Shown here: positions 1 through 64,000 of the stretch, piece by piece
How the letters are laid out: every line of letters starts with the position of its first letter
How positions within the stretch are numbered: the first letter of the stretch is position 1
NCBI GenBank assembly: GCA_018334075.1
Contig: JAGXSC010000078.1
Location: 1 to 64,000, forward strand
Direction: 5' to 3'
Source of the DNA: Actinomycetota bacterium
GTDB taxonomy: Bacteria > Actinomycetota > Coriobacteriia > Anaerosomatales > UBA912
DNA: 64,000 nucleotides
Made by a program: the position numbers and the translations under genes
Notes under the pieces: model-generated
What the model saw: only the letters and a program-made list of their open reading frames with translations
The model's database searches: none
What the model was told of the DNA's origin: nothing

Positions 1-1
1 C

Positions 2-418
2 AAGCTGTTTGAGCATCTTTCCGACCATTTCATACTCTTCGGGGAATGGTGCTATGCCCAGCACTCGGTTTTTTATGACCGTTTGCCGGATTGGTTCCTT
101 GGTTTCGATGTTTATGACAAACGATTTGGCCGATTTCTATCTTCAAAGCGTCGGGATGCTCTCTTTAGGGAAATGTGTGTTGCTCAAGTTCCTGTTCTCG
201 CACTCGGGCACTTCGCATACCCGGAAGTTCAAAAATTCCTATCGACCTCAAAACTCAGTGATCAGCCTGCGGAAGGCATCTATCTCCGATTTAGCCAAGA
301 TGACTGGCTGGCGCAACGGTCCAAACTGGTTCGTCCGGCATTTATCCAGGCTGTGGAGCAGCACTGGTCACGCTCCGCCATCAGGCCAAACCGGCTGACA
401 CTGGAGCTTCAAGGATGA
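2..418 (+). CDS. RNA ligase family protein, C-terminal part (5' end outside window)
   Basis: Reading frame 2 is open from the first bases, so the start lies upstream; 138 residues are visible. LFGEWCYAQHSVFYDRLPDW and GFDVYDK match the region around nucleotidyltransferase motifs III/IIIa of T4 Rnl2/DRB0094-like RNA ligases. AEGIYLRF fits motif IV and SKLVRPAF fits motif V (KxVR), followed by the usual tail with EHW and N-R-L residues. The family seals RNA nicks through a ligase-adenylate; the motif I lysine would be outside the window. The stop codon overlaps the helicase ATG (ATGA), so the two genes are probably co-translated. Family assignment is by motif reading only. Confidence 0.72.
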   Translation, partial: KLFEHLSDHFILFGEWCYAQHSVFYDRLPDWFLGFDVYDKRFGRFLSSKRRDALFREMCVAQVPVLALGHFAYPEVQKFLSTSKLSDQPAEGIYLRFSQDDWLAQRSKLVRPAFIQAVEQHWSRSAIRPNRLTLELQG

Positions 419-3369
419 AATCTCCCAGCGTTGGTCAGGAGTGGCAATACAGCACCGTTCATAACAGCGCATGCAAGGTCATCGAAGAACAGACCTTGTG
501 GGGGCAGGCGGTGTGCCGTGTCTGGTTGCCGAACCAGGACGCGATGGTGCGCGTGCCTCGCTCCGCCTTGCGGCCGCTGAGTGCCGATCTGCAGCCGGAG
601 ATCGAGGCTGGACGCATTGCCTATGTGGCCGCCGCAGCCAAGGTGGCCGAGGTGCTTGAAGGCTCTACCAGCGCCACCGAGGGCCATGTATTGCTGGCTC
701 CCATGGAGTCCAACGTCATTCCGCTGCCTCACCAGATCCGCGCCTTGTCACGGGCCATCTCCGGCGACCGCGTGCGCTACCTGCTGGCCGACGAGGTGGG
801 TCTCGGCAAGACCATCGAGGCCGGGCTGGTCATGCGCGAGCTTAAGCAGCGCGGGCTGGCGCGCCGAACCCTGGTCGTCTCGCCAAAAGGCATCGCCACC
901 CAGTGGGTGGCGGAAATGCAGACCCATTTCAACGAACAGTTCCAACTCGTGCTGGGCGACGATATGGCAACGCTTGGTCGCGTTGCCAGTGCGATGTGCG
1001 AAGTGCGTAGTGCAGTTTCAGAACAAACGCACCTCGCACCGCGCACTCCGCACTTGCGAAGCAATCCTTGGTTGCTTTTTGACCAAGTGATTGTTTCGCT
1101 TGATTCGGTCAAACCCATGGACAAGCGGCGCGGCTGGACGGCCGAGCGCGTTGCCGAATACAACTGCAGCCGGTTCGAGGATCTGATTACCGCTGGTTGG
1201 GATCTGGTGATCGTGGACGAAGCGCACCGCCTGGGCGGCAGCACCGATCAGGTCGCCCGCTACAAGCTCGGCAAGGGGCTGGCGGAGGCCGCGCCCTATG
1301 TGCTGCTCCTTTCGGCTACACCCCATCAGGGGAAGACCGACGCCTTCCATCGCCTGATGAACCTGCTGGACAACGACGCCTTCCCGGACATGGACAGCGT
1401 CTCACGCGACCGGGTGGCTCCGTATGTTATCCGTACTGAGAAGCGCAAGACAATTGATGCCGACGGCAAGCCGCTCTTTAAACCCCGGCGCACGCAGATG
1501 GCCCCGGTGGCCTGGGAGAGCCGTCACCACTTGCAGCGGCTTCTCTACGAAGCGGTGACCGATTATGTCCGCGAGGGCTACAACCAGGCCCTGCGCGAAA
1601 AGAAGCGCCACATCGGCTTTCTGATGATCCTGATGCAGCGCCTGGTGGTCTCCAGCACCCGGGCGATCCGCACCACGCTGGAACGGCGGCTCGCCGCGCT
1701 CAAGGAAGGCGAACAGCAGGTTAGCCTACGCCTGGCGGAACTGGAAAATGGCGTGGATGGATCGGAAAACTTCGACGAGATCTACGACATGGACGGGCAG
1801 GAGCTGCTCGATGAGCTGCTGAAATCCCATGTGTCGGCTCTGCAGAGCGAAGGCAGCCATGTTGAGACCCTGCTCGATGCGGCAGTCCGTTGTGAGCAAG
1901 CTGGCCCCGACGCCAAGGCTGAGGCGCTGATCGAGTGGATCCACAAGCTGCAAGCAGAGGAAAACGAGCCGGATCTAAAGGTGTTGATCTTCACGGAGTT
2001 CGTTCCCACCCAGCAAATGTTGAAGGAATTTCTTGAGGCACGGGGAATCTCTGTGGTCACTCTGAACGGCTCCATGGACATGGAGGAACGTGGGGCAGCA
2101 CAGGATGCCTTTCGCAGATCGCACCGCGTGCTAGTTTCCACCGACGCGGGCGGTGAGGGTCTGAACCTACAGTTCGCTCATGTCGTCATCAACTACGACA
2201 TCCCCTGGAACCCGATGCGGTTGGAGCAGCGTATCGGTCGCGTGGACCGTATCGGCCAGCCAAAAACCGTACAGGCGATCAATTTCGTGCTTGAGGATTC
2301 GGTCGAGTTCCGTGTGCGCGAAGTGCTGGAGCAGAAGCTCTCGGTGATCTTCGAAGAGTTCGGAATCGACAAGACCGGCGACGTCCTCGACTCGGCCCAG
2401 GCCGGTGAGTTGTTCGAGGATGTGTTTGCCTCGGCCATCCTTAATCCTGACGGCATCGAAACCTCCGTCGATCACACGGTGGCCAGGATTCGCGATGAGA
2501 TACAGCAGGTGCGCGAAACCTCCGCCATCTATGGCATCTCGGAAGAGCCGGATGTACAGGCGGCTGAGCGTTTACGCTCCCATCCACTGCCCCACTGGGT
2601 GGAGAGGATGACGGTAGGTTACCTCAATTCGCACGGCGGCGCGGCCAGTCGTAAGCGCTCCTGGTGGGATCTGAATTGGCCGGATGGCCAGGAACATCGC
2701 AAGGCCGTGTTCAACGCCCGGGAAGCGGATCGCCTGACCGACGCAACCCTACTCAACCTCGAAAACACTCGCGTCCGTGGGCTGGCCTTGAACCTGCCGC
2801 AGATCGTGGCAGGCCAGCCATTGCCTTGCGTAACCGTGAGCGGGCTGCCAGCCAGTATCTCCGGGCTCTGGGGGCTCTTTGAGATCCGCCTTCAGGCCGG
2901 AATGCACCAGAAGACAAACCTCCTGCGCATCCCCGTGGTGCGGCGGGGTTATGTCAGTGTGTTCTTGAGCGAGGAAGATAAACTGTTTCTGCCCACAGCC
3001 CGGCATATCTGGGATTCGCTGCAGACAGCGGAAGCCGAGGTGCAGGCAACCCTCGATCAGGATGAATCCGTTGCCGCCCACGAGCGTTTACAGATTGCTG
3101 CCGAACAGGCCGGACAGGAGCTGTTCGAGGCCCTGCAGCAGGCGCACATCGCCTCTATGGCTCGCGAGGAGGAACGCGGAACCGCTTCATTTGCTTCGCG
3201 CCGCAAGGCCATTGAGCGGGTTGGATTGCCGGAGGTGCGGCAATTTAGGCTGTCTCGTTGCGATGCAGACGAATCCGAATGGAGACATGAACTTCAGTCA
3301 GCTCGACAGATCGTGCCTGAAATCCGGCCGCTGTTGATGCTGCGGATCATCAAGGGAGGCGCTCAATGA
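415..3369 (+). CDS. SNF2/DEAH-family helicase-ATPase (DrmD/BrxHII-like)
   Basis: A 984-aa superfamily 2 translocase of the SNF2/RapA type. Visible motifs: DEVGLGKT (Walker A, about 126-133), VDEAH (Walker B, about 267-271), SATP (about 300), LIFTEF (motif IV), STDAGGEGLNL (motif V, about 573) and QRIGRVDRIGQ (motif VI, about 605-615). The C-terminal ~350 residues are charged and unassigned. Similar large helicases are found in DISARM (DrmD) and type 3 BREX (BrxHII). The gene overlaps the RNA ligase upstream and pglZ downstream by 4 bases each, indicating one operon. Oddity: residues about 192-216 are encoded by a GTGCG-rich inverted repeat inserted in frame. Confidence 0.88.
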   Translation: MKSPSVGQEWQYSTVHNSACKVIEEQTLWGQAVCRVWLPNQDAMVRVPRSALRPLSADLQPEIEAGRIAYVAAAAKVAEVLEGSTSATEGHVLLAPMESNVIPLPHQIRALSRAISGDRVRYLLADEVGLGKTIEAGLVMRELKQRGLARRTLVVSPKGIATQWVAEMQTHFNEQFQLVLGDDMATLGRVASAMCEVRSAVSEQTHLAPRTPHLRSNPWLLFDQVIVSLDSVKPMDKRRGWTAERVAEYNCSRFEDLITAGWDLVIVDEAHRLGGSTDQVARYKLGKGLAEAAPYVLLLSATPHQGKTDAFHRLMNLLDNDAFPDMDSVSRDRVAPYVIRTEKRKTIDADGKPLFKPRRTQMAPVAWESRHHLQRLLYEAVTDYVREGYNQALREKKRHIGFLMILMQRLVVSSTRAIRTTLERRLAALKEGEQQVSLRLAELENGVDGSENFDEIYDMDGQELLDELLKSHVSALQSEGSHVETLLDAAVRCEQAGPDAKAEALIEWIHKLQAEENEPDLKVLIFTEFVPTQQMLKEFLEARGISVVTLNGSMDMEERGAAQDAFRRSHRVLVSTDAGGEGLNLQFAHVVINYDIPWNPMRLEQRIGRVDRIGQPKTVQAINFVLEDSVEFRVREVLEQKLSVIFEEFGIDKTGDVLDSAQAGELFEDVFASAILNPDGIETSVDHTVARIRDEIQQVRETSAIYGISEEPDVQAAERLRSHPLPHWVERMTVGYLNSHGGAASRKRSWWDLNWPDGQEHRKAVFNAREADRLTDATLLNLENTRVRGLALNLPQIVAGQPLPCVTVSGLPASISGLWGLFEIRLQAGMHQKTNLLRIPVVRRGYVSVFLSEEDKLFLPTARHIWDSLQTAEAEVQATLDQDESVAAHERLQIAAEQAGQELFEALQQAHIASMAREEERGTASFASRRKAIERVGLPEVRQFRLSRCDADESEWRHELQSARQIVPEIRPLLMLRIIKGGAQ
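991..1058. repeat. In-frame GTGCG-rich inverted repeat (REP/MITE-like) inside the helicase gene
   Basis: The left arm at 996-1013 reads as GTGCG/AAGTGCG/TAGTGC units. The right arm at 1041-1058 is its imperfect reverse complement (GCGCACTCCGCACTTGCG). About 27 bases separate them. It falls between motifs Ia and II of the helicase and encodes a low-complexity segment (MCEVRSAV ... APRTPHLRS) between LGRVAS and NPWLLFDQV. The reading frame is kept. Such palindromes are usually dispersed extragenic repeats; only this copy was noticed in the window. Confidence 0.5.
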
Positions 3370-5360
3370 ATAGTTGGCGAGACGCCATCCTGAGCGATTT
3401 TGTACCCAACGTCAGCAAGTTGACCCTGGTCGCAGATCCTGATGGTCTGCTGACCGAGGAGAAGCTGGCATTGGAGCTTCTAGGGCGCGGGTTCGACCTA
3501 ATTGAGTTTAGTGACTCGGTCGAATTCAGATACGCCTATGAGTCCAGGTACCGCTCGATCTGGGACCGGGGCGAACACACCGATCTGGTGGTGATTCTCA
3601 GGTTGCAAGGTGCCGATCTGGAATCCCTGCCATACGATCTGCTCCAGGCGGGCCGGAAACTATCGTTCAACTTGGGGGATCTCTTTCCCAACCTGAGCTA
3701 TCCGGTCATTGAAAAGCTCGACAGGAGCTTGCTGGATTCGCTTTTTGAGGCTCAGCGCAAGGCGCCACCAGATCGCATGGGCGACAACGCAACCAAGGAT
3801 TTCATTCTCCGTCATGTGTTCGGCATTGCGGCGGAGCTGATTAGGGGCGAGGTTGAGCTGCTTCCTGCCCTGCTGCGCCTGCACTACGGCAAGCTTCAGC
3901 TACCGTTGATACTGGCCGAGCGGCTCATCCAGGTTCTCAAGGGGCATGATAGGTTCAAAACTTGGCCGCTCTCGGAAATCATTCCGGACGATGAAGCCTT
4001 CTTCGCCTTTTTGCAGGAACGCTGGCCGCTATTTCTTTCCAGGCTCGGCAGCGCCAATCAGGTGCGGGAAGATTCGCCGGAATATGGCCTCAAGTATCCC
4101 GGCCCTGATAGTCTGCCACTCGACCACCAGGACATTAGGGTTTACATCGATAACCTGTTCCTGGAGGGGAAACTTACCCCTGTCGAGGCCAAAGGCATTG
4201 AAGTGGATGCCGGGTCCTGGGTTCGAAGCGGCATCGCCACGTCCGGCGTGGACGATGACGAGCTGAGGATCTCCCGCTTGTTTGACCTTGTTGAGAAGGA
4301 GCTGCCCACTGCGGAAGCGCGTTACTTGGATTGGACCGCCTTTGCATTGAAATGGGCTGAGCTGTCTTCGCTGGTTCATTGTGGCAATAGCACCGAGTAT
4401 CAGAATCGCCTCAGAGAAATCGGCGATGCACTGAACACGACCTTTGCCGGCTGGTTGGCTGATCACTACTCCAGTCTGATCAATTTGCCGCCGAACAATC
4501 CGGCCATGCTGCACCATGTGCCGCGTCGCCTGGCTCGGGATATCGAGGATTCCGGCAGTGGCCGTGCAGCGCTGATCGTGGTCGATGGTCTGGCCCTGGA
4601 TCAGTGGGTGACCATGCGCCAGCTTCTGCAAAAGCAGGATTCCAATCTGGTTATGCGCGAATCCGCGACCTTCGCCTGGATTCCGACGCTGACATCGGTA
4701 TCGCGACAATCGATCTTTTCGGGCAAGGCACCGCTCTATTTCCCGTCATCCATCAATTCGACCAACAGTGAAGAGAAGCTTTGGAGGAAGTTCTGGGAAG
4801 GCTATGGCTTGTCTCGGCTGGAGGTTGTCTACAAGCGCGGCCTTGGCGACGGCGATGCTGCCGGCACCCTCGACTCCGCAACCCACCCGGGGAAGACCAA
4901 GGTGGTGGGGCTGGTTGTGGACAAGGTCGACAAGATCATGCACGGCATGCAACTCGGCTCGCCCGGGATGCATAACCAGATCAAGCAGTGGTGCGAAGGT
5001 GGGTTCCTAGCAGCCCTAGTCGGCCAACTGCTGGATTACGGCTATGAGGTTTGGCTGACGGCCGATCATGGCAACATCCAATGTGACGGCAAAGGCCGCC
5101 CATCCGAAGGTGTGATTGCCGAGACTCGCGGCGAGAGGGTTCGTGTCTATCCCACGCCGGAGCTCCGCGCCCAGGTGGCGGGGGCATTTCCATTTGCCCA
5201 CGAGTGGCAGCCGATTGGATTGCCAGCAGATTATTTCCCACTGGTGGCTGGCGGCCGCGACGCATTCGTGAACCCGGGAGATGTCATCGTAGGTCACGGC
5301 GGTGCAGCCATTGAAGAAGTCATCGTGCCCCTTGTGAAGTTTGAAAGGAGAGCACGGTGA
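3366..5360 (+). CDS. pglZ: PglZ-domain protein (alkaline phosphatase superfamily)
   Basis: A 664-aa protein whose C-terminal half carries the PglZ/alkaline-phosphatase fold: IVVDGLALDQW with metal-binding Asp at about 407, TADHGN with Asp/His at about 567-568, and GHGGAAIEEVIVPLVKF with His at about 644 near the C terminus. PglZ is the hallmark of Pgl/BREX phage-exclusion systems and also occurs in two-component-linked proteins; its biochemical role is poorly understood. The N-terminal ~380 residues look helical and are unassigned. The gene overlaps the helicase stop (ATGA) and is followed immediately by the next gene at a TGATG junction. Position and neighbours match the brxHII-pglZ-brxA order of type 3 BREX. 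Confidence 0.88.
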   Translation: MNSWRDAILSDFVPNVSKLTLVADPDGLLTEEKLALELLGRGFDLIEFSDSVEFRYAYESRYRSIWDRGEHTDLVVILRLQGADLESLPYDLLQAGRKLSFNLGDLFPNLSYPVIEKLDRSLLDSLFEAQRKAPPDRMGDNATKDFILRHVFGIAAELIRGEVELLPALLRLHYGKLQLPLILAERLIQVLKGHDRFKTWPLSEIIPDDEAFFAFLQERWPLFLSRLGSANQVREDSPEYGLKYPGPDSLPLDHQDIRVYIDNLFLEGKLTPVEAKGIEVDAGSWVRSGIATSGVDDDELRISRLFDLVEKELPTAEARYLDWTAFALKWAELSSLVHCGNSTEYQNRLREIGDALNTTFAGWLADHYSSLINLPPNNPAMLHHVPRRLARDIEDSGSGRAALIVVDGLALDQWVTMRQLLQKQDSNLVMRESATFAWIPTLTSVSRQSIFSGKAPLYFPSSINSTNSEEKLWRKFWEGYGLSRLEVVYKRGLGDGDAAGTLDSATHPGKTKVVGLVVDKVDKIMHGMQLGSPGMHNQIKQWCEGGFLAALVGQLLDYGYEVWLTADHGNIQCDGKGRPSEGVIAETRGERVRVYPTPELRAQVAGAFPFAHEWQPIGLPADYFPLVAGGRDAFVNPGDVIVGHGGAAIEEVIVPLVKFERRAR

Positions 5361-6121
5361 TGGGCAAAAGACATGAAGCCATTGGCATCAAGCAGGCTAT
5401 CCGTTTCGAGTGGATACAGAAAGCACCCAATCTGCTGTTGGCGGGGCTCGACGCCAAAACCATCCGCCAGGAGCTGAATGAGTTCCTCGCGGACAGAAAA
5501 GGCAACGGCTCAGAGGGCGAACGAAGCGATCAGACCCGGACATTTGTCGTCAACAATCTGATGAAGATATGGGTCTCTCCTGACCCCGAGCTGATTCCAT
5601 TCCGGGATGCCTCGCTGGCGTTTCTGCGGGAAAACCCGTCCATGGCTCTGGTGGTCCACTGGGGGATGATCTCGGCTGTCTACCCCTTCTGGTTCAATGT
5701 GGCCCGGCAGACTGGCCGCTTGTTGGCCTTGCAGGATCAGGTGACCCAGGCGCAGATCATCAATCGCATGAAGGAACAGTATGGCGACCGGCAAACTATT
5801 TTTCGATATGGTCGGTACGTATTACGATCGTTTGTGGCATGGGGTGTATTGCAGGATTCCGAGGCAAAAGGCTGCTACGAGAAGGCCGCTCCTGTGAGCA
5901 TTGTCGAGCCAAACCTGGCCATCATGATGCTCGAGTCCGCACTCCTGGCCACCCCGGAGGCCAAGGGCGCACTGGGTCTGCTTCTAAACAACCCGGCATT
6001 CTTCCCATTCCAGCTTCCAACGATGACCGGTGATTTTGTGTCCCAGCGCAGTGAACGGATCGATGTGATTCGCTATGGACTGGACGATGAGCTGTTGAAG
6101 TTGAAGGATCAGCAAAAATGA
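5360..6121 (+). CDS. Unrecognised ~253-aa protein of the PglZ operon, possible BrxA-like winged-helix protein
   Basis: I do not recognise this protein from sequence alone. It begins with KRHEAIGIKQAIRFEW, contains a helical middle with FRDASLAFLRENP and HWGMISAVYPFWF, and has a segment around RMKEQYGDRQTIFRYGRYVL-RSFVAWGVLQD that could form a winged helix. In type 3 BREX the gene after pglZ is brxA (DUF1819, a DNA-binding winged-helix protein), so this position suggests an equivalent. That is inference from order. A GTG at 5357 is an equally possible start; AAGGAG at 5345-5350 serves both. The stop overlaps the ATG of a further, truncated ORF. Confidence 0.7.
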   Translation: MGKRHEAIGIKQAIRFEWIQKAPNLLLAGLDAKTIRQELNEFLADRKGNGSEGERSDQTRTFVVNNLMKIWVSPDPELIPFRDASLAFLRENPSMALVVHWGMISAVYPFWFNVARQTGRLLALQDQVTQAQIINRMKEQYGDRQTIFRYGRYVLRSFVAWGVLQDSEAKGCYEKAAPVSIVEPNLAIMMLESALLATPEAKGALGLLLNNPAFFPFQLPTMTGDFVSQRSERIDVIRYGLDDELLKLKDQQK

Positions 6122-6210
6122 ACATAGCCACCGAACAGATTCCGAGCCCAGCTCGACTCGCCAAGCTCGTTGTCTTTTCTTCACCGCGAACATATAATGC
6201 TGGCAGGTAA
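6118..6210 (+). pseudogene. Truncated fifth gene of the PglZ operon (N-terminal codons only)
   Basis: An ATG at 6118 overlaps the preceding stop as ATGA, exactly like the other junctions of this operon. It opens MNIATEQIPSPARLAKL, a plausible N terminus of an operon protein, but stops after 30 codons. A strong promoter starts at 6170 within the frame, so the last dozen codons (VVFSSPRTYNAGR) probably belong to resident DNA. I read this as the 5' stub of a gene cut off where the foreign module meets the chromosome, with the junction between about 6150 and 6172. Confidence 0.5.
6170..6198 (+). promoter_or_regulatory. Sigma-70-type promoter at the module/chromosome boundary
   Basis: TTGTCT (6170-6175), a 17-base spacer and a consensus TATAAT (6193-6198). 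It precedes the small ORF at 6234 and its strong Shine-Dalgarno, so it probably drives the 6234-7670 genes. Confidence 0.65.
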
Positions 6211-6233
6211 TTTTTCCTGAGGAGGAGACGTAG

Positions 6234-6362
6234 ATGGACGAGCAAGCAGTGGCCCAGACCTTGACAGAGGAGAGCTCGGGCTCCTTGCAGGATCACACTT
6301 GTACCGCGGTCATCGACGATATTGTTGCGCAGACTTCCGAAGACGCCTGGGACGCGGAGTAG
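6234..6362 (+). CDS. Small acidic 42-aa protein or leader peptide
   Basis: ATG at 6234 follows a GGAGGAG Shine-Dalgarno at ideal spacing and lies 36 bases downstream of a consensus -10 box, so translation is likely. The product has 42 residues, is strongly acidic (many Asp/Glu, one Cys, one Trp, no Lys or Arg) and ends AWDAE. No family recognised. It immediately precedes a URO-D-like gene that lacks a good ribosome binding site. It could be a small regulatory protein, a translational leader, or the N terminus of the downstream gene separated by a frameshift; the last is the least natural, because acidic extensions are unusual in that family. Confidence 0.55.
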   Translation: MDEQAVAQTLTEESSGSLQDHTCTAVIDDIVAQTSEDAWDAE

Positions 6363-6408
6363 TCATAGCAGGCTGCTTCCTGGCACTTCCAGCTCACGCG
6401 CACGATCG

Positions 6409-7245
6409 TTGACGCATATCTTGCCGCCTGTCGGCTTTACATTCCTTCCACTGCTGGCAGTCGAGGCTCTAAGGTGGGGCCGAGGTTCCGCGCCGTCGCT
6501 TTATGCGGCCGCTTGCAAGCGTCTCGATCTTGACTTTGTGTTTTTGCCGGCGTCTGAACCTTGGGCTAAGGACGCCATCGATTGTGTCATCGCAGCGGGA
6601 ACCGCCCCATTTTGGGTGGTAAGCGGGCCTTTTGGCGCGGTGGCGAACCGGGATGGCTGGATTGAGTCCCTCCGCGCGACCGAATCAAATCCCCAGATGA
6701 TCGCCGGCCAGATGGATGCCGTCATGCCGGACCTGCTCGAACAGGCGCTAAGCGGCGCTCGGCTCGGCGCGGCAGCTATAGTTATCGCCGAGGATGTGGC
6801 CGGGGCAAACGGCCCCCTGCTCGCTCCCGACTTCGTTCTTCGCGAACTCGTGCCCAGAGCCGGCCGGCTGGCCGCGATCGCGCACAGCCATTCGGTAGCG
6901 AGCGTGTTTCATTCGGATGGCGATGTGCGATTCGCGCTTCCCGCACTAAAGCAGCAGGGATTTTCAGCGGTGCACCCTGGCGGACTTTGCCACTCCGACT
7001 TCGAAGATTTTACCCGCGAAGCCGCCCTGTTGGATCTTGCGGTTCTCGGCGGTATTGACGGCGAGACACTGCGTTCGCAGGATTTTTCGCCACAAAAGAT
7101 AAGTGATCGACTCTTGGCTTTGACGCGGTGCGGTAAAGTGCTGATAGCCGATGACGGCGGTATGACCGGCGCCGAAGAACTTGTGAATTTTGAGATTTTT
7201 CTGCACGCTTGGCGTGCGACTCAAAGAGATGAGGAGGCGAAGTGA
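6409..7245 (+). CDS. Uroporphyrinogen decarboxylase (URO-D)-like / methylcobamide methyltransferase-like protein
   Basis: The body shows a URO-D-type barrel: PVGFTFLPLLAVEALRWG near the N terminus, APFWVVSGPFG, VIAEDVAG, the characteristic VFHSDGDVRFALPAL-KQQGFSAVHP segment, LAVLGGIDGETL and GKVLIADDGG near the end. The family includes heme-pathway decarboxylases and MtaA-like corrinoid methyltransferases; this divergent member is probably not HemE, and its substrate is unknown. The frame is open from a TTG at 6322, but the first ~29 codons there overlap the small ORF and look non-coding, so TTG 6409 is chosen tentatively. No clear Shine-Dalgarno. The stop overlaps the GTG of the next gene. 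Confidence 0.68.
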   Translation: MTHILPPVGFTFLPLLAVEALRWGRGSAPSLYAAACKRLDLDFVFLPASEPWAKDAIDCVIAAGTAPFWVVSGPFGAVANRDGWIESLRATESNPQMIAGQMDAVMPDLLEQALSGARLGAAAIVIAEDVAGANGPLLAPDFVLRELVPRAGRLAAIAHSHSVASVFHSDGDVRFALPALKQQGFSAVHPGGLCHSDFEDFTREAALLDLAVLGGIDGETLRSQDFSPQKISDRLLALTRCGKVLIADDGGMTGAEELVNFEIFLHAWRATQRDEEAK

Positions 7246-7670
7246 GCAAGTTCGCTCATTTTGAAGCCAAAGGGCCCGCGACTCTTGACAGGGCTCGATA
7301 CGCGCAAGGCATCGACGCCGTAGCGGCGCTGATCGTGGCGGTGTTGCTGTTTCCGTTCCCAACAGTAAGGGCTTCTGTGGCCTTACCGGTTTTTGTGGCA
7401 TCGATTATCGTGACCATCCTGGTGATCTACCTGTTGTACTTGACGCTGTTTCTTTCTGTTTGGGGGCGCACGCCGGGTATGTACCTCATGGATCTCGGGA
7501 TCGACCCGCGTCCAGTCGGGGTCGTCGCCTCGATAAAGTGGTCTTTGGCGATGTTGGCAGGTTTTGTACCCGGATTCTTCTCCAGTGCGATCCTGGATCC
7601 GGCAACCGGCTGGGCCGCGAGGTTTTCTCGGCTCGAAACGGTGAGCACCAGCACGCCCAGACAATCTTGA
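7242..7670 (+). CDS. RDD-family membrane protein
   Basis: 142 residues with hydrophobic segments at about 25-42 and 46-70 and a further one near 100-118. WGRTPGMYLMDLGID is the typical second half of an RDD domain, and RARYAQGIDAVAALIVA the first. RDD proteins are small membrane proteins, some linked to ion or compatible-solute transport; no role can be assigned here. GTG start at 7242 overlaps the upstream stop and has GAGGAGG upstream, so it is translationally coupled to the URO-D-like gene. Confidence 0.75.
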   Translation: MSKFAHFEAKGPATLDRARYAQGIDAVAALIVAVLLFPFPTVRASVALPVFVASIIVTILVIYLLYLTLFLSVWGRTPGMYLMDLGIDPRPVGVVASIKWSLAMLAGFVPGFFSSAILDPATGWAARFSRLETVSTSTPRQS

Positions 7671-7745
7671 GACAAGCCGAGGGTTTATCTGTTCCGCACT
7701 AGTGTCTCGTGCTACGATTTGGCTTTGGAGTGAAAGGATCCACAC

Positions 7746-8501
7746 TTGGCTCTCGAGGGTAACCTCATAGACTTTTCGCTTGAGGACATGTTCAGGCTGC
7801 TTGCCGCTGGCAACAAGACAGGCACCTTGTACATGAGTCAAGCAGATGCCGAGGGCAAGATATGCTTCAAGAAAGGTCGCGTCTTCTTCGCGTCGAGCAA
7901 CTGGAACCGCGAATCTTTGGGTCGCAGGCTCGTAAGCGCCGATGTTATCTCGGAAAAGCAGCTCAGACAGGCGCTTGGGCTTCAGAAGATACAGAAGAAG
8001 GAGAAGGCCAACCGCAGGCTAGGTCAGATTCTCGTCGACGAAGGATACCTAGACGGCAAAGTCCTGGAGAACTTCATACAAGACCAGATAAACGACACCT
8101 TGTTCGATCTGTTCCGCTGGGAAGAGGGCGATTTGCGCTTCGTGCCCGATGAGGTGTGCGAAGGCGAGGATATCGGCATATCGGTTTCCGTCGAAAACGC
8201 CATTATGGAGTCCGCCCGGCGCATGGAACTTTGGGGCAAGATCCGGCAGAAGATATCCGGCTCAGACACGCGATTCATAATGGCCAGCGCTCCGGGCGAC
8301 AAGTCCATGGAGATTCATCTCAAGCCCAAGGAGTGGATGTTGTTGTGCTATATGCACAGCGGCCGCTCTGTTGGCGAGCTCGTAGAACTCACCGGATACA
8401 ATGATTTCGAGACCTCGAAGATACTTTTCGGAATGTACTCGGCCGGACTGATAGAGAAGGACGACGCTTCTGAAGAAGAGATGGTGACAGAGCAAACGTG
8501 A
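7746..8501 (+). CDS. DUF4388 (PatA N-terminal-like) protein with MshEN-like helical region
   Basis: 251 aa. The N terminus (ALEGNLIDFSLEDMFRLLAA-GNKTGTLYM ... GRVFFASS) is a classic DUF4388 domain, found in cyanobacterial PatA and in gliding/twitching regulators. Residues about 60-125 contain RRLVSADVISEKQLRQAL and RLGQILVDEGYLDGKVLENF, resembling the RLGxxLVxxG ... Q motif of MshEN c-di-GMP-binding domains. TTG start at 7746 follows AAAGGATC. First gene of the chemosensory operon, overlapping cheR by 4 bases. Probable input or adaptor protein of the pathway (inference). Confidence 0.78.
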   Translation: MALEGNLIDFSLEDMFRLLAAGNKTGTLYMSQADAEGKICFKKGRVFFASSNWNRESLGRRLVSADVISEKQLRQALGLQKIQKKEKANRRLGQILVDEGYLDGKVLENFIQDQINDTLFDLFRWEEGDLRFVPDEVCEGEDIGISVSVENAIMESARRMELWGKIRQKISGSDTRFIMASAPGDKSMEIHLKPKEWMLLCYMHSGRSVGELVELTGYNDFETSKILFGMYSAGLIEKDDASEEEMVTEQT

Positions 8502-10030
8502 TTGCCGAAGCCGGCGAGGGAATCCCAAAAGACATCACGCACGAGGAGTTCAAGGCCTTTCGGGAGTACATCAATCAGCATTCCGGGATATTTCTCGAAG
8601 ATCAGAAGATGGACTCCTTGCGTGTTTCGCTTATAACTCGTGCCACCCGGAAAGGGGCCTCATCGCTTTTCGAGTATCTGGAGATGCTCCAGTCGAGCGA
8701 GGATGAGTTCAACGAGCTCATGAACCTCATCACTATCAACGAGACGAGCTTCTTTCGATTTCCCCAGCAGTTTGAGGCGCTGCGTGTATCGGTAATACCG
8801 GAGATTATCTCCAACAAAGGGGTTTCAGACCGGAGATTCCGTGTCTGGTCGGCGGGCTGCTCTACCGGGGAGGAGCCTTACACGCTCGCGATGACGCTTC
8901 TGGATTCAGGCCTTGTCGCCATGGGGTTCACTCCTGAGGTCATGGGGACCGACGTTTCCACGAACGCTCTTCTCAAGGCGAAGCGCGGTGTTTATCCGGC
9001 CAAAAGCATTTCCAATCTATCGCCGTCAGTGGCATCAAGGTATTTCGAGTCCGCGCCCCACGGGAACAGGGTTGTCGAGCAAGCGCGAAATATCGTGACA
9101 TTCCAGTATCATAATCTCATCAAGGAGCCTTATCCTCTGTCCCTGATGGGCAACTGGGACGTGATCTTTTGCCGGAACGTAACTATCTATTTCAGGCTGG
9201 AGTCCACTCGCCGAGTAGTTCAGAATCTCTATGACTCGCTAAATCCCGGCGGTTACCTGTTTGTGGGTCACTCCGAGACGCTGGCGGCTATATCCGACCG
9301 CTTCGAGCCCGTTGAGGTCGGTGGAGTCTTTCTTTACCGCAAATCGCTCGGTCGGAAATATCGCCTCAGCGAGAAGTTGAACGAAAAATCGCCGATCCGG
9401 CGTCCTGCCGGTTTGCCTAAAACGGCCGCTGACGATGATACTCGCCGGCGTCGGATGTTTTCGGACAAGCCTAAAAGCCGCAAGAGTGAGATATCGGCGA
9501 CTGTAAGCGACGAGGTGAACGAGCTTTTGGCTCTTGCCGAGTCCGCGGCGACCGCAGGAGAGCAAGCCGCAGCTGCAACTTATGCTGCTAAAGTGTTGGA
9601 TCTTGACTCGAAAAACGTCCGAGCGCTGCTGCTCCTTGCCAATGCGCATGCCGATGAGGGCGACTTAGATTCCGCTTACGAAGAGTGCAAAAGGGTGCTC
9701 GCGATCGACCCGCTTTTTGCCGCCGCTCGATATGTGCTCGGCATGATATATCTTAGACGCGATGAAAAAATGCTCGCACTCTCCGAGTTCAGGCGTACTA
9801 TCTATGTGGATCCCGGGTTTGCCCTTGCGCATCTGAATCTCGGCAATCTGTACCGCTCCATGGGGGCGGTGCAAGACGCATGTAGGGAGTACGAGATGGC
9901 GCTGCGCACCATTTATGAGAATCCGGAAGGAGACTGGGTGAAATTCATGGGCGGATTCAAGCCTGATTTGCTGGCTAAAACCATAGAGCGCAGTCTGGTA
10001 GAGTGTCGGAAGGGCACGCTTGATGTCTGA
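8498..10030 (+). CDS. cheR: CheR chemotaxis methyltransferase with C-terminal TPR repeats
   Basis: 510 aa. Residues about 10-280 form the CheR fold: N-terminal helical domain (FKAFREYINQHSGIFLED), SAM-binding VWSAGCSTGEEPYTLAM, FCRNVTIYF and LFVGHSET. After a basic linker (about 285-340) come TPR-like repeats (NVRALLLLANAHADEGDLD, FAAARYVLGMIYLRRDEK, FALAHLNLGNLYRSMG). It S-adenosylmethionine-dependently methylates glutamates of the chemoreceptor. TPR-fused CheR proteins are typical of alternative (Frz/Wsp/Pil-like) chemosensory systems. GTG start at 8498 overlaps the preceding stop. Confidence 0.92.
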   Translation: MIAEAGEGIPKDITHEEFKAFREYINQHSGIFLEDQKMDSLRVSLITRATRKGASSLFEYLEMLQSSEDEFNELMNLITINETSFFRFPQQFEALRVSVIPEIISNKGVSDRRFRVWSAGCSTGEEPYTLAMTLLDSGLVAMGFTPEVMGTDVSTNALLKAKRGVYPAKSISNLSPSVASRYFESAPHGNRVVEQARNIVTFQYHNLIKEPYPLSLMGNWDVIFCRNVTIYFRLESTRRVVQNLYDSLNPGGYLFVGHSETLAAISDRFEPVEVGGVFLYRKSLGRKYRLSEKLNEKSPIRRPAGLPKTAADDDTRRRRMFSDKPKSRKSEISATVSDEVNELLALAESAATAGEQAAAATYAAKVLDLDSKNVRALLLLANAHADEGDLDSAYEECKRVLAIDPLFAAARYVLGMIYLRRDEKMLALSEFRRTIYVDPGFALAHLNLGNLYRSMGAVQDACREYEMALRTIYENPEGDWVKFMGGFKPDLLAKTIERSLVECRKGTLDV

Positions 10031-10098
10031 TCTGAGTATATGTCTAATGGCAGCAGGCGGCTGGAATGCAATGCCTGAGATAGAGGGGAGTTACGGGA

Positions 10099-10479
10099 AT
10101 GGCAAACGCTAGAATACTGGCGGTGGACGACAGCCCAACGATCCTTGAGATGATAAAGGCGATATTGATCGCCGGCGGACACGATGTCATCACCGCTGTC
10201 GATGGTGCGGAAGCGCTGGAAAAGGCGCGCGCCGAGATGCCCGATCTGATCCTGCTCGATGTCATGTTGCCCAAGCTCGATGGCTATCGAGTCTGCCGGC
10301 TACTGAAGTTCGACGCGAAGTACAAGTCGATCCCGATCATCATGCTCACCGCGAAGACCGAGGAACAGGCGATGGCCACCGGAATCAGGACCGGCGCCAA
10401 TCAGTACCTGACCAAGCCCATAGAGCCCGAACGTTTGCTTCAGGCCGTTGCCGAGGAACTGGCGAAGGCGAAGGGTTAG
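10099..10479 (+). CDS. Single-domain response regulator (PilG/PilH/CheY-like)
   Basis: 126 aa consisting only of a receiver domain: VDDSPTILEM near the N terminus, phospho-acceptor Asp in LILLDVMLPKLDG (about 53), conserved Thr in IMLTAKTEEQ and Lys in YLTKPIEPERL. No output domain. It lies between cheR and the PilB-like gene and is the only stand-alone receiver in the operon, so it is the likely CheA phosphoryl target. GGGAG precedes the ATG. Confidence 0.9.
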   Translation: MANARILAVDDSPTILEMIKAILIAGGHDVITAVDGAEALEKARAEMPDLILLDVMLPKLDGYRVCRLLKFDAKYKSIPIIMLTAKTEEQAMATGIRTGANQYLTKPIEPERLLQAVAEELAKAKG

Positions 10480-10489
10480 GACGGCTTAC

Positions 10490-12358
10490 ATGGCGGAATC
10501 TCTCACTTCCAAGGTGCTCGAAGCCCTCGAAACAGCGGGCTTGATTTCGGGCGAACAGATCGAAGGCGTCATCGCTTCTGCCTCGGCCAGTGGTCGTAGT
10601 GCAGGGCAGCTTTTGATAGATCAAGGCCTGGTTACCGCCGCCGATATCGAAAATGTGCTGGAAGACGCATTTGGGACACCACGAGTCGATCTGTCCAGTT
10701 ACACCCCGGACGAAAGTGCGCTGAACATCGTCCCGGCCGATATAGCCCTGTCCTACAGCGTACTGCCGCTATTCGAGATAGAAGGCATGCTTACAGTGGC
10801 CGTAGGTCAGGCCGTCGATGTTTTTCTCCTGGACGACCTTATGTCGAAAGTGGGAGCGGAAATCGAGGTTGTGCTTGCGGATCCCACTTCGATCCTGGCG
10901 GCTCTAGCGCAATACTATGATGTGCCTCAAGCGGCGGTTCCCGAGGCGGAAGAGCCTGCTATAAGCGCCGAGGACTTCTTCGAAGCTCCCTTCGGCGAGG
11001 CTGTTCCGATCGCTGCCGAGGCTCCTGCTGCTGTCTTCGAGTCAATCACTGCCGAGGCACCCTCTGCTGTTTTCGATTCAATCGGCGCCGATCCACAGGG
11101 CGAAGTATTCGCCGAGGTCGCTCAATCTATCGAGGAGATCGTGGAAACCGCCCCTTCGGTGGAGCCGTCCGCAATCGACCTGGATGTGCTTGCGTTTGCG
11201 GATGCGGGCAAGGTGGCAGTGCTCGTCTCCGACATCCTCGCCCATGCGGTTGGCAAAGGCGCCAACAGAATCCAGTTGTTGCCATACAAGGGCGATTTTT
11301 TCCTGGTCTACAGGGTCCAGGGCCGCCTGGAGCGGGTGGCCAGTGCGCCGCTGTCCTTGCAAGGAGCGCTCGTCGACGGCATCAAGGCATTTGCCAGGCT
11401 ATCATCGGTTCACTCTTCGCATCCGGCGCTCGGTCGCGTCAGGGCCAACATTGGCGAGAAGGAGCTGATCGTTACAGTCTCGGTGGTTCCCACTATCGCC
11501 GGTCAGCGACTGGTGATCTCGCTGAGCAGCGGCCGTTCGGCGCTACGCGGGCTCGGAGAGCTCGGCATGAACGAAGCCGAGACACGCGCCCTTCACGCCA
11601 TGGTGGAGCGTGGCCGAGGAATACTGCTTGTTTGCGCGCCCGTCGCCGGCGGTCGCTCGTCTACCTACTACGCATTGCTGCAGCACGCCGCCCAGGCTGG
11701 CAAGACAGTCTATTCGGTCGAGCGTTCTATCGAACACGAAATCCCCTCTGTGGCCCAGGTTCTGGTGAATCCGGGCGCGCCCATAGGTGCCGAGTCGTAT
11801 TTTGCGGCAGGCATGCGCCAGGACACGGACGTCATGGCAATAGACCCGATGCAATCAGTGGAAGACGTCCATCTCGCCGTCGAGGCTGCTGGTCTCGGCA
11901 AGCTGGTTATAGCGACGTTTTCTGGCGGAGATATCGTCTCGGGAGTGCGCCGAATGCTTGACCTGGGTGCGGAGCCCGTCTCGCTGGCGGCGGCGCTGAC
12001 CCTCGGTGTTGGACAGCGTCTGGTGAGGAAAAATTGCCCGCAGTGTTCGGTGGAGGTTTTTGCCGGAAGCGTGACGGATGTTGTTCCGGATATCTCATCG
12101 AATCGGGCTATGAAAGGGGTCGGATGCGCGGCGTGTCTCAACACTGGCTTTCAGGGTGTCACCGGGATATTCGAGGTGCTGCCCTTCACCGAGCAGGTGA
12201 GGGTTCCGATCGCCAGGGGGCTCTCCGCCGATGAGATTCTTGCGGTAGCGAAATCCGCCGGGATGAGACCGATGATCACCGCTGGCGCGCTCAAAGTCGC
12301 CGAAGGTTTGGTCAGCCCTGAAGAGCTTGATCGTGTGATGCGGTTTTCCAATGGGTAG
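10490..12358 (+). CDS. PilB/GspE-like protein with degenerate nucleotide-binding motifs
   Basis: 622 aa. The N terminus is MshEN-like (GQLLIDQGLVTAADIENVL, then VPADIALSYSVLPLFE). An acidic Ala/Glu-rich linker (about 145-235) leads to a type II/IV secretion ATPase fold. The normal Walker A is replaced by CAPVAGGRSSTYY (Arg at about 389 instead of Lys), and the Walker B/Glu block by RQDTDVMAIDPMQS (about 447-456) instead of a GEIRD-type sequence. The tetracysteine zinc element is kept (CPQC ... CAAC, then GVTGIFEVLP). I infer a non-hydrolysing pseudo-ATPase serving as a scaffold or c-di-GMP/nucleotide sensor. ATG 10490 is chosen because the upstream codons run into the response regulator gene. 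Confidence 0.82.
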   Translation: MAESLTSKVLEALETAGLISGEQIEGVIASASASGRSAGQLLIDQGLVTAADIENVLEDAFGTPRVDLSSYTPDESALNIVPADIALSYSVLPLFEIEGMLTVAVGQAVDVFLLDDLMSKVGAEIEVVLADPTSILAALAQYYDVPQAAVPEAEEPAISAEDFFEAPFGEAVPIAAEAPAAVFESITAEAPSAVFDSIGADPQGEVFAEVAQSIEEIVETAPSVEPSAIDLDVLAFADAGKVAVLVSDILAHAVGKGANRIQLLPYKGDFFLVYRVQGRLERVASAPLSLQGALVDGIKAFARLSSVHSSHPALGRVRANIGEKELIVTVSVVPTIAGQRLVISLSSGRSALRGLGELGMNEAETRALHAMVERGRGILLVCAPVAGGRSSTYYALLQHAAQAGKTVYSVERSIEHEIPSVAQVLVNPGAPIGAESYFAAGMRQDTDVMAIDPMQSVEDVHLAVEAAGLGKLVIATFSGGDIVSGVRRMLDLGAEPVSLAAALTLGVGQRLVRKNCPQCSVEVFAGSVTDVVPDISSNRAMKGVGCAACLNTGFQGVTGIFEVLPFTEQVRVPIARGLSADEILAVAKSAGMRPMITAGALKVAEGLVSPEELDRVMRFSNG

Positions 12359-12369
12359 GCGGTGAACCG

Positions 12370-12876
12370 TTGACAAAGCGCTCGAAAAAAACGGGGTCTG
12401 CGGCGGCGGAGGATTTCACGCAGCAAACAACCGCACACATAGAGCGTATCGTGGTTTTTAAGCTCGACTCCCAGCGCTACGGGCTTGCAATTGAGAAGGT
12501 CCAGGAGATTCAGCAGATCGTCGAGGTTTCCAAGGTTCCAGGCGCTGACGCGTCGCTGATTGGGATGATGAATCTCAGAGGGCAGGTGATTCCTGTCCTG
12601 GACATGCGGGCGCTTATCGATCTACCTGCGAAGTCTTACCATATCGACACTCCGATGATTATCTGCCGCACTAAAGAGACTCTCGTAGCGTTGGTGGTGG
12701 ATGAAGTCGAGGACGTGCTGCTTGTTCCACCTGGGGCTTTGGCGCCAGCTCCCGATTTTCACAATCTCGCCGAACGACTACTGGGTGTTTGCCGCCTGGA
12801 CAACGATATGATCTTTCTTTTCGATGTTGATCGTCTTGTCACTTCGGTCGATATTGATATGGGTGAGTGCAAATGA
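12370..12876 (+). CDS. cheW: CheW-like coupling protein 1
   Basis: 168 aa, a single CheW/SH3-like domain: IVVFKLDSQRYGLAIEKVQEI, then LIGMMNLRGQVIPVLDMR and LVALVVDEVEDVL. CheW bridges receptor and CheA kinase. TTG start at 12370 follows the PilB-like stop by 11 bases. The stop overlaps the second cheW as ATGA. Two CheWs in one operon is common in Pil-Chp and Frz type pathways. Confidence 0.9.
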   Translation: MTKRSKKTGSAAAEDFTQQTTAHIERIVVFKLDSQRYGLAIEKVQEIQQIVEVSKVPGADASLIGMMNLRGQVIPVLDMRALIDLPAKSYHIDTPMIICRTKETLVALVVDEVEDVLLVPPGALAPAPDFHNLAERLLGVCRLDNDMIFLFDVDRLVTSVDIDMGECK

Positions 12877-13427
12877 CAGATAATGTAGGCTCAGGCCTTT
12901 GGCTGGAAGGGTCCAGCGCTGATGTGGCTGATGTGCTACGTCAAAGGGCCGAATCCTTGGCGCAGGAGTCTATCGATGAGGTAAAGCTCGATCTGGTTGG
13001 GCTGCTCCTTTTCAGGCTGGACGAGGAGTGGTACTCGGTCAAGGTTCAAGACGTTCGAGAGATATACCGGGAGTACAAGATTGCGCCGATACCATGCACG
13101 CCACCTGCAATTCTGGGTGTGGTAAACATTCGGGGCGAGATGATATCCGTGACCGATATTTCGAAGCTGTTGGGGTTAGAGCGAAGCGCAATGGGATTCA
13201 CTCTTGCGCCCGCTATCGTGATACACGACAAGGAAGTCGCTACAGCAATTGTTGTAGAGGAGATAGGCGATATTGTTGAGGTGCCGCAGGAAAACATTGA
13301 GCCCCCTCTGTCCACCATCGACAAGGTCAGCGCTCAACTCATTATCGGCTCGGTGCATCTCGATGGAAGGCTGATAGGAATCATCAACGTGAGCAGCATT
13401 CTTGAGCCGATAGGTTCAGCGCAATAA
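12873..13427 (+). CDS. cheW: CheW-like coupling protein 2
   Basis: 184 aa. CheW domain: LVGLLLFRLDEEWYSVKVQDV, ILGVVNIRGEMISVTDISKLLG, and ATAIVVEEIGDIVEVP. ATG 12873 is preferred over GTG 12867 because GGGTGAG at 12861-12867 is correctly spaced for it and it forms an ATGA overlap with cheW1. Its N-terminal ~40 residues, unlike those of CheW1, are acidic and helical. Confidence 0.9.
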   Translation: MTDNVGSGLWLEGSSADVADVLRQRAESLAQESIDEVKLDLVGLLLFRLDEEWYSVKVQDVREIYREYKIAPIPCTPPAILGVVNIRGEMISVTDISKLLGLERSAMGFTLAPAIVIHDKEVATAIVVEEIGDIVEVPQENIEPPLSTIDKVSAQLIIGSVHLDGRLIGIINVSSILEPIGSAQ

Positions 13428-13451
13428 TAGCCGTCAAGAAAGGCCAGTGAG

Positions 13452-14675
13452 ATGTCGAAGTTCATAATGTCGATCAGAAGCAAATTTCTCTACAAATATT
13501 CTCTTGTGAATGCCGCGGTGATCTTGGCGTTCATGATATTGCAGTGGATGATCGGCTGGTTTATCTTTCGCGACAAGCTAGGCCCTGTCGAGGGGCTGTT
13601 GGAACACTTGGTGATTTTGGCCGGGGCAATGGTTGTACTCGGAGTCGCCTGGCTCGCCGTGTTCCTCGCGGTCGGCCAAAGGTTCATGGCGCCTTTGGAT
13701 AAGGTGGTGGAAAGCGTAAAGGCTTCTTGCCAGGGCGAGATAGGCCATAAGGTCAATGTAGACTCGCCGGATGAGTTTGGGGTTTTGGCCAAGTCCTACA
13801 ATCAGATGCTCGATCTGATCGTCTACCTCATCAGGCAGACCCAGGAATCGTCTACGCGCTTAGCCCAGTCTTCCAATGACATCCTTTCAGCAACGGAGCA
13901 GCAGGCATCCGGCTCGGCCGAGCAGGCCGCCTCAATCAGTCAGACCACGGCCACAATGGAGGAGCTGGCAGCCACATACAGGCAGATAGCCGACAACGCC
14001 AATCAGGTTGTCAATATGGCCGAGGCCTCTTTGGGTAGTGCCGAGTCAGGACAGCAGGCTGTCTTCAACTCGCTGGGAGCGATGGAGCAGATAAAGGCAC
14101 ACAGCCAGAACTCGGCGAATAAAATTCTTCTGCTCGGAGAGCGCAGTCAGCAGATAGGGCAGGTACTCGGCATCATCAACTCTATCGCGGATCAGACAAA
14201 GATACTCGCCTTGAACGCCGCCATCGAGGCAGCTCGAGCCGGTGAGGCCGGAAAGGGTTTCTCTGTGGTGGCGGCCGAGATCAGAAAACTCGCCGAGTCG
14301 GTCGTAAACTCCACGGGCGAGATTTCGCAGATCATGACCGAGATACAAAGTTCGGCAAACGAGCTAGTCTTGGCTACCGAGCAGGAGATGAAACAAGTTC
14401 AAAACGGCGTCGACTTGGCGCATGTTACCGGAGAATCACTTGAGCAGATACTTGAGATGATCGAGCAGACCACGGTGGCTGCTAAAGAGATATCCGCCGC
14501 CACCCAGCAGCAGAAGAGCGCTACAGAGCAGGTAGTGAAGGTGATGCGCGAGGTCGCCGCGGTAGCGCAACAGACAGCGGCGGGCGGCCGGCAAGTGGCG
14601 GCCACTGCGGAACAGCTGGCGATGATCGCCAAGGAGTCCAGTCAGGTCGGCGCCGCGTTTAAGATCGTCGGCTAA
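13452..14675 (+). CDS. Methyl-accepting chemotaxis protein without periplasmic sensor domain
   Basis: 407 aa. Two membrane segments at about 17-38 and 47-72 are separated by only a short loop, so there is no room for an extracellular sensor. A HAMP-like region ([15 protein letters not shown] ... [13 protein letters not shown]) follows, then the signalling domain with the conserved hairpin [20 protein letters not shown] and [18 protein letters not shown]. Coiled coil throughout. Most like PilJ/FrzCD-type receptors that sense internal signals or partner proteins. Between cheW2 and cheA in the operon. Confidence 0.92.
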
Positions 14676-14701
14676 CCGGTCGCACTTCAAGGAGAGTACT
14701 A

Positions 14702-16966
14702 ATGGTCGAATTTGACCGTAGCGCGTTCATATCGAAGTTCCAGGAAGAGGCCCAGGAGCTTCTCCAGCGACTCAACGAAGGTGTCATTTCGCTTGAGGCA
14801 TCTCCTGATGACGCGGCCCTGCTCGATCAGATGCTTCGGGATGCCCACACACTAAAGGGATCTTCGCGGATGGTCGGACTCCTTGAGATTTCCGATGTTG
14901 CCCATCGGCTCGAAGACATTATGGTCAAGATCAGGGAAAAAGAGATCGCTTACACGCCAAAGCTCAGCGATTCTTTTTTCGAGGCACTCGATGCCATTGT
15001 GTATCTTGCGGACAATGGCGGAAAAAACATCGATGACATGCTGGATCTTGCCGATCTACAGGTGCGATTGACCAAAGTCGCCGAAGACGAACCGACCCAG
15101 CCGAAGAAAAAGGCGCCAGCCAAGCGCGGAAAAAAATCCCCCGACAGGCCTGTCGAGGATCCCCCAGAGGTGCTCCCGGAGGGCTCTGGGGCTCCGAGCA
15201 AGCGTGATGACAAGCTGCAGGCTAAGGCCCATAACACGATCCGGGTCAAAACATCCCAGGTAGATCGGTTGCTCAACCTCATCAGCGAAATCGTGATCTC
15301 CCAGATCAAGGAGGAGCAGCGGATCGTTGAGTTACGGCAGGGCAACAACGAGCTCAATGAGCTTTGGCAGTCCTGGGTCAAGATAAAATCGCAGCTCACG
15401 TCGCTGGAAATCGAGAACGAAGCAATGGTGGCGTTGCTGGAAGAGTGCAACAGGATGGACTCACTGCTTGCAGAGCGTCGACGTTCTGACGGCATTTTTC
15501 TGAAGAGCTTCGCGGAGGACGTTGCGCGGGCGTCCGTGGTTGTCTCGGAGCTTCAGGAGCAAGGAATGCGAGTTCGCATGCTGCCTGTCTCGACGATATT
15601 TCAGACCTTCCCGCGCGCCATGCGCGACCTTGCGAAATCCTTCAAAAAGGATGTTGAACTGATCATTGAGGGTGAGGACACAGAGCTTGATAAGAAGGTT
15701 CTGGAAGAGATAAACGATCCGCTGATTCACATCATGCGCAATGCGGTCGACCATGGAATCGAACCGCTTGAGGTTCGTGAAGCTTTGGGCAAACCCCCAA
15801 AGGGCACGATACGCATGACGGCTCACCAGGAGGGCGACCGCATCGTTATCGAGGTAGCCGATGACGGCGCCGGTGTTGATCCTGCGAGAGTCAAGGCCGC
15901 GGCGGTGCGCAAGGGGTACCTTTCCCAGAATGAGGCGGACGCAATGTCCGATCGCGAGGCGATATATCTCATCTTCGAGAGAGGTTTTTCGACAAGCTCG
16001 ATCATTACCGAGATTTCCGGCCGCGGTGTGGGTATGGATGTAGTGCGCGAGTTCATCGTCGAGAAGCTCAAAGGCTCACTCGACGTCAACAGTAAGCTCG
16101 GCGAAGGCAGCGTCTTCAGGCTTACGATTCCGCTCACTCTCGCGATTATCCGGGCGCTGATTATGAAGGTGGGCGACCAGGTCTTCGCGCTGCCGACAAC
16201 AAGCATCGAAGAGACTTTGCGGGTGACTCCATCGGAGATCATCAAGGTTGAAGGCCGTGATGTTATCCGGCGCCAGCGTCGCACGATACCACTAGTGCGC
16301 CTGGGGGATGTTCTCGGCGTGCCGCACAAGGGGCCGAAGGGCCTGAAGACGCCGATTGCGACGATTGGCTTTGCGGGCCACAGAATCGGTCTTGTCGTCG
16401 ACGCTCTCATCGGCGAGCAGCAGATCGTCATCAAGCCTTTAGGCTCGCACCTGCGTAAGGTCGACAACGTCGCCGGGGTTACCGTTCTTGGCGCGGGAGA
16501 TGTGGTTCCGATACTCAACGTGCCTGATCTGATGGATCGTGCGAGGCGGCGCTCGGGTGCAAAAGTGGTCTCTGCCGAGGAGTCGAAGAGACAGGGTCCC
16601 AAGCGCGTGTTGATATGCGAGGACTCCTTCACCACCCGTGAACTGGAGCGCTCGATCTTTGAGGCTGCCGGATACGAGGTTGAAGTTGCCCTTGATGGCG
16701 CGATGGGCCTTGCGAAGCTCAAGGAGGGCCTCGCTGTGGACGCGGTTGTGACCGACGTTCAGATGCCCAACATGACGGGGTTCGAGCTGACGCGCGCGAT
16801 CAAGGCTGATCCGGCGCTCGCAAGGATTCCCGTCATCATCGTGACGTCGCTCGAGCGCGATGAGGAGAAGGCCGAGGGTGCCGAGGCAGGCGCTGACGCC
16901 TATATCACGAAATCCGTTTTCAATCAGGATACCCTGCTGGATACCGTTGATCGCCTGATCCGCTGA
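14702..16966 (+). CDS. cheA: CheA histidine kinase fused to a receiver domain
   Basis: 754 aa. Order: Hpt domain with phosphorylatable His in DAHTLKGSSRMVG (about residue 49); Lys/Pro-rich linker (about 125-170) with no clear P2 domain; dimerisation helices; HATPase with HIMRNAVDHGIE, ADDGAGVD and ISGRGVGMDVV; CheW-like P5 domain (about 475-610); and a C-terminal receiver with VLICEDSFTTRELE and VVTDVQMPNMTG. CheA-REC hybrids are typical of Pil-Chp, Frz and Wsp pathways, where the attached receiver tunes or accepts phosphoryl groups. AAGGAGAG precedes the ATG. Confidence 0.94.
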   Translation: MVEFDRSAFISKFQEEAQELLQRLNEGVISLEASPDDAALLDQMLRDAHTLKGSSRMVGLLEISDVAHRLEDIMVKIREKEIAYTPKLSDSFFEALDAIVYLADNGGKNIDDMLDLADLQVRLTKVAEDEPTQPKKKAPAKRGKKSPDRPVEDPPEVLPEGSGAPSKRDDKLQAKAHNTIRVKTSQVDRLLNLISEIVISQIKEEQRIVELRQGNNELNELWQSWVKIKSQLTSLEIENEAMVALLEECNRMDSLLAERRRSDGIFLKSFAEDVARASVVVSELQEQGMRVRMLPVSTIFQTFPRAMRDLAKSFKKDVELIIEGEDTELDKKVLEEINDPLIHIMRNAVDHGIEPLEVREALGKPPKGTIRMTAHQEGDRIVIEVADDGAGVDPARVKAAAVRKGYLSQNEADAMSDREAIYLIFERGFSTSSIITEISGRGVGMDVVREFIVEKLKGSLDVNSKLGEGSVFRLTIPLTLAIIRALIMKVGDQVFALPTTSIEETLRVTPSEIIKVEGRDVIRRQRRTIPLVRLGDVLGVPHKGPKGLKTPIATIGFAGHRIGLVVDALIGEQQIVIKPLGSHLRKVDNVAGVTVLGAGDVVPILNVPDLMDRARRRSGAKVVSAEESKRQGPKRVLICEDSFTTRELERSIFEAAGYEVEVALDGAMGLAKLKEGLAVDAVVTDVQMPNMTGFELTRAIKADPALARIPVIIVTSLERDEEKAEGAEAGADAYITKSVFNQDTLLDTVDRLIR

Positions 16967-16988
16967 TAGAGGGTCGGGAAGGAGCGCA

Positions 16989-18062
16989 GTGACTACCGAT
17001 TCTCGAATAAGAGTGCTGATTGTGGATGACTCGCTTGTCGCCAGGGAGATGCTGACGCAGATTCTCTCTTCGGACCCGGGAATCGAGGTCATCGGCGAAG
17101 CTAAAAACGGCCTTGAGGCTATCGCTAAGGTTGCGGAGCTTCGTCCTGATCTGGTGACGATGGATATACATATGCCCAGATGTGACGGCCTGAAAGCCAC
17201 CGAGCAGATCATGGCGTACACCCCGACTCCGATTCTGGTGGTCTCTTCCTCGGTGTACGGGGAAGGAATGGGGCGCGCTTTCGACGCGCTGGAGATGGGT
17301 GCGCTGGAGGTGCTAAAAAAGCCTGAGCCCAGAGATTGGGCGCACCTAGAAAATATCGGACGCGAGGTAATCCGGAAGGTAAAGATACTCGCCCGCGTCA
17401 AGGTGATCACTCACATCAGGGGCAGGCGAACGGAGTTGCACCCGACCAGCCCAATCGAGATTTCCCCAAAGGCCGAGAGGGGCGGCGTATCACTTGTAGC
17501 GATCGGCTCTTCCACAGGCGGGCCATCAGCGCTTCTTTCCATCCTCGGCAGGCTGCCGAAGGAGCTTCCGGTGCCGATCGTCATCGCTCAGCACATCGCC
17601 GAGGGGTTCATACCCGGCCTTGTGAGCTGGCTGAACGCAGGGTGCAAGATCGATGTTCGGGAGGCTCGCGATGGGCAAAACGTCGAGGCGGGAGCGGCCT
17701 TCATAGCTCCTACGGGAACCAACCTGTCGATGGATGGGCTCACGATGAGGTTCACCAACCCGCTCTCAGGTCAGCTCTATGTGCCCTCGGCGGATACCCT
17801 GTTCGAGAGTGTGGCAACCTCGATCGGGCGGAACTCGCTTGGCGTCATCCTGACGGGAATGGGCGCGGACGGGGCCAAGGGATTGAAGCTGCTACACGAT
17901 ACCGGTGCCGCGACGATAGCTCAGGACGAGAGCACCTCGACGGTTTGGGGTATGCCAAAGGCGGCCGTTGAGCTCGGCGCCGCGCGCGTTGTGCTGCCGA
18001 TCCACGATATCGCCGAGAAGATGATTGAGCTGATTGCGGAGAGTAACGGCAGTGCGATTTGA
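16989..18062 (+). CDS. cheB: CheB protein-glutamate methylesterase
   Basis: 357 aa. N-terminal receiver (LIVDDSLVAREML; Asp in LVTMDIHMPRCDG), linker, then the methylesterase with catalytic Ser in IGSSTGGPSAL, His in IAQHIAEGF and Asp in LTGMGADGAKGL. It reverses CheR methylation when phosphorylated by CheA. GTG start at 16989 with GGAAGGAG upstream. Last gene of the chemosensory operon; its 3' end overlaps murI. Confidence 0.94.
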   Translation: MTTDSRIRVLIVDDSLVAREMLTQILSSDPGIEVIGEAKNGLEAIAKVAELRPDLVTMDIHMPRCDGLKATEQIMAYTPTPILVVSSSVYGEGMGRAFDALEMGALEVLKKPEPRDWAHLENIGREVIRKVKILARVKVITHIRGRRTELHPTSPIEISPKAERGGVSLVAIGSSTGGPSALLSILGRLPKELPVPIVIAQHIAEGFIPGLVSWLNAGCKIDVREARDGQNVEAGAAFIAPTGTNLSMDGLTMRFTNPLSGQLYVPSADTLFESVATSIGRNSLGVILTGMGADGAKGLKLLHDTGAATIAQDESTSTVWGMPKAAVELGAARVVLPIHDIAEKMIELIAESNGSAI

Positions 18063-18984
18063 CAATAGGCCGATAGGTGTCTTCGATAGCGGACTCGGTG
18101 GCCTGACGGTAGTCAGGTCGCTCATGGACGCGCTACCGGACGAATCGATCCTGTACTTTGGGGACACGGCAAGATGCCCTTACGGTCCGAGAGACTTAGG
18201 CGAGGTCAGGCGGTTTGTACTCGAGATCGGCTCCTGGTTGGTTTCCCGCGATGTCAAGCTGATCGTCATGGCGTGTAACACCGCTACCGCCGCCGGTCTG
18301 GCGTTGGCGCAGCGCGCGTTTGAGGTTCCAGTGGTCGGTGTGGTCGAGCCTGGCGCGCGCGCGGCCGTGCATGCGACGGCAAATCGCAAGGTGGGCGTGA
18401 TCGGCACACAAGGCACCATAGACTCCGGCGCTTACAGCCGAGCGGTACGGGCGCTTGACGCGGGAGTGACGGTGTTTTCAGTGCCCACGCCAAAGTTTGT
18501 CGATGTGGTGGAGTCGGGGCTTCGTATGGGCCCGGGTCCGCTAGAGCAGGAGCTTTCCGAGCTAACGGACGTGTTCATCCGCCCGTCCTTTTACGAGATC
18601 GCACGCGATTACCTAGATCCTTTGAAGCGCTCGGGAATCGACACGCTGGTTCTTGGCTGCACGCATTTCCCGCTGCTGAGATCGGCGATTCAGCAAGTGG
18701 TTGGACAAAGTGTTCAGCTGATCTCCTCCGATGAGGAAACGGCGAGAGAGGTCGCGGACAATCTGAAGCGCCGCGGTCAGCTTGTTTCGGCAGGCCAGCC
18801 GCGCGAACTTCACTTCGCGACCACCGGGGACGCTTGCGAGTTTGCGCATCTCGGCTCGCGCATACTTCGAGTTCCTGTCGCGGGCGTTGAGCATGTTTCG
18901 ATAGAGACACTGAGTTCGCTGCTATCATCAGGGGAACTTTCGTTTCTGGCTGACGGCGAAGCCGTCGAAGGAGGAGCTTCATGA
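18052..18984 (+). CDS. murI: Glutamate racemase
   Basis: 310 aa; makes D-glutamate for peptidoglycan. IGVFDSGLGGLTVV at the N terminus, YFGDTARCPYG, the first catalytic cysteine in MACNTATA and the second in LVLGCTHFPLL. GTG 18052 is preferred over TTG 18034 because GGAGAG sits 8 bases upstream and MRFDNRPIGVFDSG is the usual length. Followed, with 4-base overlap, by the MBL gene, as in murI-Rv1339-rphA-Rv1341 of Mycobacterium. Confidence 0.95.
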   Translation: MRFDNRPIGVFDSGLGGLTVVRSLMDALPDESILYFGDTARCPYGPRDLGEVRRFVLEIGSWLVSRDVKLIVMACNTATAAGLALAQRAFEVPVVGVVEPGARAAVHATANRKVGVIGTQGTIDSGAYSRAVRALDAGVTVFSVPTPKFVDVVESGLRMGPGPLEQELSELTDVFIRPSFYEIARDYLDPLKRSGIDTLVLGCTHFPLLRSAIQQVVGQSVQLISSDEETAREVADNLKRRGQLVSAGQPRELHFATTGDACEFAHLGSRILRVPVAGVEHVSIETLSSLLSSGELSFLADGEAVEGGAS

Positions 18985-19754
18985 AAGTGACCGTGCTGGG
19001 TTCATCGGCGTCTTATGCTGGTGCGGGGCAGGCGTGCTCCGGTTACCTGGTTGAGCACGATGGCACCAAAGTGCTTATGGATTGCGGAAACGGCGTTATC
19101 GCGAATTTGTGCGAGATTGCCGATCCAGTCACTCTCGACGCGGTCGTGATCACCCATGGGCACCCCGACCACTTTCTCGACATCTACGCGCTGCAGGCGC
19201 TGCTTCGATACGCGCCACAAGGCCCCGCTTCGCCGTTGCCGCTTTGGCTGCCGGAAAGCCTCTTTGAGCAGATGGGGTGTTTGCTTTCGGAGAGGGGCCG
19301 CATTGAACTTGCCGAGGCGTTTATCGTCCATGAGCTTATCGCCGAGCAAGTCGTCAGGATCGGGTCGCTTGCCATCACTCCGCTGCTTGTCGATCACGCC
19401 GAGACTACCTTTGCGCTCTCGGTCGAATCGCCCGATGGCGCCCGGGTGTGCTACACCTCGGACACGAAGGCGGGCGACGCGGTATTGCGGGCCGCGCGAG
19501 ACGCTGACCTCCTGATCGCCGAGGCGACCATGCCCGAAGAGTACATCGGCCGCGCCCCGCACATGACAGCCCGCGAGGCCGCCGAGATTGCCCGCGCTGC
19601 CGGCGCCGGCAGACTGGTCCTCACGCACATATGGCCCACAAATGATCGCGAACACATGTTGCGAGACGCGATTGAGATCTTCGGCCCGAATTCATCGATA
19701 GCAAAAGAGTTTGATATCTACGAGCTGGACTCCACCGCTTTGCGGACAACCTAG
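18981..19754 (+). CDS. MBL-fold metal-dependent hydrolase (Rv1339/YhfI-like)
   Basis: 257 aa. Metallo-beta-lactamase motif VVITHGHPDHFLD (about 53-65), preceded by LMDCGNG; later metal ligands in VDHAETTFAL, YTSDTKAGD and LTHIWPTND. The conserved neighbourhood murI-MBL-rph-rdgB places it with mycobacterial Rv1339, a member reported to hydrolyse cyclic AMP; that activity is assigned here only by analogy. Start ATG overlaps the murI stop, with GGAGG upstream. Confidence 0.85.
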   Translation: MKVTVLGSSASYAGAGQACSGYLVEHDGTKVLMDCGNGVIANLCEIADPVTLDAVVITHGHPDHFLDIYALQALLRYAPQGPASPLPLWLPESLFEQMGCLLSERGRIELAEAFIVHELIAEQVVRIGSLAITPLLVDHAETTFALSVESPDGARVCYTSDTKAGDAVLRAARDADLLIAEATMPEEYIGRAPHMTAREAAEIARAAGAGRLVLTHIWPTNDREHMLRDAIEIFGPNSSIAKEFDIYELDSTALRTT

Positions 19755-19769
19755 AAGGAGACACGCCTG

Positions 19770-20513
19770 ATGATGAGATTAGACGGACGAGCGCCCGGCG
19801 ATTTGCGCCCGATCAGAGTCACCCGCCGCTATTTGCGCTACGCGCACGGCAGCTGCATGTTCGAGCTCGGCGATACGCGTGTCCTCTGCGCGGCTTCGAT
19901 ACAAGAAGGAGTGCCACCGTGGCTCAAAAACCAGGGGAAAAGCTGGATTACCGCCGAGTATTCGCTGCTGCCCGCTTCGACGCACGTTCGCACGAGGCGT
20001 GAGTCGACCTCCGGAGGCCCGAAAGGGCGCACGCATGAGATCCAGCGCCTTATCGGCAGGTCACTGCGGTCTGTTGTGGACCTCAGAGGTTTCGGCGGCG
20101 AGTATCTTTTGAGCGTGGATTGCGATGTGATCCAGGCCGACGGGGGCACGCGAACCGCGGCGATAACAGGCGCGTTCATCGCTCTTCACGATGCCTTGAG
20201 CACCTGGCGCGATGCGGGGAAAATCACCGAGCTTCCGCTCTTTGGCCAGGTCGCCGCCACCAGCGTCGGGATGGTTGGAGGGGAGATCGTGCTCGATCTC
20301 GATTACGCCGAGGACTCGACCGCCGAGATCGACATGAATGTCGTGATGGACTGCGAAGGGCGCTTCATCGAGGTGCAAGGCACCGGCGAACAGACGCCCT
20401 TCGACCGCGCGAAACTGAACTCGATGCTCGATTTAGCGGTAGTCGGGATCGACAGGATAGTGGCGCTTCAGCGCCGGATTATCGAAAGCGATGACGATGT
20501 CTTCGAGCTGTGA
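19770..20513 (+). CDS. rph: Ribonuclease PH
   Basis: 247 aa, full length. RLDGRAPGDLRPIRVTRRYL at the N terminus, ITAEYSLLPASTHVRTRRES, GRTHEIQRLIGRSLR, and DCDVIQADGGTRTAAITGA with the metal-binding Asp residues. A phosphorolytic 3' exoribonuclease that trims tRNA precursors. AGAAGGAGA precedes the ATG; an alternative in-frame ATG follows directly. Confidence 0.95.
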   Translation: MMRLDGRAPGDLRPIRVTRRYLRYAHGSCMFELGDTRVLCAASIQEGVPPWLKNQGKSWITAEYSLLPASTHVRTRRESTSGGPKGRTHEIQRLIGRSLRSVVDLRGFGGEYLLSVDCDVIQADGGTRTAAITGAFIALHDALSTWRDAGKITELPLFGQVAATSVGMVGGEIVLDLDYAEDSTAEIDMNVVMDCEGRFIEVQGTGEQTPFDRAKLNSMLDLAVVGIDRIVALQRRIIESDDDVFEL

Positions 20514-21138
20514 TAGGCCTCTTTGCGATGGCGAGCGACTCCGGCGTGTCATAGTGGCAACCGGCAACCCGCACAAGGTAGATGAGATCAGGGCCGCCTT
20601 ACCCGACTCCGGACTCGAGTTTGTCGCAGCTGCCGAGGCCGGAGTGTGGATCGAGCCGGAAGAGACGGGCGATACCTTCCTCCAAAACGCTCGCATCAAG
20701 GCGAGAGCCGCTTTCGAGCTCTTCGGATGCGGTGCGCTTGCCGATGATTCGGGGCTTGAGGTAGACGCGCTCGACGGCGCGCCCGGGGTCCGCTCGGCGC
20801 GCTACGCGGGAGAGAAGGCCAGTGACGCCAATAACAACACAAAGCTCCTCTCGGCGCTTCAGGGTGTGGCTGCCGAACAGCGAAAGGCGCGCTTTCGTTG
20901 CGTCATCGTGCTTATCGCCGAGGACGGCTCGGAGGTGGTGGCGGACGGCGCCTGTGAGGGTAGCATCGGGTTTTCGCCGCGCGGTGACAAGGGGTTTGGG
21001 TACGACCCGCTCTTTCTGCCCGCCGATGCGTCCGGCCGGACGATGGCTGAGCTTTCGCTTGCGGAAAAGACCGCGATTTCACATCGAGGCAGGGCACTGG
21101 CCGCGCTGCAGGAGAAGATCACAGGTCAGCTCAGGTAG
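20491..21138 (+). CDS. rdgB: XTP/dITP diphosphatase (RdgB/HAM1)
   Basis: 215 aa. VIVATGNPHKVDEI (substrate loop), GDTFLQNARIKARAA, ADDSGLEVDALDGAPGVRSARYAG, and GFGYDPLFLP with SHRGRAL near the end. Removes deaminated purine nucleotides from the pool. The start overlaps rph by 23 bases; ATG 20491 or 20497 is possible, and a shorter start near 20551 cannot be excluded because family members usually begin close to the ATGN motif. Confidence 0.93.
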   Translation: MTMSSSCDRPLCDGERLRRVIVATGNPHKVDEIRAALPDSGLEFVAAAEAGVWIEPEETGDTFLQNARIKARAAFELFGCGALADDSGLEVDALDGAPGVRSARYAGEKASDANNNTKLLSALQGVAAEQRKARFRCVIVLIAEDGSEVVADGACEGSIGFSPRGDKGFGYDPLFLPADASGRTMAELSLAEKTAISHRGRALAALQEKITGQLR

Positions 21139-21189
21139 AGATTCGAGCGCCTCGGCGATCTTCTCGAGCAGGGGCGTTAGTCAGTCCGA

Positions 21190-21558
21190 TTAGAGGATGG
21201 CTTCGGAGATCAACTTGTCAAGGCGACGGATATCTACGCCCTTGTGGAGGTTGATCTTTATGTGGCCAACCCTGGTCCAAAGTTCCACCTCCGAGTTGAA
21301 GTCGAGCAGTCCGCGGCCGTTCTCGGAAGACCACATCATGATAGAGGAGTATGGCAGGGAGTAGATTTCGACCTTTTTGCCGGTCAAGCCCTGGGCGTCT
21401 CTGACGATCAGTCGCTTATTGGTGAAGATCGCGGAATCCCGAAAGGTTTTGTAGGCTGCGACAGCGCTCTCACCAGCAACTAGCAAGTCGTTAATGTCAT
21501 CTGGAATCGGGCACTCGTCAATGAATGTCCAGGCTAAAATCGAGGCAGTCTCAGGCAT
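21190..21558 (-). CDS. PH-domain (bPH_1-like) small protein
   Basis: 122 aa. LLVAGESAVAAYKTFRDSAIF followed by TNKRLIVRDAQGLTGKKVEIYSLPYSSI and ending in a helix (HKGVDIRRLDKLISEAIL) is the bacterial Pleckstrin-homology (YdjO/bPH_1) pattern. These are small cytosolic domains of unknown ligand. The start at 21558 is chosen because GGAGGAG lies 8 bases upstream; the longer frame has no such site. Convergent with rdgB. Confidence 0.75.
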   Translation of the reverse strand: MPETASILAWTFIDECPIPDDINDLLVAGESAVAAYKTFRDSAIFTNKRLIVRDAQGLTGKKVEIYSLPYSSIMMWSSENGRGLLDFNSEVELWTRVGHIKINLHKGVDIRRLDKLISEAIL

Positions 21559-21693
21559 CGCACGGCTCCTCCAGTTTCGTCGAATGCAGGGAAGTTGATA
21601 ATACACTATCGACTAGAGCGGGCATCGGCAATATACTGAGCGATGCTCCTTTGCTAGCGCGCTTTTAAAGCGGGATTCGCGCGGAGTTGGTGT

Positions 21694-21770
21694 CGGGCTG
21701 TAGCGCAGCTTGGTAGCGCATCTGCTTTGGGAGCAGAGGGTCGCAGGTTCAAATCCTGTCAGCCCGACCA
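21694..21770 (+). tRNA. tRNA-Pro (TGG)
   Basis: Acceptor arms CGGGCTG/CAGCCCG pair fully, the T arm contains GGTTCAAATCC, the anticodon loop is TTTGGGA with anticodon TGG, and CCA is encoded. First of four clustered tRNAs. Confidence 0.95.
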
Positions 21771-21773
21771 CGT

Positions 21774-21849
21774 GCGGCGGTAGTTCAATTGGTAGAGCAT
21801 CAGCCTTCCAAGCTGATTGTTGCGGGTTCGAGTCCCGTCCGCCGCTCCA
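21774..21849 (+). tRNA. tRNA-Gly (TCC)
   Basis: Acceptor GCGGCGG/CCGCCGC, anticodon loop CTTCCAA (anticodon TCC), T loop GGTTCGAGTCC, encoded CCA. Four bases after tRNA-Pro. Confidence 0.95.
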
Positions 21850-21914
21850 TTGACAACATTGCGTTACCCGAGTACCGTGTCCTCTTGCGTTGCCCGGATT
21901 TCGCTGTCTATCAA

Positions 21915-21991
21915 GCGCCCGTAGCTCAGCTGGATAGAGCGGGAGACTTCTAATCTCTAGGTCGGGGGTTCGAATCCCTCCGGGCGTGCCA
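21915..21991 (+). tRNA. tRNA-Arg (TCT)
   Basis: Acceptor GCGCCCG pairs with CGGGCGT (one G-U). Anticodon stem GGAGA/TCTCT, loop CTTCTAA (anticodon TCT), encoded CCA. Separated by 65 bases from tRNA-Gly; a TTGACA hexamer at the start of that spacer may be a -35 element. Confidence 0.94.
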
Positions 21992-22000
21992 GCCACTCAT

Positions 22001-22078
22001 GGTGGGCGTAGCTCAGTTGGTTAGAGCGTCGGACTGTGGCTCCGAAGGTCGCGGGTTCGAATCCCGTCGCCCACCCCA
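22001..22078 (+). tRNA. tRNA-His (GTG)
   Basis: The acceptor stem has the extra 5' G (position 22001) facing C73, as expected of tRNA-His. Arms GTGGGCG/CGCCCAC, anticodon loop CTGTGGC (anticodon GTG), CCA encoded. Confidence 0.95.
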
Positions 22079-22149
22079 AGCGCTTGGCGGCCCGTTTTGC
22101 GCGGTAGGCTAACCACAAACGTGGGACAGGATCGAGGCAGAGAATAAGG

Positions 22150-23394
22150 GTGGAGATGGGCGACGGCCTGCGAGCCGAGCAATCAAGTCGCGAGATCGCC
22201 GCGCGCGTGCGCGAAACGATAGAAGCAGGTCCGGACGGACCTCGCGACGTTTTCGACACCCTTGCACTTGATTTGTTCGCGTACCAATACGAGCGCAATG
22301 AGCCGTATCGGTCGTATTGCGACGCAGCCGGCATCTCGCCAGCGAAAGTCAGCGCATGGTCCGAGATTCCGGCGTATCCCACTCAAGCATTCAAAGACGA
22401 GATAGTCACATCGTTTTCAATGGACAAGGCCGTGATGGCGCAGCTTACCAGCGGGACGACCTCGGCGAATCAGCGCGGCCGCATCTTCAGGGATGAGCTC
22501 GGACAAGAGCTGATTTTTGCGGCCAACCGGGTGATGACCGGCGCATACGTGTTCCCGGATTTTGGGTCCGGCCGACGATGCCGGATTCTCATTTTAGCTC
22601 CTAGCCCCCAGATGGCTCCAAGTATGGGCATGGCCATCGGCATGGAGCAGACACGCCTGCACTTCGGTTCACCGGAAAGTGCCTTCCTGCTTGGTAAGTC
22701 GGGTATAGACGTGGCTGCCCTCATCGCAAATTTGCGTGACGTCGAATCGACCGGTGAGCCGGTGGCAATCATTGGCGCTACCTCGGCGTTTGTTTACTTC
22801 CTAAAGGCATGCGAGCGCAAACAGATGACCTTTGAGCTCCCTTTGGGCAGTCGTCTTGTTGACGGCGGCGGCTACCGCGGTCGATTTGGTGAGCTTACGC
22901 GGCAGGACTACTATGATCTGGCGGCCAAATATCTTGGTGTGCCAGCCGCTTACTGCGTGAATACGCTCGGTATGGCGGAGAGTGCCACTAACTACTTTGA
23001 CGGCGGCCTGCGTGACGAGGTGATGGGAGCACCGCTCCGCGCGCGGAGGAAGCCGACACCGCCTTGGACTCGGGTGGTGGCTAGAGATCCGGGTACCGGC
23101 GAGGTTCTGCCGCATGGCCGACCGGGGTTGCTGGCACACTACGATCTCGCCAATCTGCCGACGGTGATAGGCGTGCTGACGGACAACCTCGGCTATACAG
23201 AGCCTGACGGCGGTTTCGAGATTATCGGACGCGCCCGGGTGGTGGAAGGACAGGTCTCGAACCTGCCGAGCGATCGCACCGTTGGGCCGATGGGAGACAA
23301 GAAGGTCTTCCGATTGCTTGAGGCGTACGTCAACTTCTCCATAGACTTCAAGATGGGGCGGTTTGCTTCGAAAAAAGGGCGACGGCCGCGATAG
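22150..23394 (+). CDS. LuxE-like acyl-protein synthetase / acyl-adenylating enzyme
   Basis: 414 aa. Matches the LuxE/PaaK-like branch of adenylate-forming enzymes: AYPTQAFKDEIVTSF, nucleotide-binding QLTSGTTSANQRGRIF (about 97-112), and a C-terminal block with RPGLLAHYDLANLPTV and EIIGRARVVEG. LuxE activates fatty acids and passes them to its own cysteine; no luxC-type reductase is visible here, so the acyl acceptor is unknown. Genes for two glycosyltransferases follow after tRNA-Lys, suggesting cell-envelope or glycolipid chemistry (inference). GTG 22150 or ATG 22156 could start it; neither has a clear Shine-Dalgarno. Confidence 0.75.
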   Translation: MEMGDGLRAEQSSREIAARVRETIEAGPDGPRDVFDTLALDLFAYQYERNEPYRSYCDAAGISPAKVSAWSEIPAYPTQAFKDEIVTSFSMDKAVMAQLTSGTTSANQRGRIFRDELGQELIFAANRVMTGAYVFPDFGSGRRCRILILAPSPQMAPSMGMAIGMEQTRLHFGSPESAFLLGKSGIDVAALIANLRDVESTGEPVAIIGATSAFVYFLKACERKQMTFELPLGSRLVDGGGYRGRFGELTRQDYYDLAAKYLGVPAAYCVNTLGMAESATNYFDGGLRDEVMGAPLRARRKPTPPWTRVVARDPGTGEVLPHGRPGLLAHYDLANLPTVIGVLTDNLGYTEPDGGFEIIGRARVVEGQVSNLPSDRTVGPMGDKKVFRLLEAYVNFSIDFKMGRFASKKGRRPR

Positions 23395-23397
23395 GTT

Positions 23398-23425
23398 TTG
23401 CATTACGCTGCCGAGCGGTTACAAT
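23398..23425 (+). promoter_or_regulatory. Promoter of tRNA-Lys
   Basis: TTGCAT (23398-23403), 16-base spacer, TACAAT (23420-23425), ending 12 bases before the mature tRNA 5' end. It overlaps the stop region of the LuxE-like gene. Confidence 0.5.
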
Positions 23426-23437
23426 ATGCGAGCGTTC

Positions 23438-23513
<76 letters not shown>

Positions 23514-23557
23514 TCTCAACTTTCCTTTATGCCGATGCCGGTTTCGAAGGAGCGGAC

Positions 23558-24448
23558 ATGAGTGATTGCCGTCCGGAAGACATACTCGGCGCGAAACCGA
23601 GCTTCTCGATCCTAGTCCCAGCGTATAACGCCGAGGTGACACTCGCCGAAACAGTCGAGTCCGTGTGCGGGCAAACCTTTTTTGACTGGGAGCTCGTGAT
23701 CGTGGACGACGGCTCGACAGACTCCACACCCGCGCTTGCCGCCGATCTGGCGGCTTCCGATCCTCGGATACGGGTAGTGACGCAGGCCAACCGCGGCACC
23801 GGCGGCGCTTACAACACAGCAGTTCGCTCAGCGAGCGCGGATCTGCTGGTGATGCTCTCCGCCGACGATCTGCTATTGCCCGAGCACCTCACCAGCATGG
23901 GCGCGCACATCCGCGCGAACCCCGACGCATCGGTCTTCACTTGCGACGGCTACTTTCAGTATGAGGACGGTCGGCTGGTACCTCAGGATCTCAACGACAG
24001 ATGGCGCGGTTCGAATGAGTGCACCCTTTCCGACCTCATCGCGGCCTGCTTTTTTGGCATCGGGGGAGTGTTTCGGCGGGAGGTCTTCGACACCGTGGGC
24101 GGATTTCGCGAGGAACTTTACGCCGAGGACTATCTGTTTTGGCTTCTCGCGCTCGCGCACGGCTACCGGCATCGCTATCTCGACGAGCGCCTGGCGGTGC
24201 ATCGCAGGTTCTCAGCGCAGAAATCGGCTGATACTGTGCGTATGCGCAAAGCCGACGTGCGCACATTGCAAGAGCTTGTCGCCTCCGGGCTTCTTTCGGC
24301 TGATGCGCTCAAAGTTGCCCGAGCAAACATCGCGCGTTTAGAGCGTGTTATTCGGGTGCACACTGCGCTCACAAGTGTGCTCGGCGATCGCGGAGCCGCA
24401 CGGCTGATCGCTTCGGTGCGCGGTCGATACTCCAGGCAGCGCCAGTGA
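23558..24448 (+). CDS. Family 2 glycosyltransferase
   Basis: 296 aa, GT-A fold: FSILVPAYNAEVTLAETVES, VIVDDGSTDSTPALA (nucleotide-sugar binding), NRGTGGAYNTAV, the DxD-like MLSADDLLLPEHL, and YAEDYLFWLLAL (catalytic base region). Transfers a sugar to an unknown acceptor in the cytoplasm. ATG 23558 is preferred because GAAGGAG lies upstream and the longer frame runs through the tRNA. Overlaps the next glycosyltransferase by 4 bases. Confidence 0.9.
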   Translation: MSDCRPEDILGAKPSFSILVPAYNAEVTLAETVESVCGQTFFDWELVIVDDGSTDSTPALAADLAASDPRIRVVTQANRGTGGAYNTAVRSASADLLVMLSADDLLLPEHLTSMGAHIRANPDASVFTCDGYFQYEDGRLVPQDLNDRWRGSNECTLSDLIAACFFGIGGVFRREVFDTVGGFREELYAEDYLFWLLALAHGYRHRYLDERLAVHRRFSAQKSADTVRMRKADVRTLQELVASGLLSADALKVARANIARLERVIRVHTALTSVLGDRGAARLIASVRGRYSRQRQ

Positions 24449-25575
24449 TAGGCCGGGGCCACATACTCTTTGTCGACGATTACCGCCACGCGACGATCGG
24501 CGGCGGCGAGCGACATCTCTTGCGGGTCGCCAAAGGATGCCAGAGGGCGGGCTGGCGTACGGGCGTTGTGTGCGTTCCGGGCTCAGGGCTCGAGAAGAAC
24601 GCGCGGGCTGCCGGACATGAGGTGTGGCCGGTACCTACCGGGCGTCACCTCCCACGCGCTCGCCGAGAGTTGCGCGCACTCTTCGAGCGGCTCTCTCCCG
24701 ACATCGTTCACGCACACGGTTTTTACGCGACGATGGTCTCGGCGAGTGCCGCCAGACGAGCGGGAGTCGCGCGCGTGCTTACGACAGTACATACCATGCC
24801 GAGCGCACCACTCGACCTGTACCCCGGAGTACGCGGCTGGTTTGAGTTCCGTCTGCGCTCGACCGTTTTCCGCCGACAAGCGCGTAGTATAGATCGCTTC
24901 GTGTGTGTGGTGCCTGCTGTGCGAGACGAGTTGCTACGTATCGGCGTTGCGGAAAGCAAGCTCGAAGTTATTGAAAACGGGATTTCGGATCCCGCTTGCG
25001 GTGTAAGGCGTTCGCCTGTGGCCGAGCGAGGAGAGATCGTGCGCGTGGGGTCCGTAGGCCGCTTCGAGCAGCCCAAGGGCTACGAGCACTTCATCGCAGC
25101 CGCGGCCATTGTGGCGCGCGAGCGAAGTGACGTCGAATTCCGTCTTGTCGGGGACGGCACGCTGCGAGCCGCACTTATGGCGCAGGCCGAACGTCTCGGC
25201 ATCGGCGATCGTTTTGAGTTCGCGGGATGGTCCGATGATCCCATCGGTGAGATCGCGGGGATGGACATCTACGTCGTCTCTTCGGTCACCGATACGACGA
25301 ACCTGACGGTGCTCGAGGCAATGGGTCTTTCTCGGCCTGTAATCGCGACGGACGTAGGCGGGATATCCGATGCGGTTGCCGATGGAGTCAACGGCTACCT
25401 TGTGCCGTCAAGGCGAGAGGACCTCATGGCGCTTCGCATTCTGGAGTTGGTGGACTCGCCGGCGTTGAGGAAATCGATGGGCCCCGCTGGGCGCCGCCGG
25501 TTCGAGGAGCGCTTCACCGAAGCGCACATGGTCGAGAGGCATCTGGAGCTTTACGAGCGGCTTACGATGGCCTGA
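24445..25575 (+). CDS. Family 4 glycosyltransferase
   Basis: 376 aa, GT-B fold. ILFVDDYRHATIGGGERHLLRVA at the N terminus, DIVHAHGFYA, and a C-terminal donor domain with VGSVGRFEQPKGYEHFIAAA, FRLVGDGTLRAAL and the EX7E region VTDTTNLTVLEAMGLSRPVI. GTG start at 24445 overlaps the GT2 stop, so the pair is co-translated. Probably acts on the same glycan as the GT2. Confidence 0.9.
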   Translation: MIGRGHILFVDDYRHATIGGGERHLLRVAKGCQRAGWRTGVVCVPGSGLEKNARAAGHEVWPVPTGRHLPRARRELRALFERLSPDIVHAHGFYATMVSASAARRAGVARVLTTVHTMPSAPLDLYPGVRGWFEFRLRSTVFRRQARSIDRFVCVVPAVRDELLRIGVAESKLEVIENGISDPACGVRRSPVAERGEIVRVGSVGRFEQPKGYEHFIAAAAIVARERSDVEFRLVGDGTLRAALMAQAERLGIGDRFEFAGWSDDPIGEIAGMDIYVVSSVTDTTNLTVLEAMGLSRPVIATDVGGISDAVADGVNGYLVPSRREDLMALRILELVDSPALRKSMGPAGRRRFEERFTEAHMVERHLELYERLTMA

Positions 25576-25606
25576 CGGGAAGCTTTTCAGTAAGCGGTGG
25601 AGCGAC

Positions 25607-26044
25607 TTACATATAGGTTGCGGCTACGATCTCGCCGGTGTTGGCGTCTATGTGGATGATGTCATCGTACTCGTGGCCGCTTATTTCGGCCTCCCAGGCT
25701 GTGCGCCCTTGCGTCACTCCCACTCCGATCTGCTCGATCGTACCGGGAAGAGCGGTCAGGGAAAGCCGAATCGCTTGCAGGATGTCAACTTTTGGAGGCG
25801 CCGTGAACGCGCTGGTGGGAACGATGGAGTCAGCTCGTTTCAGGATTTGGCCGTTGATAAGGTCGACGTAGAGCTTCTTGCCAACGTAGCGCTCTTCTCG
25901 CACGGCGATACACCAGACCGCGCGTCCGGGCACTTTGTCCGGAAGCACTGATATTACCGCGCCATGCGGAATCTCCCGCAATGCGATATTGACGGCTTCA
26001 GCTACATCTACCGTTTGTGAACATCGAAAAGCTGTTTTGTCCAT
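25607..26044 (-). CDS. Tandem PepSY-domain protein
   Basis: 145 aa containing two PepSY-like repeats: VAEAVNIALREIPHGAVISV ... LYVDLINGQIL and ILQAIRLSLTALPGTIEQI ... IIHIDANTGEIVAA. PepSY domains often inhibit peptidases or bind in the cell envelope, but no signal peptide or membrane segment is visible, so this one appears cytosolic. ATG 26044 follows an AGGGGG element. Monocistronic and divergent from transketolase; the 203-base spacer has no promoter I can call with confidence. Confidence 0.72.
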   Translation of the reverse strand: MDKTAFRCSQTVDVAEAVNIALREIPHGAVISVLPDKVPGRAVWCIAVREERYVGKKLYVDLINGQILKRADSIVPTSAFTAPPKVDILQAIRLSLTALPGTIEQIGVGVTQGRTAWEAEISGHEYDDIIHIDANTGEIVAATYM

Positions 26045-26247
26045 GGTTGGCGCCCCCTGAATTAGACGTTGTCGCTTGGTATAACGCTATTGACTCGACT
26101 TTCGTTACGTTAGAGAGCAAAATATCGGGGACAGATTAGATTCAGGCTCGACCAGGGTTGATTCATTTACTTCTCCCATAACATATTGACGCACGCCGAT
26201 CTTAAAAATTTCTAAATCCCCTGCTCATGACGACAGGAGCCACAAAG

Positions 26248-28272
26248 ATGAGCACTTCTACGGATAGGCTTTGCATCGACACATTGCGATTTCTCGCAGT
26301 AGACATGGTCGAGCGGGCAAGGTCCGGTCACCCTGGCATGCCGATGGGCGCGGCACCAGCCGCCTTCGTGCTCTTCGACAAGTTCATGCGGTTCGATTCT
26401 TCCGATCCAGCCTGGCCAAATCGCGATCGCTTCGTTCTGTCTGCGGGTCACGGCAGCGCACTTCTCTACGGGCTTTTGCATCTTTTCGGCTACGACCTGT
26501 CACTCGAAGACCTGAGAGCGTTTCGCCAGTGGGGCAGCCGTACTCCCGGTCACCCTGAGTTTGAGCTGACCCCTGGCGTGGAGGCGACCACCGGTCCGCT
26601 GGGGCAGGGGATAGCCAACGCTGTCGGCATGGCGATAGCCGAAGAATCGCTCGCGGCGCGCTTCAACCGTCCCGATCACACCGTTGTCGATCACCACACT
26701 TACGTCCTGTGCAGCGATGGAGACCTCATGGAGGGCGTGTCTGCCGAGGCCGTTTCGCTCGCCGGGCATCTGCGCCTGGGCAAGCTGATCGTCTTGTACG
26801 ACGACAACCGCATCACGATCGATGGCTCCACGGAGCTCGCCTTTACCGAGGACGTCCCCGCCCGCTTCTCTGCATGCGGATGGCATGTTCAGCGGGTAGA
26901 CGACGGCAATGACACAGGTGCGATTTTCTCGGCGGTCGAAGCCGCGAGATCACAGACGAACGCTCCCTCGCTGATCTGCGTGCGCACAACGATCGGGTAC
27001 GGTAGTCCCGGCAAGCAAAACACCGCTTCGGCGCATGGCGAGCCGCTCGGCGAAGACGAGGTTTTGCGCACCAAGAGCGCGATGGGCTGGCCGGCCCAGC
27101 CCGCTTTCCACGTGCCGGTGGAGGTTCGCGAGCACTGCCGAGGAACCGCCGAGCGCGGCGCCGCTGAAAGGCAGCGCTGGCTGCAGGCTTTCGAGCGCTA
27201 TCGAGCGCCGCACCCAGAGCTGGCGGCCGAGTTTGAGCGCAGGCACGAAGGCGAGCTTCCGGCGGGGTGGGAGAGTTCGCTCCCCGCATTTCCGGGCGCC
27301 GGCGGGGAAGAGATGGCCACTCGCGACGCTTCGGGAGCGGCGCTGAACGCCCTGGCCGAGGTGCTACCGGAGCTTATCGGCGGCTCGGCGGACCTTGCTT
27401 CGAGCACCAAGGCGGTCATCAAAGATGCGATGGACTTCGACTCCACTCATCGAGAAGGCCGAAACCTGCACTTCGGCGTTCGCGAGCATGCGATGGGGGC
27501 CATACTCAACGGCATGGCGTACCACGGCGGACTGATTCCGTTCGCCTCGACATTTCTTGTCTTTTCGGATTACATGCGCCCCGCGCTCAGACTTTCCGCA
27601 CTAGGAAAGCTGCGCGTAATCCATGTCTTCACGCACGACAGCGTGGCTCTTGGCGAGGATGGACCGACACATCAGCCCGTCGAGCACCTTGCGTCGCTGC
27701 GCCTGATACCCGGCCTTATCGTGATCAGGCCCGCCGATGCCAACGAGACCGCCGCCGCCTGGCGTGTCGCGATTCAGATGCGAGACAGGCCGGTGTGCCT
27801 GGCGCTCACACGGCAAAAGCTGCCGGTTTTGGATACCGGGCGTTTTACGCGGCTCAAAGAAGGTGTCGCGAGCGGCGGCTATGTTCTGGCGGGTGATCCG
27901 GATGTTACGCCGGAAGTTGTCTTGATCGCGACCGGCTCAGAGGTCCTTTTGGCGCTCCAAGCACACGAGGTCCTAGCGCAGCGACATATCTCTTCGCGAG
28001 TTGTGAGCTTGCCATGCGTCGAGCTATTCGCCGAGCAACCCGACGAGTATCGCGATTCGGTTGTGCCGCCTTCAGTGCCGGTCGTGACCATCGAGGCGGG
28101 AGTTACGCTCGGATGGCGCACATATCTGGATAGCGGCTCTCCCGCAGTGGGCGTCGACAGGTTCGGCGCATCCGCGCCCGGGCAGACGGTCGCGCATGAG
28201 CTGGGGATAAGCGTCGAGAGAATTGTGGCCGCAGCGGAGGGCGCTATAACTTCACACCGTGCGCGTCCTTGA
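26248..28272 (+). CDS. tkt: Transketolase
   Basis: 674 aa, full length. Thiamine-diphosphate-dependent C2 transfer in the pentose phosphate pathway. N-terminal [34 protein letters not shown], the cofactor motif [14 protein letters not shown] with [10 protein letters not shown], and the Pyr domain with catalytic Glu in [11 protein letters not shown] and [18 protein letters not shown] 26248 has AGGAG upstream; an in-frame ATG at 26227 is less likely. Confidence 0.96.
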
Positions 28273-28339
28273 CTTTTTATGCCTGTGACGTAAAGTTTCT
28301 GGGTTGTTTCGCGTATACTCATATGCCACTCGTTTTTCC

Positions 28340-28425
<86 letters not shown>

Positions 28426-28478
28426 GAAAAATTGCGTAACGTTTGAGCTAGGATCAATAAACAAACCGAGGAGGTCCT

Positions 28479-29855
28479 TTGAACACCAGCGTTGAGCGCA
28501 TCAATGCGCACACAGTCAAGCTGACCATCACTGTCCCGGCAACCGATGTGGATACCGCCATCGAGGCGGCCTACAAAAGCATCGCCAAAAAGGTCAAGAT
28601 ACCGGGCTTTCGCGCGGGAAGAGCGCCAAAGCCGATGATCGATAGCCATGTCGGCCGAGAGACCGTTTTGGCCGAGGCACAAGACGAGCTACTCAACTCG
28701 GCGTACAACAAGGCACTGGAGAGTGAGTCGCTCAGGCCGATAGCACGTCCGTCCGTTGACGAACCGGCTTTGATCGAGCGCGGGAAGGACTTCGAGTTCA
28801 CGGCAGAGGTGGAGGTGCGCCCGGAGTTGACGCTCTCTTCCATCAAGGGCCTCTCGGCAACAGTTCCTGCGGCGATCACAACTGACGCCGAAATAGAAGC
28901 GCAAATCGAGCACGCCCGAGAGCAGTTTGCGACTCTCGAGCCGGTCGAAGAGCGTGCTCTCGCAGCTGACGATTACGCGCTGATCTCGTTTGTGGGCACC
29001 GTTGACGGCGAGGAGTACGAAGGCAACACCGTGGACGGCTACCTCTATGAGATGGGTCGCGGACTTATGCCTCCCCAGTTCGATGAGGGCCTTATCGGAG
29101 CGATGCCCGGCGAGGAGAGGACTGTCGCCTTCGAGGTGCCTGAAACTTCGGGGAACCCTGAGTTTATCGGCAAAACCGTTTCGTTTGTGGTCAACGTCAA
29201 GGAAATCAAGGCCAAGGTGCTGCCCGAGGTAAACGATGAGTTTGCCGCCAATGTCGGCGGGTATGATTCGGTCGAGGGAATGTATGCGGAACTGCGCCAG
29301 ACGATGGACAACGCCAAACAGGTCGGGCGCGGCAGGGCCGTTGAGCGCGGCGTGCGTCAGGCTCTGGCGGAGCGGCTCATCGGTGAGGTACCCGATGCGA
29401 TGATCAAGACCACGCAAGGTCAGATGATGCGCGATTTCTTAAACGGGCTCGAGTCAAGAGGGCTCTCGGTGCCTGATTACCTGAGCGCTACCGGGGCTAC
29501 CATGGAAGTGATAGAAGCTCAAACCGCCGAGCAGGCGCGTACGGTCGTGACCGAGGAGCTGGCTCTTGAGGCACTCTTTCGCCAACTCGACATGGAGGTT
29601 ACTGAGGCGGATATCGACGAGGAGATAGCGGTCATTTCCAGCTCGGGCACTTCCGATCCCGCTGAGCTGCGCCGTTCATGGGAGGAAAGCGGGGTGATCG
29701 ACGTTCTTCGCGAGCAGATCATCCACAAAAAGGCCGTCGAGTGGCTTATGGACCCGAAAAACGTCGCAATTATGGAGTTTGATGCCGATAACGACTCGGG
29801 CGAGGGCGCAGACGCCGACGCTAACGCGGATGCGGACACAAAGGACAAGGAGTGA
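28479..29855 (+). CDS. tig: Trigger factor (ribosome-associated chaperone / PPIase)
   Basis: 458 aa. Ribosome-binding signature [19 protein letters not shown] (about 36-55), FKBP-type PPIase domain ([20 protein letters not shown] ... [13 protein letters not shown]), then the helical C-terminal chaperone domain, ending in an Asp/Ala-rich acidic tail (about 435-458). TTG start at 28479 follows a strong GAGGAGGT. First gene of tig-clpP-clpX. Confidence 0.95.
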
Positions 29856-29859
29856 TTTG

Positions 29860-30477
29860 ATGCTTCCAGACGCAAACGCACTGGTTCCGATAGTCGTCGA
29901 GCAGACCTCGCGAGGCGAGCGCAGCTTCGACATATTCTCCCGGCTGCTCAACGAGCGGGTAGTCTTTCTCGGCCATGAGATCGACGACGTGATCGCCAAC
30001 CTTGTCATCGCCCAGCTCATTCATCTTGAGAGCGAGAGCCCGGAAAAGGACATCAGCCTTTATATCAACTCTCCCGGCGGATCGGTGACAGCCGGCCTTG
30101 CGATCTACGACACGATGCAGTACATCCGCTGCGATGTCGCCACGATCTGCATAGGACAGTGCGCATCGATGGCCGCTGTATTGCTTGCCGCCGGCGCCAA
30201 GGGCAAGAGATCGGCGCTTCCAAACAGCCGCATCCTCATTCATCAGCCGTGGGGCGGCACCAAAGGCCAGGTGACCGATATCGAGATTCAGGCCAGAGAG
30301 ATGCTCAGAATGCGTGATGCGCTCGACAATATCCTCGGGAAGCACACGGGTCAGGAAGTGGACAAGATCCACAGGGACACCGAGCGCGACAATATAATGA
30401 CCGCCGATGAGGCTGCGGCTTACGGAATCGTGGACTCGGTGGTGGTCAGCCGCGCCAAGGAGCCGGAGTCGTCATGA
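29860..30477 (+). CDS. clpP: ATP-dependent Clp protease proteolytic subunit
   Basis: 205 aa. Catalytic triad visible: Ser in [11 protein letters not shown] (about 103), His in LIHQPWGG (about 128) and Asp in [11 protein letters not shown] (about 177). The ATG at 29860 (AAGGAG upstream) is 4 bases after tig; a longer frame reaching into tig is not used. Its stop overlaps the clpX ATG. Only one clpP is in this cluster, whereas many actinobacteria carry a clpP1-clpP2 pair. Confidence 0.96.
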
Positions 30478-31727
30478 GTCGCTCGGCAAACTCGGAGCAG
30501 GTGAAGTGCTCCTTCTGCAACAAGACACAGCGCCAGGTCCGCAAGCTCATTGCTGGTCCCGGAGTCTATATCTGCGACGAGTGCATCGAGCTTTGCAGCG
30601 ATATCGTCGAGGAAGAAATCGTAGAGCCGCCAGCCGACAGCTTCGCCGAGGAGCTGCCCAGACCCGCCGAGATATACGCCGAGCTCAACCAGTATGTGAT
30701 AGGCCAGGAGCGGGCCAAGAAGGTGCTTTCGGTCGCTGTATACAATCACTACAAGCGAATCCGCGCGATTCCAGGCTCCAGCGAATCCGATGTGGAGCTT
30801 GCGAAGAGCAACATCCTGATGTTGGGCCCCACGGGATGCGGGAAAACACTGCTCGCGCAAACTCTGGCCAGAATCCTCAAGGTTCCCTTCGCGATTGCGG
30901 ACGCCACCGCGCTTACCGAAGCCGGGTATGTCGGCGAGGACGTCGAGAACATCTTACTCAAGCTGATCACGGCCGCTGATTCTGACATCAAACGCGCCGA
31001 GGTCGGCATCATCTACATCGACGAGATCGACAAGATAGCTCGCAAGGCCGAGAACCTCTCGATAACGCGTGATGTCTCCGGCGAGGGTGTTCAGCAGGCG
31101 TTGCTCAAGATACTCGAAGGCACTGAGGCGGCCGTTCCTCCGCACGGAGGCCGCAAGCATCCTCAGCAGGAATTGCTGAAAATCGATACGACCAACATCC
31201 TTTTTATCCTCGGCGGCGCTTTCGTCGGGCTGGAGCGGATCGTGGCGGATCGTCTCGGCAAGAAGGGTGTTGGTTTTGGCGCCGAGCTCTCCGATGCTAG
31301 CAAGCATGCAACGGGCGAGCTGTTCGGCAAGGCTTTGCCAGAAGACCTGCAGCGCTATGGGCTAATCCCTGAGTTTGTCGGCAGGATGCCGGTGATGACC
31401 AGCATAGACGATCTGTCCGAGCACGATCTCGTCCGCATTCTCACCGAGCCAAAGAATGCCCAGGTCAAACAGTATCAGCGACTGTTCGAGCTCGAAGGCG
31501 TCGAGCTCATCTTTACGCCCGATGCGCTTTTGGCGATCGCGCGAGAGGCCCTTGGGCGCAAGACCGGCGCGCGCGGACTTCGCTCCATACTCGAGTCGCT
31601 GTTGCTCGACACGATGTATGAGCTCCCGTGTGAAAAGGACATCGAGCAGGTTGTGGTTACCGAGAAGACCGTCGCCGGGGACCCGCCGGCAATTGTGCGC
31701 AAGGGCAGTGCCGAGGCGTCTGCATGA
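30474..31727 (+). CDS. clpX: Clp protease ATP-binding subunit ClpX
   Basis: 417 aa. N-terminal zinc-binding domain [14 protein letters not shown] ... CDECIELC, Walker [16 protein letters not shown], Walker [14 protein letters not shown], sensor regions and a [15 protein letters not shown]-terminal element. Unfolds substrates and feeds ClpP; ClpP-docking IGF-type loop near [16 protein letters not shown] was not clearly identified by eye. Overlaps clpP and valS by 4 bases. Confidence 0.96.
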
Positions 31728-34402
31728 AGGAGATGCCGAAAGCTTATGACCCGGCCGGCGTCGAGGCGAGGATATTCTCTTCATGGATGCAAGGTCGCTA
31801 CTTCGAGCAGCCGGTGCGTGAAGAGGTAGAGTCTTTTGCGGTTGTCATTCCGCCGCCGAACATCACAGGCTCCCTGCACATGGGGCATGCCCTGAACAAC
31901 ACCATCCAAGACGTTGTCGTTCGCAGGATGCGTATGGCCGGCCGTTCAGTGCGATGGGTGCTCGGAACCGATCACGCCGGCATCGCCACGCAAAACAAGG
32001 TCGAACAGAAGCTGGCGGCCCAAGGTGCTTCTCGGCACGATCTCGGCAGGGAAGCTTTCATTGAAGCGTGCTGGGAGTGGCGGCGCGAGCACGGTTCGAC
32101 GATTATCTTGCAGCTCAAGGCGATGGGCTGCTCGTGTGATTACTCCGATGAGTGGTTCACGATGGATCCCGGCTATCAAAGGGCTGTGAGAAAGGTCTTT
32201 GTCGACTGGTACGAGGCTGGTCTTATCTATCGTGGCGAGCGAATCATCAATTGGTGCCCCCGTTGTTCGACCGCGCTTTCCGATATCGAAGTCGAGCATG
32301 AGGAGATGGAAGGTCGTCTTTGGCACCTGAAGTACCCATTGGTGACGCCGGTCGATGGTATCGAGTATGTCGTGGTCGCGACAACGCGTCCGGAAACCAT
32401 GCTGGGCGATACGTGTGTAGCCGTTCATCCCGAGGATCCGCGTTACCGCGCTCTTGTCGGCGCTGCAGTCACGCTGCCGCTTATCGGGCGCGAGATCCCG
32501 ATCGTCGCCGATGAGCATGTGGATCCGGCGTTTGGAAGCGGCGCGGTGAAAGTCACGCCCGCACACGATCCCAATGATTTCGAGATCGGGCTTCGACACG
32601 GCTGCGCTGCCGTCAACATATTGAACGCCGATGCCAGTATCTCTTCCGAGGGCGGAAAATACGCCGGGTTAGACCGATACGAGGCGCGCGCCAGGATCGT
32701 CGCCGATCTGGAAGCGGCCGGGCTTGTCGCAAAGATCGAAGATCACTCTCACTCGGCAGGCCACTGTTACCGATGCCACACCGTCATCGAGCCGTGGCTG
32801 TCAGATCAGTGGTTTGTGGACATGAAACCGCTGGCGGCGCCGGCGATCGAGGCTGCCAGGGATGGCAGAGTGACCTTTCACCCCAAGCGGTGGGAGAGTG
32901 TTTACTACCACTGGATGGAGAACATCCGCGATTGGTGCATCTCGCGCCAGCTGTGGTGGGGGCATCGCATCCCGGTGTTTTACTGCGATTCGTGCGCAAA
33001 GGCACATGCCTCCGTCGAAGACCTTGTTGAGTGCCCGGATTGCGCCGGCCCGGTCAGTCAGGACGAGGACGTTTTGGACACGTGGTTCTCCTCCCAGCTT
33101 TGGCCATTTGCGACATTCGGCTGGCCGGACAAGACGCCCGAGCTTGACTACTTCTACCCGACATCGGTTCTCTCCACAGCACGCGATATCCTGTTCCTGT
33201 GGGTGGCGCGCATGATTATGAGCGGGATGTACTGTGTCGACGGCAAAGTGCCCTTCAGCGATGTTATCATCCATCCCACGGTCTTCAACCCTGAAGGCAA
33301 GCGCATGAGCAAATCGCTCGGCACCGGTATCGATCCTCTCGATCTCATGGCTCATTACGGAGCCGATGGCATGCGTTTCGGGCTGATGCTTCAGGTCAGC
33401 GGCAACCAGGACATCCGATTCGCCGAGGAGAAGCTCGCCTCCTCGCGCAATTTCGCGAACAAGATATGGAACGCGAGCCGCTTCGTGCTTATGAACATCG
33501 ATGACTCTTACCTCCCGGGCAAGCCTTGCGCCGATACGTTCGCGGATGCCTGGATACTCTCGCGTTTGGCCACGGTTGCATCGGAAGTGGACGATAGTAT
33601 CGCGAGCTATCGCTTCGGTGATGCCGCGCGCTCGCTTTACGACTTTGTCTGGAGCGAGTTTTGTGACTGGTACATCGAGCTTTCCAAGTCGCGCCTTCTC
33701 GCCGGCACCGCCGAAGATGCGGATGAGGCCGCGCGTGAGGCGCGCCTGACCACCCAGCGCAATCTCGTCTTCGTGCTCGACAGCGCCTTGCGTCTTTTGC
33801 ACCCGATGATGCCCTTTATCACCGAGGAGATATGGCGCCGGCTTCCCCTGGAGGAGTCCGCGCGCGCCGAGTCGCTGATGATCGCTGCTTGGCCGGATAC
33901 GGGCTCGCTTAGCGGCTTTCACGATACGGGCGCGGAGCGGGCGGTCTTTCTCCTGCGCGAGGTAGTATCGGCGATTCGAAACATTCGGGCGCGGTATGCG
34001 ATTCCCCCTCGTGATCATCTCGATCTCATCATCAAGGCCTCCGCTGAGGATGCCCTGATGCTCAAGCCCGCGCTCGACGGTATCGTTGCGCTTGCGACGC
34101 TTGGCGCTGTCACCATCGACGAGTCCGCCGAAAGACCGCCGCACTCGGCCTCAGCGGTTGTGGCGACAGCCGAGCTTTTTGTCCCGCTTGAAGGGTTGGT
34201 TGACTTCGAGGCGGAGCGCGAAAGGGTCAGCAAGCAGCTGGAGAAGGCTACGGACGAGCTGGAAAAGATCGAGCGCAAGCTCTCAAACGAGGGCTTCCTG
34301 GCCAAAGCGGCGCCTGAGATAATCGAGAAGGATCGCTCGAAGGCGACCGAGCTAAAAGACGCGATCGCCGCATTCTCGGCACAGCTGACCGAGATCTCCT
34401 GA
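31724..34402 (+). CDS. valS: Valyl-tRNA synthetase
   Basis: 892 aa class I synthetase. HIGH motif as [15 protein letters not shown] (about 46-60), editing domain ([19 protein letters not shown]), KMSKS as [11 protein letters not shown], anticodon-binding domain, and a C-terminal coiled coil ([21 protein letters not shown]). Start ATG 31724 overlaps the clpX stop. Confidence 0.97.
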
Positions 34403-34423
34403 AAGCGAAGGAAGCGATTTCGC

Positions 34424-35758
34424 ATGGCATTTACCTACCGGCACGCCATAGCCGCTATCGACAGTGCCGTCAAATTTGGCATTCATCCCTCCCTAGACAC
34501 GATCACCGCGATGACCCGCGCGCTTGGCGAGCCACAGAAAGCCTACACGTGTGTGCAGGTCACCGGCACAAACGGCAAGTCCTCGACATCTCGGATGATC
34601 GCCGCGCTACTCTCGGCCGGGGGGCAGGAATCCGTCGGCTTGTACACCAGCCCTGAGCTGCTGTCGTATACAGAGCGAATCGAGATCGACGGCCGCGCAG
34701 TTTCCGAGGAGGAGTTCGCGGCCGGAATCGAGGCGGCGGCGGGCGCTGCTAAAACGGCTGGCGTACAGCCAACCGAGTTCGAGCTGTTGACAGCAGCAGC
34801 ACTCTGGCTCTACCGCGAAAAGGGCGTGGGTATCGCCGTGCTCGAGGCTGGGATGGGCGGAAAGTGGGACGCTACGAGCGTGGTGGTTCCCGATGTCTCG
34901 GTCATTACCGGGGTCGGTCTTGATCATATGGAGTTTCTCGGGCCTACCTTAGAGGCGATCGCTACAGACAAATCCCACATCATCAAAGATCGCTCGCGAA
35001 CGGTTCTAGGGCCCGGGACAAGGGGCCTTGAGGAAATCTTTGTAGAGCGCGCCAGGATAATGGGCGGTGATTGTGTCGCGGTTCGGCCCACCGGCACCAC
35101 CACTCCGTGCCCGGAAAGCTCGACGGCACGTTTCGCGATAACAAAACGTCCTGATTCGCCGACGGGTCGCACTACAGTGAAGGTCGAGGGCGTGATGGCG
35201 TCTTACGGCGAGATTACGATCCTTGCGCCGGCGTATCAGGCCGCCAATGTCGCGACAGCGATCACGGCCGCCGAAGTTCTTCGGCAGCGAGCGCTTGATC
35301 CGCTGGCGGTAGCGTCCGCCCTGGGTACGGCAAGCGTTCCTGGCCGCTTCCAGTGTGTGGCGAAAGACCCGCATGTGATCATCGACGGTGCGCATAATCC
35401 CCAGGCGGCGGTTGTGCTGGCAGATTCCATGCGCGACGCCTGGCCGGATCCGGAGAATCGACCTGTCGTTGTCCTGGGCGTATTGGCCGATAAGGACGCC
35501 GAGGGCATTGTCTCAGCTTTGGCCGGTGTCGCCTGCGGCTTTGCGTGCGTCGCGCCGGATTCGCCCAGAGCGCTTGCCGCGGAGATGCTTGCTGGGACAG
35601 TGCATCGCCTGACCGGCATGGAGCCCCGGATCGCCGATAGCGTCGCCTCGGCGTTGGATTTGATGCATGCCGAGGGCAAGCGCGATATAGTGGTTACGGG
35701 GTCGTTGCGCACCGTTGCTGAAGGGTTGCTCTGGAGCCATTCACGGCAGCGTCCGTAA
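34424..35758 (+). CDS. folC: Folylpolyglutamate synthase / dihydrofolate synthase
   Basis: 444 aa Mur-ligase-fold enzyme. P-loop VTGTNGKSSTSRMIAALL (about 47-64), TSPELLSYTERIEIDG, ITGVGLDHMEFLG with bound-metal His, and the C-terminal DGAHNPQAAVVLADSM. Adds glutamate to (dihydro)folates. Follows valS as in other actinomycetes. Confidence 0.95.
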   Translation: MAFTYRHAIAAIDSAVKFGIHPSLDTITAMTRALGEPQKAYTCVQVTGTNGKSSTSRMIAALLSAGGQESVGLYTSPELLSYTERIEIDGRAVSEEEFAAGIEAAAGAAKTAGVQPTEFELLTAAALWLYREKGVGIAVLEAGMGGKWDATSVVVPDVSVITGVGLDHMEFLGPTLEAIATDKSHIIKDRSRTVLGPGTRGLEEIFVERARIMGGDCVAVRPTGTTTPCPESSTARFAITKRPDSPTGRTTVKVEGVMASYGEITILAPAYQAANVATAITAAEVLRQRALDPLAVASALGTASVPGRFQCVAKDPHVIIDGAHNPQAAVVLADSMRDAWPDPENRPVVVLGVLADKDAEGIVSALAGVACGFACVAPDSPRALAAEMLAGTVHRLTGMEPRIADSVASALDLMHAEGKRDIVVTGSLRTVAEGLLWSHSRQRP

Positions 35759-35783
35759 CCGTTACCATGAGCGTAGCGAGATT

Positions 35784-35806
35784 CCGCACTTCTGCGGTGG
35801 TTTTTT
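35784..35806 (+). terminator. Candidate Rho-independent terminator after folC
   Basis: Stem CCGCA/TGCGG with loop CTTC, followed after TGG by six T. The stem is only 5 bp, so the call is tentative. Confidence 0.4.
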
Positions 35807-35842
35807 GGTTGTCATTTCGATCGTCAAAAAGAAAGGGAGGTC

Positions 35843-36277
35843 ATGGGCGACATTTTCGGAGGTTTATTGGCTAACCCGGCGGTTATACTCGTCAGGAACC
35901 TGTTGATTCTGTTCTACATTGTCTTTCACTTTGCCCTGACGTTCTGGACGATACGCGATGCCTCACGTCGCGGGGCCATGAGCTGGTTTTGGGGCGTGGC
36001 GGTCCTAATCTTTGGGCTTGCGGGCTGGGCTATCTATCAGGTAGTGCGCCCACCGGAGCTTGCTGCGGACGCCCGGGAGCGGGATCTGGAGATTCGCGCT
36101 AAGGAAATCATGCTCCAAAGGGATCTTGAGACCTGCCCGGCATGCTACAAGCCGGTTGAAAAAGATTTCCTCATCTGTCCTTATTGCATGAAAAAACTGC
36201 GCAACTCTTGCACCGAATGCAAGAAGCCCCTAAAGCCAGGTTGGGGCGTATGTCCATACTGCAAGATCAAACAGTAG
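35843..36277 (+). CDS. Two-TM membrane protein with double zinc ribbon
   Basis: 144 aa. Membrane segments at about 16-36 and 46-66, a charged helix with ELAADARERDLEIRAKEI, then four CxxC knuckles (CPACYKP, CPYCMKK, CTECKKP, CPYCKIKQ) forming a double zinc ribbon at the C terminus. No function assigned; similar proteins are common in actinobacteria as hypothetical zinc-ribbon proteins. Strong AAGGGAGG upstream. Lies between folC and thrS, probably with its own promoter. Confidence 0.8.
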   Translation: MGDIFGGLLANPAVILVRNLLILFYIVFHFALTFWTIRDASRRGAMSWFWGVAVLIFGLAGWAIYQVVRPPELAADARERDLEIRAKEIMLQRDLETCPACYKPVEKDFLICPYCMKKLRNSCTECKKPLKPGWGVCPYCKIKQ

Positions 36278-36290
36278 AGGTCCTCCAAAG

Positions 36291-38207
36291 ATGCCGGATA
36301 TTTCTGTAAGGCTTCCAGACAACAGCGAAAAGCTCGTGCCCGAAGGCTCGAGTGTCTCCGATCTGGCGTACGCGATCGGTTCGCGGCTCGGCGATTCCGC
36401 TTTAGCAGCGAAGGTCAACGACGCATTCGTCGACATGAGTCATCCGCTCGCCGATGGTGACTCCGTCGAGATTATCACCGAGAAAAGCCCGGCGGCTCTT
36501 GAGATTCTGCGCCATTCGGCCGCGCATGTGATGGCCGAGGCGGTAAAGGAGCTCTTTCCGCAGGCTACCTTCGGCATCGGTCCCGCGATCGAGGAGGGTT
36601 TTTACTATGATATCGCACTCGACCGCTCTCTTACGCCGGAGGATCTGATCGCGATTGAGGAGCGGATGACGCAAATCATCGCCGATAAAAGGACTTTCAT
36701 GCGCCGGGAAGTCAATTCCTCGGAGGCCTTAAAGATATTCGCCGCCGAGCCATACAAGCTTGAGCTGATCGAGGAGCTACCCGAAGACGAGGTTATCTCG
36801 ATCTATGGACAGGGCGTGTTCACCGATCTTTGCCGAGGCCCTCACATTCCTCACACCGGCCGAATCGGCGCTTTCAAGCTGATGAAGCTTGCCGGAGCGT
36901 ACTGGCGCGGCGATTCCTCTCGCCCGATGCTGCAGCGAATCTACGGCACCGCGTGGTTCACCCCCAAGGAGCTGCAAGATTATCTGACGCGCCTTGAAGA
37001 GGCCGAACGCCGGGACCACAGGAAGCTCGGTCGCGAGCTGGACCTGTTCTCCCTGCACGATGAGGCCGGAGCCGGACTTCCCATCTACCATCCCAAGGGC
37101 GCCTGGATGCTGCGAACCATTCAGCAGTGGCTTCGCGAAGAGCTCTACCGAAGGGGCTACGAAGAGGTCATCACTCCTCACGTGTACAAGGCTGATGTCT
37201 GGAAAACATCCGGACACTGGGACAACTATCGGGAGCACATGTACTTCTTCCAGGTCGATGAGGGCGAAGGAAGAGTCAACGACTATGGCATCAAGCCAAT
37301 GAACTGTCCGGGTCACATTATGGTCTTTGGCAACGATGTCCGCTCCTACAGGGATCTGCCGATGCGGCTCTTTGAGTTCGGGACCGTCTATCGCCACGAA
37401 CTGTCGGGAGTCATGCACGGCCTCATGCGCGCACGCGGATTCACGCAGGATGACGCACACATCTTTTGCACCCCCGAGCAGGTTCACGATGAGGTCATTC
37501 GCATGCTTGACCTGGTCGATTACGTCAACGGAACGTTCGGTTTCGAGTACACGGCAGAGGTTTCGACTCGCCCTGAAAAATCGATGGGCACAGACGAGAT
37601 GTGGCAGGTGGCCACGGAAGGACTAACGGGGGCGCTTGTCGAACGGGGGCTCGATTACGAGATCAACGAAGGTGACGGCGCCTTTTACGGGCCCAAGATC
37701 GACATAAAGCTGCGTGACGCGATCGGACGCACGTGGCAGACGGCCACCATCCAGGCGGACTTCAATTTGCCAGAGCGTTTCGACATCACTTACAGAACCG
37801 CCGAGAACACCCAGGCGCGGCCGTTTACTTTGCACAGGACGATCCTCGGCAGCATGGAGCGGTTCCTCGGCATATTGATTGAGCATTATGCGGGCGCGTT
37901 TCCGCTGTGGCTTGCGCCGGTTCAGATAGCGATCGTGCCGATAGCCGATAGGCATCTGGAGTATTGCGAGTCGCTGCGCCAGAACCTTCAAGGAGCGAAG
38001 TTGCGTGTCGAGAGTTACAGCGACAATGAGCCGATGCGCATTCGTATCGCCAAGGCCCAACAGAAGAAGGTGCCTTATACGCTGGTAATCGGGGATAAAG
38101 AGATCGAAACTGGCGGCGTTTCGGTCAGAAAGCACGGCGAGGGCGACATTGGGGCGATGAGTGTCAGCGACTTTATGGCACTGGTTTTGCCTGAAGCCAT
38201 AAAGTAG
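36291..38207 (+). CDS. thrS: Threonyl-tRNA synthetase
   Basis: 638 aa class II synthetase. N-terminal TGS domain (VRLPDNSEKLVPEGSSVSDL), editing domain with HSAAHVMAEA and the C/H zinc-type PYKLELIEELP region, catalytic core (IKPMNCPGHIMVFG, VYRHELSGVMHGLMRARGF, TLHRTILGSMERFLGILIE) and anticodon domain. No T-box leader recognised in the 13-base gap upstream. Confidence 0.97.
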   Translation: MPDISVRLPDNSEKLVPEGSSVSDLAYAIGSRLGDSALAAKVNDAFVDMSHPLADGDSVEIITEKSPAALEILRHSAAHVMAEAVKELFPQATFGIGPAIEEGFYYDIALDRSLTPEDLIAIEERMTQIIADKRTFMRREVNSSEALKIFAAEPYKLELIEELPEDEVISIYGQGVFTDLCRGPHIPHTGRIGAFKLMKLAGAYWRGDSSRPMLQRIYGTAWFTPKELQDYLTRLEEAERRDHRKLGRELDLFSLHDEAGAGLPIYHPKGAWMLRTIQQWLREELYRRGYEEVITPHVYKADVWKTSGHWDNYREHMYFFQVDEGEGRVNDYGIKPMNCPGHIMVFGNDVRSYRDLPMRLFEFGTVYRHELSGVMHGLMRARGFTQDDAHIFCTPEQVHDEVIRMLDLVDYVNGTFGFEYTAEVSTRPEKSMGTDEMWQVATEGLTGALVERGLDYEINEGDGAFYGPKIDIKLRDAIGRTWQTATIQADFNLPERFDITYRTAENTQARPFTLHRTILGSMERFLGILIEHYAGAFPLWLAPVQIAIVPIADRHLEYCESLRQNLQGAKLRVESYSDNEPMRIRIAKAQQKKVPYTLVIGDKEIETGGVSVRKHGEGDIGAMSVSDFMALVLPEAIK

Positions 38208-38254
38208 TAAAGGTATTCGTCCGGCTTGAATTTCGGGTGAAAGGTCAGAAGAAA

Positions 38255-39220
38255 ATGGGACACTTCGCGCACTACTTCGACAACGTTATCGACACAATCG
38301 GAAACACACCCGTGGTACCGCTCTCTCGACTCGCCGAAGGATTGCCGGCGAGAGTTCTCGTGAAAATGGAGTCCCGAAACCCTGGCGGCTCGGTCAAGGA
38401 CCGCATCGGCATGGCGATGATCTTCGATGCGGAGAATCGCGGCCTGATCACACCCGGCAGCTCCGTTATCGTAGAGCCCACAAGCGGAAATACGGGAATC
38501 GCGCTGGCCATGGTCGGAGCGGCGAAAGGCTACCGGGTAATACTTACCATGCCGGAGTCCATGTCGCTTGAGCGGCGGCAGCTTCTGAAGGCTTTCGGTG
38601 CAACGCTGGTTCTCACTCCCAAGGAAAAGGGCATGAAGGGCGCTGTCGAGGAGGCGCGGAGGATCGCTGACGAAACACCCGGCGCCTGGCTCGCGGGCCA
38701 GTTCGATAACCCAGCGAACCCTGCCGTTCACTACGCGACCACAGGTCCCGAGATTGACGATGCCGTCGGCCAAGAAAAGCTTGGCGCGTTTGTCGCAGGT
38801 GTGGGAACCGGCGGAACGATCTCAGGCGGCGGACGCTACCTGAAGGAGAAGCGCCCCGGAGCGCTTGCCATAGCGGTCGAGCCCGCAGAATCTCCCATAA
38901 TCACCCAGAGCAGGGCCGGAGCTGAGCTTACTCCAGCGCCGCATCTGATTCAGGGCATAGGCGCGAACTTCATACCCTCGATACTGGATATGGCCGTTCT
39001 CGACGAGGTGATCACCATCGACGCGCAGCTCGCTATCGAGACAGCTCGTCGTCTTGCCGCCGAGGAAGGACTCCTTGTTGGCATCTCAAGCGGAGCGAAC
39101 GTCGCTGCGGCGCTGCAAGTCGCTTCGCGACCGGAGTTGGCAGGCACCGTTGTCGTCACCGTCGCGCCTTCGACGGGCGAGCGCTATCTCACCACAAAGC
39201 TGTGGGAGGAGCTCGGATAA
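38255..39220 (+). CDS. cysK: Cysteine synthase (O-acetylserine sulfhydrylase)
   Basis: 321 aa PLP enzyme. Lys at about 48 in RNPGGSVKDRIG binds PLP; EPTSGNTGIALAMVGAAKG is the substrate loop, VGTGGTISGGGRYL the phosphate-binding loop, and GISSGANVAAALQ the C-terminal Ser. ATG 38255 is preferred over GTG 38237 because AAGGT lies at correct distance. Directly followed by an Rrf2 regulator gene, suggesting CymR-like control of cysteine synthesis. Confidence 0.95.
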   Translation: MGHFAHYFDNVIDTIGNTPVVPLSRLAEGLPARVLVKMESRNPGGSVKDRIGMAMIFDAENRGLITPGSSVIVEPTSGNTGIALAMVGAAKGYRVILTMPESMSLERRQLLKAFGATLVLTPKEKGMKGAVEEARRIADETPGAWLAGQFDNPANPAVHYATTGPEIDDAVGQEKLGAFVAGVGTGGTISGGGRYLKEKRPGALAIAVEPAESPIITQSRAGAELTPAPHLIQGIGANFIPSILDMAVLDEVITIDAQLAIETARRLAAEEGLLVGISSGANVAAALQVASRPELAGTVVVTVAPSTGERYLTTKLWEELG

Positions 39221-39223
39221 GTG

Positions 39224-39640
39224 ATGCGTGTCTCACAGCGGCTCGACTATGCGCTTCGCGCGGTTGTGTTGCTTGCCGCGCAGCCGCCAGGGAAGTATGT
39301 CGCGGCAGGTGAGCTCGCCGATCGCCTGTTGTTGCCTCGGCGTTTTGTAGAGCAGCAACTCTCGGCGCTGGTCAAAGCCGGCATAGTCGATAGCCGACGC
39401 GGCCCGGCCGGCGGAGTAGCATTGGCGCGTGCGCCTCGCGAGATATACATGCTCGATTTGGTGCGCGCAGTGCAAGGCGCTGTGATCGACGTGCCAAAGC
39501 AAGCGGAATCGGCGGTGGCCGAGATGTGGCAGCACATGGCAGTGGTGGTGGAAGAGTATCTGGCGTCGAAAACAGTCGAGGACCTGCTGGCAAGAGAGCG
39601 GGAGCTCGAAGCTCGGCGCATATCCATGTATTACATCTGA
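39224..39640 (+). CDS. Rrf2-family transcriptional regulator without cysteines (CymR-like)
   Basis: 138 aa winged-helix protein. MRVSQRLDYALRAVVLLA, AGELADRLLLPRRFVEQQLSALVKAGIVDSRRGPAGG is the canonical Rrf2 HTH and wing. No cysteine is present, so it cannot bind an Fe-S cluster through the usual IscR/NsrR Cys triad. Cys-less Rrf2 proteins such as CymR regulate sulfur metabolism, and CymR of Bacillus forms a complex with CysK, so the adjacency fits (inference). GTG 39221 directly precedes the ATG. Confidence 0.88.
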   Translation: MRVSQRLDYALRAVVLLAAQPPGKYVAAGELADRLLLPRRFVEQQLSALVKAGIVDSRRGPAGGVALARAPREIYMLDLVRAVQGAVIDVPKQAESAVAEMWQHMAVVVEEYLASKTVEDLLARERELEARRISMYYI

Positions 39641-39656
39641 TTTACTGGAGATATAG

Positions 39657-40361
39657 ATGCAAAATGATCCTGCGGCGAAGGAAAATGACGGCGGCGAAGA
39701 CCACGGTGATCCTGCTGGGCACGACGATCACAGCACCGAGTCACTTGGCGAGACGCTCGATTTTGTGATAGTGCAACTTCCCGACGGGCAGGTTACGCTT
39801 GCCGAGATTCGGGACATGCTTGGCGAGGGAAGCCTGCTGATACTGGTGGCACTGTTGGTAGTGGTGTTTTTGGTGCCGGTGTCGATTCCAGGTGTCAGCA
39901 CGGTGTTTGGCACCGGGATACTACTGATATCTGTCAGCCGAATTCTCGGCCGCAGTCTGTGGTTGCCACAGCGGGTTGCCAGCCGTACGATCTCCTCGGA
40001 AAAGCTCTCACTGGCGCTAAGGCAGGGCGCGAAGTGGCTCCACCGGCTTGAAAAGATCAGCAAGCCGCGCCGCCTTCCCGTTTTGGTGCTAGGAAAGCCT
40101 GCGGGATTGGTGAACAATCTGGCGATGATCGCCGGGACCTTGATGCTGATGGTTCCGCTGGGGCTGGTTCCTTTCACAAATACGCTGCCGGCGCTCGCAC
40201 TGCTGGCGTTTTCGATTGGGTTGCTGCAAAAAGATGGATTTTGCGTATTGGGAGGGCATCTGCTCAACCTGGCCACAGTGATCTACTTTGCGGCATTGGC
40301 ACTCGGCGGAGGCGTGGCTATCCAGGAGCTTTTCAAGCGCGCCGCTGGGTGGCTTTTCTGA
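39657..40361 (+). CDS. ExoD-family membrane protein
   Basis: 234 aa. A His/Asp-rich acidic N terminus (about 1-30), LGETLDFVIVQLPDGQVTLAEIRDMLGE, hydrophobic segments at about 60-95, and PFTNTLPALALLAFSIGLLQKDG matching ExoD (exopolysaccharide synthesis, PF06055). The molecular role of ExoD is not established. No exopolysaccharide genes are adjacent. Converges with the dehydrogenase on the minus strand. Confidence 0.82.
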   Translation: MQNDPAAKENDGGEDHGDPAGHDDHSTESLGETLDFVIVQLPDGQVTLAEIRDMLGEGSLLILVALLVVVFLVPVSIPGVSTVFGTGILLISVSRILGRSLWLPQRVASRTISSEKLSLALRQGAKWLHRLEKISKPRRLPVLVLGKPAGLVNNLAMIAGTLMLMVPLGLVPFTNTLPALALLAFSIGLLQKDGFCVLGGHLLNLATVIYFAALALGGGVAIQELFKRAAGWLF

Positions 40362-40367
40362 CCGAAG

Positions 40368-41237
40368 TCAGGATTTGTCTCTTATCGCCTCAAGTACCGC
40401 CGAGAAATCCTCATCGCCATGCCCATCTATCCGGGCCTTGATGAACGCCTGATTGATCGCCGCAGTCACGGCAAGCGGCTGGTCGACCCTGTCGGCAAGA
40501 GCAAGTGCCAGCCGCAAGTCTTTTTGCATGTGCTTGAGCGGGAAGCTCGCCGGGTACTCCCGCGATATGAGCTGGGGCCCTTTGGCGCGCAGTAGTGGGC
40601 TTGAAACCACCCCGGCGTCGAGCAGGTCCAGTAAAACGGGGAGCTCGAGGCCGCTTTTCTCGGCAAGTGCCACACCCTCGGCAAGAGCCGTCATGGCGCC
40701 GGCCATGATCGCGTTGATCACGAGCTTCATCTTGGCGCCCTCGCCAACATCCCCAAGGTAGACCGCCATCTTGCCCATCGCGCTGAATGCCGGCTCGGCA
40801 TCGTCGAAAAGATCACGCTGGCCTGCCGCCATGATGATAAGCTGCCCGTCTTCCGCCGGCTTTTTCGTTCCCGAGACCGGCGCTTCCAGGAAGCGACCGC
40901 CGCGAGAGGTGACCGCTTGCGATATCTCGATAGCTGTGGCGTCGTCGATGGTAGACATCTCCACGTAGTCGTGACAGGGTCCGACGGCGGTCAGTACTCC
41001 GTTATTCCCGAAGCACAGCCCCCGCGAGGCTGTGGGGTCGGAGACCATTGCGAAGGTTATCTGCGAGGCAGCTACCACCTCGGCCGGGTTTGCGCCACCC
41101 TTCGCGCCGATATTTAGCAGCGGAGCGATTTTGTCCGCGGTGCGGTTCCACACCGTGACGTCGTGGCCGTCGCGAACCAGATTCGCAGCCATCGCGCTTC
41201 CCATGATGCCTAAGCCCAGAAATCCGTATTTCGCCAT
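40368..41237 (-). CDS. NAD(P)-dependent beta-hydroxyacid dehydrogenase (GLYR / 3-HIBADH family)
   Basis: 289 aa. Rossmann motif GFLGLGIMGSAMAANL at the N terminus, VTVWNRT, substrate-binding FLEAPVSGTKKPAEDGQL, and catalytic Lys in KMKLVINAIMAGAM. The sequence resembles glyoxylate/succinic semialdehyde reductases more than true 3-hydroxyisobutyrate dehydrogenase, but the substrate cannot be settled by reading. ATG 41237 has a GGGAG element upstream; the longer frame to 41288 overlaps the promoter zone of infC. Confidence 0.88.
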   Translation of the reverse strand: MAKYGFLGLGIMGSAMAANLVRDGHDVTVWNRTADKIAPLLNIGAKGGANPAEVVAASQITFAMVSDPTASRGLCFGNNGVLTAVGPCHDYVEMSTIDDATAIEISQAVTSRGGRFLEAPVSGTKKPAEDGQLIIMAAGQRDLFDDAEPAFSAMGKMAVYLGDVGEGAKMKLVINAIMAGAMTALAEGVALAEKSGLELPVLLDLLDAGVVSSPLLRAKGPQLISREYPASFPLKHMQKDLRLALALADRVDQPLAVTAAINQAFIKARIDGHGDEDFSAVLEAIRDKS

Positions 41238-41297
41238 CTTGTAACCACTCCCTAACGAATCGGCTGGACGAGATTTCCTATGAGGCAATTCGAAGTA

Positions 41298-41327
41298 TTG
41301 GACATGATGACATGCTAGCGCTATACT
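41298..41327 (+). promoter_or_regulatory. Promoter of infC-rpmI-rplT operon
   Basis: TTGGAC (41298-41303), 18-base spacer, TATACT (41322-41327), giving a leader of about 230 bases before infC. Confidence 0.6.
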
Positions 41328-41339
41328 GCCAACTCAATC

Positions 41340-41506
41340 GCATATGCTCTTCTTCAAGAGGGAACCTGTTCAGCAGTGAGGGGACCCCACCTTGCGGCGC
41401 CTGTATTGGCAGCTGTCTGGTCGATACGAAGCAGCGAGACCGTTGTGTTAGATGCAATGGCCTTTCGCTGAATGTCCTGTCGACCTTGAGTCGCAGGACT
41501 TTTTTC
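41340..41506 (+). promoter_or_regulatory. Structured infC leader ending in an attenuator-like terminator
   Basis: The leader holds a hairpin at 41347-41360 (CTCTT-CTTC-AAGAG), a GGGG/CCCC element near 41377-41388 and, at 41474-41499, a stem GTCCTGtCGAC/GTCGCAGGAC followed by six T (41500-41505). The terminator lies 58 bases before infC, which is the layout of attenuated infC operons regulated by L20 or IF3 in other bacteria. The mechanism is inferred; no conserved Rfam motif was verified. Confidence 0.5.
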
Positions 41507-41563
41507 TTGTAGAGGAGTTTGCGGTACGGTTCTAAATGTATTGAAAGGCGGAGGTGAAGGCCG

Positions 41564-42139
41564 ATTAGCACTATCGATCCGAGGATCAACGAGAAGATTC
41601 GTGTGCCGCGCGTGCGGCTGATTGGCGTTGATGGTTCGCAGCTTGGGATTTTCGCGCTTGCTGATGCTCAAAGGATAGCCGACGACCAAAATCTGGATCT
41701 AGTGGAAGTCGCCCCGGAGGGCGATCCGCCGGTGTGCCGGATTATGGATTACGGCAAGTACAAGTACGAGCAGGATATGAAGGCCAAGAAAGCCCGGAAG
41801 CATCAGACCAAGATCGAGATCAAAGAGATCAAGTTCCGGCCAAAGATCGACAAGCATGATTACGAGACCAAGAAAAAGCACATAGTGCGATTCTTAACAG
41901 CGGGAGCCAAGGTCAAGGTAACAATCATGTTTCGTGGACGTGAGATGGTTCATGCCGAGCGTGGACTCGCGATTTTGGAGCGCCTTGCCGAGGAACTTTC
42001 TGAGATAGCTGTGATAGATTCGCAACCAAAGCTTGAGGGTAGAAACATGTTTATGTTGATCACCCCCACAAAGAAAGAGCTGCCCAAGAAGCCTGACGTT
42101 GAGGTTGTGCAATTAGACGCGGCTCAGAGTGAAGATTAG
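41564..42139 (+). CDS. infC: Translation initiation factor IF-3, ATT start
   Basis: 191 aa. The usual N terminus STIDPRINEKIRVPRVRL lies upstream of any ATG/GTG/TTG that could give full length; it is preceded by an ATT codon at 41564, with GGAGG at 41550-41554, nine bases upstream. The non-canonical AUU start is the classic device by which IF3 represses its own mRNA. Body shows EVAPEGDPPVCRIMDYGKY and IKFRPKIDKHDYETKKKH. A shorter GTG start at 41603 would delete conserved residues. Confidence 0.93.
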   Translation: MSTIDPRINEKIRVPRVRLIGVDGSQLGIFALADAQRIADDQNLDLVEVAPEGDPPVCRIMDYGKYKYEQDMKAKKARKHQTKIEIKEIKFRPKIDKHDYETKKKHIVRFLTAGAKVKVTIMFRGREMVHAERGLAILERLAEELSEIAVIDSQPKLEGRNMFMLITPTKKELPKKPDVEVVQLDAAQSED

Positions 42140-42148
42140 GAGTACGCC

Positions 42149-42349
42149 ATGCCAAAGATGAGAACTCACAAGAGTACAGCGAAAAGGTTCAAGCCGACCG
42201 GTTCCGGTCGCAAGATAAAGCGAGCCAATGCCTTCAAGAGCCATATCCTTGAGAAGAAAAGCCCGAAGCGCAAGCGTGCATTTGCGGCATCTTCTTATGT
42301 ACACAAGTCCGACGAGAGAGTGATTCGTAAGCAGCTCGGCATCGGTTAA
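42149..42349 (+). CDS. rpmI: 50S ribosomal protein L35
   Basis: 66 aa, very basic: MPKMRTHKSTAKRFKPTGSG at the N terminus and SPKRKRAF ... VHKSD. Nine bases after infC with AGGAG upstream. Confidence 0.97.
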   Translation: MPKMRTHKSTAKRFKPTGSGRKIKRANAFKSHILEKKSPKRKRAFAASSYVHKSDERVIRKQLGIG

Positions 42350-42388
42350 GGTGGCCGTGTATCTGTAGTTACAGGAGAGTGATCTGTC

Positions 42389-42748
42389 ATGCCCAGAGTA
42401 AAACGTAGTGTAGGCGCAAGAAAGAAGCGACGCACTGTACTGTCTCAAGCCAAGGGTTATTACGGCGCAAAAAGCCGTAGTTATAAAGCGGCAAAAGAGC
42501 AGGTTCAGCACTCACTTCAGTATGCCTACCGTGACCGGAGGAACAAAAAGAGGGAGATCCGCAAGTTGTGGATTGCCCGAATCAATGCTGGAGCCCGTCT
42601 GAGCGGGTTGTCGTACTCGCAGTTTATGAACGGTCTGAAGAAGGCCGAAGTGGAGCTGGATCGCAAGATATTGTCGGATATGGCAATCAATGATCCTGCC
42701 TCTTTTGCTAAGTTGGTTGATCTTGCGAAGGAGCATCTCGTCGCCTGA
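42389..42748 (+). CDS. rplT: 50S ribosomal protein L20
   Basis: 119 aa basic protein: [59 protein letters not shown]20 also acts as a translational repressor of its own operon in several bacteria. ACAGGAGAG upstream. Confidence 0.97.
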
Positions 42749-42775
42749 GAGTTTTTCAAGATCAAATACCTACTT

Positions 42776-42809
42776 GGGCCTTGCGGCAACGCAGGGCCCT
42801 TGTTGTTTT
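42776..42809 (+). terminator. Rho-independent terminator after rplT
   Basis: A 10-bp stem GGGCCTTGCG/CGCAGGGCCC closed by a GCAA tetraloop, followed by TTGTTGTTTT. Confidence 0.88.
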
Positions 42810-42959
42810 CGGAGCATGCGCTTCGGCTCCAAAATTGCCACCGTTTAGGGATTGGCAAGGAATCGGTTATGCGCCTCCAGTAATGTCCGGTACTGCGTGG
42901 CCGCGCACTTTATCGGATACCGGTTCCCTCTGCCGGGAAAATTGCCAGGAGGTATGTAT

Positions 42960-43445
42960 ATGAAGAAGTTATGGGTTTGTCTTTCGGGTGCAGCGCTCGT
43001 TGTTTGTGTGGGATTTGCCAGCGCTTACTTCAACGCTCAAATTTCGGTTCCAGAAAACGTGATCCGAGCCGGAAGTGTGAGCGTTGCGAGTGTACCGGCA
43101 TCATCGGCGGTCTCCGCTGAAAATATTGCGCCTGGAGCACTTGTTTCGCGGCAGTTCACGGTTCGCAACACTGGAACCTTGCCGTCTAATGTTGTGGTGA
43201 CGGGTGCCAGGAGATCAGGCATCACAGCGTTTTATGATGCGCTGCTCGTAAGGGTCTCCGATGGCACCCGGGTGATCTATGAGGGCAAACTAAGCGCCTT
43301 GCGAACCACTCCGGTCAAGATTGCCGCCGGCGACTCGGCGAATCTTGTGTTTGATATGACACTGCCTGCCGATGCACCTGATTCGATGATGGGTGATCAC
43401 GTCAATCTCACACTCCACATCAATGCCGAGCAAGATATCCAGTGA
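42960..43445 (+). CDS. Secreted TasA/camelysin-like protein
   Basis: 161 aa. Signal-peptide-like MKKLWVCLSGAALVVCVG-FASAYFNAQISV at the N terminus, as in SipW-dependent TasA/CalY proteins, followed by a beta-sandwich with RQFTVRNTGTLPSNVVV, NLVFDMTLP and HVNLTLHINAEQD. TasA-type proteins form biofilm fibres or surface proteases. ATG 42960 (AGGAGGT six bases upstream) is preferred over ATG 42954. It overlaps the signal peptidase gene by 4 bases, the arrangement expected of a dedicated secretion pair. Confidence 0.75.
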   Translation: MKKLWVCLSGAALVVCVGFASAYFNAQISVPENVIRAGSVSVASVPASSAVSAENIAPGALVSRQFTVRNTGTLPSNVVVTGARRSGITAFYDALLVRVSDGTRVIYEGKLSALRTTPVKIAAGDSANLVFDMTLPADAPDSMMGDHVNLTLHINAEQDIQ

Positions 43446-43855
43446 GAGCAAGATATTTATTGAGATGGAGGCAGTATCTGGTGCCCTTACTCGGCGGCAT
43501 ATTAATCGGATTGTGCTTGCTGATGCTCAGGATTGTGTTTGTGACAGGCGCTTCCATGGAACCTGCTTTGAGCAAGGGGGATATATGTATCGTTGTAAGG
43601 GGGCTAACGGCCCAAAAAGGGGATATCATCTTTTATGGTAAACCCCAAAGTCGACCGACAGTGCATCGGGTACTGAGGGTAACTAGAGCAGGGGCATTCG
43701 TGACTCAAGGTGACGCAAATGAGTTTCCGGACTTTGAGCCGGTCCTGCCGGAGGACGTCATTGGGCCGGTAGTGATTGTCATACCTACCGGGGCGGCCTT
43801 GACAGAGTGGAAGCAGGCAACGATGGGTGCTACACTCCTGAACCATCTTGAGTAA
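43442..43855 (+). CDS. sipW: SipW-type (ER-type) signal peptidase I
   Basis: 137 aa. One N-terminal membrane anchor (about 13-33), catalytic Ser at about 38 in GASMEPALSKGD, and His at about 75 in PTVHRVLRVT where P-type signal peptidases have the catalytic Lys; then TQGDANEFPDFEPV. The Ser/His arrangement defines the archaeal/eukaryotic ER-like class typified by SipW, which processes TasA. GTG start at 43442 overlaps the TasA-like stop. Confidence 0.86.
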   Translation: MRARYLLRWRQYLVPLLGGILIGLCLLMLRIVFVTGASMEPALSKGDICIVVRGLTAQKGDIIFYGKPQSRPTVHRVLRVTRAGAFVTQGDANEFPDFEPVLPEDVIGPVVIVIPTGAALTEWKQATMGATLLNHLE

Positions 43856-43903
43856 GCACTTAATGACTGCACATGTGTAGCAAACTACCTGGTTTGGAGG
43901 GAT

Positions 43904-43967
43904 AGCCGACTTTTGCCCGCTTCTATGGCTGATATTTATGGCCAAGGGCGAAAGTCGGCTGTTGTTT
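43904..43967 (+). terminator. Long hairpin terminator after sipW
   Basis: Arms AGCCGACTTTTGCCC (43904-43918) and GGGCGAAAGTCGGCT (43946-43960) pair along 15 positions with one G-U/T-type irregularity; the tail is GTTGTTT. The 27-base loop is unusually long. It may instead be a leader structure for pheS, which starts 35 bases later. Confidence 0.6.
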
Positions 43968-44001
43968 ATAATGTATGACCAGATAATCAGTCAGGAGTAG
44001 C

Positions 44002-45066
44002 ATGGAAATCATCGATGAACTGAATCAGATTCGCGCCGAGGCGATTTCGGCTTCGGCTGCATCTGAAGATCTGGCGACGCTTGAAGAGCTTCGGGTCAGA
44101 TACCTCGGCAAGAAAAGCCGTCTGACACAGATCCTCCGCACATTAGGGACACTGCCGGCTTCAGATCGATCCGTGATTGGAAGCGTCTCAAATCAGGTTC
44201 GCACAGAGGTGCAAGGCGCGATTGAGAACCGCAAGGCCGCGCTGGAAGAGCTTGCTTTTGAGAGAGAGATACTTTCGGGTGCTTTGGATGTGACCTTGCC
44301 CGGCCGCAGGCGGTCTTTGGGTCACCAGCATCTAATTGAGCGTATTACTCGTGAGATAGTCACAATATTTATTGGTCTTGGCTACAAGGTCGCCGAAGGA
44401 CCTCAGGTTGAATTGGGCTACTACAACTTCACGGCCTTGAACACCCCTGAAGCGCATCCAGCCCGTTCCTCAAGCGATACCTTTTATGTGGAAGATCTTT
44501 CGGGGCAGGGGCGGGCGGCGGAAACGGGAGAGGCGGATGTGCTTTTGCGCACCCACACCAGTCCTGTTCAGGTTCGCGTGATGGAGACACAGAAGCCACC
44601 GATCTACGTGCTCGCACCGGGGAAAGTTTTTCGGCGCGACATACCCGATCCGAGCCATCTACCACAGTTTACGCAGGTCGAAGGGCTTGTGGTCGACGAG
44701 GACATCACCTTCGCTGATCTGAAGGGCACCCTGGATTACTTCTGTCACGAGATGTTCGGCGCGGATCGCAAAACTCGCTTCCGCCCACATTTTTTTCCTT
44801 TCACCGAACCCTCGGCTGAGGTAGACGTATCGTGCGGGATATGCAACGGATCTGGCTGCCGCTTTTGCGGGAATACGGGTTGGCTTGAGATCCTCGGATG
44901 TGGAATGGTGGATCCGAATGTGTTCGGATATGTCGGGATCGATCCTGAGCAGTTCACGGGGTTTGCCTTCGGCATGGGCGTTGAGAGGATAGCTGCGCTC
45001 AAGTACGACTTGCCCGATTTGCGCATGCTTGTCGAGGGAGACATGAGATTTTTGACCCAGTTTTGA
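44002..45066 (+). CDS. pheS: Phenylalanyl-tRNA synthetase alpha subunit
   Basis: 354 aa class II catalytic subunit. N-terminal coiled coil (RVRYLGKKSRLTQILR), GRRRSLGHQHLIERITREIV, GLGYKVAEGPQVE, LNTPEAHPARSSSDTFY, VLRTHTSPVQ, GKVFRRD ... HLPQFTQVEGLVVD and GIGVERIAALKY-type end. CAGGAGTAGC upstream of ATG. Forms an alpha2beta2 enzyme with PheT. Confidence 0.97.
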   Translation: MEIIDELNQIRAEAISASAASEDLATLEELRVRYLGKKSRLTQILRTLGTLPASDRSVIGSVSNQVRTEVQGAIENRKAALEELAFEREILSGALDVTLPGRRRSLGHQHLIERITREIVTIFIGLGYKVAEGPQVELGYYNFTALNTPEAHPARSSSDTFYVEDLSGQGRAAETGEADVLLRTHTSPVQVRVMETQKPPIYVLAPGKVFRRDIPDPSHLPQFTQVEGLVVDEDITFADLKGTLDYFCHEMFGADRKTRFRPHFFPFTEPSAEVDVSCGICNGSGCRFCGNTGWLEILGCGMVDPNVFGYVGIDPEQFTGFAFGMGVERIAALKYDLPDLRMLVEGDMRFLTQF

Positions 45067-45126
45067 GAGATGAGCTATTCGCACAAATGCCGTTGTTCAC
45101 CATAAAGTAGAAACGAGTAGGCCCTC

Positions 45127-47598
45127 ATGCGTGTTCCAATGAAATGGCTATCCGAGTTCGTCGAGGTGAAAGTGCCCGTCGAGCGACTGGTTGATGTCCT
45201 GGAAAACACAGGAACTGCGGTTGCTGCCCTTCACAAGATAGGTGCCGACCTCGAAGGGGTTGTGGTTGGGCTTATCACCGCGAAGGAACGCCACCCTGAC
45301 GCCGATAAGCTGTGGGTGACAATGGTGGACGTTGGGGGAGAAGCAGGGCTACAGATTGTTTGTGGGGCTCAAAACTTCTCTGTGGGCGATCGTGTACCTG
45401 TTGCTGTGCCCGGAGTGGTTCTTCCAAACGGTCAGACCATCAAAAAGGCGAAGATACGCGGGATAGAAAGCTCGGGCATGAACTGCTCGGCGTCCGAGCT
45501 TGGAATTGGGCAGGATCAGGATGGAATTCTTATTTTGCCGCCTGATGCCCCGGTTGGCACCGCATTTAGTGATCACTATGCGCAATCCGATTTTGTTCTT
45601 GAGCTTGAGATAACTCCGAATCGGCCCGACTGCCTGTCTGTTATCGGAGTGGCCAGAGAGGTCGCTGCGGCCCTGGACTTACCGTTTCAAGCCCCAGCCA
45701 GCGCTCAATCCGAGAGTGCTTTGGGGGAGAGCGAGCCGGTGCATATCGAGATCGTTGATTCCGATTTATGCCCGAGGTACTGTGCGGCCTTGGTTCGTGG
45801 TGTCAAAGTTGGCCCCTCTCCTGAGTGGCTCGAACAGCGATTGACTGCAGTGGGTGTGCGCCCGATAAACAATGTTGTCGATATCACTAACTATGTGATG
45901 TTTGAGATGGGCCAACCCCTGCACGCTTTCGACCTGAAAAAGCTCTCTCGGCCAGATGGGCGTCCGCGGATTATTGTGCGCCGAGCTGAGAATGGAGAGC
46001 GCCTGAAGACGCTTGATGGAGTCGAAAGAAAACTGACAGATGATATGCTGGTCATATGTGATCCCGCTGGCCCGATTGCGCTGGCGGGCGTCATGGGGGG
46101 CGAAGCGACTGAGGTTTCAGGGACTACTGTAGATGTCCTGCTTGAGTCGGCGGCCTTCGATCCTGTGTCGATTTCAAAAACGTCGCGTACCCTAAATTTG
46201 CTCTCGGAGGCATCGACGCGCTTCGAACGAGGAGTGGACTCTTCGGCCTGTCTTGCTGTCCTGAGTCGAGCAGCCCAGTTGATGGCCGAAGTTTGTGGCG
46301 GAGAAATACATCTTGGGTTGTCCGACGCCCACCCAAAGGTGAGCCCTGCGCGGCGTATCGATCTTCGGGAGGGACAACTACACCGGATAACTGGCGCAGG
46401 TATATCTCTGACGGAGGCGGCGCAGATTCTTGAGAAGCTTGGGCTGACAGTCGAAATCGGTCCCGGCGTTTTACACGCACAGATACCTTCGTTTCGACCC
46501 GATCTTTCACGGGAGATCGATCTTGTCGAGGAGATTTTGAGGCTCTGGGGTATGGAGCGAGTATCTCCGACACTTCCGAAAGGGCGCGGCCGATTGGGCC
46601 GCTTGACTCCGTTCCAGGAATGGCGAGAGCGGGCTGGGGCTACACTTAGAGCCTCGGGGCTAAATGAGACCATGACTTACGTTTTTTGTGATCCTCGGGA
46701 CTTGGAGAGCGTGCGGTTTGAGCTTCCCCCCGGCGAAGTGCCGGTCAGGCTGCTCAATCCAATGTCTGAGGAACAGGCGGTATTGCGCAGATTGTTGCTG
46801 CCAGGCTTGCTTCGGTCAGTTTCATACAATCAAAGACGAGGAGTCACAGGAGTTCAGCTTTATGAGATAGCAAATATCTTTATCTCTGCCGAGGGCCGCC
46901 AGCTACCTAAGGAGCGAGAGGTTGTTGGAGCGGTTTTGGCTGGTCAGTGGCAACCGCCGGCTTGGCATGATCAGAAGATTACAGGTGGCACCAGCAAGGC
47001 CCAAACTGGCTGTGATCTACCGTCGGGCGGCGCGGCGCTCGGTTTTTTCGACGCCAAGGGTGTGATCGAGACACTGACAATGGATATGGGAACCGAATCA
47101 GTGAGCTTCCGTGCGGCACAGATCGCCTGGCTGCAGCCAGGTCGCTCGGCGGAGGTAGTTGTCGGCAGCGATGTCGTCGGCTGGCTTGGTGAGGTGCACC
47201 CCAAGGTTCTTGCCACTTTTGAGTGCAATGGCCCAGTTGTGGCTTTTGAGCTCTCGCTTGCGGCACTCATCAAACAGGCTCGTTCTGTGAAAAGATACAA
47301 AGGTATACCCAAATTTCCAGCTATAGAGATCGATGTCGCATTGGTGGTTCCTGTAACCCAGAGCGCCGAGAGTATTCGGCAGGCGATCGCGTCTTCTGCG
47401 GGCTCACTTCTCGAATCAGTGCGTTTGTTCGATGTGTTTTCGGGATACAACGTGCAGCCAGGATATAAAAGCCTTGCGTTCTCATTGTCGTATCGATCTG
47501 CAGACAGAACACTGACTGAAGAGGAGGTAAGGCCTGTTCACGACAGGATGCTTCGAAAGGTCGAAAAGGCTGTTGGCGCTAAACTGCGGGGAGCCTGA
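45127..47598 (+). CDS. pheT: Phenylalanyl-tRNA synthetase beta subunit
   Basis: 823 aa. tRNA-binding EMAP domain (VVVGLITAKERHPDADKLWV ... VCGAQNF), B3/B4 editing domain, B5 domain with LEITPNRPDCLSV and NVVDITNYVMFEMGQPLHAF, core and C-terminal FDX-ACB domain (KRYKGIPKFPAIEIDVALVV ... YRSADRTLTEEEV). 60 bases downstream of pheS. Confidence 0.97.
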   Translation: MRVPMKWLSEFVEVKVPVERLVDVLENTGTAVAALHKIGADLEGVVVGLITAKERHPDADKLWVTMVDVGGEAGLQIVCGAQNFSVGDRVPVAVPGVVLPNGQTIKKAKIRGIESSGMNCSASELGIGQDQDGILILPPDAPVGTAFSDHYAQSDFVLELEITPNRPDCLSVIGVAREVAAALDLPFQAPASAQSESALGESEPVHIEIVDSDLCPRYCAALVRGVKVGPSPEWLEQRLTAVGVRPINNVVDITNYVMFEMGQPLHAFDLKKLSRPDGRPRIIVRRAENGERLKTLDGVERKLTDDMLVICDPAGPIALAGVMGGEATEVSGTTVDVLLESAAFDPVSISKTSRTLNLLSEASTRFERGVDSSACLAVLSRAAQLMAEVCGGEIHLGLSDAHPKVSPARRIDLREGQLHRITGAGISLTEAAQILEKLGLTVEIGPGVLHAQIPSFRPDLSREIDLVEEILRLWGMERVSPTLPKGRGRLGRLTPFQEWRERAGATLRASGLNETMTYVFCDPRDLESVRFELPPGEVPVRLLNPMSEEQAVLRRLLLPGLLRSVSYNQRRGVTGVQLYEIANIFISAEGRQLPKEREVVGAVLAGQWQPPAWHDQKITGGTSKAQTGCDLPSGGAALGFFDAKGVIETLTMDMGTESVSFRAAQIAWLQPGRSAEVVVGSDVVGWLGEVHPKVLATFECNGPVVAFELSLAALIKQARSVKRYKGIPKFPAIEIDVALVVPVTQSAESIRQAIASSAGSLLESVRLFDVFSGYNVQPGYKSLAFSLSYRSADRTLTEEEVRPVHDRMLRKVEKAVGAKLRGA

Positions 47599-47625
47599 GT
47601 TTTCGGATATATGTATATAATTGAT

Positions 47626-47653
47626 AAAATATTACTTATAACTGTAATATTTT
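47626..47653. promoter_or_regulatory. Perfect inverted repeat upstream of argC, candidate ArgR operator
   Basis: AAAATATTAC (47626-47635) and GTAATATTTT (47644-47653) are perfect inverted copies around an 8-base spacer, in an AT-rich stretch unlike its surroundings. It sits 20 bases upstream of the -35 box of the arg operon. The operon encodes ArgR, which binds AT-rich 18-bp palindromes; the arms do not match the textbook ARG box exactly. A weak terminator for pheT is the alternative. Confidence 0.5.
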
Positions 47654-47672
47654 GCACAAATAAACAAAATTA

Positions 47673-47702
47673 TTGACAATGATGTTGCCCGGTGTGTAGT
47701 AT
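47673..47702 (+). promoter_or_regulatory. Promoter of the arginine operon
   Basis: Consensus TTGACA (47673-47678), 18-base spacer, TAGTAT (47697-47702), 50 bases before the argC start. Confidence 0.7.
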
Positions 47703-47751
47703 CTGAAGCTCACTTCACGGTATCGCTTTTGTGTGGGCAAGGAGCGCACTA

Positions 47752-48789
47752 ATGATGGATGTCGCAATCGTTGGCGCATCTGGTTATGCTGGAATCGAGT
47801 TGACTCGTATATTGGCGGGTCATCCTGACTTTCGCCTCGTGATGGTGACTTCTCACGCCGAAGCTGGCAGGCTCGTCTCGGAAGTCTATCCAAAACTCAC
47901 CACCTTGACTGATCTGCGCTACGAGGCGCCGGAAATTTCGCTTCTTGCGAGGCGTGCTCAGGTGGTGTTTCTGGCTGTTCCTCATAGCGTATCGATGGGT
48001 ATCGTTCCGGAATTATATAAAGCTGGCGCTGTAATCATCGATGCCTCCGCAGACTACCGGCTGAAAGACCCCAATAGTTATGAACGCTGGTACGGGACCG
48101 CTCATAGTAGTCCGGAGTTGTTGAGCCATGCTGTTTATGGATTGCCCGAGGTCGATCGATCCAGTTTGCCCGGCGCACAACTGATTGCTTGCCCTGGCTG
48201 TTACCCAACGGCAACTGCACTGGCCGCAGCACCAGCCTTGCAAGCAGGCATAGTTTCCGGAAACAGGATAATCGTCGATGCAAAGTCGGGTGTGTCGGGT
48301 GCAGGTAAAGAGGCTACGGCTATGACTCACTTTCCTGCTATCAATGAAACAGTTGCTGCTTACAAGGTTGGATCGCACAGGCATATTCCGGAAATGGAGC
48401 AGCAGCTCTCCATGCTCGCGCAAAGAAAGATGCAGGTAGCATTTACTCCACATCTAATCCCTATGACCCGAGGGCTTCTCTCAACCGTTTACATGGAGCT
48501 TTCCGAGCCCATGACCACGGAGGAAGTATTTGTTATGTATGAGGATCGCTATCGGGAAGAGCCTTTCATTACGATTTGCGAGCCTGGACAGATGCCGTCG
48601 ACTGGTGAGGTGAGCGGAACGAATCGAGCTCACATAGGAGTTACTTGCGATCCCTCCGGAGTAATCATAGTCACCTGTGCGATAGACAATCTAATCAAGG
48701 GAACCTCAGGGCAGGCTGTGCAGTGCGCGAACATCGCGCTTGGAATTGAAGAGACAACAGGGCTAAAAATGCTGGCCCCTGTGATATAG
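47752..48789 (+). CDS. argC: N-acetyl-gamma-glutamyl-phosphate reductase
   Basis: 345 aa. VAIVGASGYAGIELTRILAG is the NADP-binding motif; catalytic Cys in LIACPGCYPTATALA; KSGVSGAGKEA and SHRHIPEMEQQL follow. Third step of arginine synthesis. ATG 47752 (or 47755) with AAGGAG at 47739-47744; the longer GTG frame is not used. Confidence 0.96.
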   Translation: MMDVAIVGASGYAGIELTRILAGHPDFRLVMVTSHAEAGRLVSEVYPKLTTLTDLRYEAPEISLLARRAQVVFLAVPHSVSMGIVPELYKAGAVIIDASADYRLKDPNSYERWYGTAHSSPELLSHAVYGLPEVDRSSLPGAQLIACPGCYPTATALAAAPALQAGIVSGNRIIVDAKSGVSGAGKEATAMTHFPAINETVAAYKVGSHRHIPEMEQQLSMLAQRKMQVAFTPHLIPMTRGLLSTVYMELSEPMTTEEVFVMYEDRYREEPFITICEPGQMPSTGEVSGTNRAHIGVTCDPSGVIIVTCAIDNLIKGTSGQAVQCANIALGIEETTGLKMLAPVI

Positions 48790-48797
48790 GAGACGTT

Positions 48798-50018
48798 GTG
48801 GTGAAGGCATACTCGATCGACGCCATTACTGGTGGGATTCTTGCGCCAAAGGGGTTTTTGGCTTCAGGGATTGCAGCCGGATTAAAAAAGGGCGGAAAAC
48901 TGGATATAGCGCTTATCGATGCAGGACGTCCCGTTCCCGCCGCCGCCTTGTTTACCGCCAGCTCCATGGCGGCCGCTCCGGTCACTGTCTCTCGTGAAAA
49001 TGTATCATCAGGGCAGATCAGGGCAGTTATTGTTAATGCAGGAAACGCGAATGCGTGTACCGGAGAGAGGGGACTTGCCGATGCCAGGACTATGGCAGCG
49101 GTGACTGCCGAGGCGCTCGGTGACACTCCCGATCATATCCTGGTCGCCTCGACCGGAGTAATCGGCGTACCACTGCCTATCGATGTCGTGACCTCGGGTA
49201 TTCGTGTTGCTGCTTCCGAGTTAAGTTCGGACTCTGCATCGCAGGCAGCCCAGGCAATCATGACCACAGATACGACTGTCAAGGAATCTGCAGTTGCCGT
49301 GAACGTCGGCGGAGCTAGTTACCGTATAGGCGGCATGGCTAAGGGCAGTGGGATGATAATGCCGAACATGGCTACGATGCTCGGATTTCTTACCACAGAC
49401 GCGCCACTTACCCCTGATGCGTGTCGTAAGGCGCTTGAGGCGGCAAACTTTGTGACATTCAATCGGATATCCGTTGACGGCGAGACCTCTACTAACGATA
49501 TGGTTGTCCTGATGGCATCAGGAGCGCTGGAGGGTGAGCCAATCGATGTCGATCACTCTGCGTACCCCGCAATCGAAGCCGCTGTAACAAGAGTTTGCAT
49601 GGATCTTGCGCACATGGTCGTCAGGGACGGGGAGGGTGCAACACGCTTTGTTACAGTCGCTGTCCAAGGAGCACTCTCTGAGGCCGAGGCCGATGTCGTT
49701 GCCCGCTCGATCGCAAATTCGCCGCTCGTCAAGACTGCTATATTTGGTGGCGACGCGAACTGGGGCCGGGTTGCAATGGCAGTAGGTAAGGCGCCGGCGA
49801 CGATAGATCCATCACGACTGGAGATAACTTTTGCGGACATCACTACTTGTCGCAATGGCATGGCGGTTCCCTTCAGTGAAGAAGACGCTGCTGCCGCGTT
49901 GGCGCAAGAGGATATTACAATAATCGTCGACCTGCATCTCGGTACTGCTATGGCTACAGTTTGGACTTGCGACCTGTCTTATGAGTATGTGCGCATAAAT
50001 GGAGAGTATCGTTCTTGA
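48798..50018 (+). CDS. argJ: Bifunctional glutamate N-acetyltransferase / amino-acid acetyltransferase
   Basis: 406 aa. Autocleavage site with nucleophilic Thr at about 193 in MPNMATMLGF; IVNAGNANACTGERG forms the oxyanion region; C-terminal VHLGTAMATVWTCDLSYEYV-type end ('VDLHLGTA'). Makes the acetyl cycle self-sustaining. GTG 48798 or 48801 may be used. Confidence 0.96.
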   Translation: MVKAYSIDAITGGILAPKGFLASGIAAGLKKGGKLDIALIDAGRPVPAAALFTASSMAAAPVTVSRENVSSGQIRAVIVNAGNANACTGERGLADARTMAAVTAEALGDTPDHILVASTGVIGVPLPIDVVTSGIRVAASELSSDSASQAAQAIMTTDTTVKESAVAVNVGGASYRIGGMAKGSGMIMPNMATMLGFLTTDAPLTPDACRKALEAANFVTFNRISVDGETSTNDMVVLMASGALEGEPIDVDHSAYPAIEAAVTRVCMDLAHMVVRDGEGATRFVTVAVQGALSEAEADVVARSIANSPLVKTAIFGGDANWGRVAMAVGKAPATIDPSRLEITFADITTCRNGMAVPFSEEDAAAALAQEDITIIVDLHLGTAMATVWTCDLSYEYVRINGEYRS

Positions 50019-50056
50019 AAGTAGGTATAGAACAAATGTCGGAGAGGACCTGTCCA

Positions 50057-50941
50057 ATGACGGACATTCACCTAAAGGCATCAACTCTTACAGAGGCGCT
50101 TCCGTGGATCAAGCGAACCTGGGGCCGAACCATTGTCATCAAGTATGGCGGCTCGGCCATGACAGATCCTGTGCTGCGGGCTCACGTCGCAAGCGACATT
50201 GTGCTTATGAAGCTGGTTGGAATCAATCCGGTAATCGTCCACGGGGGAGGGCCTGATATCACAGCCTACATGGATCTCCTCGGTATGCCGGTTGAGTTTC
50301 AGGGTGGCTTGCGCGTGACATCCGATGCGGCCATGGAGATCGTCAAGATGGTGCTGGTCGGCAAGGTCAACAAAGAGCTTGTCTCTGCAATAAACATGCA
50401 CGGACGGCTTGCAGTTGGAATATCCGGAGAAGATGCCAATCTCATACAGGCCAATCAGCTTTCATCCGATCTGGGCCGCGTGGGCAACGTGACAAACATC
50501 GACACGACGGTCGTTTTCAATCTGATCGAAGACGGGTTCATTCCTGTGATCGCGACTGTTGCGACCGGCGAGGACGGCGGCTCATTTAATGTGAATGCTG
50601 ATGTAGTTGCCGGTAGACTGGCTGCGGATCTGGGCGCCGATAAAGTTATATTCCTGACAGACGTTGACGGGCTTTATGCCGACAGCGAGGACAAGGAAAC
50701 CCTTATCCGAAAGCTCAGCATCGAACAGGCCGAAGCGATGATAAGCGGCCGCAAAATTGGTGGAGGGATGATTCCCAAGGTGAGCGCCTGTGTCAGCGCC
50801 TTGCAAGCTGGTGTGAAACGCGCCCATATATTGAACGGTACGGTTCCACACGCATTGCTGCTTGAAGTCTATACCGAAGAGGGCGTTGGAACGATGATCA
50901 CCCCTGTCGAAGAACCCTGGCTTAAAGAGGAAGTAATCTAG
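50057..50941 (+). CDS. argB: Acetylglutamate kinase
   Basis: 294 aa amino-acid kinase. MTDIHLKASTLTEALPWI then VIKYGGSAM, VIVHGGGPDI, LVGKVNKELVSAI, GEDGGSFNVNADVVAG and MIPKVSACVSAL. ATG 50057 is chosen over TTG 50015 because GGAGAGG lies 9 bases upstream and it gives the family-typical N terminus. An N-terminal extension is therefore absent; arginine feedback via the N-terminal helix cannot be judged. Confidence 0.95.
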   Translation: MTDIHLKASTLTEALPWIKRTWGRTIVIKYGGSAMTDPVLRAHVASDIVLMKLVGINPVIVHGGGPDITAYMDLLGMPVEFQGGLRVTSDAAMEIVKMVLVGKVNKELVSAINMHGRLAVGISGEDANLIQANQLSSDLGRVGNVTNIDTTVVFNLIEDGFIPVIATVATGEDGGSFNVNADVVAGRLAADLGADKVIFLTDVDGLYADSEDKETLIRKLSIEQAEAMISGRKIGGGMIPKVSACVSALQAGVKRAHILNGTVPHALLLEVYTEEGVGTMITPVEEPWLKEEVI

Positions 50942-52149
50942 TGGGTCAGGAGTTCGAAAGAATAGCGGCGCTCGACTCGGCTGCACACATGAACACGTAC
51001 GCGCGCAAGCCCGTGCTGTTCGTGCGCGGTGAAGGGACTCGTTTGTTCGACGATCGAGGACGTGAATACGTGGATTTCATGAGCGGCATCGGGACTGTCA
51101 ATCTCGGCCACTCACATCCTGCGGTTATCGAAGCCGTGAAAAGACAAATCGAAAAGCTTACCCATGTGACGAACCTGTTTTATGTGGAGCATCGCGCCGA
51201 TCTGGCCTTTCAGATAAGCGAGCTTTTTGGCGGAGGCGCCAAGGTCTTTTTCTGCAACTCGGGTGCCGAGGCAATCGAGGGTGCGGTCAAGCTGGCTCGC
51301 AAGTGGGCATCGATACACAAAGGCCCCCAGGCACGCACCATTGTCACGGCGCATCGCTCGTTTCACGGCAGAACGCTGGCCTCTTTGGCGGCCACAGGGC
51401 AGGCCGACAAGAGGGATTCGTTTACCCCCGTCTCGCCGGGATTCGTGCATGTGGACCTCAATGACATCCATGCTCTGGAAGAGGTTGTGGACGAGAGTGT
51501 ATGTGCTGTGCTGCTCGAACCTGTACAGGGAGAAGGAGGAGTATTTCCCTGTGACCCAGAATATCTCTTTGAGGTTCGCGCGTTGTGCGACAAGCGGGAA
51601 GTCCTGCTGATCTTCGATGAGGTTCAGTGCGGGATCTATCGAACGGGACCTGTGTTCGCGCATCAATCAGCCATGATCAGGCCGCACATTATGACGCTAG
51701 CCAAAGCGCTTGGAAATGGGCTTCCGATAGGCGCCGTGGTCGCAGACGACTCCGTGGCTACGGCTTTCGGCCCCGGCGATCACGGGTCTACATTCGGAGG
51801 CGGACCTGTGGTGTGCGCGGCGGCTCGCGCGACGCTGGATGCACTGCATGAGGAGGATCTCGGGAGAAATGCTTCAACCTTGGGCGCCGTTTTGCATGAA
51901 GGTCTTTCCGAGATTATGGCCCGCACCGGTGAAATCGTGGAAGTGAGGCAGTCAGGACTGATGGTGGCCGCTGATCTGAAGCGACCAGTTGCCGCCGAGG
52001 TGGTCGCTCGGGCGCTGTCCGACGGACTGGTTCTCAACAATACCTCGCCTGTTACACTGAGGTTCTTGCCCCCGCTCTGTTGTGATTTGGCCGAAATCGA
52101 CATGATGCTTGACTACCTTGAGCAGGTATTGGTGGGTGGCAGGAGCTGA
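50941..52149 (+). CDS. argD: Acetylornithine aminotransferase
   Basis: 402 aa class III PLP transaminase. VDFMSGIGTVNLGHSHPAV, FFCNSGAEAIEGAVKLAR, SFHGRTLASLAATGQ, LIFDEVQCGIYRTG, and the PLP Lys in MTLAKALGNGLPIGAVV. GTG start at 50941 shares one base with the argB stop. Confidence 0.96.
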   Translation: MGQEFERIAALDSAAHMNTYARKPVLFVRGEGTRLFDDRGREYVDFMSGIGTVNLGHSHPAVIEAVKRQIEKLTHVTNLFYVEHRADLAFQISELFGGGAKVFFCNSGAEAIEGAVKLARKWASIHKGPQARTIVTAHRSFHGRTLASLAATGQADKRDSFTPVSPGFVHVDLNDIHALEEVVDESVCAVLLEPVQGEGGVFPCDPEYLFEVRALCDKREVLLIFDEVQCGIYRTGPVFAHQSAMIRPHIMTLAKALGNGLPIGAVVADDSVATAFGPGDHGSTFGGGPVVCAAARATLDALHEEDLGRNASTLGAVLHEGLSEIMARTGEIVEVRQSGLMVAADLKRPVAAEVVARALSDGLVLNNTSPVTLRFLPPLCCDLAEIDMMLDYLEQVLVGGRS

Positions 52150-53084
52150 TGGGAGGTTCGATGAAGGGTCGAGATTTACTCACCATGGCAGATCTTTCCG
52201 CCGAGGAGCTACGCCTCATTCTGGATCAAGCCACTCGGCAGAAGCGTGAGTGGGCGCAGGGCGACAGGAGACAAACCCATGCGGACAGCTCTGTGGCTCT
52301 CATATTTATGAAACCTTCGCTGCGCACACGTGTTTCCTTCGAAGTCGCTTGTCACAGGCTGGGGGCCTATCCTGTTGTATTGAGCGGCAGCGACAACGTG
52401 TTTTCTCGGGGCGAGAGCGTCTACGACTCGGTTAAAACGCTCGAGCGCTACGTGGATGCTATCTGTGTGCGAACCTTTCAGCACTCACAGGTCGATGCGC
52501 TGGCTGAAATCTCAAGAGCTCCGGTCATAAATATGCTCACCGACGACCATCATCCATGCCAGGGACTCGCCGATCTGCTGACAGTAGAGGAGCACTTCGG
52601 AAAGCTTTCCGGTCTCACCTTGGCGTACATAGGTGATGGGAACAACATGGCTAATACCTACATGCTTGCTGGAGCCATTGCTGGCATGAACGTTGTTATC
52701 GCCGTTCCAGCTGGGTATGAGCCTCCAGACGCGGTTGTGAGGCAAGCTCGTCTCCTCGGCAATAGCACAAAGGCGAGCATTCACCTGGTGCGAGATCCCC
52801 GCGAAGCGGTCCGCGGTGCAAACATTGTCGTAACGGATACCTGGACGTCGATGGGGCAGGAAGACGAGCGCGCAGATAGACTTCTGGCTTTTGCCGGGTA
52901 CTGCGTAGATGAGAGCATGATGAAACTCGCTGACCGTGACGCGGTATTCATGCATTGCCTGCCGGCGCACCGCGGGGAAGAGGTCACCGATGCAGTTTTG
53001 GATGGCTCTAACTCTCTGATTTTTGAGCAGGCAGAAAATCGCTTGCACGTACAGAAAGCGTTACTTTCACTGGTAATTGCCTAA
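52149..53084 (+). CDS. argF: Ornithine carbamoyltransferase
   Basis: 311 aa. Carbamoyl-phosphate motif FMKPSLRTRVSFEVA (STRT variant, here SLRT), HPCQGLADLLTVEEHFG, and the ornithine loop FMHCLPAHRGEEV. ATG 52149 overlaps argD by one base; ATG 52161 gives the more usual MKGRDLLTMADL start and has GGGAGG 4 bases upstream, so the true start is uncertain by 4 codons. Confidence 0.95.
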   Translation: MGGSMKGRDLLTMADLSAEELRLILDQATRQKREWAQGDRRQTHADSSVALIFMKPSLRTRVSFEVACHRLGAYPVVLSGSDNVFSRGESVYDSVKTLERYVDAICVRTFQHSQVDALAEISRAPVINMLTDDHHPCQGLADLLTVEEHFGKLSGLTLAYIGDGNNMANTYMLAGAIAGMNVVIAVPAGYEPPDAVVRQARLLGNSTKASIHLVRDPREAVRGANIVVTDTWTSMGQEDERADRLLAFAGYCVDESMMKLADRDAVFMHCLPAHRGEEVTDAVLDGSNSLIFEQAENRLHVQKALLSLVIA

Positions 53085-53129
53085 AGGCCTGATCGTTTTG
53101 TTGCGGGAAGAAGAAAGTGAAGTGATTTT

Positions 53130-53558
53130 ATGGGGAAGCGTGAAGAGCGACAGAGCCTGATAAAGGCGATTGTTCGAGAAGAGTTGATACGTACCCAGCG
53201 AGATCTTGTAGAGGGCCTAATGAGGCGAGGCCTAAACTGCACACAGGCGACCGTGTCGAGGGATATTTCCAACCTGGGCCTGCGCAAACTCCCCGAGGGG
53301 ATATATGTGCTCGCAGAAGATTTGCACCTTCAGCGTATGATCTCTGAGCTGGTGGTCGACGTTGTGCATAGTGGAAATTTAATGCTCGTCAAAGCTTCAC
53401 CAGGGACCGCTCCGGGAGTGGCGGCGGCAATGGACAAAGCCGAGCTTGCTGGGGTTCTCGGCAGTATAGCTGGAGACGATACCGTGCTTGTGATAGCCGA
53501 AAATGAGATTGAGGCCCAGCGACTAAAAGATCAGTTGTCGAAGTTTCGAGGGAAATAA
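53130..53558 (+). CDS. argR: Arginine repressor
   Basis: 142 aa. N-terminal winged helix (IVREELIRTQRDLVEGLMRR ... QATVSRDISNLGLRKLP) and C-terminal trimerisation/arginine-binding domain with GTAPGVAAAMDKAE and GSIAGDDTVLVIAE. Autoregulates and represses the operon in response to arginine, probably at the site before argC. Confidence 0.95.
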   Translation: MGKREERQSLIKAIVREELIRTQRDLVEGLMRRGLNCTQATVSRDISNLGLRKLPEGIYVLAEDLHLQRMISELVVDVVHSGNLMLVKASPGTAPGVAAAMDKAELAGVLGSIAGDDTVLVIAENEIEAQRLKDQLSKFRGK

Positions 53559-53608
53559 GCTTACCCAAAGGTCTGGGAACCCTAAAACTGGAAAGGACTT
53601 ACAAGAAT

Positions 53609-54832
53609 ATGGCTCGCGAGAAGTGTGTGTTGGCGTACTCGGGCGGACTGGATACTTCGGTCGCCATTCGCTGGATACAGGAAAACTTGGATATGGATGT
53701 CATTGCACTTGCCGTTGATGTGGGGCAAGAGCGTCAAGACTTGGAGTTCGTGCGCCAGAAGGCTCTAACTATCGGGGCTGTCGAATCGATTGTGAAGGAT
53801 GTCCGGGAGGAGTATGTCGCCGAATATCTAAGCAAGGCACTGAAGGCAAATGCGCTATATGAGAACAATTACCCCCTGGTAAGCGCGCTATCACGGCCGA
53901 TCATAGTCAAGCATCTGGTTGAGGAGGCCCATGCTCACAAGGCTCGTTATGTTGCACACGGCTGCACGGGCAAAGGTAATGACCAGGTTCGTTTTGAGGT
54001 GGGGGTCGCTTGCCTTGATCCAGAGCTGGAGATCGTTGCTCCGGTTAGGGAGTGGGAGCTAAAAACTCGAGATCAGGCTATGGAGTGGGCTCAAGCACGG
54101 GGAATTCCGGTGCCTACTACAAAAGAAAGCCCATACTCAATCGATGACAACCTTTGGGGTCGCGCCATCGAATGCGGCATACTTGAGGATCCCTGGGTAG
54201 AGCCTCCGCAGGACATATACTCTTTGACTGCGAATTCCGGTGATGCAAAGTGCGGCGATGCAGAGTATGTGACACTCACCTTCAATCAAGGCCTTCCCGT
54301 TGCGATCGATGGCACGGAAATGAGCTTTTTGGACGTTATCACTAACATGAACAAGCTTGCGGGGCGACATGGTTTCGGCAGGATAGACATGATTGAGAAC
54401 CGGCTTGTGGGAGTAAAATCTCGCGAGATATACGAGGTTCCAGGTGCGCTGGCGTTGATAAACGCGCACAAGGCACTTGAAGAGCTATGTCTGGAGCGTT
54501 CGGTGGCTCACTACAAGCTAGGCGTTGAGCAGAAGTGGGCGGAGCTCGTATATAACGGCATGTGGTTCTCTCCGCTAAAAGAAGCCCTCGACAGTTTTGT
54601 GGAAACAACGCAACAGCTAGTGACAGGTGATGTCAGAGTGAAGTTTTTCAATGGAAGCTGTGTTGTTGTCGGCCGCCGGAGTCCTTACTCCCTTTACGAC
54701 TATAAGCTTGCGACCTATGACGAGGCAGACTCCTTCGACCACACCGCTGCCAGGGGATTTGTGCAGCTACATGGCTTGCCGGCCAAGGTATGGGCGCAGC
54801 AGCGTAATCGAGCTCGAGTGGATGCGGATTGA
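53609..54832 (+). CDS. argG: Argininosuccinate synthase
   Basis: 407 aa. ATP pyrophosphatase motif LAYSGGLDTSVAIRW at the N terminus, DVGQERQDLEF, AHGCTGKGNDQVRFEV, and KESPYSIDDNLWGRAIE. ATG preceded by GGAAAGGA. Confidence 0.97.
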   Translation: MAREKCVLAYSGGLDTSVAIRWIQENLDMDVIALAVDVGQERQDLEFVRQKALTIGAVESIVKDVREEYVAEYLSKALKANALYENNYPLVSALSRPIIVKHLVEEAHAHKARYVAHGCTGKGNDQVRFEVGVACLDPELEIVAPVREWELKTRDQAMEWAQARGIPVPTTKESPYSIDDNLWGRAIECGILEDPWVEPPQDIYSLTANSGDAKCGDAEYVTLTFNQGLPVAIDGTEMSFLDVITNMNKLAGRHGFGRIDMIENRLVGVKSREIYEVPGALALINAHKALEELCLERSVAHYKLGVEQKWAELVYNGMWFSPLKEALDSFVETTQQLVTGDVRVKFFNGSCVVVGRRSPYSLYDYKLATYDEADSFDHTAARGFVQLHGLPAKVWAQQRNRARVDAD

Positions 54833-54842
54833 TGGGTGCTCA

Positions 54843-55250
54843 GTGATTAGCAAGAGTGATATTCGCGTTATGTTGGCCGGGGTCGCATGGATATCTGTCT
54901 GGGCGCTACTTGGGGCCGCATTCTCGTGGCTTCCGAACGCCGAGAGAATCGATTTTCAGACCGTTCGGTTCTCCTCGTTTGTGGGTCTCTTTATCGGTGT
55001 TATCGTAGGCGTTTTTGGCTCCACAGAGTCGCGTGGATCGAGGAATCAGAACATATTCGTAGTCGGCGCGATTCTTTTCGGGTCTGCCTTGCCGATTCTC
55101 TTTCCGGGGCACACTGCCAGAGATCAGTGGGCCTATAACATGGCTGCGATCGGCGCCGGCGCGCTACTTGCTTTTCCGGCCGCCAGATTCGCGGCTGCTG
55201 CAATCAGGCGAGTTATAAATTCAAGAGCAAAGGGTGGTTCAGGTGAATGA
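54843..55250 (+). CDS. Unknown four-helix membrane protein between argG and argH
   Basis: About 135 aa with four hydrophobic segments (about 8-28, 43-58, 73-90, 98-120) and a short basic tail (IRRVINSRAK). No family recognised and no motif that suggests transport chemistry. GTG 54843 is chosen; the frame extends upstream into argG but codons there are shadow. The stop overlaps argH, so it is co-translated with the arginine genes. It could be an arginine-related membrane protein or simply a passenger. Confidence 0.65.
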   Translation: MISKSDIRVMLAGVAWISVWALLGAAFSWLPNAERIDFQTVRFSSFVGLFIGVIVGVFGSTESRGSRNQNIFVVGAILFGSALPILFPGHTARDQWAYNMAAIGAGALLAFPAARFAAAAIRRVINSRAKGGSGE

Positions 55251-56670
55251 GCCAAAGAAGCCTTGGGCTGGCCGATTCGAAAAACCGACTACGAGGTTTC
55301 TGGATGAGTTTGGGGCCTCGCTAAAGGCGGATAAGCGAATGTGGGAGGAGGACATAAGGGGCTCCATTGCTCACGCGCGGATGCTCGCTGAGCAACAGAT
55401 AATATCCAAAGATGACGCGGACGCAATCGAGGCCGGCCTCTCTGAAATTTTCAGGGAGATTCGCGATGGGCGGTTTAAGTTTGATGTGGCCGATGAGGAC
55501 ATTCACATGGCCATAGAGCGCGCACTGACGGAGCGAATCGGTCCTGCTGGGGGCAGGCTGCACACGGCTCGGAGCCGCAACGATCAGGTGGCGACCGATA
55601 CTAGACTTTACGCCAAGAGAAGGGCGCTTGATCTGCTTCAGGCCAACATCCGATTGCGAGAAGCGATCGTGACTCTCGCACACATGCATCAGACTGTTTT
55701 GATGCCTGGATATACGCATATGCAAAAGGCTCAGCCGGTCCTCTTCAGTCATCATATGCTCGCGTACTTTTGGATGCTCTCACGTGACGCAACAAGATTT
55801 CGTCACGCATTTGAGGCCGCTGACTTCTTGCCGTTGGGCAGTGCGGCTTTGGCAGGAACCACGTTTCCGATAGACAGAAGCCTTGTGGCCGAGCGCCTTG
55901 GCTTTTCGCAAGTAACGCCCAATTCGATGGATGCGGTAAGCGACAGGGACTTCCTTGTTGACCTTGTGTACGCTTGCGCGCTCACGATGATTCACCTCTC
56001 CAGACTCTGTGAGGAGCTGGTTCTGTGGTCGACCGAGGAGTTCGGCTTTATCACGCTTGATGATTCATACTCAACCGGATCGAGCATCATGCCACAGAAG
56101 AAAAACCCCGATTTTGCTGAACTCATTCGTGGTAAATCAGGACGAACACTCGGCGACTTAGTTGCCTTACTCACCATGCTCAAATCCTTGCCGCTTGCAT
56201 ACAACAAAGATATGCAAGAAGACAAGGAAGCGGCCTTTGATGCCATAGATACGACTATTGATTCCATGACGGTCGCAGCGCCGATGCTTTCAACGATGCA
56301 AGTGAACAAAGATAGGATGTATCAGGCGTGCCTTGGAGGATTCATGGCCGCCACAGACCTTGCGGATCATCTGGTTTACTCGGGGATACCGTTTAGGTCG
56401 GCCCATGAGATTGTCGGCAAGCTCGTTTTGCAGTGTGAAAAAGCTGGCCGTACGCTTCAGGATCTGTCTTTTGAGGAGCTGGCTGCGATCCACCAAAGTT
56501 TCGCTGAGGACTCCGGCAAGCTCGTTGACATACGCTCCGTCGTTTCCAGAAGAAACAGCGAGGGTGGCACCGGGCCAGAAGCGCTTAGCTTACAGCTTGA
56601 GCGAGTGAATGAAACGATCGCCTCTGACATCGACTGGCTGGAAGATGCGAGAGCCGTTCCCTGGGCTTGA
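55243..56670 (+). CDS. argH: Argininosuccinate lyase
   Basis: 475 aa fumarase/aspartase superfamily enzyme. PWAGRFEKPTTRFLDEFGAS, RSRNDQVATDTRLY, PGYTHMQKAQPVLFSHH, and the signature GSSIMPQKKNPDFAELIRGK. GTG 55243 is preferred to 55234 because it gives the standard MNEPKKPWAGRF start and AGGGTGG is 5 bases upstream. Last arginine gene. Confidence 0.96.
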   Translation: MNEPKKPWAGRFEKPTTRFLDEFGASLKADKRMWEEDIRGSIAHARMLAEQQIISKDDADAIEAGLSEIFREIRDGRFKFDVADEDIHMAIERALTERIGPAGGRLHTARSRNDQVATDTRLYAKRRALDLLQANIRLREAIVTLAHMHQTVLMPGYTHMQKAQPVLFSHHMLAYFWMLSRDATRFRHAFEAADFLPLGSAALAGTTFPIDRSLVAERLGFSQVTPNSMDAVSDRDFLVDLVYACALTMIHLSRLCEELVLWSTEEFGFITLDDSYSTGSSIMPQKKNPDFAELIRGKSGRTLGDLVALLTMLKSLPLAYNKDMQEDKEAAFDAIDTTIDSMTVAAPMLSTMQVNKDRMYQACLGGFMAATDLADHLVYSGIPFRSAHEIVGKLVLQCEKAGRTLQDLSFEELAAIHQSFAEDSGKLVDIRSVVSRRNSEGGTGPEALSLQLERVNETIASDIDWLEDARAVPWA

Positions 56671-57295
56671 GGCAGGATGCGAGCGCGTCCCCCTTGGCCT
56701 GTTCGAAGGTGACCCCCGCCAAGTAGCGAGAGCGCTTCTCGGCAAGACTTTGATTACGCTAGACGGAGATATGACGACTGGCGGCAAGATCGTTGAGACA
56801 GAGGCATATTTAGGCCGAGACGACCCGGGAAGTCATGCCTCGACGAGAGGGATAACGCGCCGTAATGCAACGATGTATGGCCCTCCAGACTGCGCCTATG
56901 TGTATTTTGTCTACGGGATGCACCACATGCTCAATTTTGTCTGCCTTCCCGAAGGCCAGGCCGGCGCGGTGCTGATCAGGTCGATTGAGCCGACACTTGG
57001 ACTCGAGGTCATGTCTGAGCGCAGGGGTGTTTCTTCTATCAGGGATCTAACACGCGGTCCTGGGCGACTTGCAAAGGCCCTCGGCATTAGCATGGCAGAC
57101 AATGGCTCGAGGCTTGATGGGGACAGGTTCGCCCTATTCCAGGGAGACTCGGCCGATTTAGATATTTCCGTGTCTGGCCGAATAGGGCTCAGTGCCGGAC
57201 ACGAGCTTCAACTACGGTATTATTTGACAGACAACTCTTTTGTTTCATTTCGCAATTGGCGAAATACTCAATCGGTCCTAACAGACGAAGAATAG
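56645..57295 (+). CDS. mpg: 3-methyladenine DNA glycosylase (AAG/MPG family)
   Basis: 216 aa. VARALLGKTLI, VETEAYLGRDDPGSHASTRGITRRNATMYG (glycosylase catalytic region with Glu), AYVYFVYGMHHMLNFVC, and RDLTRGPGRLAKALGI. Removes alkylated purines. ATG 56645 overlaps argH by 26 bases; a longer TTG-type start at 56609 looks like argH shadow. Position after argH matches other actinomycetes. Confidence 0.93.
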   Translation: MREPFPGLEAGCERVPLGLFEGDPRQVARALLGKTLITLDGDMTTGGKIVETEAYLGRDDPGSHASTRGITRRNATMYGPPDCAYVYFVYGMHHMLNFVCLPEGQAGAVLIRSIEPTLGLEVMSERRGVSSIRDLTRGPGRLAKALGISMADNGSRLDGDRFALFQGDSADLDISVSGRIGLSAGHELQLRYYLTDNSFVSFRNWRNTQSVLTDEE

Positions 57296-57303
57296 GAGTC
57301 AGC

Positions 57304-58263
57304 GTGAGCATAAAACTGATAGATATCTACAAGGTATGCGTCGACAAGGGCATAGCCAACGATCCAAGATCGCCCGAGGAAATCGAGGCACTACTGGCTG
57401 AAAAGAAGCAAGCTTTCGATAAGCTCGAGGACGCTGAGAGGGAGTTTTTCGACAGCGAGAAATTAACCAATCCCTATTCAGACACGCGAATCTGCTTTGG
57501 GGATCCGGCGCTTGATATCCGCGGGCTCATTGTTGGTATCGATATGGAGGTCGGCGAAATACTACTTGCTGACAGGATGCGGGAATCGGGCAAGCCCGTT
57601 GATTTAGTTTTTGCGCACCACCCCGAGGGCATTGGCTATGCGTCTATGCACGAAGTCATGGGAATGCAGGCAGACATATGGGCAGCTCAAGGTGTTAGTG
57701 TTGCGGCTGGCGACAGGCTGATTGAAACAAGAGCACAAGAGGTACGGCGCAAAATAATGCCCGCAAACCACTATCGAGCTGTTGACGCGGCGAGGTTGCT
57801 GGACATCGCTTTTCTGTCGTGCCATACGCCTGCCGACAATTCGGTGACCAGGTTTGTTCAGTCGCACCTCGACGAGAAGACGCCCAGGACACTCAATGAC
57901 ATCGTAAAGGTTCTGCGGGAGATCCCGGAGTATGCGGATGCGGCTCGCAAAGGATATGGCCCGAGCGTTATTGGGGGCAAAGGGTCTAACCGCGCCGGCA
58001 GGATCGTTGTCGACATGACCGGTGGCACTGAGGGCCCGAGCGAGGCTCTCGACAAGCTTGTAGACGCCGGAGTGGGCACCCTTGTTGGAATGCACTACTC
58101 GGAGGATCACCGCAAACACGCCGAGAAAATCAACCTGAACCTCGTTATTGCCGGGCACGTCTCAAGCGATGCTATAGGGATGAACCTCGTGCTCGATGAG
58201 GTAGAAAAGCTCGGCGAGGTAGAGATTTTCACCTGCTCCGGAATGATCCGCGTAAAGCGCTGA
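57304..58263 (+). CDS. NIF3-like (NGG1p-interacting factor) metal-binding protein
   Basis: 319 aa. GLIVGIDMEVGEILLADRM, FAHHPEGIGYASMHEV (metal ligands His-His), SCHTPADNSVTRFV and GMHYSEDHRKHAEKINLNLVIAGHVSSDA carry the conserved His/Asp/Glu pattern of the dinuclear NIF3/YbgI fold. Biochemical function unknown; some members are proposed GTP cyclohydrolase-like hydrolases. GTG 57304 follows AGGAGTCAGC. Confidence 0.85.
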   Translation: MSIKLIDIYKVCVDKGIANDPRSPEEIEALLAEKKQAFDKLEDAEREFFDSEKLTNPYSDTRICFGDPALDIRGLIVGIDMEVGEILLADRMRESGKPVDLVFAHHPEGIGYASMHEVMGMQADIWAAQGVSVAAGDRLIETRAQEVRRKIMPANHYRAVDAARLLDIAFLSCHTPADNSVTRFVQSHLDEKTPRTLNDIVKVLREIPEYADAARKGYGPSVIGGKGSNRAGRIVVDMTGGTEGPSEALDKLVDAGVGTLVGMHYSEDHRKHAEKINLNLVIAGHVSSDAIGMNLVLDEVEKLGEVEIFTCSGMIRVKR

Positions 58264-58283
58264 TTTCAAGGTGTTGCCGCTTA

Positions 58284-60539
58284 TTAAGGTCCACCCATCG
58301 GTGCTTCTGAAGGCGTTTCCGGCTCTGACGGAGGCGGGGTTGGCGCTATGTCGTCCGGCGGCGGTGTCGCTGGTGGCCCGGGCGCGGCTGCAGGCGCTGG
58401 ACCTCTTGAGATGACGACGTTGATCACGGTGTTTTGCCTTACCCGCTCGGCACCTTCGGGCCTTTGCGAGATGATTGTCCCCCTAGGAACGGTTGCACTG
58501 AAGGCTTCGGTGAACGTAGCCTTCAGGCCCGCTTCATCCAGTGCCTCGGCGATTTGATTTCTTGACATGCCGGCAAGTGAAGGCACGGATATTCGCGAAT
58601 CCCACTCGCGCTTCCATATGTATTTAGGTCGGTCCTGTCTCTCGAAGTCCGCCACCGCAAGTCCTTCATGGGCCGCTCTCATGAAATCGGCCCAGATAGG
58701 GGCAGCCAAAGTGCCTCCGAAGCCGCGCCGACCTCGGACGTTATTCATGGGCAATTCGGTTTCATGGTAGCCAACCCAAACAGCTGTAGATAGCTGTGGG
58801 GTGTACCCCACGAACCATGCATCTCGATTGAGCTGAGATGTTCCGGTCTTGCCAGCCGCTGGTCGCCCTATGGCTGCGCGCCTTGCGGTTCCACCAGTGA
58901 TTACTCCACGCAGTATATTTGTAGTAGCGAACGCAACCTCGGGCTCCAGGGCTTTTGTGCCCTCAGGCTTTGACTCGTAAACAATCTCTCCGCTTGAATC
59001 GAGGATCTTCGTGATGGCGATAGGCGGAAAGTGCTCGCCACTAGTGGCAAGGGTTCCGTATGAAGATGCCATCTCTAGTGGAGTGACATTCTGGCTGCCA
59101 AGTGCAATAGAGGGCAGCGATGGGATTTCGGTCGTGATCCCCATTCTCTCCGCTACATCAGCGACCTTCTCGGCTCCGGTCGAGCCGCCGCGTTCGTTGA
59201 GATCCCAGATCAGGCGGGCGAAAACCGTATTGACGGACGCCCGGGTGGCTGCGTCGATTGAGATAAGCCCTCTGCCGCGACCCTCCGAGTTCGAGACATC
59301 CCAAACAGGTGTTGTTCTTATTCGAGCCGGCGATGAAGAGTCCATCAAGCGGTGTGGAGGCACGCCTTCTTCGATTGCCGCTATGAGCACAAAAGTTTTG
59401 AAGGCTGACCCAGGTTGGCGACTGCCCTGAGTTGCAAGATTGAACTTGTTCTGAGCGTAATTACGTCCTCCGACCATAGCTTTGATGTGACCGTTGCGCG
59501 GATCGACTGATACAAGGGCGGCGTCAGGATCTCCAGGCTGTCCGAGTGCGCTAAATACAGCGTTTTCCGCGTAGCCTTGCAGTCGCGTGTCGAGGGTGGT
59601 GTGCACGGTAAGCCCACCTTTGAAGACAAGCGCTTGGTCGTACTCCTGCTGGAGAAGTCTTCTGACGTGAGCGACAAAATAGTGAGCCGCGTAGATGCCA
59701 TGGAGTGGCTCATCAGCGCGCTTGAGGCTCAGTGGCTCTGCGTTTGCCGATTCAAACTCATCTTCGGTTATGTATCCGTTGACTAGCATGCGGCGAAGGA
59801 CATGCTCGCGGCGACTGAGAGCGCCTTCGGGATTTCCGAAAGGCGAGAGCCTACTTGGTTGTTGTGGAAGTCCGGCAAGAAGCGCCGCCTCAGCCAAAGT
59901 CAGCTCGTTTGCGTCTTTAGAGAAGAAAGTTTGCGCGGCAGCTTGCGCGCCATACGCGCCTTCCCCGTAGTAGATTGCGTTCAAATACAGCTCGAGAATC
60001 TCCTCTTTCGATTTCCTGCTTTCAAGCTCAAGCGCAAGGTATGCTTCTCGAACCTTGCGCTTGAGGGTGATATCCGTGCGCTCCTCCAGAAGAATGGTGT
60101 TTCTTATGTATTGCTGGGTAATCGTTGAAGCACCCTGTATGTCCCCACCCAACACGACCCCTTGAACAAATGCACGGGTAATTCCTCTCACATCGACGCC
60201 ATTGTGCTGGTAGAAGCGCTCGTCCTCAACAGCAACAGAGGCCTCAACCAGGTAGGTCGAGATACTCGATATCGGAACCACAGTGCGATTCTCCAGGAAC
60301 AATCTTGCCAGTAGCACGTCATCTGCCGAGTAGATGCGGGTTGCCTGGGCAACCTCGAATGCGTCAGGAGCGTTATAATCGGGAAGATCTTGAAGCCAAC
60401 CCCCGATAAGGCCGTAGGCCGCGGCCACGCCTATCACCGTCATCAGGACGGTGACCAAGATTGTTGCAAGGGCAATGCGGAGAGCTTTGCCCGGCTTCGA
60501 TCTTGCTCTTCGTTTGGCGCGTATGCGGTAGCTTGACAT
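58284..60539 (-). CDS. Bifunctional class A penicillin-binding protein with PASTA domain
   Basis: 751 aa. Basic N terminus and membrane anchor (about 20-46), GT51 transglycosylase with catalytic Glu in VEDERFYQHNGVD (about 105) and GASTITQQYIRN, transpeptidase with Ser at about 378 in PGSAFKTF, SVNTVFA and KTGTSQ (about 563), then one PASTA repeat (VPSLAGMSRNQIAEAL ... VINVVISRGP) and a Pro/Ala-rich tail. Builds and crosslinks peptidoglycan outside the membrane. AGGAGG lies 13 bases before the ATG, longer than usual. Confidence 0.95.
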   Translation of the reverse strand: MSSYRIRAKRRARSKPGKALRIALATILVTVLMTVIGVAAAYGLIGGWLQDLPDYNAPDAFEVAQATRIYSADDVLLARLFLENRTVVPISSISTYLVEASVAVEDERFYQHNGVDVRGITRAFVQGVVLGGDIQGASTITQQYIRNTILLEERTDITLKRKVREAYLALELESRKSKEEILELYLNAIYYGEGAYGAQAAAQTFFSKDANELTLAEAALLAGLPQQPSRLSPFGNPEGALSRREHVLRRMLVNGYITEDEFESANAEPLSLKRADEPLHGIYAAHYFVAHVRRLLQQEYDQALVFKGGLTVHTTLDTRLQGYAENAVFSALGQPGDPDAALVSVDPRNGHIKAMVGGRNYAQNKFNLATQGSRQPGSAFKTFVLIAAIEEGVPPHRLMDSSSPARIRTTPVWDVSNSEGRGRGLISIDAATRASVNTVFARLIWDLNERGGSTGAEKVADVAERMGITTEIPSLPSIALGSQNVTPLEMASSYGTLATSGEHFPPIAITKILDSSGEIVYESKPEGTKALEPEVAFATTNILRGVITGGTARRAAIGRPAAGKTGTSQLNRDAWFVGYTPQLSTAVWVGYHETELPMNNVRGRRGFGGTLAAPIWADFMRAAHEGLAVADFERQDRPKYIWKREWDSRISVPSLAGMSRNQIAEALDEAGLKATFTEAFSATVPRGTIISQRPEGAERVRQNTVINVVISRGPAPAAAPGPPATPPPDDIAPTPPPSEPETPSEAPMGGP

Positions 60540-60629
60540 TATTGGTGTTTCGCCTCCTGATTACAGTTTGCCGTATTTGATCGATTTTTTTCTACAAAAT
60601 TGGACTTATGTTGCCGAATGGATGAGAAA

Positions 60630-63050
60630 ATGAGCCATAAAACGCACTGGCGACCAGAGTTACTCGCGCCCGTTGGAGATCCTACCTCGTTGAGGGCAGC
60701 TATCAATAACGGCGCTGATGCCGTTTACCTCGGCCTTGACCGGTTCAACGCAAGGCTGGGGGCGCAAAACTTCTCGGCGGAAGAGCTCTCCGAGGCGATT
60801 GATCTTGCGCACCTGCATGGTGTTCGTGTCTACATTACTGCAAATGTTGTCATTTTGCCTGATGAGATGGCCTCAGCGCTTGCGCTTGTCGATGAGATTT
60901 GGAGCATGGGCGCTGATGCGATAATCGTGCAAGATCTCGGTTTGGCCAGCGTGATCAAATCCGAGCTTGAAGACGTTCGCTTGCATGCGTCAACTCAGAT
61001 CGGGGCTCACAATACCCCAACGATTGCGGAGCTAGGGCGTGCAGGGTTTTCGCGAGTCACTTTGGCGCGTGAGATGGCGCTGGGTCAGGTGAGTCGCCTG
61101 GTCGCTTCGACCGATCTTGAGGTGGAGATCTTTGCGCACGGCGCGCTGTGCGTCTGCTATTCAGGCCAGTGCCTGATGTCATCGATGATTGGGGGTCGCT
61201 CGGCAAACAGGGGACGCTGTGCCCAGCCATGCCGCCTGACTTACCAACTGGAAGACGCCAAGAGTCGAAAGGCGCGCAGCCCAGGAGCGCACCTGCTATC
61301 CACGAAGGATCTTTCGACGATAGAGATGCTTCCAGATTTGATCGCGACCGGTGTGAGCTCTCTCAAAATCGAGGGCAGGATGAAGGCTCCCGAGTATGTG
61401 GCGCTTGTCACGGGCGTCTATCGTCGCGCACTGGACAGGGCGATCGCCGATCCAGAAGGGTTTGAAGTCTCGGCCGCGGAGAAATCGATTTTAGCCGAGG
61501 CGTTCAGCCGGGGATTTTCTTCGGCGTATCTGACAGGAATTCGCGACAACACCATGATGAGCTTTACCCGCCCCAACAACCGAGGTATTCCGATAGGGAG
61601 AGTGGGGCAGGTCAGAGCCGGCAGGACCCAAATCAAGCTCGATGTTGCGATGGATATTGGTGATACCGTTGAGGTGTGGACCGGTAGAGGCCGCCACGTT
61701 GCGAAGATAGGATCTATCGAGATTGCCGGACAGCAAGCGACAACGGCTCCGGCCGGCTCGAGCCCCTTTGTGGATATCGGCGCCTCGGTTTCGCAGGGTG
61801 ATCGAGTGTTTCGCGTGGTGAACGCCGCCCTTCAGCGCGCGGCGCGGCGCACGTTTACCAAAACAGATGGCACCTTTGGCCCCCTCGTCGACTTTCGAGT
61901 AAAGGCGCTCACCGGTCATCCGTTGCATGTTTCAGCGACGCACGGCAGCATTGAGGTCGCTGTAGAAGGCCCGGTGGTCGAGCGGGCACGCACAAAACCA
62001 ATCACTCCCGCCGAGATCACCGAGCACGTCGGGCGGTTGGGCGGTACGCCTTTCCGCCTGGGGTCTGTCAGTGTCGATCTTTCCGCCGAGGCAGGGCTTG
62101 GTTACTCAGCGCTTCACCGGGTGAGAAGAGAGGCTCTTGATGCCTTGAAGGTGTCGCTGCTAAAGCCCTGGGAGGGGCGTCAGCGCATCTTTCCTGCTGT
62201 GCTAAACCCCAGTCGCACTCGCCCGAAAAGCGATGTCCCTCAAATTGTTGTGTGGACAACCAGCCCTACAGTGGCCAAAGCGTGCCTTCAGGCGGGGGCC
62301 AACCGGGTCATTATGGCGGGCACGCAGGATCACGCTGTCACGAGACAGATATCCTCGGCGGCACTCGAGCTACCACGCATCGCGCACGATGAAGAGATCG
62401 CCGATATCCTAGATTTGGCAGCCGAGTATCCCAGCGTCGTTGCCGGTAACCTCGGCTTGATCCCGATCTTGTCGCAGAGAAGTGTAAGCGTTGAGGCGCA
62501 CTGGAGCCTTAATGCCACCAATGCGCACAGCGTCGCGGCTCTCGCAAAATCCGGGGCTTCGTTTGCTTGGCTCTCGCCGGAACTTTCCGGGCGTCAGATC
62601 GCTAGTATCGCGCATAATGCCACAATTCCGGTGGGTATTTCAGTTTATGGATATCAGGAGGTCATGATTACCGAGCATTGCGTTTTGATGTCGATCGGTG
62701 ATTGCTCAAAGCGCTGCCACTCCTGTCGCAGACGTGAAGAGCGATACTTTCTAAAAGACGCGAAAGGCTACTCTTTTCCAGCGATCACTGATGCGACCGG
62801 CCGGACACGTATCTATAATTCGGTACCGCTTGATTTGACAAGAGCTATACCGGAAATTATCCAGGCAGGCGTGGATGCCGTTCGATTGGACTTTATACAT
62901 GAGAACGCTCAGCGGGCCGAGCGCATCACGGCGCACTTCCGCGAGATGCTTATCGAGGGGTTCTCCGGCAGATCGAAAGCTCATGCGTCAAAGCTGCCGC
63001 ACCTGGCGGAAAATTCGACTAGCGGGCAGTTCTTTCGAGGCATCGGCTAG
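60630..63050 (+). CDS. Peptidase U32 family protein (RlhA/TrhP-like, with C-terminal extension)
   Basis: About 806 aa. PELLAPVGDPTSLRAAINNG, VYITANVVILPDEM, the U32 signature EIFAHGALCVCYSGQCLM then GRSANRGRCAQPCRLTY, DLSTIEMLPDLIATGVSSLKIEGRMK; Cys residues placed as in Fe-S-binding U32 members that hydroxylate RNA (RlhA, TrhP). A second half includes a cysteine block GDCSKRCHSCRRREERY near 700. Whether it is a protease or an RNA-hydroxylation factor cannot be decided. ATG 60630 is chosen; TTG 60600 and ATG 60618 are possible. Flanked by PBP genes on the other strand. Confidence 0.88.
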   Translation: MSHKTHWRPELLAPVGDPTSLRAAINNGADAVYLGLDRFNARLGAQNFSAEELSEAIDLAHLHGVRVYITANVVILPDEMASALALVDEIWSMGADAIIVQDLGLASVIKSELEDVRLHASTQIGAHNTPTIAELGRAGFSRVTLAREMALGQVSRLVASTDLEVEIFAHGALCVCYSGQCLMSSMIGGRSANRGRCAQPCRLTYQLEDAKSRKARSPGAHLLSTKDLSTIEMLPDLIATGVSSLKIEGRMKAPEYVALVTGVYRRALDRAIADPEGFEVSAAEKSILAEAFSRGFSSAYLTGIRDNTMMSFTRPNNRGIPIGRVGQVRAGRTQIKLDVAMDIGDTVEVWTGRGRHVAKIGSIEIAGQQATTAPAGSSPFVDIGASVSQGDRVFRVVNAALQRAARRTFTKTDGTFGPLVDFRVKALTGHPLHVSATHGSIEVAVEGPVVERARTKPITPAEITEHVGRLGGTPFRLGSVSVDLSAEAGLGYSALHRVRREALDALKVSLLKPWEGRQRIFPAVLNPSRTRPKSDVPQIVVWTTSPTVAKACLQAGANRVIMAGTQDHAVTRQISSAALELPRIAHDEEIADILDLAAEYPSVVAGNLGLIPILSQRSVSVEAHWSLNATNAHSVAALAKSGASFAWLSPELSGRQIASIAHNATIPVGISVYGYQEVMITEHCVLMSIGDCSKRCHSCRRREERYFLKDAKGYSFPAITDATGRTRIYNSVPLDLTRAIPEIIQAGVDAVRLDFIHENAQRAERITAHFREMLIEGFSGRSKAHASKLPHLAENSTSGQFFRGIG

Positions 63051-63115
63051 AGCGCTTATGCTCGGCCAAAGATGCTTTCAGGCACCAGCGAAGCAGATCA
63101 AGGGCGACCGTGATC

Positions 63116-64000
63116 CTATCTGATTGTGATGTTTCTGGTTGTGGAGGTCGTTTGATTTCTGTTATCGGTCACCCATAGGGTCACCGAGTAAGAGCCCGGC
63201 GCGGCGTACGTGTGTGTCACCTGCCTTCCGGTCAACTTCTGCCCATCGCCAAACTCCCATTGAAATGACGTTATGGTTCCATCGTCGGAGGAAAGTGCGG
63301 CATCGAAAGTGACCGCCTGGCCGATTGCTCCTTCAGCAGGGGAGGTGAACCTCGCGACAGGAGGTCTGTCTGATCGGCCGCCGTCCGAGACGACTATGGT
63401 GACCACAGTTGCCGTGGTTCCGATTGAGCTACCCTGTGGGTTCTGGCTGGAAACTATGCCGGCCGGCACCCCACGGACGTCCTGTTCGACGACTTCGAAG
63501 GGGAGTAGTGCCCTTCTAAGCGCAGAGATCGCATTTTCTTTGGTCATGCCGATGAGCTCGGGTATCTCAACTTGAACCGGACCGGTGTGCTGCTCACACC
63601 CATCGGGCAGGTGCTCGGTGAGGTAGAGACTGGTGAAAGAGTTGGGGCACCACTGACCGGCTCTTTGACCGGTGTCAGAGCAGATACTTATCTGGGACAC
63701 ACCCTCGGGCCTTGCGAACTCCTTTACCTCCAGCGGCTCATGCGCGGCCTTCATGAAATCTGCCCATATCCGGGAAGGAATCGAACCACCTGTGATGTTT
63801 CGGCCGCGGGAATCTTTCATCTCTCTGGCCGCCTCGGGGTGACCGACCCAGACGGCGCATACGATCTGCGGGGTATATCCAACGAACCAGGCGTCACGGT
63901 ACTCCTGGGTCGTTCCTGTTTTGCCTGCTGCCGGTCTGCCTATCCTGGCTGCAGTACCGGTTCCTCTCGTCAGGACTCCCTTCAGAATGTCGGTCGTCAG
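63116..64000 (-). CDS. Second class A penicillin-binding protein with PASTA and PKD domains (partial; 5' end outside window)
   Basis: The frame is open to the window edge; 294 residues seen. It begins LTTDILKGVLTRGTGTAARI and contains the KTGTTQ transpeptidase box, YRDAWFVGYTPQIVCAVWVG, a Cys-rich segment (CSDTGQRAGQWC ... DGCEQH), one PASTA repeat (VEIPELIGMTKENAISALRR ... VTIVVSDGGRSDRP) and a C-terminal PKD domain (PVARFTSPAEGA ... WEFGDGQKLTGRQVTHTYAAPG). The PKD tail is not usual in PBPs and suggests extracellular polymer binding. Paralogue of the 58284-60539 gene. Confidence 0.9.
   Translation of the reverse strand: MTTDILKGVLTRGTGTAARIGRPAAGKTGTTQEYRDAWFVGYTPQIVCAVWVGHPEAAREMKDSRGRNITGGSIPSRIWADFMKAAHEPLEVKEFARPEGVSQISICSDTGQRAGQWCPNSFTSLYLTEHLPDGCEQHTGPVQVEIPELIGMTKENAISALRRALLPFEVVEQDVRGVPAGIVSSQNPQGSSIGTTATVVTIVVSDGGRSDRPPVARFTSPAEGAIGQAVTFDAALSSDDGTITSFQWEFGDGQKLTGRQVTHTYAAPGSYSVTLWVTDNRNQTTSTTRNITIR

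Follow-up and report, generated by a model that had tools for sequence, protein, structure and literature searches.

An RNA ligase gene in a type 3 BREX operon and the ATPase-PIN cassette to which it most likely belongs

Described systems related to the cassette

In the PrrC / T4 Pnk-Rnl1 pair, a restriction-linked nuclease cleaves RNA and an RNA ligase seals it (PMC3506569). The cassette described here would resemble that pair in combining RNA cleavage with sealing by an RNA ligase. However, PrrC and Pnk-Rnl1 are divided between host and phage, each holding the opposite half, and sealing there also requires a kinase, whereas the cassette has a predicted nuclease and a ligase in one operon and no kinase.

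The main text of Rakesh & Krishnan (NAR 2026, PMC12839542) describes modules in which an OLD-ABC ATPase is joined by a PIN RNase; they lie within BREX operons and are proposed to be a backup effector. The cassette is similar in that it pairs an ABC-type ATPase with a predicted PIN RNase within BREX. ATPase-PIN modules in BREX have therefore already been reported (2026), and the ligase as a third gene is the part that appears to be new: the word 'ligase' is absent from the main text of that paper, and we found no published report of a ligase in an ATPase-PIN cassette, although the trio may be mentioned in the work of Burroughs & Aravind on RNA repair (2016).

PADLOC includes a candidate system, HEC-03, both genes of which (HEC-03A and HEC-03B) precede the ligase in relatives of the locus analysed here. 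The candidate differs in that HEC-03 also exists without a ligase and in that none of the PADLOC models matched the ligase of the window or those of the relatives. We found no functional study of HEC-03 in the literature searched. The cassette ATPase is ABC/OLD-like (DUF3696), with a weak likeness to AriA (88-98 bits) of the PARIS system (AriA/AriB), which cuts tRNA and also occurs in BREX loci. In contrast to PARIS, the cassette is without the TOPRIM nuclease AriB and has instead the PIN-like HEC-03A, followed by the ligase.

A type 3 BREX operon split between two contigs

The window, by which we mean the whole stretch of 64,000 nucleotides that was analysed, begins with four genes (Table 1). 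An earlier note, made from the sequence of the window, described them as an operon of an RNA ligase, a SNF2-type helicase, a PglZ protein and an unrecognised protein of ~253 aa, and proposed a new defence system. All four reading frames were found where that note placed them, and the operon is real, adjoining genes overlapping by 4 bases (1 base for brxA if the ATG start is used). The PADLOC and NCBIfam matches support its reading of the gene order as brxHII-pglZ-brxA (the cut-off for NF033449 BREX_PglZ_3 is 250 bits). The unrecognised protein turns out to be full-length BrxA, and is 76-84% identical to BrxA of four relatives (L036-L039). A defence role is very likely.

Table 1. Genes at the start of the window and their family matches
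Feature	Coordinates	Strand	Match
RNA ligase, C-terminal 138 aa, probable cassette gene 3	2..418	+	Pfam PF09414 73.4 bits; 93% identity to L036/L037
brxH, BrxHII-type SNF2 helicase, type 3 BREX	415..3369	+	PADLOC PDLC02500 1621 bits, residues 8-981
pglZ, BREX-3 type	3366..5360	+	NCBIfam NF033449 BREX_PglZ_3 900 bits; PADLOC PDLC02558 1104 bits
brxA, 254 aa	5357..6121	+	PADLOC PDLC02444 394 bits, positions 1-250 of 251

The ligase had been thought to stand in place of the expected methyltransferase. This is not the case: a second contig of this genome, C45, carries brxF (213 bits), brxC (2136 bits) and the N-terminus of pglX (587 bits). On that contig pglX has only its first 388 aa and reads out over the contig end towards the break, with ~550 aa missing. 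All six core genes of type 3 BREX (brxF, brxC, pglX/BrxXI in part, brxHII, pglZ and brxA) are thus matched in the genome, with strong family matches and with the canonical order kept on each of the two unjoined contigs. The joined order is seen in a relative (L037) that has an intact operon including the cassette, and its DNA is 88% identical to the window from brxH to brxA, 93% identical over the ligase and the start of brxH, and 88% identical to C45 over brxF-brxC. The gap in the assembly between the two halves is ~3.9 kb. The position of brxH is the same in the window, L036-L039, L055 and L081.

Because brxF, brxC and pglX were found on C45, the PglZ genes of the window are, as judged from gene content and order, part of an ordinary type 3 BREX operon cut by the assembly and not a new PglZ system. 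The locus differs from type 3 BREX in having extra cargo between pglX and brxH. Of the genes that the earlier note proposed to look for upstream, brxC and the start of pglX are present in the genome. The ligase is not a one-off neighbour, as it recurs at other loci. No PF13156 (Mrr_cat_2) gene, which had been guessed as a missing restriction gene, was found in the genome, and no second copy of the tmRNA 3' end, sought to delimit the island, was found near the end of brxA.

The ligase and its partners in related loci

The reading frame of the ligase is open at the contig edge, and the window lacks ~91 residues of its N-terminal part, among them the KxDG lysine motif. The remainder contains motifs III (LFGEWCYA), IIIa (FDVYD), IV (EGIYLR) and V (SKLVR), and scores well above the Pfam RNA_ligase cut-off of 27 bits, confirming the earlier identification of an RNA ligase with motifs III, IV and V. 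In relatives the protein is 229 aa, and KxDG (motif I, EEKxDG), EGxxxR and the motif V lysine are conserved in 77 of 77. An AlphaFold model of the L037 ligase (pLDDT 91) matches NgrRnl of Naegleria, T4 Rnl2 and TbREL1 with E values of 3e-8 to 1e-6, indicating a predicted Rnl2-like fold in a protein of 229 aa, compared to 317-340 residues in the full-length structural matches. Sequence searches of the PDB with the window fragment gave nothing meaningful, and the window ligase by itself gave no relative among viral contigs.

In L036 and L037, where the ligase is full-length, it follows HEC-03B and HEC-03A within a type 3 BREX locus, and these two genes match the PADLOC models in relatives with 431-445 and 81-106 bits, respectively. 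We predict that HEC-03A is a PIN RNase from a comparison of profiles, from its motifs and from the order of its strands and helices. Its profile matches PIN_3 with an hhalign probability of 95% (13% for PIN PF01850 and 0.1-0.5% for unrelated controls), the candidate PIN acids D10, E61, D120 and D141 are conserved in 63 of 63 sequences, and strands and helices alternate. Foldseek searches with a model of HEC-03A found no PIN structure in the PDB (best E 0.4) and no significant match in the viral library BFVD, most alignments having an rmsd >10 A. The active sites of the cassette proteins in relatives are predicted to be intact. In the genome of the window the ATPase and PIN genes are on no contig, their expected position falling in the assembly gap, and a search with HEC-03B gave one 18-bit match that carries no weight. 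We infer from the 93%-identical relatives that the genome has both genes; in L037 there is room for only the ATPase, PIN and ligase genes between pglX and brxH.

The ATPase (HEC-03B), PIN (HEC-03A) and ligase genes follow directly in this order at 66 of the 80 related ligase loci, spread over 14 named phyla. Six further loci have PIN and ligase, and another (L107) has the PADLOC PDC-M07 pair with the ligase. Overall, a PIN-like gene directly precedes the ligase at 73 of 80 loci (~77 of them testable), and a recognised PIN neighbour is missing at 4 of the ~77 (for example, L076, L092 and L112). In 52 of 62 cases the PIN gene overlaps that of the ligase, and the distance between the two never exceeds 25 nt. 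Complete cassettes of ~2.6 kb are present in cultured organisms, for example on Azotobacter or Aeromonas plasmids, at 9790-12408 in L031 and 9786-12414 in L034. E. coli genomes searched with the Aeromonas cassette DNA gave no match; plasmids searched with the L037 PIN DNA gave none at the DNA level, and a protein-level comparison is needed.

The cassette lies within type 3 BREX at 18 of the 80 loci, in at least 7 phyla. L117 and L118 have nothing in the slot before brxH, and in L020, whose brxH is 80% identical, different genes occupy it. The ligase tree has at least 8 changes of context on well-supported branches. The recurrence of the ligase near PglZ in numerous unrelated genomes, which the earlier note had asked about, is thus real. 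However, its partners are the upstream ATPase and predicted PIN nuclease rather than the PglZ module, and the trio is also found at many loci without BREX. The ligase most likely forms the end of a portable insert of three genes, which entered type 3 BREX on many occasions.

Possible roles of the ligase

We favor, with a probability of roughly 0.55, a model in which the cassette is a portable backup nested in BREX: a PIN RNase released by the ATPase cuts RNA, and the cassette's own Rnl2-type ligase seals it. BREX would supply modification-based DNA defence and the cassette a second, RNA-directed layer. The ATPase might sense infection, or inhibition of BREX, and then release the RNase, which could cut host or phage RNA, probably tRNA or another structured RNA. 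Cleavage by PIN nucleases yields 5'-phosphate and 3'-OH termini, which an ATP-dependent RNA ligase joins directly. Because the predicted breaks are a direct substrate, the ligase could reseal them without a kinase or phosphatase, and resealing might limit leaky toxicity or allow the cell to recover. We infer the RNase activity and its target, the trigger, and the seal-back role. More tentatively, the RNase might arrest the infected cell as a backup to BREX, with the ligase making the arrest reversible rather than suicidal. The ATPase-PIN pair is found without a ligase in L116 and L160 (L161 has a PIN match in a genome without a ligase match); therefore, the ligase is not required merely to tolerate the nuclease.

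It is unlikely that the ligase is instead a general antidote, mending host tRNAs after cleavage by other nucleases (anticodon nucleases of phage or host) in the manner of T4 Pnk/Rnl1 and merely traveling with the ATPase-PIN pair. The Rnl2-type fold, the stand-alone homologues without a PIN gene in phage contigs, and the few ligase loci without PIN are consistent with such a role. However, the breaks made by most anticodon nucleases end in 2',3'-cyclic phosphate and 5'-OH and require a kinase/phosphatase, and the pglX-brxH interval of L037 is too small for one; the PIN-like neighbour at nearly all testable loci, mostly overlapping, is also difficult to reconcile with an antidote. Restoring tRNAs after cleavage by phage nucleases, a role suggested in the earlier note, is a possibility, but a less probable one than sealing the breaks of the nuclease in the cassette itself, as the ligase comes without an end-healing enzyme.

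Slightly more doubtful is a role for the ligase in the attack itself, in which it would join, circularise or adenylylate the RNA fragments of the nuclease, or modify the nuclease. The tight gene order, the overlap with the nuclease gene and the invariant adenylation residues (77/77) would fit this, but sealing is the usual chemistry of an Rnl2-type ligase, and we know of no precedent for one as a defence effector. Much less probable is a new PglZ-based system with RNA repair integral to the PglZ machinery: the ligase does abut brxH-pglZ-brxA with a 4-base overlap and recurs there, but a separate system is refuted by the presence of all six BREX-3 core genes, BREX-3 loci without any cassette (L117, L118), and cassettes without BREX. 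Lastly, the ligase could be mere cargo of the BREX island, unconnected with defence or with the nuclease, as its end alone in this genome might suggest. This view is largely refuted by the recurrent trio with its mostly overlapping frames and invariant active sites and by the identical placement in 18 BREX loci, and we consider it negligible.

RNA-cleaving defence is usually viewed as suicide or dormancy, with repair as an antidote supplied by the phage. The pairing of a predicted RNase with a directly compatible RNA ligase in a widespread cassette suggests that hosts have a reset of their own, and that a defence module may contain both an RNA-cutting and an RNA-mending enzyme. The cassette would explain the presence of an RNA repair gene inside BREX operons, and the uncharacterised candidate HEC-03 gains a frequent third gene, an RNA ligase.

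The type 3 BREX operon of this genome

The window covers the first 64 kb of contig C78 in an assembly of 78 contigs. The PglZ operon at its start is ordinary type 3 BREX (see table). The earlier note had read it as a candidate new defence system encoding an RNA ligase, a SNF2 helicase, a PglZ protein and an unrecognised protein of about 253 amino acids. That reading is partly supported. The four reading frames are where it placed them, each overlapping its neighbour by 1-4 bases, and Pfam supports the ligase, helicase and PglZ. The unrecognised protein is BrxA, however, and the PglZ system is not new. We searched the same genome for the missing BREX genes, taking the pglX and brxC genes of L020, a relative, as queries. 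The brxC and pglX genes, which the note had proposed to seek beyond the window, are on another contig, C45. There, brxF scores 213 bits and brxC 2136 bits, and pglX is broken off by the contig end after 388 residues. Together, the C45 and window genes therefore constitute a type 3 BREX system interrupted by an assembly gap. Comparison with a close relative, L037, puts this gap at about 3.9 kb; it would contain the remainder of pglX, two genes and the N-terminal part of the ligase.

On C45, the BREX island adjoins ssrA (the tmRNA gene), a common integration site. A search around brxA revealed no second ssrA 3' end. Downstream of brxA, the short frame and the 307-aa protein could be a small peptide and its modifying partner.

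Features of the window and of compared loci
Feature	Locus	Position (strand)	Evidence or description
RNA ligase, C-terminal end	window	2-418	Pfam; open at contig edge
SNF2 helicase, BrxH	window	415-3369	Pfam; PADLOC/NCBIfam naming, 1621 bits, full length
BREX-3 PglZ	window	3366-5360	Pfam; PADLOC/NCBIfam naming, 900 bits (cut-off 250)
BrxA, 254 aa	window	5357-6121	PADLOC/NCBIfam naming, 394 bits, full length
Short frame and 307-aa protein	window	6234-7245	Frame from 6234 (MDEQAVAQTLTEESSGSLQDHTC..., ~42 aa) directly upstream of 307-aa protein, which has only a weak match (methylcobalamin methyltransferase family, 19 bits)
RhuM-like protein, type I methyltransferase remnant and tmRNA gene	L025 (C45)	8044-10223 (-)	RhuM-like protein and remnant between brxF and tmRNA gene; PADLOC PDC-S05, 492 bits (RhuM-like); 157 aa (remnant)
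tmRNA gene	L025 (C45)	9871-10223
PDC-M07A/B and ligase	L107	7914-10411	Akkermansia type 3 BREX; ligase downstream of the pair
Slot before brxH	L020	8625-11459 (-)	397-aa and 254-aa proteins without Pfam match; 287-aa protein resembling Ser/Thr kinase

A recurrent ATPase-PIN-ligase cassette

Screening 84,980 species genomes yielded 225 relatives of the ligase, and the best 80 were kept for locus analysis. In profile searches, 66 of these best 80 loci encode a trio consisting of an ATPase, a predicted PIN nuclease and the ligase; the trios span 14 named phyla and include one archaeon. The PIN frame overlaps the ligase frame in 52 of 62 cases and is no more than 25 nt from it in any of the 62; it overlaps the ATPase frame in 45 of 55. 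PADLOC names the ATPase HEC-03B and the nuclease, a protein of about 175 amino acids, HEC-03A; none of its models matches the ligase. Six of the best 80 loci, all from Burkholderiales, have PIN and ligase with no ATPase detected; one of them (L097) ends at a contig edge. A recognisable PIN neighbour is absent, despite room for one, only in L047, L076, L092 and L112. In one further locus (L107), the same ligase follows a different candidate pair, PADLOC PDC-M07, in which the small protein has a PIN-like motif, ILDTSIL, at its start. Several ATPase-nuclease pairs may be served by this ligase.

The cassette also occurs away from BREX. The four plasmid homologues of the ligase that were inspected (Azotobacter, Tistrella, Rhodococcus and Aeromonas; 41-47% identical) all have the AAA ATPase, mostly annotated DUF3696, and the ~175-aa protein upstream, and no BREX was found near any of the four. 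Among the neighbours sampled at non-BREX loci are specificity and methyltransferase subunits of type I, as well as PglX-like and MADS-like proteins. The ATPase-PIN pair is also found without the ligase, in L116 (where an HNH gene directly follows PIN) and L160; L161 has a PIN match as well, and its genome gave none for the ligase. Thus, the ligase is an add-on and not an obligate antitoxin. Viral contigs of up to 436 kb (L123-L158) encode stand-alone ligase homologues, about 26-41% identical, without PIN or ATPase. It is possible that these were the source of the cassette ligase, or that they are phage antidotes.

The slot between pglX and brxH

The cassette lies inside type 3 BREX at 18 of the best 80 (of 225) ligase loci, including weaker cases: L079 and L085 end at contig edges and have pglX only, L050 has fragments of the upstream genes, and L060 has weak BREX model matches. 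On long enough contigs, the core gene that follows is brxH or, if brxH is missing or broken, pglZ. Slot contents vary. L020, from the window's own phylum, has a brxH 80% identical to that of the window, yet different genes in the slot, and in two plasmid BREX-3 loci (L117, L118) the slot is empty. Another DUF3696 ATPase and a 351-aa unknown protein occupy the L021 slot, between pglX and brxH/pglZ; L065 seems to carry an L021-type module in tandem with the ligase cassette.

The closest relatives, L037 (Synergistota) and L036 (Verrucomicrobiota), have ligase, brxH and pglZ products 89-93% identical to those of the window, so the entire nested operon was recently transferred between phyla. In a search of 397 genomes from the window's phylum, about 5 gave strong matches to PglZ of this family. 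In L044, pglX is 94% identical to that of C45 whereas the ligase is only 69% identical; the cassette was exchanged. In a maximum-likelihood phylogeny of 77 ligases, well-supported branches require at least 8 switches of the label 'in BREX'; the count is 14 by parsimony and 11 if restricted to loci with sufficient flank.

The enzymes and a proposed mechanism

HEC-03A, which has no Pfam assignment, is likely a PIN nuclease. Its profile scored 95% over 140 columns against a PIN_3 protein set, with the conserved acids aligned, whereas PF01850 reached 13% and unrelated profiles stayed at 0.1-0.5%. D10, E61, D120 and D141 are conserved in 63 of 63 sequences, and the AlphaFold model (pLDDT 96) has the strand-helix order of PIN domains; a Foldseek search with this model gave no useful match. 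The ligase model (229 aa, pLDDT 91) matches Naegleria Rnl, T4 Rnl2 and trypanosome REL1, and the KxDG lysine and other core motif residues are invariant across 77 sequences. The ATPase weakly resembles AriA of PARIS.

PIN nucleases cut by a metal-dependent hydrolysis that leaves 5'-phosphate and 3'-OH ends, exactly those joined by ATP-dependent RNA ligases. The cassette contains no kinase or phosphatase, in keeping with such ends. In contrast, repair of PrrC damage also requires the kinase T4 Pnk (PMC3506569). We postulate that upon infection the ATPase gates the nuclease, which would cut a target RNA, and that the ligase might reseal the nuclease's own cuts, either containing leakage or allowing the cell to recover.

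BREX with an ATPase-PIN backup is already known: OLD-ABC ATPases with PIN or other nucleases are described as backup effectors within BREX loci (Rakesh & Krishnan, NAR 2026, PMC12839542), in a main text that does not contain the word 'ligase'. In the literature searched, HEC-03 is mentioned in one paper, a survey, and nothing links DUF3696 to RNA ligase. Judging from these sources, the RNA ligase that recurs as a partner of ATPase-PIN appears to be new, and the portable ATPase-PIN-ligase cassette carried by BREX is the part that deserves follow-up.
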